Shown here in pieces: positions 1 to 33,168 of a DNA stretch of 33,168 bases; positions within the stretch are counted from its first letter, which is position 1, and each line of letters begins with the position of its first letter. The notes beneath the pieces were generated by a model. It made no database searches and was not told the origin of the DNA. It was given only the letters and a program-made list of their open reading frames with translations. The DNA comes from Bacillota bacterium (GTDB lineage: Bacteria; Bacillota; Clostridia; DSM-8532): positions 1-33,168 of the forward strand of contig JAKIML020000076.1 in assembly GCA_022702935.2 (NCBI GenBank). Direction: 5' to 3'. The position numbers and the translations under genes are program-made.

Positions 1-470
1 ATATAGGGAAAGAGCAGGTTTTCCTTTCTGAGATAGTGCTTTTCAATCTCAGTTAACTCCTCAAAGCCCTCCAGGAGTTTCTTGACAGTCTTTTTGTCCT
101 CTCCGTCGTTATAGGCGGCAAGATCCTCTCGGATACGATCCACCAGCGCCTCAATGGCCCGGTTCTCCATACGGAAGGTATGGATGGGATGGCCGGGTGT
201 TTCCTCGGGCTTTTGGGGTCGATGGATTTCTTCGATAGATCCCTTAAAAACCGCTGCATGAACATCACAAAGCCGCTGTATTTCTTCAACAGGCATTCCC
301 TCTGCCACAAGGGCTGCTTCCATCTGAGATATTTCGGTGGTTGAGACGCCCTGAATGAGCTCACCGAAACGTTCTTTGACCTCCTCCACAGACTTTCCCC
401 TATGAAGCTCGCCAATGAGCTCCTTGAGTACCTTCTGGCGATACTCTCTATTATTGATCATTTCACTCAT
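1..470 (-). CDS. DUF438 / hemerythrin-like domain protein (C-terminus cut by window edge)
   Basis: Only the first 156 codons are inside the window; the gene runs off the left edge. Residues about 13-80 look like a DUF438 domain, a helical region containing LIGELHRGKSVEEVKERF. From about residue 95 a hemerythrin-type helical bundle begins (HPIHTFRMEN, then HYLRKENLLFPY), with histidine and glutamate residues suited to binding a di-iron centre. Family members often continue into a PAS domain, which would lie outside the window. The ATG overlaps the stop of the DUF1858 gene upstream (ATGA), so translation is probably coupled. Together with the RIC-type gene this suggests a role in redox or NO sensing or iron-sulfur repair. 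That role is inferred; the biochemical function of DUF438 proteins is not established to my knowledge. Confidence 0.85.
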   Translation of the reverse strand, partial: MSEMINNREYRQKVLKELIGELHRGKSVEEVKERFGELIQGVSTTEISQMEAALVAEGMPVEEIQRLCDVHAAVFKGSIEEIHRPQKPEETPGHPIHTFRMENRAIEALVDRIREDLAAYNDGEDKKTVKKLLEGFEELTEIEKHYLRKENLLFPY

Positions 471-706
471 ACGCTATACTCCTCTCTGACCGTAAATCCC
501 ATGTCCCTGAAGGTCCGGATGATCTTATCCAGGGCAATACCCTTCATGGCTGCGCCCTTTCTGAGGGTTATGACCCGACCTACGGTGTTAAGCATGGCGG
601 GATTGGTGATGTTTTCAAAGCCCAGGTCTTTTAAAATCTCCACGGCTTCAGGGTACTGCTGAACAAGACCTAAGACAGTCTGATCCACATTCAATAGTCT
701 TTCCAT
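467..706 (-). CDS. DUF1858 domain protein
   Basis: A small protein of 79 residues made almost entirely of a DUF1858-type helical domain (VDQTVLGLVQQYPEAVEILK followed by GFENITNPAMLNTVGRVITL). This domain resembles the short N-terminal domain of ScdA/RIC proteins and often sits beside hemerythrin or PAS proteins. An in-frame GTG (713-715) and ATG (710-712) lie further upstream, but they overlap or abut the AAGGAG ribosome binding site. The ATG at 704-706, eight bases from AAGGAG, is therefore the better start. It lies between the RIC-type gene (17 bp upstream) and the DUF438 gene (4-base overlap), so the three probably form one operon. No catalytic residues are evident; an accessory or small-ligand role is only a guess. 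Confidence 0.85.
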   Translation of the reverse strand: MERLLNVDQTVLGLVQQYPEAVEILKDLGFENITNPAMLNTVGRVITLRKGAAMKGIALDKIIRTFRDMGFTVREEYSV

Positions 707-723
707 GTGCATCACTCCTTATT

Positions 724-1449
724 TTATTGGGCGGCTGGGCTTTGCTCCCTTGCCTGGGGCGCAGCTTCCTTAAACAAAATATTGTTTTCCAGATGGATAT
801 GCTGGAAGAGATCCGACTCCAAAGCCTGCAAATACTCATAGGTTTTTGCAAAGGTGGTGCAGGCATCCTGGGGCAGGGTGTAATCCTGGGTCAGACGCCT
901 GAGCGTCTTAAGAATATCCCCCGCTCCATCATGCTCCCCTTCCACCTCTTCCAGCACTTGACGGAGGTGGTTCAGTTTATGGGCTGAAGGGTCTTGGGCA
1001 TAATCCTTAACCAAGGGAAACAGGATTTCCTCTTCCTTTATAAGATGCATTTCCAAGTCCGCCTTCAAGGCATTGAATTGCTTATGGACCTCAAAGAGCT
1101 CCTTATGATTGGCCCCATGGGCTCTGAGCACCTTGAGAAGCCCTTCGCTGATTTTGGGCAGAATATTGCGTGTGAATACATGGTGGGTGCTCTCGATATA
1201 TTCCATGAGTGCATGGGGTGTCAAGGTTCGAAAGTCCTTCACATCTTCCAGGTCCCTGGTTTCCTCATAGGCAGCTTTAAGCTCGTTAATAACCTGTGTC
1301 TCGTCCTGGGGCAGTTCCATTAATGCTTCCTTAAGGGAACGATGGCCGCCACAGCAAAAATCGATGCGGTATTTCTTGAATATTTCACTGGCCCTGGGAA
1401 GGGCTGCAACAATATCTCCGAGGGTATGATTCAATATCTGGTTATTCAT
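724..1449 (-). CDS. ric: RIC/ScdA/YtfE-type iron-sulfur cluster repair di-iron protein
   Basis: A 241-residue protein. The N-terminal ScdA_N-like domain (about residues 5-65) carries the hallmark Cys-Cys motif FCCGG at C32-C33. It is followed by a hemerythrin-like four-helix domain (about 80-235) with iron-ligand candidates in ESTHH, HGANH, EMHLIKEEE, EGEHDG and FQHIHLENN. Proteins of this family hold a non-heme di-iron centre and help restore iron-sulfur clusters damaged by nitric oxide or oxidants in the cytoplasm. I chose the start at 1449 because GGAGG lies seven bases upstream; an in-frame ATG 13 codons earlier lacks such a site. It appears to be first in an operon with the DUF1858 and DUF438 genes, and a cysteine-bearing Crp/Fnr regulator lies upstream on the same strand. 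Confidence 0.9.
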   Translation of the reverse strand: MNNQILNHTLGDIVAALPRASEIFKKYRIDFCCGGHRSLKEALMELPQDETQVINELKAAYEETRDLEDVKDFRTLTPHALMEYIESTHHVFTRNILPKISEGLLKVLRAHGANHKELFEVHKQFNALKADLEMHLIKEEEILFPLVKDYAQDPSAHKLNHLRQVLEEVEGEHDGAGDILKTLRRLTQDYTLPQDACTTFAKTYEYLQALESDLFQHIHLENNILFKEAAPQAREQSPAAQ

Positions 1450-1777
1450 AGGGTTTCCTCCATTCTTATAGTTAATGTTCTGATTCATAAAATACTTTTT
1501 TTCGCTTTATCACCATAACCAGAATCCTCAGAGTCTCCATTTTAGTTCGGGATATTCTTGTGCCGAATATGCTCATTGGGCGGGTTCTGGATGCTTGATA
1601 CCGGCCGGTATGGTTTATCAAAGCTTCATCATGGTTCCATCATACCTGGCCCGGAAAGGAAAATCTGTGATCTCGCGCATATAAATGACAGAAAATTTCA
1701 ATATCTGAATTAAGGCAGCAAAAAAGGACCATAGCATCTGCCATGATCCTTTACATCTGGTTTTATATATTCATGTT
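1450..1777 (-). other. 328-bp intergenic region with dyad symmetries before ric
   Basis: No gene is visible here. The region holds a terminator for the upstream regulator gene (1720-1752), an 8-bp inverted repeat with one mismatch (TCTGTGAT at 1664-1671, ATGACAGA at 1685-1692), and a perfect 14-bp palindrome ATACCGGCCGGTAT (1598-1611). The palindrome lies within a wider imperfect dyad: TTGATA at 1595-1600 and TATCAA at 1616-1621. These are candidate operators for the ric operon. I found no convincing -35/-10 pair. Confidence 0.5.
1720..1752 (-). terminator. Rho-independent terminator of the Crp/Fnr regulator gene
   Basis: On the minus strand AAAGGATCATGGCA pairs with TGCTATGGTCCTTT, with minor mismatches and a short loop, followed by a run of T. 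It lies 26 bp beyond the regulator's stop codon and separates it from the ric operon. Confidence 0.85.
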
Positions 1778-2497
1778 TTATTCAACAGCTCTCTCCAGCG
1801 CTTTTCTGTCAAGTAGCAGGACCCTCTTGTTGCCCACCATCTCCAGAATGCCTTCCTCCTGGAGCAGGCTCATCTTCCGGCTGACCGTTTCCCGGGTGAG
1901 CCCGATATAATGGGCGATGCCTTCACGGCTTAAGGGAAGCTCAATCATGGTTCCTTTGGGATGGGGCTTACCATATTTATCGGCAAACTCCAAAAGCACC
2001 GAGCTCACACGAGCCTCCACCGGGCGGGTTCCCATGGCTTCCACGGTATTCTCCAGACGATCCAGCCTCTCGCACAGCTCTTCCATAACCTTCAGGGCAA
2101 TATCGGGATACTCCTTGATAAGCTTCTGGAATTCCCTTTTATGGATAAGGCAAACATGAACGTCTTCCAGAGCCTCAATGCTGTAGGCCGAGGGATGATC
2201 CCTCAAGAGATTTCTTTCACCGAAAAAATCCCCTTCCGAAAAGATATGCAGTATTTGCTCGCGCCCGTCCTGTGTGGTGCGGAAGGCCTTCACCTGCCCG
2301 CCATTTAAAATCACCAGGCTGTCCATGGCCTCACCCTCCATGACAAGCAGCTCACCCTTTTTGTATTCCTTATGGGTGATTAAATCCGTTATCTTAATCA
2401 ACTGCTTTTCATCCAGGGACGAAAATATGGATACGCGCTGAGCGCATATGCCGTGATTACAGGCTTTACAGGTGCAAAGAGAAGTTGTCATGGGCAT
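1778..2497 (-). CDS. Crp/Fnr-family transcriptional regulator with N-terminal cysteine cluster
   Basis: A 239-residue protein. A cyclic-nucleotide-binding-like fold spans about residues 20-140 (KKGELLVMEGEAMDSLVILN, then GDFFGERNLL). A winged helix-turn-helix of the Crp type follows at about 160-235 (LSREGIAHYIGLTRETVSR). The N-terminus carries C8, C10, C13 and C18 (CTCKACNHGIC), reminiscent of the cysteines that bind the oxygen-sensitive 4Fe-4S cluster in Fnr. A redox or NO sensor is therefore likely, although cluster binding is not shown by sequence alone. Two ATG codons two codons apart are both possible starts; GAGG lies 4 or 10 bases upstream. Its own terminator separates it from the ric operon, which is the obvious candidate target. 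Confidence 0.9.
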   Translation of the reverse strand: MPMTTSLCTCKACNHGICAQRVSIFSSLDEKQLIKITDLITHKEYKKGELLVMEGEAMDSLVILNGGQVKAFRTTQDGREQILHIFSEGDFFGERNLLRDHPSAYSIEALEDVHVCLIHKREFQKLIKEYPDIALKVMEELCERLDRLENTVEAMGTRPVEARVSSVLLEFADKYGKPHPKGTMIELPLSREGIAHYIGLTRETVSRKMSLLQEEGILEMVGNKRVLLLDRKALERAVE

Positions 2498-2548
2498 CTA
2501 TCCTCATTCTCAATCATGGTTTCATATTTAGGATTGGATTTCCCCTAT

Positions 2549-2578
2549 AGTTTATCACGAACAGGGGCGAAACCACAA
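2549..2578 (-). promoter_or_regulatory. Possible promoter of the Crp/Fnr regulator gene
   Basis: On the minus strand a TTGTGG -35-like element (2573-2578) and a TAAACT -10-like element (2549-2554) are 18 bp apart, about 50 bp upstream of the start codon. The match is modest. Confidence 0.3.
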
Positions 2579-2600
2579 CCGAGGACTTTGATAAATGCAC

Positions 2601-3413
2601 TTACTCCATAATCTCGCCGTCAATGACGTCAAAGCTCTGATTTTCAAGCTTGATAAGCACATTGGGATAGGTAATGACCATGGTTACCATGGCATCGGGA
2701 TCGGGCTTGGTCAGCCTGGCTGTGAGATAGAGGGAGCCGGGCCGAACCTCTGTTGCGCTTTCCAGTTCCATTCCATAGCCACCAGTGGGCTTTTCTCCGG
2801 CGCTGATGAGTACATAGGTATCCTGGTTGATGACAAGGCTGAAAATGCCTTCATTGACTTTCTGCTTTTCATACCAGTCCAGCAGCTCCTGATTATCCTC
2901 TTCATAGGGATTCACAATGCTATAGTCAGCAAGCCGCTCCACAGGAATAATATCAAATCCGGTGCTGATAAAGGCCGTACTGCTCCTGGCGTCCCAATCC
3001 ACGGTGGCATCCAGGCTTTCTGCCACAAATCTGAGGGGAAGGTAAACCGTTCCATTGCTCAGCCGGGGAGCCGCATCCAGTTCAACCTCCTGGGGAATGC
3101 CCGAGAAATCATACTTTCTATGCACCAAAGCCTTTTTAGAATTCAGGCTCATTTCTACAGCGGAATAGTCACCCTCCACATAGACCTTGCCTGCCTTCTC
3201 ATCATAGGATGTCTTAGCCCCCAGCAAATCAAAGACTGTGTTCATGGGCACCAATGCCCTCCAGCTTTCGAAAAGAACCGGTTTATCAAAGCTAATCTCC
3301 TGGCCGTTGACCACCACATGATAACTGTCGGTTGCCAATGCGCCCACGGGGATCATGACCAGTATGAGCATCATTAAAATCGTTAAAGAATACTTGAACC
3401 TTTTTGTCACCAT
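2601..3413 (-). CDS. Secreted protein: copper-amine-oxidase-like N domain plus PrcB-like domain
   Basis: A 270-residue exported protein. A signal sequence (KRFKYSLTILMMLILVMIPV, then GALA) is followed at about residues 30-140 by a copper-amine-oxidase N-terminal-like domain (VVVNGQEISF, then VYLPLRFVAESLDATVDWD). Clostridia and Bacilli use this domain in many cell-surface proteins, and it does not imply amine oxidase activity. Residues about 175-265 resemble the PrcB C-terminal domain (YVLISAGEKPTGGYGMELES, then MVTMVITYPNVLIKLE), named from a protease-complex subunit. The start at 3413 has GGAGG eight bases upstream; the open frame extends 40 codons further without support. It lies 70 bp after the ferritin-like gene and may be co-transcribed with it. 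Its role is unknown; a surface, envelope or spore-coat function is an inference. Confidence 0.8.
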   Translation of the reverse strand: MVTKRFKYSLTILMMLILVMIPVGALATDSYHVVVNGQEISFDKPVLFESWRALVPMNTVFDLLGAKTSYDEKAGKVYVEGDYSAVEMSLNSKKALVHRKYDFSGIPQEVELDAAPRLSNGTVYLPLRFVAESLDATVDWDARSSTAFISTGFDIIPVERLADYSIVNPYEEDNQELLDWYEKQKVNEGIFSLVINQDTYVLISAGEKPTGGYGMELESATEVRPGSLYLTARLTKPDPDAMVTMVITYPNVLIKLENQSFDVIDGEIME

Positions 3414-3483
3414 AATCATCTCCTCCAATTGAACTTCTACCAGATTTGACGACATGGCAATAAAAAGGTTCACTGTGGGGTCA

Positions 3484-4152
3484 TTATGCCTTGCAATTAT
3501 TTCTGGCAAGCAGATAGGCATAGAAAGTTCCATGCCTCAGCTCATCAGTGATAATCTCGGTGAGCATATTGATATGAACCCGGTTCTGCATGGCAAAGAG
3601 AATTCTGCGGTACTTTTTAACGGCTTCTTCCTCACCCAATAATGCTTTCTGAAGCCCCTCGCAATAGGATGCGGGAAATTCGGCCGGCTTTTCCTCGGGT
3701 ATGGGGAGCATCCTTCCTGTAATCTGGCTGTAAATCTGTCGGAAGAGTCCGGCGTGGGTGATTTCATTCTCCCGTATGCCCCGGATAATCTCCTTATCCT
3801 GCTCGGTGGGCGCTTTGTCAATCAGGTATTGATAGAACAAACGGTCCTCGTTCTCACCCGATACGGCTTCTTCAATAAGCTTCAAGGCCGGAGCCAGGTT
3901 TTGAGGATAGCTGTAAATTTCCTGCTGCTGCGGGGTTAAGGGAGAATGATCTGTACTGTTCAACGCCATTTCGTTATTGAGCCCGCTCTGATAAAGCGGC
4001 ATGCTTTGGCTGTACATGTTGTTCTGGATATTGTATGTATTGGGATAACTCACAGGCTCATACCCCATGTCCACAGAAAGAGCCGTATTCTCCCTGTCGG
4101 ACAAAAGTGACGTTTGCGGAAGACGAACGAGGTTATTCCAGTTCTGATGCAT
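3484..4152 (-). CDS. Ferritin-like domain protein with a coat-like N-terminal tail
   Basis: A 222-residue protein. Residues about 1-75 are low in charge and rich in Asn, Gln, Ser, Tyr and Met (SYPNTYNIQNNMYSQSMPLY), like the tails of spore-coat-associated proteins. From about residue 85 a ferritin-like four-helix bundle follows, with EAVSGENEDRLFYQYL, RENEITHAGLFRQIY, GEEEAVKKYRRI and TDELRHGTFYAYL. These Glu and ExxH patterns are typical of di-iron or manganese sites. There is no signal peptide. GGAGG lies six bases upstream of the ATG. No exact family assignment is possible by eye. A role in iron or oxidant handling, or as a coat or catalase-like component, is plausible but unproven. Confidence 0.8.
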   Translation of the reverse strand: MHQNWNNLVRLPQTSLLSDRENTALSVDMGYEPVSYPNTYNIQNNMYSQSMPLYQSGLNNEMALNSTDHSPLTPQQQEIYSYPQNLAPALKLIEEAVSGENEDRLFYQYLIDKAPTEQDKEIIRGIRENEITHAGLFRQIYSQITGRMLPIPEEKPAEFPASYCEGLQKALLGEEEAVKKYRRILFAMQNRVHINMLTEIITDELRHGTFYAYLLARNNCKA

Positions 4153-4271
4153 TGGGGACCTCCAATAGTTTTGTCACTAAAATCCCTTATATACTATGCG
4201 CCTCCCGGCTCACTTGTCCGCAGCATGGATGCGACTCATTCCAGCTCATCGTAAAGCTACAGAAATGACAT

Positions 4272-4301
4272 CCCGGCCCAGGCACACAGGCCCAGGCCGG
4301 G
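4272..4301 (-). terminator. GC-rich hairpin after the NAPRTase gene
   Basis: CCCGGCC (4272-4278) pairs with GGCCGGG (4295-4301), with further pairing of CAGG/CC(C)TG inside the loop. It lies 33 bp beyond the stop codon of the minus-strand gene. The following T-run is poor, so termination may be inefficient. Confidence 0.45.
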
Positions 4302-4334
4302 ACATCCGGAAAGGGGATAAAAGATTCTTACATG

Positions 4335-5773
4335 TTAATATACTGAGTATTCCTTTAGAAGGTCTGCTTTCACATCCCAAAGATTTTGAGAAAGATCCAC
4401 ATAGTATTTATGGGGATTTTCAAACCGCAGGATGGCATCCCACAGGGTTCCCATCTGGGCCCGGCAGTAGTCCCTGATAGCTTCAAGCCTGGGGCTTTCA
4501 TAAACACAGCGGCCCTTTTCAAAAATAGGTACCAAAAGCCTTCTGGCATAGAAATCGGTCAGGGTTTTCCGCTTCCAGGTATACTCGGGGTCAAAGATTT
4601 CCAGGGGCTTGTTCTCATCAATCTCCTCGTCAAAGAGGGTAATGAGATCGGCCAGTGCCTTATGGCTGTTCCGATCATAGAGCCGCCAAACCTGCTTAAA
4701 GCCTGGGTTGGTAATCTTGCCCACATTCTCGCTTAGCTTGATCTTGGGAATGATGCGCCCTTCCTCCTCAATGGCCGAAAGCTTATAGACCCCGCCGAAG
4801 ACGGGCTCGGATCTTGAGGTAATCAGTCTCTCGCCCACGCCGAACAAATCCACCTGAGCCCCTTGAATCAAAAGATCCCGGATAATATACTCATCCAACG
4901 CATTGGAGGCCACGATCCTGCAATCCTCAAACCCTGCCTCATCCAGCATACGCCTTGCCTCCCGGGATAAGTAGGTAATATCCCCGCTGTCGATTCGGAT
5001 ACCCTTGGGTCTGAAGCCTCTTGGGACAACCTCCTCCCTGAAGACCTTAATGGCATTGGGAACGCCTGATTTCAGGACATTATAGGTATCCACCAAAAGG
5101 GTGCACTGGTCGGGATAGGTTCTGGCATAAGCCCGGAAGGCCTCCAGCTCTGAAGGGAACATCTGTACCCAACTATGCGCCATGGTTCCCAGAGCGGGAA
5201 CCCCAAAGGCTCTATCGGCAAGGGTACAGGCTGTTCCGTTGCAGCCTGCAATATAGGCTGCCCTTGCGCCATAAACCGCCCCATCATAGCCCTGGGCCCT
5301 TCTGGAGCCAAACTCCATCACTGCCCGGTTTTGGGCCGCCCGTACAATGCGATTAGCCTTGGTGGCTATAAGGCTCTGATGGTTGATGGTCAGAAGCACC
5401 ATGGTCTCAATAAACTGCGCCTCAATAACCGGTCCGCGCACCGTCACAATGGGCTCATTGGGAAAAATGGGGTTCCTTCGGGAATGGCCCAGACATCGCA
5501 GGTGAACTTAAAGTTCCTGACATAGTCCAGAAAATCCTCATCAAAGCCTTTGGATCTTAAGTAAGCAATGTCCTCTTCATCAAAGCGGAGGTTTTTCAAA
5601 TATTCGATAAGCTGTTCCAGGCCGGCCACAATGGCGAACCCGCCGTTATCGGGATTCTTTCTGTAAAACATATCGAAGTAGGCGATTTTGTCCTTTAAAC
5701 CGTGCTTGAAATAGCCATTGGCCATGGTTATTTCATAAAAATCGGTGAGCATGGTCAGATTCAGGTTGTTCAT
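4335..5773 (-). CDS. pncB: Nicotinate phosphoribosyltransferase (NAPRTase), reading frame interrupted
   Basis: The gene catalyses nicotinate + PRPP (+ ATP) to nicotinate mononucleotide in NAD salvage. The N-terminal part (5773 to about 5460) reads LNLTMLTDFYEITMANGYFK and ends PEGTPFFPMSPL-stop. The C-terminal part continues one frame away as NEPIVTVRGPVIEAQF and contains GTMAHSWVQMF and IDSGDITYLS, family-typical motifs. Joining the two frames gives about 480 residues, the normal length. The break lies at 5459-5465 in TTTTTCCCA (minus strand). One extra C, or a -1 ribosomal slip at T-TTC-CCA, restores the expected PFFPNEPIV. This may be a sequencing or assembly deletion, a true mutation, or programmed frameshifting. 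The start at 5773 has AAAGGA eight bases upstream; an earlier ATG overlaps that site. It is the third gene after NrtR and nicotinamidase. Confidence 0.85.
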
Positions 5774-5792
5774 AAGCGTCATCCTTTCCGGA

Positions 5793-5814
5793 AAGCAAGG
5801 GTCCTGCCTTGCTT
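5793..5814 (-). other. Hairpin between the pncA and pncB genes
   Basis: AAGCAAGG (5793-5800) and CCTTGCTT (5807-5814) form a perfect 8-bp stem with a 6-base loop, just upstream of the NAPRTase ribosome binding site. There is no T-run, so it is more likely an mRNA-stability or translation element than a terminator. Confidence 0.45.
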
Positions 5815-5832
5815 CTCCCGAAGGTCATCCCA

Positions 5833-6504
5833 CTAAACAATGGCCTTCACAATTTCGACACCGTTAATGCTCATATTATAAAGGGCCATGGCATGGACCA
5901 GGTCCCCCTGATGGAGCCCCAGGTCGTAGGTATCGACCGCATTGGCGGGTACAATAATCCGAGATTTGATATTCTGCTGGTTAAACCAGGTCCTTAAGGT
6001 GATGGCCAATTGCTGAATGCAAATATCGGTGCAATCTCCCGTCATGATGAAGGTATTAATGCCCGGGTTTTCCTTAAGCCATTTCTGGAAGGCTTCCTCA
6101 TGAAAGGCATTGGTGGAGTTTTTGGGAATTTGGGTATACCCTCCCGTTTCTGCTATTTCACGCACCATTGCTGCCTCGGAGGTACCGGCCACACAGTGTA
6201 CGGGATAGGACTCAAACTCAGGAGAATCATTCCCATGGGCATCGGTGAAGGCCAGACTCTTGATGCCCTTTTTATTGGCCAGCTTTAAAAGCCTGTCAAT
6301 TTCGGGGATAAGGGCTTCTACCCTGGGGCTTTGAAGGGCTCCCTCCCGGGCAAAACCGTTTATCATATCAATGATAAACAGGGCGGTGTGCGCACTGTCC
6401 AATTGGTCCAGACTGACAGTATCCAGACCTTCAAGCCAATCCCATATCCCTTCAAGAGCTTCCCCGCTTCGTTTAACAAATTCCTGCTTAGTGATGTTGA
6501 ACAT
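5833..6504 (-). CDS. pncA: Nicotinamidase (isochorismatase-like cysteine hydrolase)
   Basis: A 223-residue cytoplasmic enzyme that would hydrolyse nicotinamide to nicotinate plus ammonia, feeding the adjacent NAPRTase. Catalytic residues of the isochorismatase-like fold are visible: D46 (ALFIIDMINGF), K128 (PKNST) and C162 (DCTDICIQQL). The metal-site region includes D88, H90 (FTDAHGND) and H103 (YPVHCVAGT), matching nicotinamidases rather than isochorismatases. An N-terminal extension of about 38 residues precedes the core. The start has GGAGG eight bases upstream. It lies 15 bp after the Nudix regulator gene and 59 bp before the NAPRTase gene, consistent with one NAD-salvage operon. The context makes the substrate assignment stronger than the fold alone would. 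Confidence 0.9.
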   Translation of the reverse strand: MFNITKQEFVKRSGEALEGIWDWLEGLDTVSLDQLDSAHTALFIIDMINGFAREGALQSPRVEALIPEIDRLLKLANKKGIKSLAFTDAHGNDSPEFESYPVHCVAGTSEAAMVREIAETGGYTQIPKNSTNAFHEEAFQKWLKENPGINTFIMTGDCTDICIQQLAITLRTWFNQQNIKSRIIVPANAVDTYDLGLHQGDLVHAMALYNMSINGVEIVKAIV

Positions 6505-6519
6505 ATGATGAACCTCCTT

Positions 6520-7425
6520 TCATACACCGGAACCCGTCCATTGGGGATTGAAAATGTAGAGCCTGGAAGGCCTGTGCCCCGCATCCCTGGTATAATGGTC
6601 GGTTTCCATAACCTTGTCAGCGATTTTCCGTCTGAAGTTTGCTTTTAGCAGCTTTGTTCCTAAAATGATTTCATAAACCTGTTGAAGCTGGGTCAGTGTA
6701 AACATCTCAGGCATGAGATTAAAAGCGATATCGCTGTATTCAATCTTGTTTCTCAGGCGCTCAATGGCATAATGGATCATCAGTCCGTGATCAAAGGCAA
6801 TACCCTGGGATTCCACCAGCCTGCGCTGAATTCTGGGACTCTTCCCCTCCACCGTCTTGATGACCTCCACTGTTGCCCCAAGCTGACAGGTGCCCTGGCT
6901 GAGCTCCACCTTGATGGTTTGCTTAAGCTGATAACCATTTTCGGTGATGGTTCTGGTCTCCTCCACAAGCCTGTCGGTGACCGTAAACCACTGGGCGTCA
7001 TCGGCATCATCACTGGCATGGAGTTCAATCTTTGAGGAATCCACCAGAGCCATATAGGCAGTACTGATGACCCGCATTCTGGGATCCCGGCCCACATCGC
7101 CCCAGGTATAAAGCTGTTCCATATAGATATCCTCAATGCCCGTCTCCTCCTTCAGCTCTCTCTGGGCTGCCTCCTCCAGGCTTTCATCCATACCAATGAA
7201 CCCGCCCGGCAAGGCCCAGTGGCCTATATAGGGATGATCCCCGCGTTTGATCATAAGCACCTTGAGAACCTTTTCGGGAAGCTTGCGGTAATTCTCCTCC
7301 ATCTGATCGGCAACGGTAAAAATCAGCATATCCACTGTCACCGAAGGTTTTTCATAGCGATTGGGATCATATTGAGCCAGAAATTCCTTCTCGGTCAGAC
7401 CATTTTTATTGACTCTTTCTCCCAC
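6520..7425 (-). CDS. nrtR: Nudix-family regulator of NAD metabolism (NrtR-like) / ADP-ribose pyrophosphatase-like
   Basis: A 301-residue protein. A Nudix domain spans about residues 28-170 with an intact Nudix box at residues 75-97 ([17 protein letters not shown] then KEETGI). The C-terminal part (about 210-290) resembles the winged-helix DNA-binding domain of NrtR proteins ([20 protein letters not shown], then [13 protein letters not shown]). NrtR proteins repress NAD-biosynthesis genes and respond to ADP-ribose. Lying directly upstream of nicotinamidase and NAPRTase genes strongly supports this role. Because the Nudix box is complete, it may also hydrolyse ADP-ribose. The start is GTG, with AAAGGG nine bases upstream. 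A strong promoter and four 14-bp repeats precede it, plausibly its own operator. Confidence 0.88.
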
Positions 7426-7459
7426 GTTTCAGCACCCTTTCTGAGGAACGACCTCATCC

Positions 7460-7515
7460 TTTGTTATTATCTTTTTGTTATTATTATTTTGATAATATCA
7501 TTTTGTTATTATTAT
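7460..7515 (-). repeat. Four tandem 14-bp repeats at the NrtR operon promoter
   Basis: Units begin at 7460, 7474, 7488 and 7502. On the plus strand three read TTTGTTATTAT plus three bases and one reads TTTGATAATATCAT; the invariant G recurs every 14 bp (7463, 7477, 7491, 7505). The third unit creates the odd palindrome TGATAATATCA (7490-7500). The array overlaps the -10 box and start of transcription of the NrtR operon, so it is a candidate operator. Confidence 0.7.
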
Positions 7516-7542
7516 ATTAGCACTATCACTTTCCCCTGTCAA
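7514..7542 (-). promoter_or_regulatory. Promoter of the nrtR-pncA-pncB operon
   Basis: On the minus strand a perfect TTGACA -35 (7537-7542) and a TAATAT -10 (7514-7519) are separated by 17 bp, about 90 bp before the GTG start. The 14-bp repeats begin inside the -10 box. Confidence 0.7.
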
Positions 7543-7570
7543 GATGTTCCTGAGCATTTTGCAGCTATAA

Positions 7571-7588
7571 AATTTGTCCGTACAAATT
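7571..7588. promoter_or_regulatory. Inverted repeat upstream of the esterase gene
   Basis: AATTTGT (7571-7577) and ACAAATT (7582-7588) are perfect 7-bp arms around CCGT, about 90 bp upstream of the plus-strand esterase gene. It is a candidate repressor or activator site; the protein that would bind it is unknown. No convincing promoter hexamers were found for this gene. Confidence 0.4.
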
Positions 7589-7678
7589 CTCAAACCACAT
7601 GTGCAAACGGGTGGAATTATGATAAAATGTCTATGAAATCTTTGCCTGCTGAAACTATCGAAAAAAGGAGTAATTGCT

Positions 7679-8647
7679 ATGCCCATGATGGATATGCCCC
7701 TTAGCGAACTTAAGCAGTACAAAGGAATCAGCCCCAAGCCCCATGACTTTGACGAATACTGGGACAAGGCCTTGGCAGAATTAAAGGCTCAGCCCGATAA
7801 TGCGGAGTTTATTCCCGCCTCCTTCCAAACCCCCAACGCCGAATGCTATGACCTCTATTTTACCGGTGTCGGCGGTTCACGGATTCATGCCAAATTCTTA
7901 AAGCCAAAGAATCTGACGGGAAAGGCACCCGCCCTTCTCCAATTCCATGGCTATAGCGCAAACAGCGGTGATTGGAATGACAAGCTCAGTTATGTCAACG
8001 AAGGCTTTGTGGTCGCCGCAATGGACTGCCGCGGCCAGGGCGGTTTATCCGAAGATCTGGCCTCCGTTAAAGGCACCACCCTCAACGGAATGATTGTCCG
8101 TGGTTTGTCGGATCCTGACAATACCAAGCTCCATTATCGCAATGTTTTTCTGGACACCGCTCAGTTGGCGCGTATCGTCATGGGTCTGGACTATGTGGAT
8201 GAGACCCGGGTGGGCGCTACCGGCGGCTCCCAGGGCGGCGCTTTAACCATTGCCTGTGCCGCGCTTGTGCCCGAGCTTAACCGGGCTTCGTCCGTCTATC
8301 CTTTCCTCAGCGATTACCGCCGAGTATGGGAGATGGATATGGCCGAAAGAGCCTATCAGGAATTAAAGACCTATTTCCGCTATTTTGATCCCCTCCATGA
8401 ACGGGAGGACGAGATTTTCACCAAGCTGGGCTATATTGATATCAGCAATCTGGCCCCCAGAATTAAGGCCAAGGTCATGATGGCCATCAGCCTCATGGAT
8501 AATGTCTGCCCGCCATCCACCCAGTTTGCCTGCTTCAATCGCTTAACCTGCGAGAAGAAGTCTGTGATTTATCCCGATTACGGTCATGAGTACCTGCCTG
8601 GGTATGGAGATTTGACCCTTCAGTTCATGCTGGAGATGAAGAAATAA
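7679..8647 (+). CDS. Acetylxylan esterase / cephalosporin-C deacetylase (CE7 family)
   Basis: A 322-residue alpha/beta hydrolase of the carbohydrate esterase 7 type, which removes acetyl groups from xylo-oligosaccharides and other small acetylated compounds. The catalytic triad is visible as S184 (GGSQGG), D274 (ISLMDN) and H303 (PDYGHEYLP). The CE7-typical RGQGG motif lies at residues 118-122. The length matches the family (about 320). There is no signal peptide, so it probably acts on imported oligosaccharides. AGGAG lies eight bases upstream of the ATG. It stands alone on the plus strand, divergent from the NrtR operon and convergent with the peroxiredoxin gene, and ends in a large hairpin terminator. 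Substrate preference cannot be read from the sequence. Confidence 0.92.
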   Translation: MPMMDMPLSELKQYKGISPKPHDFDEYWDKALAELKAQPDNAEFIPASFQTPNAECYDLYFTGVGGSRIHAKFLKPKNLTGKAPALLQFHGYSANSGDWNDKLSYVNEGFVVAAMDCRGQGGLSEDLASVKGTTLNGMIVRGLSDPDNTKLHYRNVFLDTAQLARIVMGLDYVDETRVGATGGSQGGALTIACAALVPELNRASSVYPFLSDYRRVWEMDMAERAYQELKTYFRYFDPLHEREDEIFTKLGYIDISNLAPRIKAKVMMAISLMDNVCPPSTQFACFNRLTCEKKSVIYPDYGHEYLPGYGDLTLQFMLEMKK

Positions 8648-8680
8648 GACTCAGTGTAAATGCGCGTCTCAGCGCAAATG

Positions 8681-8784
8681 AGGTCATGGTGTTCTCTATT
8701 GATACGCCTCCGCAGAAGCAGATGAATGTTGTCATGCGGGATTTGTAGGTCGAGTTGAGAATGCCATGACCTATTTTTCTATTT
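8681..8784 (+). terminator. Long hairpin terminator after the esterase gene
   Basis: AGGTCATGGTGTTCTC (8681-8696) pairs with GAGAATGCCATGACCT (8757-8772), a 16-bp stem with G-U pairs, followed by a T-rich tract. The 60-base loop contains a nested hairpin (CCGCA with TGCGG, and ATGA with TCAT). It sits between converging genes. Confidence 0.7.
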
Positions 8785-8801
8785 AGAGCCAGCCCCCATT
8801 T

Positions 8802-9266
8802 TCACAACTCGCCTCTGAGCACCCGAAAGACCTCCTGGATATCGGGCAGCTCATGGTTGGGATAGACCTTTACCCATTGCACCATTCCTTGCTCATCCAC
8901 CAGAATATTGGCCCGCGCCGATATCCCCTCCTGTTCATCAAAAATGCCGTAATCCTGTGCCACCTTGCCATGGGGCCAGAAGTCAGCGGGCATCCTCAGC
9001 CGCTGAATGTTCAGAGCCGCAGCCCAGGCCTTTTTGCAGGGGCTCGAATCCACGCTGAACCCCAAAGGAATAGTGTTCAATCGCTCAAATTCCTCATAGT
9101 AGGTATCCAAAGCCCGCATCTGATCGGTGCATATGGATGTCCAGGCCAGAGGATGCCAGGACAAGAGGACCTTCCTTCCCTGAAAATCTGTAAGCCGCAC
9201 ATTCTGTTCATGTTGATCCACAAGGTTAAAATCAGGTGCCTTCGCGCCCACACCAATAGGATTCAT
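8802..9266 (-). CDS. Peroxiredoxin (AhpC/TSA family)
   Basis: A 154-residue cytoplasmic thiol peroxidase that reduces hydrogen or organic peroxides. The thioredoxin fold begins GAKAPDFNLVDQ. The peroxidatic cysteine is C46 in HPLAWTSIC, fitting the PxxxTxxC pattern with Trp-Thr in place of the usual Phe-Thr. A second cysteine, C77 (DSSPCKKAW), could act as the resolving residue. The start at 9266 has GGAGGAG nine bases upstream; a longer frame uses an ATG that overlaps the ribosome binding site itself. It is monocistronic, facing the esterase terminator, with a plausible promoter overlapped by a palindrome at 9338-9350. The electron donor is unknown. Confidence 0.9.
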   Translation of the reverse strand: MNPIGVGAKAPDFNLVDQHEQNVRLTDFQGRKVLLSWHPLAWTSICTDQMRALDTYYEEFERLNTIPLGFSVDSSPCKKAWAAALNIQRLRMPADFWPHGKVAQDYGIFDEQEGISARANILVDEQGMVQWVKVYPNHELPDIQEVFRVLRGEL

Positions 9267-9319
9267 AGTCTCATTCTCCTCCATTGATTAAGTAACCCTA
9301 GTATGTCCAAACAGGGCTT

Positions 9320-9350
9320 TCATAATCGCAAGCAATCCCTTGTCACAAGG
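9320..9350 (-). promoter_or_regulatory. Peroxiredoxin promoter with overlapping palindrome
   Basis: On the minus strand TTGTGA (9343-9348) and TTATGA (9320-9325) are 17 bp apart. The -35 is overlapped by a perfect 13-bp odd palindrome CCTTGTCACAAGG (9338-9350), a likely operator. It does not match the PerR box I know. Confidence 0.5.
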
Positions 9351-9392
9351 AAGTCCATTCCATCATCCCCTCACGATAACACTTGCTAATGC

Positions 9393-9426
9393 AAAAATCC
9401 CGGGATCAGGGATCGCCGGGATTTTT
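9393..9426 (-). terminator. Terminator of the SDR gene
   Basis: AAAAATCCCGG (9393-9403) pairs perfectly with CCGGGATTTTT (9416-9426) around a 12-base loop. A/T runs on both sides would let it act in either direction. It lies 37 bp beyond the SDR stop codon. Confidence 0.9.
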
Positions 9427-9463
9427 CATATAGGCAGGGAGAAAACTATGAAAGTTATTTTTC

Positions 9464-10237
9464 TTATACGCAGGTATAGCCGCCGTCAACAGGAAGGATG
9501 ACACCGGTCACATAGGAAGAGGCGTCGGATGCCAGGTATACCACGGTGGTATCCAGTTCGCCCTCCTTGCCATAGCGGCCAACGGGGACCGTGGCCTTCA
9601 TATAGTTGGTGAAAGACTCGGTATTGAGCGTATCCACCGTCAACTCGGTGGCAAAATAGCCGGGACAAAGGGCATTGACGGTAATTCCATGCTTCGCCCA
9701 CTCAGAAGCCAGGGCACGGGTCAGGTTGATAACGCCACCCTTGGCGGCGTGGTATGCGGCAGTAGGAAGGGCCATATTCCCCACCATGCCATACATGGAT
9801 GAAATATTGATAATACGTCCATATTGGTTCTTAATCATGATTTTCCCAAATTCACGGGCCACCTTGAAAACACCGTCCAGGTCCACCTTTATGGTATGGC
9901 TCCAGGCTTCGTCAGTGGTTTCCTCGGCAGGTCCCACGCCGCCTGAGCCTGCATTGTTGACCAGGATATCAACCTTGCCGAACTCGGCCTCAACAAGCTC
10001 AGCCGCCTTTTTAATGGCCTCTGTATCGGTAACGTCGCACTGAACGGATAAGCATTTGACGCCCAACGCCTTGATCTCCTCGGCCACAGCCTCGAGCTTT
10101 TCCTTACGTCTGGCTAAAATAGCTATATCAGCACCCTGACGGGCAAGAGCCTTTGCCATTTGAACACCCAATCCGGAGGATGCGCCTGTAACCACGGCCA
10201 CTCTACCGGTCAAGTCGAATAAATTACTGTTAATCAT
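9464..10237 (-). CDS. Short-chain dehydrogenase/reductase (gluconate 5-dehydrogenase-like)
   Basis: A 257-residue classical SDR. The nucleotide-binding motif TGASSGLG (residues 17-24) and the NNAG motif (94-97) are present. The catalytic set is a Ser at 146-147 (NISSMYG), Y162 and K166 (YHAAK). The N-terminal NLFDLTGRVAVVTG pattern is common in gluconate 5-dehydrogenase and related sugar-acid or 3-oxoacyl reductases. NAD versus NADP preference and the substrate are uncertain. AGGAGG lies seven bases upstream of the ATG. The gene is monocistronic, with a consensus promoter upstream and a strong terminator downstream. Neighbouring genes do not point to a pathway. Confidence 0.88.
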   Translation of the reverse strand: MINSNLFDLTGRVAVVTGASSGLGVQMAKALARQGADIAILARRKEKLEAVAEEIKALGVKCLSVQCDVTDTEAIKKAAELVEAEFGKVDILVNNAGSGGVGPAEETTDEAWSHTIKVDLDGVFKVAREFGKIMIKNQYGRIINISSMYGMVGNMALPTAAYHAAKGGVINLTRALASEWAKHGITVNALCPGYFATELTVDTLNTESFTNYMKATVPVGRYGKEGELDTTVVYLASDASSYVTGVILPVDGGYTCV

Positions 10238-10288
10238 AATGTTGCCTCCTTGTATGTCTACTCAAATTGTGCCACATTGCGTAAATCC

Positions 10289-10317
10289 ATTATACCAATT
10301 TGACAATTTTTTATCAA
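10289..10317 (-). promoter_or_regulatory. Promoter of the SDR gene
   Basis: On the minus strand TTGATA (10312-10317) and a perfect TATAAT (10289-10294) are separated by 17 bp, about 52 bp before the start codon. Confidence 0.7.
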
Positions 10318-10350
10318 TGATAATTTTGTTATTTTTTTAACCATATAAAT

Positions 10351-10376
10351 AAAAGCCTTTATTAGCTAAGGCTTTT
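10351..10376 (-). terminator. Terminator of the ABC-F gene
   Basis: AAAAGCCTT (10351-10359) pairs perfectly with AAGGCTTTT (10368-10376) around an 8-base loop, 43 bp beyond the ABC-F stop codon. T-runs on both sides allow either direction. Confidence 0.85.
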
Positions 10377-10419
10377 ACAGATAATATTAAATTCTGGAAA
10401 AGGGAATGGTAAACTTTAC

Positions 10420-12021
10420 TCAGAGCAGGGTCAAAGTGGGCTTAAGTTCAATATATTCCTCATAGGTCGTCATCTTGTCGTACATCCCCTCATCGGTAAA
10501 CTCAATAATCCGGTTGGCCACCGTTTGGATGAACTGATGATCATGGGAGGCAAAGAGCACAATCCCTTTAAAGTCTATGAGGCCATTGTTGACGGCTGTA
10601 ATGGATTCCAGGTCCAGATGGTTGGTGGGCTGGTCAAGAATCAACACATTGGCGCCAAACATCATCATTCGCGAAAGCATGCAACGCACCTTCTCCCCGC
10701 CCGATAACACATTCACCGGCTTAAAAACATCCTCTCCCGAGAATAGCATACGCCCCAGAAAACCCCGAAGATAAGTGTCAGTCTTGTCCTTGGAATACTG
10801 TTCCAGCCAGCGAATGATGCTGGTATCGCAATCACTGAAATACTCGGAATTGTCCTTGGGAAAATAGGATCGGGAGGTGCTCACACCCCATTTAAAGTTT
10901 CCTTCATCAGGCTCCATCTCCCCCATCAATATTTTGAACAGGGTGGTATTGGCGATCTCATTCTCGCCCACAAAGGCAATCTTATCCCCTTTGTTGACTC
11001 TGAACGAGACATTATTCAATACCTTGACGCCATCCACGGTTTTGCTTAAGCCCTCCACGGTGAGAATCTCCTTGCCGGGCTCCCTGTCCATCTGGAAACC
11101 CACATAGGGATAGCGGCGGGAGGACACGGGCAGATCCTCGATGGTCAGCTTTTCCAGCAGCTTCTTTCTGGATGTGGCCTGTCTGGATTTGGATTTATTG
11201 GCCGAGAAGCGTGCAATAAAAGCCTGCAGCTCCTTGGCTTTTTCCTCATTCTTCTTGTTCTGTTCCCGAAGCATACGTTGGATAAGCTGGCTGGATTCAT
11301 ACCAGAAATCATAGTTGCCCACAAAGATCTTGATCTTGCCATAGTCGATATCGGCGATATGGGTGCAGACCGTATTGAGAAAGTGACGATCATGGGAGAC
11401 CACAATAATGGTGCCCGGGTATTCCAGCAGGAAGTCCTCCAGCCAGTTCTTGGACTGAATATCCAGGTGGTTGGTGGGCTCGTCCAGCAATATGATGTCG
11501 GGCTGGCCGAAGAGGGCCTGGGCCAGCAGAATCTTCACCTTCTCATTGCCTGTTAGACTGTTCATCTGAGCATAGAGCAAATCATTGCTCAGTCCCAGAC
11601 CCTGGATGAGCTTGGATGCCTCGGTCTCAGCCTCCCAGCCATTGAGTTCGGCAAACTCGGCCTCCAGTTCCGAAGCCCGTATCCCATCCTCATCAGAGAA
11701 ATCAGCCTTGGCATAGAGGGCATCCTTCTCCTTCATAATCTGATAAAGGCGCATATTCCCCATAATAATGGTATCCAGCACCGTATACTCATCATAGGCA
11801 AAATGATCCTGTTTCAGCACCGAGAGCCTGGTGTTTTCGGGAATCAAAACCTCGCCTGTGGTAGGCTCCAGCTCTCCCGAAAGGATTTTCAGGAATGTGG
11901 ATTTTCCGGCGCCATTGGCACCGATAATGCCATAACAGTTGCCCGGGGTAAATTTGACATTAACATTGGAAAACAAGGGTGTTCCGGTAAAATTTAAACT
12001 TAGGTTGTTTACTGTAATCAA
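10420..12021 (-). CDS. ABC-F family ATPase (YbiT-like)
   Basis: A soluble protein of 533 residues with two ATP-binding cassettes and no membrane segments. ABC-F proteins act on the ribosome as translation factors or antibiotic-protection proteins. The first cassette has GANGAGKST (Walker A), a signature region near SLTGNEKVKILLAQALF, and DIILLDEPTNHLD. The linker contains the charged ARFSANKSKSRQATSRKK stretch typical of YbiT. The second cassette has LSGGEKVRCML and VLILDQPTNHLD (Gln in place of Glu). Its Walker A reads GENEIANTTL, with no lysine. The best start is TTG at 12019-12021, five bases after GGAGG; the open frame extends 18 codons upstream without a good site. It lies downstream of a MerR/TipAS gene but is separated from it by a terminator. 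Confidence 0.88.
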   Translation of the reverse strand: MITVNNLSLNFTGTPLFSNVNVKFTPGNCYGIIGANGAGKSTFLKILSGELEPTTGEVLIPENTRLSVLKQDHFAYDEYTVLDTIIMGNMRLYQIMKEKDALYAKADFSDEDGIRASELEAEFAELNGWEAETEASKLIQGLGLSNDLLYAQMNSLTGNEKVKILLAQALFGQPDIILLDEPTNHLDIQSKNWLEDFLLEYPGTIIVVSHDRHFLNTVCTHIADIDYGKIKIFVGNYDFWYESSQLIQRMLREQNKKNEEKAKELQAFIARFSANKSKSRQATSRKKLLEKLTIEDLPVSSRRYPYVGFQMDREPGKEILTVEGLSKTVDGVKVLNNVSFRVNKGDKIAFVGENEIANTTLFKILMGEMEPDEGNFKWGVSTSRSYFPKDNSEYFSDCDTSIIRWLEQYSKDKTDTYLRGFLGRMLFSGEDVFKPVNVLSGGEKVRCMLSRMMMFGANVLILDQPTNHLDLESITAVNNGLIDFKGIVLFASHDHQFIQTVANRIIEFTDEGMYDKMTTYEEYIELKPTLTLL

Positions 12022-12086
12022 TGGTTCCTCCGATTGTGTCTCAACATGTGATTTTAAATAATAAGCGGTCACCATTTTACCATAGA

Positions 12087-12101
12087 ACCCTCAGAAAGGG
12101 T
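12087..12101. promoter_or_regulatory. Small inverted repeat before the ABC-F gene
   Basis: ACCCT (12087-12091) and AGGGT (12097-12101) flank CAGAA. On the minus strand a TAAAAT -10-like box follows (12074-12079) without a good -35. It is a weak candidate site for regulation of the ABC-F gene. Confidence 0.25.
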
Positions 12102-12132
12102 AGTCATTTCGCATTCTTTCCCATTATGGCAA

Positions 12133-12160
12133 AAAATCCACCCTTTCACAGGTGGATTTT
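12133..12160 (-). terminator. Terminator of the MerR/TipAS gene
   Basis: AAAATCCACC (12133-12142) pairs perfectly with GGTGGATTTT (12151-12160). On the minus strand it ends in six T residues. It lies 40 bp after the regulator stop codon. Confidence 0.9.
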
Positions 12161-12199
12161 GTGAAACTTGCGTATACTTACAGCCATAACGCAAACCTA

Positions 12200-12964
12200 T
12201 CAGGCCTTGAATCCGGTATAGATATGGATGGCATCCCTCAGGAACTTGGTGGCTCCGGGCTGCACCCTGTCGTAGTAGGCGGTGAAGCGCTCATCATCCA
12301 CATACATCTGGGCCAGATTGGCATGGGCCTCCTTGTTGTATTCAGGCCAATGATAGGATAGCCATTGCCTGTGCAATTCTGCCGCCTTCTGGGCTAAGGG
12401 GCTGGAAGGATCGCCTGTTTTCATGGCTTCAGCCAGGGTCTCCATCACCTGGACACCAAGGCTCGTCATGGCCTCATAATCGCTCTTGCTCATGTTTCTG
12501 AACCTCTCATTGGATTTCTCAACAGCTTCATCCCCGTACTTTTCTCTGATCTCTTTGCCATACTTCTGTTCGTTTTCATCTACAAGCATCTTCTTAAAGC
12601 CCTCAAACTTTTCCTTATCATTCATAATAATTCTCCCTTCACTGGCAGCAATGGTCTTTTCCACATTTGAGATGAGAAGATCCAATTGCTTGCGTTTTTC
12701 CAGAAGCTTCCTATGGTGATCCTTCAGTGCACTGACGCTATCAAAATTCGGCGAAGTGATTATGGCCTTGATATCCTCAAGGCTTACCCCCAGTTCTCTG
12801 AAAAAAAGGATCTGCTGAAGCCTGTCAACCTCTTTGGGCCCATAGATTCGGTATCCGGTGGTGTTGATTCTTGCCGGCTTTAAAATTCCCACCTCATGGT
12901 AATACCTCAGGGTGCGGGTACTCACTCCCGCCATTTTCGCGAGTTTTTGCACTGTATACTCCAT
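12200..12964 (-). CDS. MerR-family regulator with TipAS-like effector domain
   Basis: A 254-residue protein. The MerR winged helix-turn-helix occupies about residues 1-70 (YTVQKLAKMAGVSTRTLRYY, then GILKPARINTTGYRIYG). A dimerisation coiled coil follows at about 75-115 (LKDHHRKLLEKRKQLDLLIS). The C-terminal TipAS-like domain lies at about 125-250 (RIIMNDKEKFEGFKKMLVD, then MYVDDERFTAYYDRV). TipAS domains bind bulky ligands such as thiopeptide antibiotics, and these regulators activate multidrug-resistance genes. Its own promoter has the 19-bp spacer and palindrome that MerR proteins need, so autoregulation is very likely. The ABC-F gene downstream and the divergent lipoprotein gene are possible further targets. 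The actual ligand is unknown. Confidence 0.92.
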   Translation of the reverse strand: MEYTVQKLAKMAGVSTRTLRYYHEVGILKPARINTTGYRIYGPKEVDRLQQILFFRELGVSLEDIKAIITSPNFDSVSALKDHHRKLLEKRKQLDLLISNVEKTIAASEGRIIMNDKEKFEGFKKMLVDENEQKYGKEIREKYGDEAVEKSNERFRNMSKSDYEAMTSLGVQVMETLAEAMKTGDPSSPLAQKAAELHRQWLSYHWPEYNKEAHANLAQMYVDDERFTAYYDRVQPGATKFLRDAIHIYTGFKA

Positions 12965-12984
12965 AATCTCACTTCCTTAAGGTC

Positions 12985-13015
12985 ATCCTACACCTTAACG
13001 TAACGTTAATGTCAA
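12985..13015 (-). promoter_or_regulatory. MerR-type promoter with 19-bp spacer and operator palindrome
   Basis: On the minus strand TTGACA (13010-13015) and TAGGAT (12985-12990) are separated by 19 bp instead of 17. The spacer contains a perfect 15-bp odd palindrome, TTAACGT-A-ACGTTAA (12995-13009). This is the classical layout of a promoter twisted into shape by a MerR regulator. It lies about 20 bp before the MerR/TipAS start codon. Confidence 0.88.
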
Positions 13016-13102
13016 GACATTTTTCTTAAAAACCCCCATGAGTGGAATTTTGCTTTTAAGGAAATAATGTAAGAGAAAACACCGTGTAAAGGAGGTTATT
13101 CA

Positions 13103-13702
13103 ATGAAACGCAACTCAAGATTTCTTTCCATATCCATGGTTTGCATCTTTCTTATGGTTATGCTGTCGGCCTGTATGGAGGTGGGCGGCCCCAATTCTCC
13201 CACACCTACTGCAAAGCCCAATGCCACCGGCGGACCTACCGCATCACCCGGTCAGGGAGATGTGAATACCACTGCTTCCATTGTCAACGAGGCCTCAGCC
13301 TTTGAAAAGGCCATCAGCAACAGCGGCACCTGGATCATATGCCTGCTCAATGACCTGACCATCAATAAAGAGCTGGTTCTTGACGGGGAGTTCAAAAACG
13401 GCAAAAAGGACAATGACGGTAAAGATATTATCCAAAGAAAAATTGCGCTCTATACCCAGGACGACAACAGAAACGTGACCAACCGTTTCACTTTAACCGC
13501 TCCCAAGCTCACCATAAACAGCCCCAATGCCAGAATTCAAAGCGGCACCTTTAAAGGGGATATCTATGTCAATGCCAAGAATTTTGAGCTTGTAGACGCC
13601 ACCGTGGAGGGCAATGTCTACTTTACCAACGCCGAAGCCGAGTCCACCTTCAAAATGGATGCAACCAGTAAAATCACCGGTAAGAAGGAGCTTAAAAAGT
13701 AA
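13103..13702 (+). CDS. Predicted lipoprotein of unknown function
   Basis: A 199-residue exported lipoprotein. The signal peptide is RNSRFLSISMVCIFLMVML, with lipobox LSAC (Cys24 lipidated). A Pro/Thr/Ser/Gly-rich linker of about 30 residues follows (GGPNSPTPTAKPNATGGP). The rest (about 60-199) has short beta-like segments (LTINKELVLDGEF, RFTLTAPKLTINSP, SGTFKGDIYVNAKNFELV, ATVEGNVYF) reminiscent of a right-handed beta-helix fragment. AAAGGAGG lies eight bases before the ATG. It is divergent from the MerR/TipAS gene, about 90 bp from that gene's promoter. I recognise no family, and no catalytic motif is apparent. A cell-surface binding role is only a guess. Confidence 0.8.
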   Translation: MKRNSRFLSISMVCIFLMVMLSACMEVGGPNSPTPTAKPNATGGPTASPGQGDVNTTASIVNEASAFEKAISNSGTWIICLLNDLTINKELVLDGEFKNGKKDNDGKDIIQRKIALYTQDDNRNVTNRFTLTAPKLTINSPNARIQSGTFKGDIYVNAKNFELVDATVEGNVYFTNAEAESTFKMDATSKITGKKELKK

Positions 13703-13713
13703 CAGCCCTGCCA

Positions 13714-13730
13714 GCCAGGCCCAGCCTGGC
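13714..13730 (+). terminator. Short hairpin after the lipoprotein gene
   Basis: GCCAGG (13714-13719) pairs with CCTGGC (13725-13730), 11 bp after the lipoprotein stop codon. There is no clear T-run, so termination may depend on the stronger hairpin at 13753-13781. Confidence 0.4.
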
Positions 13731-13752
13731 AATAAATCCGAATACTAAAAAA

Positions 13753-13781
13753 TCCGCCTTTGGGACTTGCTCAAAGGCGGA
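13753..13781 (-). terminator. Terminator between the lipoprotein gene and nspC
   Basis: TCCGCCTTTG (13753-13762) pairs perfectly with CAAAGGCGGA (13772-13781). On the minus strand a T-run follows, so it best serves the polyamine operon, but it could also stop the convergent lipoprotein transcript. I see nothing else between it and the nspC stop codon. Confidence 0.85.
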
Positions 13782-13882
13782 AATATCTATGCGCTTTGCG
13801 GATTTGAAGGTTACTGTATTATCTTTTCTAACCCTAGTTTTTGAAAAACAACGTATTCTAAACAAGCAATTTATTGAAATCA

Positions 13883-15019
13883 TCAGGACAGTCTTGAGGC
13901 ATAATCCTCAAACTTAAAAGTTCTGATGATTTTTATGCCCTCTTCCTCATTGAAAAGTGCAATGGCGGGAAGGTTAACACCGTTGAACATATTGTTCTTG
14001 ACCATGGTGTAATGGGCCATATCGCAGAACACCAGCTTGTCCCCGATGTTGAGCGGCTGCTTGAAAGAATAGTCCCCAATAACATCCCCCGACAGGCAGG
14101 TAAGTCCGCCCAAACGATAGGTATGGGCAAATTCTCCCGGATTGCCCGCGCCGATAATATTGGGTCTGTAGGGCATCTCCAGTACATCGGGCATGTGGCA
14201 AGCCGCCGAGGTATCCAAAATAGCCAGATCCATTCCATTATGGATAATGTCCAACACCTTGGCCACCAAAAAGCCAGTATTAAGCGCTATAGCCTCTCCG
14301 GGCTCCAGATAGACCTCTACGCCGTACTTTTCCTTAAAATACAGGATACACCGTATCAGGGTCTCAATATCATAGTCAGGGCGCGTAATGTGATGGCCGC
14401 CCCCCATGTTGAGCCATTTCATTCTGGCTATATAGGGGCCAAACTTCTCATCCACCACCTTGATGGTGCGCTCCAGGGTATCCGAATTCTGCTCACAGAG
14501 GGTGTGAAAATGAATTCCCTCAATCCCCTCCAATTCGTCGGGCTTGAAATTGGCTAAAGTAACCCCAAGACGGGAGTTGGCATAGCACGGATTATAGATA
14601 GGCACCTGGATTTCCGAGTACTCAGGGTTGACCCGAATGCCACAGGAAATCTTTTTAGGACTGTTTTTCACCTTCTGTTTGAATCGGTTCCACTGATTGA
14701 AGGAGTTGAACACAATATGATCGCTGTATTCCAGGATCTCGTCAAACTCCTCGTCCACATAGGCCGGGGCATAAATATGCACCTCTTTGCCCATATTTTC
14801 ATAGCCCAGCCGGGCCTCAAACAGGGAACTTGCGGTAATGCCCTTCAGGTATTGGCCTACCAGAGGAAAGACTGCGTGCATGGAGAAGCCCTTCAAGGCC
14901 AGAAGGATCTTGCAGCCGGTACGATCCTGCACTGATTTGAGCACTTCCAGATTACGTTTCAAAAGCCTCTCGTCTACAATGTAGCACGGAGTGGGACATG
15001 TGTTAAAATCCAATTCCAT
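13883..15019 (-). CDS. nspC: Carboxynorspermidine/carboxyspermidine decarboxylase
   Basis: A 378-residue PLP-dependent enzyme of the alanine-racemase-like (fold III) decarboxylase family. It decarboxylates carboxyspermidine or carboxynorspermidine, the last step of the alternative polyamine pathway. The N-terminus CPTPCYIVDERLLKRNLEVL is typical of NspC. The PLP-binding lysine is K43 (LALKGFSM). Further motifs are GGGHHITRPDYD and YLEPGEAIALNTGF, the phosphate- and substrate-binding regions. The length matches the family. It lies nine bases after the dehydrogenase gene in a two-gene operon. The triamine made (spermidine or norspermidine) depends on which diamine the cell provides and cannot be read from the sequence. 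Confidence 0.93.
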   Translation of the reverse strand: MELDFNTCPTPCYIVDERLLKRNLEVLKSVQDRTGCKILLALKGFSMHAVFPLVGQYLKGITASSLFEARLGYENMGKEVHIYAPAYVDEEFDEILEYSDHIVFNSFNQWNRFKQKVKNSPKKISCGIRVNPEYSEIQVPIYNPCYANSRLGVTLANFKPDELEGIEGIHFHTLCEQNSDTLERTIKVVDEKFGPYIARMKWLNMGGGHHITRPDYDIETLIRCILYFKEKYGVEVYLEPGEAIALNTGFLVAKVLDIIHNGMDLAILDTSAACHMPDVLEMPYRPNIIGAGNPGEFAHTYRLGGLTCLSGDVIGDYSFKQPLNIGDKLVFCDMAHYTMVKNNMFNGVNLPAIALFNEEEGIKIIRTFKFEDYASRLS

Positions 15020-15028
15020 GGGCTTACC

Positions 15029-16228
15029 TCAATCCAATAGTGTTGGTGAAAAGCTTTCCTGCCAGGGCAGGCCGTACTTGTTAAGGGCCTCCATAAACGG
15101 ATCAGGGTCGAACTCTTCCACATTATAGACACCGGGCTTTCTCCAAATCCCCTTCATGATGAGCATGGCGCCAATCATAGCCGGTACACCTGTGGTATAG
15201 GATATGGCCTGGGAACCCACCTCACGGTAGCACTCCTGATGGTCACAGATGTTATATACATAATAGCTCAAAGGTTTTCCGTCCTTGACACCCTGGATGA
15301 TGCAGCCAATATTGGTCTTGCCCTTGGTTCTGGGGCCCAGGGTGGCCGGATCAGGGAGAACAGCCTTCAGGAACTGAATGGGCTGAATCATCTTGCCCTC
15401 AAATTCAATGGGCTCAATGGAGGTCATGCCCACGTTCTGAAGCACTCTTAAATGGTTAAGGTAATTGTCAGAGAAGGTCATCCAGAAACGTATCCGCTTA
15501 ACCCCCTTTATATTGACGGCCAGGGATTCCAGCTCCTCATGATAGAGCAGATAGATATTCTTAGGCCCGATGCCGTCAAAATCGAAGGTGCGCTTAATTT
15601 CCAGGGGCTCGGTTTCCACCCACTGACTGTTTTCATAATACCGGCCCTTGGCGGTAATCTCACGGATATTGATCTCGGGATTGAAGTTGGTGGCAAAAGG
15701 ATAGCCATGATCCCCGCCATTGGCATCCAGGATATCAATGGTGTGAATCTCATCAAAGTAATGCTTCTGGGCATAGGCGCAGAATACCCCGGTAACGCCG
15801 GGATCAAACCCGCTTCCCAAAATCGCTGTGATGCCGGCCTTCTCATATCTCTCCCGATAGGCCCACTGCCACTTATACTCAAACTTCGGGATTTCGGGAG
15901 GCTCATAATTGGCCGTATCCACATAGTGAACACCTGTCGCAAGACAAGCATCCATAATGCTTAAGTCCTGATAAGGAAGGGCCACATTAATCACTACATC
16001 GGGACCGAACTTCCTGATAAGGTCAATAACCTGCTGTGTATCATCAGCATCCAGCTTAGCCGTTTGGATCTTGGTCCGCCCGCCATCCAATTTGGCTTTC
16101 AGGGCATCGCATTTTTCAACCGTCCTGCTGGCGATGCAAATCTCCTCAAAAACATCCGGATTCTGCACACACTTGTGCACCACAACGCTGGCTACCCCAC
16201 CAGCTCCAATGATTAAAGCTTTTCCCAT
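15029..16228 (-). CDS. Carboxynorspermidine/carboxyspermidine dehydrogenase (saccharopine dehydrogenase family)
   Basis: A 399-residue NADPH-type reductase that condenses aspartate semialdehyde with a diamine to give carboxyspermidine or carboxynorspermidine. The Rossmann motif GKALIIGAGGVASVVVHKC opens the protein. LPYQDLSIMDACLATGVHYV and GSGFDPGVTGVFCAYAQKHY are characteristic of this branch of the saccharopine dehydrogenase family. The start at 16228 has GGAGAGG nine bases upstream; the 24-codon extension in frame lacks a better site. It is first in the operon with nspC and has a consensus promoter. Lysine-pathway saccharopine dehydrogenase is the alternative, but the nspC neighbour makes the polyamine role much more likely. 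Confidence 0.93.
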   Translation of the reverse strand: MGKALIIGAGGVASVVVHKCVQNPDVFEEICIASRTVEKCDALKAKLDGGRTKIQTAKLDADDTQQVIDLIRKFGPDVVINVALPYQDLSIMDACLATGVHYVDTANYEPPEIPKFEYKWQWAYRERYEKAGITAILGSGFDPGVTGVFCAYAQKHYFDEIHTIDILDANGGDHGYPFATNFNPEINIREITAKGRYYENSQWVETEPLEIKRTFDFDGIGPKNIYLLYHEELESLAVNIKGVKRIRFWMTFSDNYLNHLRVLQNVGMTSIEPIEFEGKMIQPIQFLKAVLPDPATLGPRTKGKTNIGCIIQGVKDGKPLSYYVYNICDHQECYREVGSQAISYTTGVPAMIGAMLIMKGIWRKPGVYNVEEFDPDPFMEALNKYGLPWQESFSPTLLD

Positions 16229-16271
16229 TATCAACAACCTCTCCGTTATATGATTTTGGATTAATAGCACG

Positions 16272-16300
16272 ATTATACAGAAAACGCCCCCGATGATCAA
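16272..16300 (-). promoter_or_regulatory. Promoter of the polyamine operon
   Basis: On the minus strand TTGATC (16295-16300) and a perfect TATAAT (16272-16277) are 17 bp apart, about 44 bp before the dehydrogenase start codon. Confidence 0.75.
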
Positions 16301-16321
16301 TGATGTTTTTGCCGAATAAGC

Positions 16322-16353
16322 AAACCCAGCCAGGTTAAGGCCCGGCTGGGTTT
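16322..16353 (-). terminator. Terminator of the amylopullulanase gene
   Basis: AAACCCAGCC (16322-16331) pairs perfectly with GGCTGGGTTT (16344-16353), 23 bp beyond the amylopullulanase stop codon. The T-run is short. Confidence 0.8.
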
Positions 16354-16375
16354 ATGACAGGATTATCTGTGGTTT

Positions 16376-19300
16376 TTAATCCCGGCTGAGAAGGTCATAC
16401 AGAACCTGAGCCATCTGTGCTCTGTTGGCAAAGGCTCTGGGTGTCAACAGATGCCCGTTGCCCTTGACCACACCGGCGCCCACTAAGGCTTCCAATGCCT
16501 CCTTGGCCCAGATGTCAATGTCCTTGTAGTCACCGAAGGTGGTCAACGGTTTCTGCTCGGTAGCGTCAGGAAGCCTGTTCAGGTATTTAAGGATATTATA
16601 GAGCAGGGTGAACATTTCCTGTCTGGAGATGGGATTCTCAGGGGCAAACTTATTGCCGCCCACACCCTTGGTCAATCCCAGTCTCTTGGCTGCCGCCAGA
16701 TAGCCGGTGTAGTAGGTGTTGCCCGCATCAGCAAAGTTATCGCTGCTGTTTTCATCGGGTAAGATACCGTATGCCCTCATCACCATAACCAGGAATTGTC
16801 CTCTGGTGAGCTGCTCGTCAGGACTGAAGCGATTATTGCCCGTTCCGTTGGTGATGCCCCGGGCTGCGATAAAGCTGACAGCCTTGGCATACCATGCATT
16901 GGACGGAACATCGGTAAATGTCACCTTGTTATAGCCCACAGCATACTCGGAGAAGTGATTGGTGACAAAGGTTACCGTACCGGTGGCAGGATCGAACTTG
17001 CAGTTAGGCACGATCTCCAACTCACCCTGATCATTGATGTAGTAAATGACAATGGCATCGGGGTCTTCGCCAGGCATGGGGCTATAGGGTACCGATACCT
17101 GGACATTACCGTTGAAGCTGGAGATGGTCTTATCCCCGCTCTTGACAGTAAAGTCAAAGACCGGACGATCGCCTACCAAAGCTCTGGCTTCAGAAGTCAG
17201 GCTGGCGCTATCCACCTTGGATACGCTGAAGGTCACATCCCCGCCGGCCTGGCTTGCAATGGCGGAAAGGGCATTGCTGTCAAAGGTCATATCGGCAATG
17301 GGTGTGCTGATTCTAAAGCCGTCCACATCCCCTTCATTCAAGAGGCCTACGGCATCCTTGGGAAGACTTGCCTCCACAGTCCTGGCATTGGCCGAAGTGT
17401 CTACGCGAACCTCAATCAGGGTCTTAGATGAGGCATCCTGGCCTGCGGTATTGCGAGCCTTAGCAAGGGCCTCATTGATTTCAGACTGAGAAACTGAAGC
17501 CGAGGCTTTTCCATTGCTGTCGATGGTTGCGGTCACAACCTTGGAAACAACGGTAGTGCCTCCTACCTGGCTGGTCTCGGTTCCGGGATTGGTGGAGCCC
17601 GTTCCTGTTGAGCCTCCGCCATTTCCGCCGCCTGACGGGGTTTCAACCTTGATGATCACTGTGGTCAGGGGTTCCAGCGTGATGGCGTTTGCTGTCAGAC
17701 TGAAGCCCGTGGGCTCTGATACGGGTTCAATACCGGCCTCGTCATTGTCTACCAGCACCTGACCCTTGGTGAGATCCTGCTGGAGGGTAAGGGTTCTGGT
17801 TCTGTTGTCGGCATTGACAAAGACATAGTAAGTACCGGTTCCGTCGGTGGAGACATTCTTGTACGCAATCACCAGGTCGGTAGCGCTGATCTCAGGCGCA
17901 TTGATTAGGGTCACATTCCTGTTGACCAACGCTTCACTGCCAAGCCGGAAGGCATTGGTGGACTTTCTCAGGGCAATGAGGCCCTGGGTATATTTCCGGG
18001 TCAGAGCGTTGACAGGATAGAGGTCCTCATTGGTAGCCTTTGACCAGTCAAACTTGTTGATGGCATCCGAAGAATCGTAGGAGTCATGGATGAAATAAGC
18101 CACAGGATTTCCGCTTCCATCTAAAAGGGTGGTGAACTTCTGCTCAGGTTCACTATCGGCCAGCCATTGCTTAGTGCGGCCATATTCCTGACCTGCATGG
18201 AGGAAGGCTGTACCCTGGGAGGTGAGTACCAAAGCATTGCCTAAACGGATTCTCTGATGGATCTCCATGTCATTTGCCGGTATGGAAGGATCCTTCTTAA
18301 TGGAGTAGGCAATAACGTCGTATAGAGTCAGGTTGTCATGGGCTTCAATATACTGAACAATATCACCGGGATCATCCTCGGCCACATTGCCGGGCTGGCC
18401 CTTAATATTATTGAATATGGTCTGGATGCTTCTTGCACCGCCTGTGATAAAGCGGGGCTCACCCTCGGAACCAAAGCCTGATTTCAACTCATTTCTGATC
18501 TCATCGGAGAATACGCCCACATCATTGGTCTTATCCATCCAATCCTGATCGGCACCTTTTCCTGCAAGGCTGGGATCGGAAAGATGTCCTGCGAAGGTTC
18601 TCCAACCCTCACCTATGAACAGGGCCTTGGGATTAATAGCGGCAGCCGCATTATAGGCATTCTGGATGGCATCATAAGTGGCGTCACCCATCATGTCGAA
18701 GCGCATACCGTCAATCTTGTACTCCTCAAACCAGTACTTGACCGAATCAATCATGAGCTTCTCAGCCATCTTCCTGTTGGTGGCCAGATTGCTGCCGAAG
18801 CCTCCCAGGAATTTGCCGTCGGCATCCTGGAAGAAGTAGTAACCGGGCACGATGTCCTCAAGGAAATCAGCCTTGGCCATATGGGTGTATACCACGTCCA
18901 GTATAACGCCCATTCCGGCATCATGGATGGCATCAATCAGTTCCTTGAGCTCTTTCACCCTCAATTCGGGGTCATTGGGATTTTCCGAATAAGCCCCGTC
19001 GGGTGAGAAATAGCTATGGGGATCATAGCCCCAGTTGTAGTTATTGTTCTGGGTGGAGTATCCGTCCTCACGCTGGAACATGACGGCCTCATCCCCATAG
19101 TACCAGGCCATAACGGGCAGGAGCTGGATATGGGTAACCCCAAGAGATTTGATATAATCCAGCTTTTCGATAAAGGCCTTATAGGAGCCCCAACGCGCGC
19201 CGAGCTCTCCCTCAATGGTGGGATCCGAGGTGAAATCACGGATATGCACCTCGTAGATAATCGCATCCTCACGCTTGGTATAGCCCGGGATATTGGCGCT

Positions 19301-22300
19301 CCTAAAGCCGGAAGGATCGGTGGCATCAAGGTCAATAATTGCTGCCTTGCCAACCGTATCCCCATCCACACCAGGATTTCCTGCGGAGTCCACTCTGAAG
19401 GTGGCCATGGACTTGGCGTAGGGATCCAGAACCAGCTTGCTTTCACCGTTTTGGGTTACTTCATACTGGTAGTAATAGCCCCTTAAGTCTGAAACTCCGG
19501 TAAAGTCGCCAGGACGTGCCTCAACGGACCAAACGCCCTTTTCGCCCAGTACAAGGTCCAGGCTTCCAATCAGTGCGGTGGAATCATTCTTGTCATAGAA
19601 ATGAGCGGTTACCTTGGTAGCCTTGGGCGACCACAGCTTCAATGTGGCACTGCCCTGATGATAGGTAGCCCCCAGGTCATTCCCATCATAATAGTAGTTC
19701 TCATCAATATACTTCCATCCTAAGCCGGCTGTAACGGTTCTTCCGGCCAAGGTGATGGTCAAGGGCAGCTTATCTTCAGGAACTTGAGCGTTGACCTCAA
19801 CAGTGGTATTTCCTGTAATGGCAGCGCTGTTGACAGTCACCGATCCGCCGGAAGCATCTGTGATAACGATGGTGTTCTTAAGACCATCTACATCAAGCCC
19901 TTCGGTCATGGTGAAGTTCAACAGAATCCTGCTGTTTGAAACCACCTCAGCAGAAAGAAGGGTATGAGCGGTTTCATAATAGGGCGAAACATAGACATTG
20001 TCGTCCCCTTGCTTTACCCAAAGATGGTTGAAGCTGTCGAGAAGCTTGAAGATCTTGTCTCCGCCGTCCTTTTCTCCATCCTGGCGATTGACGATGAGGA
20101 AGCCAATTTCTTTAGCCGATGGCGTCAACAGAATATCCACATACGCCCCATAACGGTCGGTGCCGCCGGAGGCAAAGGCTGCGGCGCCCGTAGGCCAACC
20201 ATCAGAAGCGCTGACCACATCTCCCCAGGACCATACGCCAAAGGGATCGTAGTTGCCATCCTCTCTGGTATAGTGGATTCTCAAGGTATTAGCAGGCAGA
20301 TCCACAGGCTCGTACTTATAAACCGTGTCAGAGCCCTGCTTGATCCAGACCTCATTCATTTCAGGCCACAGGATGGTAAAGAGTTTATCCCCGCCATCCT
20401 TATCGCCCATTTGGTTGACTACGAGGAAGCCCACTGTCTTGGCTCCATCCTTAAGGGGAATGTCCAGATAAACCCCATATTCATCCATCTGCTCCAGGTT
20501 GAAGGCCGTTGCGCCCACAGGCCAGTTGGCAGAGGGTGATGCAACATCGTTCCACAGCCACAGACCATAGCCAGAGTAATCATTGCCAGGTCTGTTGTAG
20601 TGAATACGGAGATGCCCTTCGGGCACGGGTCCGGGCCCTTCCACAAGCACATTGGTGGCAAGAATTGCTGTACCGCCTTCATTTCTGCCGGGAAGCGCGA
20701 AGGTGACCTTGCCGTTGGTAACGGTATAATTCTGACCGCTGTACTCATCAGTATAAACGGTACCGTCGGGCACGGGCACACTCAGGGTGATATTCTTTTC
20801 CGTGGTGGTGGTATTGAGGGCCACAAAAATCTGGCTGCCCTCATAGGCACGTCTGAAAACCAGATAGCCTTCGGCATCTCCGCCGGCCACCTTGGTATGG
20901 GTACCCTTGGAGAACACCTTGGAATATTCAGCTCTGATATTTAAGAGCTTCTGATAGTGATTGAAGAACTCCATCACTTCGGGCTTTCCAGCCTCAAAAT
21001 CCGACCAGGGCATTTCATACCGGTTGTCGTAGACCGGCCAGTTGTTGACGCCTGAAAGACCCCATTCTTCACCGTAGTAGATGACGGGCTGACCCTTGGC
21101 GGTTATCTGGAGCGCAGCGGCAACCTTCATCTTGCCCCTGTCTCCCTGGGCCTTGTCAACAAGGAAGCCAGGCTCGTCATGACTGCTCAGGAACTGTCCT
21201 AAAGCTGCAGTATTGTTGATCTTGCTATTGCGTGCTTCAAGGGCTGCTTCAGCCTCATTGATCCTTCCGTCAATCAGGTTCTTGGCAATACCCTTGAACT
21301 CAAAGTCCAAAAGGGAATCCATCTGGCCGTTCTGAAGCTGGCCCCCGGTATTATTGGCGCCTGCGCCGTACCATTCGCCAATGAGCTTATGCTCGGGCTC
21401 AATGGCAGTCAAAGCATTCTTAAAGGCCTTCCAGGTGGTATCCTCCACATGCTTGACGGTGTCCACACGGAAGTAGTCGATGGTGTCTCCTCTGTCGGTT
21501 CTGGCTCTCTCAAGCCATTGAGACTGCCATTGCACCAGTGTCTCGCGAACAAGAGGATCCTCGGTGATAAAGTCGGGCAGACCTGACAGCTCGCTTCTTA
21601 CGTCTCCCGATTCGTTGACGGTACGGAACATACCCTCAAACAAAGCCCGATCATCATCGGTAGGATAGTTGGAGATCCCTGCGCCCGCATCCTTATCGGA
21701 AGGCTTAAGGCCATAGCCGGCGTGATTGATCACCACATCCACCATGATCTTGATGCCTCTGTCGTGGGCTGCATCAATAAGCGCCTTAAAGGTTTCCAGA
21801 TCTCCTAAATGCTCGTCTATGACTTCAAAATTCTTGGCCCAATAGCCATGATAGCCATAGAAGGCACCCTCAGGCTTTCCGCTGTTTACGTCATAGTTGA
21901 TGTTGTCCACGATGGGGGTGATCCAAATGGTATTGATACCCAAACTGTCCAGATAGTCCAGTTTGTCAATAATTCCTTTAAAGTCACCTCCCGCATAATC
22001 CCCGGGTACATCAGGGCTATACCCTTCTCCGTTGGGATCGTCATTGGAGGTATCACCATTATTGAAGCGGTCAGTGAGCATGAAGTAGATTCTGGCTTCA
22101 TCCCAGTCAAAATCAAGCTCTGAGCCGGAAGAAACCCGCGCCTTGACCTCCATGGTAGTCTCAGCACTATGAACATTACCGAATTCATCAATCACAGTAA
22201 TGGGAATGGTCTTTACGCCCGCGGTCACATTGTCCCTGACCGAGATGGTGCCCGCATTCAGCGCCGTGTCAATGGGGAATCTTGCATTTCCGCCCAGGGC

Positions 22301-24031
22301 AGAAAGATCCGCATAGATCTCCCTCACAGTTCCCTCGGTAAGGCTCACATCGACACTGAGAACAGCGTTCTGATTGTAGTCTATGCTATTGGGTACGATT
22401 TGAGCCTCAATATGGGCCTCGGGGATAATATAGATAATCCTTGATTTTCCGTCCCCATCGGTATTTAAGGGGTCGGAAACCTCAGTAGTAACGCCATCTT
22501 TCGTGACAAGATAGGAGTACTCATAGATGCCCTGAGGAACATCCTCAACAGTAACCGTAAAATATTCCGCTTCAGGTATGTAGACCATGGCGATTTCACG
22601 GCCATCAAGCTTCAGAACAACACCATTGCCCCCTTCATTGAGGGTATGCATCAGGTTTTGCTGATAAAGGGCTTCATCCCTGTAATAGAAGGTAATATCA
22701 CCATTAATGTTTACAGGGGCCTTTGCTGCAGGGACATAATGGATATCACCCTGGCCGCCGATAATGGTAACCTTGGTTACCACCTGACCCGTGGTGTCGA
22801 TATACCGATCATAATCCTGATCAACATTGTCCCAACCGTCGCCTCTTCTTACCTTAAAGCCCACTCTTGTATTGGAAGAAGATATAGCGATCCTTGCATA
22901 GGCTGCACCATCCCGGCGCTCAGTAAAGTCAATCTGGTCATCCTTCTTGCCTGTGCCCCATACCCAAAGATTCCAGCCATCATAGTCCTGATCCTCACGC
23001 ACATACTTAAAGAGAATATATCTCTGAACGGCCGAAGGTGTATCGTTGATGGAATCCTTGATATCCCCGGTATTTTTATCAAAGAGGAAGAGAACAGTGG
23101 CTCCGCCCGCTGGCACCGGCAGTCCGATATTGCTTCCGGGCATAGCTCCATCCCAGACACCATTGAAGCTTACCTTATACTCATAAGCACCCTGGGGCAG
23201 GAAGGCCTGGAACATATAGACGCCGTCCTCATCCACGTCATGCATTTTGGTGATGGTGTTCCAGGGCGCCCAGTTATCCCCGCCCAATTGCGACTGGAAG
23301 CTTCCGGCCAGCACCGTATAGTCCTTCACCGAAGGATTATTAATACTGTCCTTCACCGAATGGGTATTATGATTATAGTAGAAATCCACTGTTCCATCGG
23401 CTTCCACAATAAGCGGCTTGTTATCGCCCGGGTAAGAAACATCCCAGTTGTCGTTAAGGGCAACCTTATACTCATAGCTGCCGGCTTTGACTTCCATGGA
23501 ATAGTGATAAATGCCCCCGCCTAAGTAGGTCATCTCGGTTGCAGGGTTCTCGGGAGTCCAACCAATAGCATCCCCCGAGGTCACCTGAATGTCACCGACG
23601 ACAGCGGCTGTGGGAATTTGGGCCTTATCATTAATGGAGTCAAAAACCCCATGGGTGACAGTATCATACCGGAATATGACCTTACTTCCACCCTCAGGAA
23701 CCACGATGGTCTTGTTAGAGCTAGGGTAGGATTCACTCCAACTGTCATTGAGAGCAACCTTATAGTTATAAGTACCTTCAGGAAGCTCAGCAATAAACTC
23801 CATGGTTCCATTGTCATAATAGGTCATTTCGGTGACATCGCTTTGGGGCATCCAATCATCAGGCGCACCCAACAGCATTTGGAAGTCCCCTGCTACAGCG
23901 GCGGTAACCACCTCTGGCAGAGCGGCCTCCTGCGCAGAAGCTATGGCAATGGGAAAGGCTGTATTGAACAATCCGACCAACATAGCCAGCATAAGAACCC
24001 ATGCCATGAGTTTGCGACATTGTACTCGCAT
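16376..24031 (-). CDS. Giant S-layer-anchored amylopullulanase with two GH13 domains
   Basis: A 2551-residue exported protein that would cut both alpha-1,4 and alpha-1,6 bonds of starch or pullulan at the cell surface. Approximate order: signal peptide (cleavage near ASA-Q, residue 33); three X25-type starch-binding modules (45-330); a CBM41/PUD-like module (335-435); further beta modules (440-640); alpha-amylase GH13 (643-1130) with D857, E886 and D952 as catalytic residues; two CBM41/PUD-like repeats (1140-1350); pullulanase type I with an N-terminal CBM48-like part (1430-2120), signature YNWGYDP at 1665-1671, catalytic D1779, E1808 and D1899. A Gly/Ser/Thr linker (near 2130), a surface-protein domain and three SLH domains (2369-2551) follow. 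GGAGG lies 10 bases before the ATG. It is transcribed alone, from a promoter with two LacI/CcpA-type operators. Confidence 0.95.
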   Translation of the reverse strand: MRVQCRKLMAWVLMLAMLVGLFNTAFPIAIASAQEAALPEVVTAAVAGDFQMLLGAPDDWMPQSDVTEMTYYDNGTMEFIAELPEGTYNYKVALNDSWSESYPSSNKTIVVPEGGSKVIFRYDTVTHGVFDSINDKAQIPTAAVVGDIQVTSGDAIGWTPENPATEMTYLGGGIYHYSMEVKAGSYEYKVALNDNWDVSYPGDNKPLIVEADGTVDFYYNHNTHSVKDSINNPSVKDYTVLAGSFQSQLGGDNWAPWNTITKMHDVDEDGVYMFQAFLPQGAYEYKVSFNGVWDGAMPGSNIGLPVPAGGATVLFLFDKNTGDIKDSINDTPSAVQRYILFKYVREDQDYDGWNLWVWGTGKKDDQIDFTERRDGAAYARIAISSSNTRVGFKVRRGDGWDNVDQDYDRYIDTTGQVVTKVTIIGGQGDIHYVPAAKAPVNINGDITFYYRDEALYQQNLMHTLNEGGNGVVLKLDGREIAMVYIPEAEYFTVTVEDVPQGIYEYSYLVTKDGVTTEVSDPLNTDGDGKSRIIYIIPEAHIEAQIVPNSIDYNQNAVLSVDVSLTEGTVREIYADLSALGGNARFPIDTALNAGTISVRDNVTAGVKTIPITVIDEFGNVHSAETTMEVKARVSSGSELDFDWDEARIYFMLTDRFNNGDTSNDDPNGEGYSPDVPGDYAGGDFKGIIDKLDYLDSLGINTIWITPIVDNINYDVNSGKPEGAFYGYHGYWAKNFEVIDEHLGDLETFKALIDAAHDRGIKIMVDVVINHAGYGLKPSDKDAGAGISNYPTDDDRALFEGMFRTVNESGDVRSELSGLPDFITEDPLVRETLVQWQSQWLERARTDRGDTIDYFRVDTVKHVEDTTWKAFKNALTAIEPEHKLIGEWYGAGANNTGGQLQNGQMDSLLDFEFKGIAKNLIDGRINEAEAALEARNSKINNTAALGQFLSSHDEPGFLVDKAQGDRGKMKVAAALQITAKGQPVIYYGEEWGLSGVNNWPVYDNRYEMPWSDFEAGKPEVMEFFNHYQKLLNIRAEYSKVFSKGTHTKVAGGDAEGYLVFRRAYEGSQIFVALNTTTTEKNITLSVPVPDGTVYTDEYSGQNYTVTNGKVTFALPGRNEGGTAILATNVLVEGPGPVPEGHLRIHYNRPGNDYSGYGLWLWNDVASPSANWPVGATAFNLEQMDEYGVYLDIPLKDGAKTVGFLVVNQMGDKDGGDKLFTILWPEMNEVWIKQGSDTVYKYEPVDLPANTLRIHYTREDGNYDPFGVWSWGDVVSASDGWPTGAAAFASGGTDRYGAYVDILLTPSAKEIGFLIVNRQDGEKDGGDKIFKLLDSFNHLWVKQGDDNVYVSPYYETAHTLLSAEVVSNSRILLNFTMTEGLDVDGLKNTIVITDASGGSVTVNSAAITGNTTVEVNAQVPEDKLPLTITLAGRTVTAGLGWKYIDENYYYDGNDLGATYHQGSATLKLWSPKATKVTAHFYDKNDSTALIGSLDLVLGEKGVWSVEARPGDFTGVSDLRGYYYQYEVTQNGESKLVLDPYAKSMATFRVDSAGNPGVDGDTVGKAAIIDLDATDPSGFRSANIPGYTKREDAIIYEVHIRDFTSDPTIEGELGARWGSYKAFIEKLDYIKSLGVTHIQLLPVMAWYYGDEAVMFQREDGYSTQNNNYNWGYDPHSYFSPDGAYSENPNDPELRVKELKELIDAIHDAGMGVILDVVYTHMAKADFLEDIVPGYYFFQDADGKFLGGFGSNLATNRKMAEKLMIDSVKYWFEEYKIDGMRFDMMGDATYDAIQNAYNAAAAINPKALFIGEGWRTFAGHLSDPSLAGKGADQDWMDKTNDVGVFSDEIRNELKSGFGSEGEPRFITGGARSIQTIFNNIKGQPGNVAEDDPGDIVQYIEAHDNLTLYDVIAYSIKKDPSIPANDMEIHQRIRLGNALVLTSQGTAFLHAGQEYGRTKQWLADSEPEQKFTTLLDGSGNPVAYFIHDSYDSSDAINKFDWSKATNEDLYPVNALTRKYTQGLIALRKSTNAFRLGSEALVNRNVTLINAPEISATDLVIAYKNVSTDGTGTYYVFVNADNRTRTLTLQQDLTKGQVLVDNDEAGIEPVSEPTGFSLTANAITLEPLTTVIIKVETPSGGGNGGGSTGTGSTNPGTETSQVGGTTVVSKVVTATIDSNGKASASVSQSEINEALAKARNTAGQDASSKTLIEVRVDTSANARTVEASLPKDAVGLLNEGDVDGFRISTPIADMTFDSNALSAIASQAGGDVTFSVSKVDSASLTSEARALVGDRPVFDFTVKSGDKTISSFNGNVQVSVPYSPMPGEDPDAIVIYYINDQGELEIVPNCKFDPATGTVTFVTNHFSEYAVGYNKVTFTDVPSNAWYAKAVSFIAARGITNGTGNNRFSPDEQLTRGQFLVMVMRAYGILPDENSSDNFADAGNTYYTGYLAAAKRLGLTKGVGGNKFAPENPISRQEMFTLLYNILKYLNRLPDATEQKPLTTFGDYKDIDIWAKEALEALVGAGVVKGNGHLLTPRAFANRAQMAQVLYDLLSRD

Positions 24032-24135
24032 AACACTAAATCCTCCTTTAAATCATTTGACTAAAAATGAGCTAAAAAAAGACAGAACCGACCTCCTTTC
24101 AACAAAAAACCTGTAATTCCAAGCCTTTGACAAAA

Positions 24136-24149
24136 TGCAATCGTTTGCA
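24136..24149. promoter_or_regulatory. LacI/CcpA-type operator 1 before the amylopullulanase gene
   Basis: TGCAATCGTTTGCA, a near-palindrome with a central CG. It fits both the catabolite-responsive element (cre) pattern and the TGCAA-CG-TTGCA type sites of maltose regulators in the LacI family. It lies downstream of the predicted transcription start, so binding would act as a block to RNA polymerase. Confidence 0.7.
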
Positions 24150-24226
24150 CTTCAGGGAGTAAAATTCCCTTATGTTTCATTTTACTGTAGATTTTTAACT
24201 TATAAATTGGAGTAGAGAACGCCTAA

Positions 24227-24246
24227 TAATGCAATCGATTGCATTA
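24227..24246. promoter_or_regulatory. LacI/CcpA-type operator 2, perfect 20-bp palindrome
   Basis: TAATGCAATCGATTGCATTA is a perfect 20-bp palindrome with a central CG, sharing TGCAATCG with operator 1. Its centre is 94 bp from that of operator 1, about nine DNA turns. It lies 44 bp downstream of the promoter -10 box. Confidence 0.8.
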
Positions 24247-24289
24247 AACGGTGAAAAAATTCGTATGGTCTTCCCACCATACATCCAAC

Positions 24290-24318
24290 ATTTTACCATC
24301 CGTTTGTGAGGTTTGCAA
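24290..24318 (-). promoter_or_regulatory. Promoter of the amylopullulanase gene
   Basis: On the minus strand TTGCAA (24313-24318) and TAAAAT (24290-24295) are separated by 17 bp. The expected transcription start is near 24283, giving a leader of about 250 bases. Confidence 0.6.
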
Positions 24319-24453
24319 TAAAAACAACGAAATAATCCTAAAAGTTTTCGTCTACTTTTACATAAGTTCACCTAATATTTCCCTGTTCTATAGTATGGCA
24401 TCCATTAGTTATTCATAACCATTGAATAAGCACATTCCAGTTTCGATTAGGCC

Positions 24454-24474
24454 TTGTGCAAATTTATTGCACAA
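24454..24474. promoter_or_regulatory. Inverted repeat TTGTGCAA / TTGCACAA
   Basis: TTGTGCAA (24454-24461) and TTGCACAA (24467-24474) are perfect 8-bp arms around a 5-base spacer, upstream of the amylopullulanase promoter. It may be an activator or repressor site of another kind, since it lacks the central CG of the operators nearer the gene. Confidence 0.4.
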
Positions 24475-24505
24475 TTTGAGGCATATGTTTATGGACATAC
24501 AGGAA

Positions 24506-24543
24506 AACCCCTTCCGTCAGTCTTTTGACCAGCGAAAGGGGTT
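24506..24543 (-). terminator. Terminator of the liv/CBS-ACT operon
   Basis: AACCCCTT (24506-24513) pairs with AAGGGGTT (24536-24543), with extra pairing of CCG and CGA flanks and an inner GTC/GAC stem. On the minus strand four T residues follow. It lies 43 bp beyond the CBS-ACT stop codon. Confidence 0.75.
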
Positions 24544-24585
24544 ATTCATTATATCATACCAATATCACACACAAATGGTGCAGGA

Positions 24586-25227
24586 TTATTTGTTCTGCAG
24601 TTTGTAAAGGATCTTAAAGCCCTGGCTTTCAATGGATTTTTCCAAATCGGCGGTATTGAGGGAATTAACCCCCACCACAATGGCGCTCTTGCCGTTGGAG
24701 CCGCGATAGACGGCCACATGATTGATATTGGCACCGAAGTCTCCAATAATCTTTGTCAGGTTGCACATAATACCCGGTGCATCGTCGGCCTCAATGGTAA
24801 GCCGTGTGCCGTGCTCTCTGAATCCCAGAAGCTCAATAAAAGCGTCGAAGATATCGCTCTCTGTGATAATGCCTACCAGCTTGCCGTCATCCACCACGGG
24901 CAGGAAGCTGATGTCATTATCCCGCATCAGGGTGGCCGCTTCCTCAAGGAGGGCATTGGAGGATATGGTCACAGGGTCCTTGGTCATGATCATGCTGATC
25001 TTGGTCTTGGAAAGGAGATAGGTAATCTCCCCCATGCTCAAGGTGGTGGCCTTGGACGGACTGTACTTGGTGATGTCCTCCTTGGAGACAATCCCCACCA
25101 GCTTGCCGTTCTTCATGACGGGCAGGCGGCGGATGCCATGGGTAGTCATGATTTCGTGAGCATCAGGAATGGTTTGATCGGGTGAAATGGTAAACGGGTT
25201 TGCTGTCATCTTATTCCTTACAAACAT
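24586..25227 (-). CDS. CBS-pair and ACT domain protein (AcuB-like)
   Basis: A 213-residue cytoplasmic protein. Two CBS motifs (about residues 7-55, MTANPFTISPDQTIPDAHE; and 77-130, MTKDPVTISSNALLEEAATL) form a nucleotide-binding Bateman module. An ACT domain (about 140-210, TRLTIEADDAPGIMCNLTKI) follows; ACT domains usually bind amino acids. The start codon is four bases after the LivF stop, and its GGAGG site lies within the last codons of LivF, so translation is probably coupled. Being the last gene of a branched-chain amino acid transport operon suggests it senses adenine nucleotides and an amino acid, perhaps to tune transport or use. That is inference; AcuB itself is linked to acetoin metabolism in Bacillus. 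Confidence 0.9.
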   Translation of the reverse strand: MFVRNKMTANPFTISPDQTIPDAHEIMTTHGIRRLPVMKNGKLVGIVSKEDITKYSPSKATTLSMGEITYLLSKTKISMIMTKDPVTISSNALLEEAATLMRDNDISFLPVVDDGKLVGIITESDIFDAFIELLGFREHGTRLTIEADDAPGIMCNLTKIIGDFGANINHVAVYRGSNGKSAIVVGVNSLNTADLEKSIESQGFKILYKLQNK

Positions 25228-25231
25228 AACT

Positions 25232-25936
25232 CTAACCTCCTAGGTAGGCTTTCTTAATATCCTCACTCTCCATGAGATCAGTTCCCGTACCTGACAGAAC
25301 AATGGAGCCAGTCTCCATCACATAGGCATAGTGAGCAATCTGCAGCGCCATGCTGGCATTCTGCTCAATGAGAAGAATGGTGGTCCCTGCCTGATTGATA
25401 TCCTTAATAATATTAAATATTTCCTGAACCAGCAAGGGTGCAAGCCCCATGGACGGTTCATCCAAAAACAGAATCTTGGGCCGGCTCATGAGGGCACGGC
25501 CAATGGCCAGCATTTGCTGCTCGCCGCCTGACAAGGTGCCGGCAAGCTGCTTCCTTCTGTCGGCCAGAATGGGGAAGCGTTCATAGACCATTTTCAGATC
25601 CTTGGCAATACCGTCCTTATCCCTTCTTAAGTAGGCGCCCAGTTCAAGGTTTTCCAGCACCGTCATGGCCGAGAATACACGCCGTCCTTCAGGAACATGG
25701 GAAATACCCATCTTTACGCGCTCCTGGGCTGACGTATTGGTAATGTTCCTGCCATCCAGCCAGATTTCACCACTGGTGGGTTTCTTAAGTCCCGAAGCAG
25801 TGCGCAGGGTGGTAGTCTTGCCGGCGCCGTTGGCGCCAATCAGGGTCACAATAGCCCCATCCTCAACGGTTAATGAGACATTTTTGAGGGCGTGAATAAC
25901 ACCATAATGGACATCGATGTTCTTAATCTCAAACAT
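25232..25936 (-). CDS. livF: Branched-chain amino acid ABC transporter ATP-binding protein LivF
   Basis: A 234-residue ATPase on the inner face of the membrane that powers uptake of leucine, isoleucine and valine. Walker A is GANGAGKTT, the signature LSGGEQQMLAIGRAL, and Walker B ILFLDEPSMGLAP. The last of these is characteristic of LivF rather than LivG. The chosen start at 25936 has GGAGG nine bases upstream and gives the usual LivF length; the open frame extends 33 codons further, inside livG, without support. It overlaps the end of livG by eight bases. The order livH-livM-livG-livF is the standard one. Confidence 0.93.
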   Translation of the reverse strand: MFEIKNIDVHYGVIHALKNVSLTVEDGAIVTLIGANGAGKTTTLRTASGLKKPTSGEIWLDGRNITNTSAQERVKMGISHVPEGRRVFSAMTVLENLELGAYLRRDKDGIAKDLKMVYERFPILADRRKQLAGTLSGGEQQMLAIGRALMSRPKILFLDEPSMGLAPLLVQEIFNIIKDINQAGTTILLIEQNASMALQIAHYAYVMETGSIVLSGTGTDLMESEDIKKAYLGG

Positions 25937-26714
25937 TGCTGATTTCCTCCCCCAAATAAGCTTCAATAACGCGTTTGTTGTTCTTGATCTCCTCCGGTGT
26001 CCCGTTGGCGATGACCACACCATAATCCAGGACATAGATACGCTCGCAGATTTTCATAACCAAAGACATATCGTGCTCAATTAAGAGAATGGTCAGATTG
26101 AATTTCTCTCTGATCCAGCCTATGAGCTCGGTCAATTCTGCTGTTTCAGCCGGATTCATACCTGCCGCAGGCTCGTCTAAGAGAAGCAGGATGGGCTTGG
26201 TGGCCAAAGCTCTGGCAATCTCCAGATGCCGCTGCTCACCATAGGGCAGATTCTTGGCCAGTTCATCCTTTTTATGATCCAGCTTAAAGATTTTCAGCAG
26301 TTCAATGGCATCATGAAGAAGCTTTTCTTCCTCCTTCCGGTGGGAAGGCAGATGGAAGAAGCTTGAGGCTAGACCATACTTCACATTCTGGTTCATGGCA
26401 ATACGCACATTGTCCAGAACCGTTAAGTCCTTGAACAGACGAATATTCTGGAAGGTTCTTGCCAGCCCTTCCTTGCAGATAGTGTAGGGCTTAAGCCCAT
26501 GGATGGGCTTGCTTTTGCCATCCTTTGTGAGGGTAATGGTGCCGCTTGAGGGGACATAAACCCCCGTCAGCAGATTAAAGAGTGTGGTTTTTCCGGCACC
26601 GTTGGGCCCAATAAGACCCACCAGTTCTCCCTGTTCCAGCTCCATATTGACATTGGAGACGGCTGTTAATCCGCCGAAGGATTTGGTTAGTTTATTGACG
26701 CTAAGGATTGGCAT
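25929..26714 (-). CDS. livG: Branched-chain amino acid ABC transporter ATP-binding protein LivG
   Basis: A 261-residue ATPase partner of LivF. Walker A is GPNGAGKTT, the signature is LPYGEQRHLEIARAL, and Walker B is LLLLDEPAAGMNP, the LivG form. An inserted segment (NQNVKYGLASSFFHLPSHRK) before the signature is also typical. The ATG at 26714 overlaps the LivM stop by one base (TGATG), with GGAGGGG seven bases upstream; a GTG one codon earlier is the other option. Translation is probably coupled to livM. Confidence 0.93.
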   Translation of the reverse strand: MPILSVNKLTKSFGGLTAVSNVNMELEQGELVGLIGPNGAGKTTLFNLLTGVYVPSSGTITLTKDGKSKPIHGLKPYTICKEGLARTFQNIRLFKDLTVLDNVRIAMNQNVKYGLASSFFHLPSHRKEEEKLLHDAIELLKIFKLDHKKDELAKNLPYGEQRHLEIARALATKPILLLLDEPAAGMNPAETAELTELIGWIREKFNLTILLIEHDMSLVMKICERIYVLDYGVVIANGTPEEIKNNKRVIEAYLGEEISNV

Positions 26715-27685
26715 CACTTATCCCCTCCTTTCCTGGGTTGAAAGATCTGCCCTACTTTACTCAATGTGGAAACCGAGAGCTCTTTCGAACCCATGAGGCC
26801 CTGAGGACGGAATATCATGATAACCACAAGAATGACGGCATACAGAATCATCCGAACCTCAGCCAGGGATTGGAGCAGTGTGTTTATAAGCGCCAGAACA
26901 AAGGCTGAGATTACTGAGCCCGACAGGCTGCCCATACCGCCGAATACCACAATGATCAACACATCTATGGACTTCTGGAAGCCAAAGGTATCGGGCTTGA
27001 TCACATAGAAGTACGAGGCATAGAGCGCTCCGGCAATCCCCGCAAAGAAGGCGCCCATGGTAAAGGCAATGACCTTATACCGGGTGGAGTTTATACCCAT
27101 GGCTTCTGCGGCAATCTCATCCTCGCGAACCGAGATACAGGCCCTTCCATGGGATGACCTGATAAAATTGGAGATGATAAGAATGGTACCGGCTGTGAAA
27201 ACGAACAGCCATACCCAGTTGACAAACTGCGGAATGCTGCTTAAGCCCGCCGCACCATTGGTTATCTCCAGATTTACGGCGATGATGCGGATAATCTCTG
27301 ACATACCCAGCGTAGCAATAGCCAAATAGTCACCCTTTAGACGCAGGGTAGGAAGCCCTACCAGACAGCCAACAAGGGCTGCGGCAACAGCGCCTGCTAT
27401 AGCACCAATAATAAAGCCGAAGGTGGTGGACATGCGGAGGGTGATAATGGCGCATACATAAGCGCCAATGGACATAAAGCCCGCATGGCCCAAAGAGAAC
27501 TGTCCTGTAAATCCTGTAATGAGATTAAGGCTGACGGCCAGAATAATATTGATACAGATGGTGGTTAAAATATCCTGCAGGTAGTAGGTAATAATGCCCG
27601 TAGAGATGAGAACCTGTACCACGGCATAAGTCAGAACGAGATAGATGAGCTTCATCAGCGTTTTATTCTTCCTTATCTTATCCAT
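26714..27685 (-). CDS. livM: Branched-chain amino acid ABC transporter permease LivM
   Basis: A 323-residue membrane permease with about nine hydrophobic segments. The LivM hallmark GQFSLGHAGFMSIGAYVCAI is at about residues 60-80 and GDYLAIATLGMSEIIRI follows. The cytoplasmic loop that contacts the ATPases lies near SVREDEIAAEAMGINSTRYK. It starts one base after the livH stop codon, with AAGGTG as ribosome binding site. It pairs with LivH to form the membrane channel. Confidence 0.93.
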   Translation of the reverse strand: MDKIRKNKTLMKLIYLVLTYAVVQVLISTGIITYYLQDILTTICINIILAVSLNLITGFTGQFSLGHAGFMSIGAYVCAIITLRMSTTFGFIIGAIAGAVAAALVGCLVGLPTLRLKGDYLAIATLGMSEIIRIIAVNLEITNGAAGLSSIPQFVNWVWLFVFTAGTILIISNFIRSSHGRACISVREDEIAAEAMGINSTRYKVIAFTMGAFFAGIAGALYASYFYVIKPDTFGFQKSIDVLIIVVFGGMGSLSGSVISAFVLALINTLLQSLAEVRMILYAVILVVIMIFRPQGLMGSKELSVSTLSKVGQIFQPRKGGDK

Positions 27686-27686
27686 G

Positions 27687-28571
27687 CTACACCTTCTCTC
27701 TCACGTTCTTGCCCAGGAGTCCTGCCGGCTTGATGATGAGTATGAGAATCAAAATGGCGAAAACCACCGCATCCCTGTACATGGAGTTGCCATAGCCTGA
27801 GACAAGGACCTCTACAATACCAATAAAGTAACCGCCAATCATGGCACCCGGAATAAGGCCAATTCCGCCGAAAACCGCAGCAACGAAGGCCTTAAGTCCT
27901 GGAAGCGTACCCATGAGAGGATTAATGGAGTTATAATAAACACCCACCAGAATACCCGCAGCACCCGCCAGGGCGGAGCCAAGGGCAAAGGTAAAGGATA
28001 TAGTGGCATTAATATTAATACCCATGAGCTCTGCGGCATCCTGATCCAGGGATACGGCCCGCATAGCCCGGCCTATTCTTGTTTTCTTAACAATAAACTG
28101 CAGAACCACCATCAAGACAATGGTCACAGCCAGTATAATAATCTGCTGCATGGTAATACGGATGCTGCCAAGGGAAACCGACTGAGCAAGAAATCCGCTC
28201 ATGGCCGGATAGGATCTTACATCGGGCCCCGTTATGGCCATGGTGGTATACTGTAAAAAGAGGGATACACCAATGGCAGTGATAAGGGCAGCAATTCTGG
28301 TTGAATTCCTTAAGGGCTTATAGGCCACCTTCTCAATGACAACACCCAGCACAGTGCAAAATGCCATAGACGCCAAAAGGGACAAGAAGAAATTCAGGCG
28401 TAGTGTTGTCATGCAAAAGTAGCCCACAAAGGCACCGAGCATATAAACATCACTGTGGGCGAAATTGATGAGCTTGATGATGCCGTATACCATGGTATAA
28501 CCCAGAGCTATCAAAGCATAAATGCTTCCTAATGATATCCCGTTAACGATTTGCTGTAAAAACTGTTCCAA
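27687..28571 (-). CDS. livH: Branched-chain amino acid ABC transporter permease LivH
   Basis: A 294-residue membrane permease with about eight hydrophobic segments. LivH landmarks are GSIYALIALGYTMVYGIIKL and NFAHSDVYMLGAFVGYF near the N-terminus, and RAVSLDQDAAELMGININ, the ATPase-contact loop. The start codon appears to be TTG (28569-28571), with AAGGG nine bases upstream. It is separated from the binding-protein gene by a strong hairpin (28626-28665), which may lower its expression relative to the binding protein. Confidence 0.92.
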   Translation of the reverse strand: MEQFLQQIVNGISLGSIYALIALGYTMVYGIIKLINFAHSDVYMLGAFVGYFCMTTLRLNFFLSLLASMAFCTVLGVVIEKVAYKPLRNSTRIAALITAIGVSLFLQYTTMAITGPDVRSYPAMSGFLAQSVSLGSIRITMQQIIILAVTIVLMVVLQFIVKKTRIGRAMRAVSLDQDAAELMGININATISFTFALGSALAGAAGILVGVYYNSINPLMGTLPGLKAFVAAVFGGIGLIPGAMIGGYFIGIVEVLVSGYGNSMYRDAVVFAILILILIIKPAGLLGKNVREKV

Positions 28572-28625
28572 GCTTTATATCCCTTCTTTCGTTGGCGATA
28601 GGCTTTTAAGGTAAAGTCATAAAAC

Positions 28626-28665
28626 ACATATAAGTGGGAGCAATGAAATTGTCCCACTTATATGT
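28626..28665 (-). terminator. Intercistronic hairpin between the binding-protein gene and livH
   Basis: ACATATAAGTGGGA (28626-28639) pairs perfectly over 14 bp with TCCCACTTATATGT (28652-28665) around a 12-base loop. It is followed on the minus strand by GTTTTATG, a short T-run. It probably acts as a partial terminator or mRNA stabiliser, keeping the binding protein more abundant than the membrane parts. Confidence 0.75.
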
Positions 28666-28680
28666 TAAGTACCTTATATC

Positions 28681-29829
28681 TTATTGTGCGACTCTTTCGC
28701 TGGCGGCCTGCTCGCCGTTCTTAAGTTCGATAACTACAATGGCCTTAACAGTGTTGTGGTTTTCATCAATGCTGAAGGATCCGGTAACGCCGTTAAAGTT
28801 GTCGGTGGATTCCAGAGCATTCTTGATAGCCTCACCGGTCACCTTTTCACTGCGCTTGATGGCATCGGCCAGGAACATGGCGGCGTCATAACCCAGAGCG
28901 TGGAATGCGTTGGGCTCCTTGTTGTACTTGGCCTTGAAGGCTTCAATGAACTTAACAACGGTAGGATCCTGATCCAGGGATGAATAGTGGTTGGAGAAGT
29001 ATACATTGTTCAGAGCCTCAGCACCGGCCAGATCAAGGAGGGTGGGTGAATCAAAGCCGTCGCAGCCCAGAACGGGAACATCAATACCCAGAGCGCGAGC
29101 CTGCTTGATAATCAGACCGGCTTCATTGTAGTAGCCAGGAATAAAGATAACATCAAAATCCAAGCCCTTAATCTTGGTCAGGATGGCACTGAAGTCGGTA
29201 TCACCCTTAACATAGGCTTCTTCTGCAACAATGGTTGCACCGGCAGCCTTAAAGGTATCGGCAAAGTTCTTGGCAAGACCCTTACCATAGTCGCTGGAGC
29301 TGTCCATGATAATAACAGCCTTGCTCTTGGAAAGGTTCTTCAGGGCATAATTCGCCATAGCAGTTCCCTGATAGGAGTCATTGAAGCAAATACGGAAGGC
29401 GTATTCCTTGACGCCATTGGCATCAACGGTTACATCTTCAGCGGTAGCCGATCCGGAAATAACGGGGACCTTATGCTTAATTGCAACAGGAATCTCTGCC
29501 TTAAAGTTACCAGAGGTAGCAGGACCAAGAACGGCAACAACCTTGTCGCTGGTCATAAGCTTGGTGGCAATGGTGGTAGCTTCTGCAGAATCAGATTTAT
29601 TATCATACTCCACCAGTTGAATTTGCTTTCCATTGATGCCGCCTGCGGCATTAATCTGTTCTACGGCTAATTTAATACCCTCAACAGAGCTTTGTCCATA
29701 AGTGGCAACATCACCAGAAAGCTCATAGTTAATACCAACTTTAATGACATTGGAATCTCCAGCTCCGCAGCCTGCTAAAAGTGTTGCTACAAGCATGACT
29801 ACCATTACTAAGCTAACTAATCGTTTCAT
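28681..29829 (-). CDS. Branched-chain amino acid ABC transporter substrate-binding lipoprotein
   Basis: A 382-residue extracytoplasmic binding protein anchored by a lipid. The signal peptide KRLVSLVMVVMLVATLL ends in lipobox LAGC. The mature part has the Leu/Ile/Val-binding fold: KVGINYELSGDVATYGQSSV, GGINGKQIQLVEYDNKSDSA, VAVLGPATSGNF and a second lobe with IKGLDFDVIFIPGYYNEAGL. The chosen ATG at 29829 has GAGGAG five bases upstream; a GTG five codons earlier overlaps that region. It is the first gene of the liv operon, after a good promoter. The exact amino acid bound is not certain. Confidence 0.92.
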   Translation of the reverse strand: MKRLVSLVMVVMLVATLLAGCGAGDSNVIKVGINYELSGDVATYGQSSVEGIKLAVEQINAAGGINGKQIQLVEYDNKSDSAEATTIATKLMTSDKVVAVLGPATSGNFKAEIPVAIKHKVPVISGSATAEDVTVDANGVKEYAFRICFNDSYQGTAMANYALKNLSKSKAVIIMDSSSDYGKGLAKNFADTFKAAGATIVAEEAYVKGDTDFSAILTKIKGLDFDVIFIPGYYNEAGLIIKQARALGIDVPVLGCDGFDSPTLLDLAGAEALNNVYFSNHYSSLDQDPTVVKFIEAFKAKYNKEPNAFHALGYDAAMFLADAIKRSEKVTGEAIKNALESTDNFNGVTGSFSIDENHNTVKAIVVIELKNGEQAASERVAQ

Positions 29830-29875
29830 CTTCTCTCTCCTCACTCTCTAAAATTATTATCTATTATACTAAGAA

Positions 29876-29904
29876 ATAGAATATTGCACTAGAGTTAAAT
29901 AGAC
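29876..29904 (-). promoter_or_regulatory. Promoter of the liv operon
   Basis: On the minus strand TTGTCT (29899-29904) and TATTCT (29876-29881) are 17 bp apart, about 47 bp before the binding-protein start. No clear terminator separates it from the amino acid transporter genes upstream, so read-through is possible. Confidence 0.6.
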
Positions 29905-29931
29905 AAAAATAGCAAATTTTTTGGGACCCAT

Positions 29932-30696
29932 TTATATCTCATAGAATCTGCTTAAAAACGCCTTGGTACGGTCACTTTGGGGATTATTGATAACCTGATT
30001 GGGCGTCCCTTCCTCCACAATGACGCCGCCGTCCATAAAAATGATATGATCGGCCACATCTCTGGCAAAGCTCATCTCGTGGGTTACAATGACCATGGTC
30101 ATATGCTCGGCGGCCAGATCCTTGATGACCCGCAGGATTTCTCCGGTTAATTCGGGATCCAGGGCCGAGGTGGGCTCGTCAAAGAAGAGGATCTTGGGAT
30201 TCAAGGCCAGGGCACGAGCAATGGACACACGCTGCTGCTGGCCGCCTGATAGCTGACAGGGATAGGCATTTTCCTTGTCGGCCAGTCCCATCCTGGCCAA
30301 GAGGTCGCGCCCAATGGCCAGGGCCTCCTCCTTGCTCTTCTTCTGTACATGGATGGGGGCATCAATGATGTTTTTGATGACCGAATAATGGGGAAAAAGA
30401 TTGAAGTTCTGGAAAACCAGGCCGAAATAGCTTTGAATACGCTTTAGATCCTTGTGCGGTGCATAGCAGGTTTTGCCCTGCTTATCGGTATAAACCACGG
30501 GCTCACCCATATAGAGAATATCCCCCGAATCCACCTTCTCCAGGAGGGTAGCACAACGCAGCAGGGTGGATTTGCCCGAGCCCGATGGACCAATGATGGC
30601 CACCACCTGTCCCTGTTCCACCTCCAAGGAGATATCCTTAATGACCTCAAGGCCATCGAAGTTCTTCTGCAAATTTGATATCTTCAATAACGGCAT
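29932..30696 (-). CDS. Polar amino acid ABC transporter ATP-binding protein (GlnQ-like)
   Basis: A 254-residue ATPase of the glutamine/histidine/cystine uptake class. Walker A is GPSGSGKST, the signature is [15 protein letters not shown] and Walker B is [15 protein letters not shown]. The [19 protein letters not shown] stretch, with HYSV where many members have HMTV, contains the Q-loop typical of GlnQ/HisP. An insertion of about 15 residues ([20 protein letters not shown]) precedes the Q-loop. The start at 30696 has AGGAGG seven bases upstream; a longer frame starting inside the permease gene is not supported. It is third in the operon, 11 bp after the permease gene. Confidence 0.92.
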
Positions 30697-30707
30697 ATGA
30701 TGGCCTC

Positions 30708-31358
30708 CTATCTGTAATAGCTGAATTTCTTCTCCACACATTCCATGGTGAAGGCGACAATATAATTAAAGATATAGTAAAAAAGACCGGCTGCCAGATA
30801 GGGAATCACGCTGGCCTGGGATGATGCTATAGCCTTGGCCGCAGTAAACATTTCCGAAACCGATATGACAAAGGCCAACGATGTATCCTTGATTAAGGTA
30901 ATGATCTCGTTGGTCACCGAAGGAAGAATCCGTTTAATGACCTGGGGAAGAATAATCCGCATGAAGGTCTGGGTTTTGGTGTAACCCAGCACCTTGGCTG
31001 CCTCATACTGCCCAATGGGCATGGATTCAATACCCCCCCGATAGATCTCTGCAAAATATGCGGCATAGTTGAGCACGAATCCGATAATAACGGCTATGAA
31101 TCGGTAATCTCGAGAAAGAGTCCAGCCAAAGATATAATAGGGGCCGAAATAGACCACCATCAGCTGGAGCATTAAGGGGGTGCCCCGCATGATGGATATG
31201 TAAATCTTAATAATATTCCGTATGAAAAAATTCTTGGACATGCGCCCCAAGGCCACAATAAGCCCTAAGGGGAGCGAAAATATCAGCGTTAACGCAAAGA
31301 TTTGAAATGATACAAGCAGGCCTTCTAAAAGCTTTAGCAATATGACAGGCAATTCCAA
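30708..31358 (-). CDS. Polar amino acid ABC transporter permease (HisM/GlnP-like)
   Basis: A 216-residue inner-membrane permease with about five hydrophobic segments. Family landmarks are [40 protein letters not shown] and [20 protein letters not shown], the ATPase-contacting EAA loop. The start seems to be TTG (31356-31358), with GGAGG about 10 bases upstream; no better ATG is near. Only one permease gene is present, so it probably works as a homodimer. Confidence 0.9.
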
Positions 31359-31473
31359 AATGAAGGCACCTCCGCTTCCTTAATAATGTCATCATCCCAG
31401 GATGGTGATAAAGAGGTTTTTCTTCAGTTATTTCTCCTCAAAGTGCATGACTTGGATAGATTAAATTAAAACA

Positions 31474-31500
31474 GGGGCCATCTCGTTAAGGGACAGCCCC
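31474..31500 (-). terminator. Hairpin after the amino acid-binding lipoprotein gene
   Basis: GGGGC (31474-31478) pairs with GCCCC (31496-31500), followed on the minus strand by TGTTTTAATTT. It lies between the binding-protein and permease genes of one transporter, so it probably only partly terminates, giving extra binding protein. The rest of the gap (31359-31522) shows nothing else clear. Confidence 0.6.
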
Positions 31501-31522
31501 CGCCCATTCGTCTTAATTCGGA

Positions 31523-32416
31523 TTACTTGCCGAGGGTGGTGATATCCTCACCAAACCATTTCTCGGAGATCTTCTTCATAGTGCCATCCTTCACCATATC
31601 CATGAGGGTGTTTTCAATAGCGTCTCTCAGCTTTTCGTTGCCAAGCAGGAAGCCTACACCGTAATTTTCGGAGGCAATGGACTCCTCAAGAACAACAAAA
31701 TAATCCCCACGTTTTTCGATCTGGTACTGTGCCACAATCAGGTCCATGGCCACGGCGTCAACCGCTCCGGAAGCCAAATCCATCAGCGCAGTATTATAGT
31801 CGGGGGCCTTGATGTAATCCCCAAAGGATTTCACTAATTCAGATCTTTCGGCGAGAGCGGCCTCGGCGCTGGAATCCAGTTGTACAGCCACGGCCTTGCC
31901 CGATAAATCGCTCAAGGTTTCGATGCCTGAATCGGCCTTTACGACAAAGACCTGCTTATTGGCCATATAGGGCTTGGTCCAGGTATATTTGTCTTCACGG
32001 CCATTGATAGTGAACCCATTCCATACACAGTCAATATTCTTGGAGGACAGCTCCATATCCTTGGATTCCCAGGCAATGGGCTGGAGCTCAAGTTTCAGAT
32101 TCAGGCGCTTGGCAACCTCAGCAGCCAGTTCCAGGTCAAAACCGGTAAATTCTCCGTCATCACCCACAAAGCCCATGGGCGGGAAGTTTTGATCGAAGCC
32201 CACGGTCAGGACACCGGGGACATTGGTGCCCACATCAATGGATTTACCATCCTCATCACCGCCCTTAGACTCGGAGGTCGGAGTGCTCTGCTGGGCAGTC
32301 GGGGTTGGGTCACTCCCAACGCCGGCATTTACATCAGTAAACTTTTGCACGCCGCAGGCTGTGATGAGCAAAGCTGCCAAAAGCAGCATAATAATAGCTA
32401 AACGATTTCTCCTCAT
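31523..32416 (-). CDS. Polar amino acid ABC transporter substrate-binding lipoprotein
   Basis: A 297-residue extracytoplasmic binding protein. The signal peptide RRNRLAIIMLLLAALL ends in lipobox ITAC. A low-complexity Ser/Thr/Pro linker of about 40 residues (GSDPTPTAQQSTPTSESKGG) precedes the binding domain. The PBPb-type fold shows VLTVGFDQNFPPMGFVGDDG, FTGFDLELAAEVAKRLNLKL and VWNGFTINGREDKYTWTKPY, typical of glutamine, cystine or histidine binding proteins. The ATG at 32416 is preferred, with GGGGG about 10 bases upstream; an in-frame TTG eight codons earlier is weaker. It is the first gene of a three-gene operon with a plausible promoter. Confidence 0.92.
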   Translation of the reverse strand: MRRNRLAIIMLLLAALLITACGVQKFTDVNAGVGSDPTPTAQQSTPTSESKGGDEDGKSIDVGTNVPGVLTVGFDQNFPPMGFVGDDGEFTGFDLELAAEVAKRLNLKLELQPIAWESKDMELSSKNIDCVWNGFTINGREDKYTWTKPYMANKQVFVVKADSGIETLSDLSGKAVAVQLDSSAEAALAERSELVKSFGDYIKAPDYNTALMDLASGAVDAVAMDLIVAQYQIEKRGDYFVVLEESIASENYGVGFLLGNEKLRDAIENTLMDMVKDGTMKKISEKWFGEDITTLGK

Positions 32417-32469
32417 AATACTTATTCCCCCATTTCCCAAATAACATGTTTATATCGAATCACCACGTC

Positions 32470-32498
32470 ATAGTAACACATTAGCGTGATAAAGTAAA
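32470..32498 (-). promoter_or_regulatory. Promoter of the polar amino acid transporter operon
   Basis: On the minus strand TTTACT (32493-32498) and TACTAT (32470-32475) are 17 bp apart, about 54 bp before the start codon of the binding-protein gene. Confidence 0.5.
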
Positions 32499-32510
32499 TA
32501 GGCTGTTTAA

Positions 32511-32538
32511 AAGGCTGGTTCGCAACCGAACCAGCCTT
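32511..32538 (-). terminator. Terminator of the PutP-type symporter gene
   Basis: AAGGCTGGTTCG (32511-32522) pairs perfectly over 12 bp with CGAACCAGCCTT (32527-32538) around a 4-base loop. On the minus strand four T residues follow. It lies 21 bp beyond the symporter stop codon. Confidence 0.93.
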
Positions 32539-32559
32539 GGGAAATGCTTCAAGCTTGCC

Positions 32560-33168
32560 TCAGCCTTGATAGGTCTTGGCCAACTCAAACTCCTTCTCAA
32601 TCTCCTCAGAGGGCTTCCTGGTCAGCAAGGAAACAACCACAATGAAGATGCAGGAGATGACAAAGGCCGGGAAGAGCTCGTAGATATCAAAGAGACCGCC
32701 AAGAGGCCGAATCAGCTTATTCCAGACAAAGACCATGACACCGCCGGACACCATGCCGGCAATGGCTCCCCACTGGTTCACACGCTTCCAGAACAGGGAG
32801 AAGAGCATGAGGGGGCCGAAGGTAGCGCCGAAGCCTGCCCAGGCAAAGGCAACCAACTCGAAAATGATGCTGTCTTCATCCAGGGCAAGAACCATGGCGA
32901 TAATGGATATGACAACCAGGGATATTCTTGTTGCCCACAATACCACTTTATCCGAGGCATTCTTTTTAAACAGTCCATGATAAATATTCTTGGCAAAGGC
33001 CGAAGAGGCAATCAGCAGGTAAGAGTCCGAAGAGCTGATGGTGGCAGCCAGAATACCCGCCATGACAATTCCTGCCAGAAAGGGCGGGAAGAAGTTGGTA
33101 GACATAAGGATAAAGATATTCTCAGCATCGCTCTTAGTCTGCAGTGCTGTTGCATACAAGGCCCTTCC
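32560..33168 (-). CDS. Sodium/solute symporter, PutP-type (N-terminus cut by window edge)
   Basis: The last 202 residues of a sodium:solute symporter (SSS family), most like the sodium/proline symporter. GRALYATALQTKSDAENIFI at the window edge and PPFLAGIVMAGILAATISSS followed by DSYLLIASSAFAKNIY match the PutP sodium-site region. About five membrane helices are visible and the C-terminus is a charged cytoplasmic tail (KPSEEIEKEFELAKTYQG). The frame stays open to the window end, so the gene continues beyond it. Proline is the likely substrate, but pantothenate or other solutes cannot be excluded from this part. Confidence 0.9.
   Translation of the reverse strand, partial: GRALYATALQTKSDAENIFILMSTNFFPPFLAGIVMAGILAATISSSDSYLLIASSAFAKNIYHGLFKKNASDKVVLWATRISLVVISIIAMVLALDEDSIIFELVAFAWAGFGATFGPLMLFSLFWKRVNQWGAIAGMVSGGVMVFVWNKLIRPLGGLFDIYELFPAFVISCIFIVVVSLLTRKPSEEIEKEFELAKTYQG

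Follow-up and report, generated by a model that had tools for sequence, protein, structure and literature searches.

A phased 14-bp array on the nrtR promoter, a predicted operator of NrtR in Clostridia and Paenibacillus

NrtR-type regulators and the operon in the window

NiaR and NadQ control niacin or NAD genes, and Rodionov et al. 2008 reportedly described NrtR motifs by taxon. For characterized members of the NrtR family, ADP-ribose is described as an antirepressor of MsNrtR and of S. sobrinus NrtR (PMC6800001, PMC12735969), but not every family member responds to ADP-ribose, as NdnR of Corynebacterium is described as responding to NAD (PMC4666351). The operators given for Mycobacterium NrtR, GTTTTCGA-N7-TCGAAAAC, and for Streptococcus NrtR, ATA-N-TTTA-N3-TAAAA-N2-ATA, are in each case a single palindrome (PMC6800001). 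BtAraR, which also belongs to the NrtR family, is described as dimeric, covering 25 bp and contacting GTGT half-sites, and Bacteroides AraR as having two 21-bp sites 3 bp apart (PMC4666351). In titles and the beginnings of abstracts on NrtR in Paenibacillus, Clostridium and Firmicutes, we found no description of the motif reported below; the 2008 NrtR paper and RegPrecise lie outside that search, and an earlier report is possible.

The locus described here lies in a window of 33,168 nt, by which we mean the whole stretch of DNA that was analysed. Its nrtR gene (6520..7425, minus strand, GTG start) is the first gene of an NAD-salvage operon and encodes a predicted repressor and autoregulator. 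Like SoNrtR of Shewanella, MsNrtR of Mycobacterium and Streptococcus NrtR, this protein combines a Nudix domain with a winged helix, is associated with genes of NAD salvage or synthesis and has its predicted operator near the promoter. The N-terminal Nudix domain scores 68.9 bits against PF00293 (cut-off 21.1), and the C-terminal NrtR winged-helix domain scores 74.8 bits against PF21906 (cut-off 27). Against the NCBIfam equivalog NF050029 (ADPR-responsive repressor), the score of 185 bits is below the cut-off of 400, and we therefore regard the window protein as a member of the NrtR family and not as an NF050029 equivalog. Unlike NadQ and NiaR, it is of the Nudix-NrtR type; NadQ (PDB 7q91) matches it only in residues 209-293, the winged-helix part.

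An impaired Nudix signature is typical of the NrtR family, although not universal in it, and is not the case in the window protein, in which residues 75-97 form a full Nudix box (GX5EX7REUXEEXGU). Among 90 protein rows, with that of L018 read on the wrong strand, eight keep a full box, the window included; in a separate count, the last G of the box is replaced by N in 76 of 89. Because its Nudix box is intact, unlike that of most rows of this branch, the window NrtR might, judging from its sequence, also hydrolyse its ligand. Between the Nudix and winged-helix domains, 89 of the 90 rows keep a stretch of 52-58 residues (about residues 151-206 in the window protein). This stretch is missing from the aligned SoNrtR and BtAraR chains, and in the E. 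faecalis Nudix chain 2fml about 28 residues take its place. The recognition helix varies, with KAN in 42 and AAA in 34 of the 90 rows, whereas the DNA motif hardly changes; a tie between helix type and DNA motif, sought across these rows, amounted to small shifts only.

Downstream of nrtR, and likewise on the minus strand, are an isochorismatase-family gene predicted to encode a PncA-like nicotinamidase (5833..6504, PF00857 79.4 bits) and pncB, encoding nicotinate phosphoribosyltransferase (4335..5782, two frames, NAPRTase_N and NAPRTase_C domains), so that the genomic link to NAD metabolism holds for the window NrtR. In 21 of 81 loci, the window included, a PncA-like gene adjoins nrtR on the same strand, and PncB is encoded near nrtR in 23 of the 81. 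The two pncB frames, 5444-5782 and 4335-5447, overlap by 4 bases, and the NCBIfam model PRK09243 is split over the two pieces (positions 1-110 and 111-476). Their offset is 335 in the window, compared to a multiple of 3 in the other 22 nrtR loci with both parts; the split represents either a true frameshift or an assembly error. In 19 of the 81 loci, a PARG-like gene is positioned close downstream of nrtR on the same strand (L056, L061, L063, L066-L068 and 13 more Paenibacillus loci).

The array on the nrtR promoter and its conservation

The initial annotation had reported four repeats with exact 14-bp spacing at 7460-7515, starting within the -10 box and including one unit TGATAATATCA. Each of these observations was borne out: a repeat search and TRF on the 33,168-nt window recovered the 14-bp period from 7460, and the shuffles described below agree with it. 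To this we add the consensus of the units, TGWTANTAWCA, and the palindromy of each unit. Four near-palindromic 11-bp units span 7462-7514 at an exact period of 14 bp, each step consisting of an 11-bp unit and a 3-bp A/T linker. Read on the plus strand, the predicted operator unit 1 (7504..7514, TGTTATTATTA), which adjoins the -10 box, unit 3 (7476..7486, TGTTATTATTA) and unit 4 (7462..7472, TGTTATTATCT) each have one mismatch to the consensus, and unit 2 (7490..7500, TGATAATATCA) is a perfect palindrome with none. A possible fifth unit at 7518-7528 is much weaker, with three mismatches. The promoter is read from the minus strand, with a -35 box TTGACA (7537..7542), a 17-bp spacer and a -10 box TAATAT (7514..7519), the last base of which is the first base of unit 1. 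With its start on the -10 box and its extent across the start region, the array occupies a classical position for a repressor.

Over the four phased units there are three mismatches in total; 0 of 5000 dinucleotide shuffles made from the 260 nt upstream did as well, the best of them having 13. When we searched the 3.17-Mb genome with the two-unit pattern at up to two mismatches, the array in the window was the sole site; one more two-unit match in this genome has three mismatches.

For comparison, NrtR relatives were drawn from 61 genomes, including that of the window, and from a genome collection (the best 80 of 135 relatives); the 41 relatives aligned to the window NrtR are 56-69% identical to it. 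After removal of redundancy, 89 upstream regions, that of the window among them, were long enough to be compared; they come from Clostridia, Paenibacillus and others. An array was defined as at least two units in 14-bp phase with at most three mismatches over two units. The consensus used for counting had been derived from these nrtR promoters themselves; with it, we found an array, usually of two to three units, in 84 of the 89 regions, a number that rose from 83 when the strand of L018, which carries a four-unit array, was corrected. Shuffled upstream regions qualified as arrays in 0.22% of 1780 trials. The initial annotation had considered that absence of the repeats from all relatives would speak against its idea; this check did not refute it, the repeats being present in nearly all nrtR upstream regions. 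The five regions with no array are L016, L017, L075, L096 and L099, and those of L075 and L096 resemble coding sequence.

Among 83 arrays, 47 consist of two units, 29 of three, six of four and one of five. The distances between pairs of units, counted up to 60 bp with L018 still on the wrong strand, gave 130 pairs at 14 bp and 45 at 28 bp, and at most 17 at any other distance. L013, which has only 47 nt of upstream sequence, was left out of the promoter counts, and L017, a miss among the 89, was left out of the counts of -10 register, 14-bp neighbours and relative entropy. A perfect unit is present in 79 of the 88 promoters examined. At 14 bp from the perfect unit, the best neighbour has a mean of 1.0 mismatch, and 94% of these neighbours have no more than two (n=79); at other offsets between 11 and 45 bp, the means range from 3.4 to 6.3 mismatches.

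The register of the array relative to the promoter is similarly kept. The called -10 box and unit 1 start exactly 5 bp apart, the box first, in 51 of 83 promoters, and the same register relative to unit 2 applies in six further promoters; in 12 more, mostly from Paenibacillus, the start of the -10 box is one base before or after that of the first unit, and this unit is often weak. Over 80 arrays, the two-unit core has a relative entropy of 1.17 bits per base and each promoter box one of about 0.5, compared to 0.05 upstream and 0.12 downstream, so that constraint falls mainly on the -35 box, the -10 box and the array. In Paenibacillus ferrarius (L078), about 190 bp before nrtR are filled by five two-unit modules in 35-bp steps, some of them with weak units, and one further unit pair precedes these modules.

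Co-occurrence of the array and NrtR across genomes

Because the consensus was derived from the nrtR promoters on which it was counted, only co-occurrence and distant targets provide independent evidence. Genomes were searched with the two-unit pattern at no more than one mismatch, and the reversed pattern, used as a control, was found in 0 of 61, 1 of 40 and 5 of 391 genomes of the three samples. A genome search at three mismatches was too loose: in many genomes, the reversed control was matched about as often. The samples overlap: the class sample of 391 genomes includes some of the 61 relatives, and at least five of its genomes (G129, G180, G221, G376 and G385), judging from identical contigs and sites, seem to be in the 40-genome set as well.

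Among the 61 genomes, the array is present in 15, all of which belong to the 18 genomes with an NrtR ortholog (E 2.1e-74 or better); it is present in 0 of the 43 genomes without NrtR, and three NrtR genomes lack it. At E 1e-3, 30 of the 61 genomes gave a match, and the matches beyond those 18 are short or Nudix-only and were not counted as NrtR. One of the genomes counted as lacking NrtR, G057 (E 2.7e-16, in two pieces), may have a diverged NrtR. In G030, the site and nrtR are located at the ends of two contigs and were taken to be adjacent.

In the class sample, the array is present in 34 genomes, NrtR (E 1e-40) in 51 and both in 29. NrtR is found in 29 of the 34 array genomes compared to 22 of the 357 others (Fisher p=5.5e-25, with kinship ignored). 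Of the 29 genomes with both, 25 have a site at nrtR (G030 and G125 presumably so), G136 and G163 have the array at NAD genes other than nrtR, and G109 and G338 have it before genes without a visible NAD link and not at nrtR. The remaining array genomes gave no NrtR match at this threshold. In G386, one of four sites precedes a diverged NrtR (PF21906 62 bits) that escaped the search at E 1e-40. An open frame overlaps the site in G157, G377 and G406, and the G124 site lies before an unrelated gene. No array at one mismatch was found in 22 of the 51 NrtR genomes. Of seven of these that were inspected, five have weaker phased arrays beside nrtR (2-3 mismatches, two being nearly identical in sequence), and in the other two there is no array beside nrtR.

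A predicted NrtR operator and competing explanations

NrtR is the natural candidate regulator because it is encoded in the operon and because the array follows NrtR between genomes. On the evidence of the sequences compared here, the array is very probably the operator of the Firmicutes-branch NrtR encoded by the first gene of the operon, which would repress over the -10 box and the start site. The initial annotation had suggested that NrtR may here have an operator of several sites in place of its usual single palindrome; as a prediction, this gains support from the arrays in 84 of 89 regions, the -10 register, the co-occurrence and the NAD and ADP-ribose targets described below. NrtR on the array would block RNA polymerase at the promoter and repress nrtR, the nicotinamidase-like gene and pncB, with the four units forming three overlapping operators that extend from the -10 box across the predicted start site. 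Upon consumption of NAD, ADP-ribose would bind to the Nudix domain and NrtR would be released. The role of ADP-ribose as the releasing signal of the window NrtR is suggested here by analogy with its characterized relatives.

In contrast to the single palindromes of Mycobacterium and Streptococcus NrtR, the window contains TGWTANTAWCA repeated at 14 bp. The typical NrtR operator, a single palindrome of about 21-23 bp, is not matched by 11-bp palindromes in a 14-bp array, unless the two-unit module is counted as one such operator. BtAraR as published resembles the system predicted here in having tandem sites, a TGTTA-like half-site and a dimer that covers 25 bp, the length of the two-unit module, but differs in its arabinose regulon and in the 24-bp step of its 21-bp sites, compared to 11-bp units at 14 bp.

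On balance, we favour the 25-bp module of two units, symmetric about the linker, as the smallest working operator, longer arrays then being overlapping copies of it. The two-unit block is taken as the operator because single units are nearly absent, because two-unit blocks recur and because 25 bp is also the length covered by BtAraR. Blocks of two units recur also at other spacings, in 35-bp steps in L078 and as pairs 44 bp apart before three SPFH genes. Since the halves of such a module are palindromes in their own right, it would be extendable at 14-bp steps. With 10.5 bp to the turn, 14 bp correspond to 1.33 helical turns, and the units face three directions, repeating after 42 bp. One rigid dimer per two units is awkward because neighbouring units, 1.33 turns apart, face different sides. 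This raises the question of how a repressor with a relative such as BtAraR, the dimer of which covers 25 bp, uses sites spaced by 14 bp and one third of a turn out of phase.

The main rival within the operator reading, to which we assign a minority share, is that one NrtR dimer binds each 11-bp unit, with one subunit per TGWTA half-site, and that dimers positioned 14 bp apart and turned by ~120 degrees load cooperatively. It is the main rival because every unit is palindromic on its own and resembles the TGTTA half-site of the AraR operator, which, by our own reading of Table 2, has such half-sites in a 13-bp arrangement (PMC4666351). Arrays of three to five units, 36 of 83, are in keeping with a dimer on each unit, and the 52-58-residue inter-domain stretch found in 89 of the 90 rows could serve dimer-dimer contact. 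However, promoters with a single unit are nearly absent, discrete two-unit modules recur at the 35-bp and 44-bp spacings given above, and 25-bp footprints of the BtAraR type on adjacent units would overlap.

Explanations other than an NrtR operator were rejected. The array could belong to another regulator, for example that of the divergent acetyl-xylan-esterase-family gene (7679..8647, plus strand, AXE1 430 bits), given that the intergenic region is common to both genes. This is very unlikely: the esterase gene adjoins nrtR in only 1 of 81 loci, that of the window, whereas the array is found again at nrtR and at NAD genes of other genomes and, in the window, overlies the nrtR promoter at about 165 bp from the esterase start.

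The initial annotation also considered an A-rich leader with an effect on translation or on the stability of the mRNA; this idea found no support and appears highly improbable to us. The repeats do fall largely within the predicted 5' leader, and their sense strand is rich in A, but units are found in either orientation, the sense strand carrying TGATAATAACA or the complement TGTTATTATCA, and between 50 and 231 nt separate the start of the array from the point where the protein match begins to align. Moreover, arrays commonly start in the -10 box and are thus partly outside the transcript, and no RNA family in Rfam gave a match at E up to 1.

Finally, chance or replication slippage in A/T-rich DNA has a negligible probability although the 28-bp halves are 89% alike, so that a local duplication may have turned two units into four, because dinucleotide shuffles fail to give the array, the phase persists next to proteins that share only 56-69% identity with that of the window, and a four-unit array survives in the GC-rich upstream region of G034.

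Other targets of the array and the link to NAD

The motif was drawn without use of targets other than nrtR, and NAD and ADP-ribose form the predominant theme among these targets. In a set of 40 genomes with nrtR, the pattern is present in 36, and its 58 forward matches were merged by hand into 50 regions, with assignment to nrtR by coordinates. Of these regions, 31 are at nrtR and nine precede an SPFH/band-7 gene followed by an NAD-kinase-like gene. Three precede pnuC-nadR, in one case with a gene for a microbial-type PARG in first position, and one precedes a macrodomain-KptA pair. One each is positioned before a weakly nicotinamidase-like gene with a vWA-like gene and before a DnaJ-like gene with a vWA-like gene, and four have no NAD link. 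Band_7 was confirmed by Pfam in L177 and L246, the other SPFH pairs being recognised by similar sequence. The second protein of these pairs resembles NAD kinase weakly: NAD kinase 2 from the PDB and the NCBIfam NAD kinases match it at E of about 1e-5, under the NCBIfam cut-offs, and it has no Pfam match. Similarly, the vWA labels were assigned from sequence by eye, and the vWA-like proteins have no Pfam match. The pair of SPFH/band-7 and NAD-kinase-like genes with an array recurs in L176-L180, L182, L184, L185, L190 and L193.

In the class sample, the array precedes pncA-pncB in G387 and G245 and Nudix-pncB in G163, pncB being recognised by eye in all three. G136 has arrays before an operon of nicotinamidase, Prs-like, NAMPT-like and nadE genes and before a NadR-like gene; in G358 the array precedes a pncB gene divergent from nrtR, and in G153 an operon of nrtR, SPFH and NAD-kinase-like genes. 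One of the four arrays of G386 (L240) precedes two genes, the first for a DHH phosphoesterase and the second for a TIR-domain protein, a possible NAD-consuming pair; two of the four have no NAD link.

Tentatively, the 14-bp array may mark an NAD-depletion regulon in Clostridia and Paenibacillus, the repressor acting as an alarm for NAD consumption and array length tuning the threshold. One type of NrtR on extensible arrays would then control NAD salvage together with enzymes that make or clear ADP-ribose products (PARG, the macrodomain protein with KptA and ADP-ribose-type Nudix proteins), the band-7 protein with the NAD-kinase-like enzyme and, in single genomes, the DHH-TIR pair and vWA-like modules. 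With such a legible signature of this NrtR branch in the DNA, NAD regulons could be mapped from sequence alone in many Clostridia and Paenibacillus, and the array ties genes of unclear role, such as SPFH genes with NAD-kinase-like genes and vWA-like modules, to NAD status. In L188, L244 and L189, arrays precede small operons in which a vWA-like gene is accompanied by a weakly nicotinamidase-like, PP2C or DnaJ-like gene.
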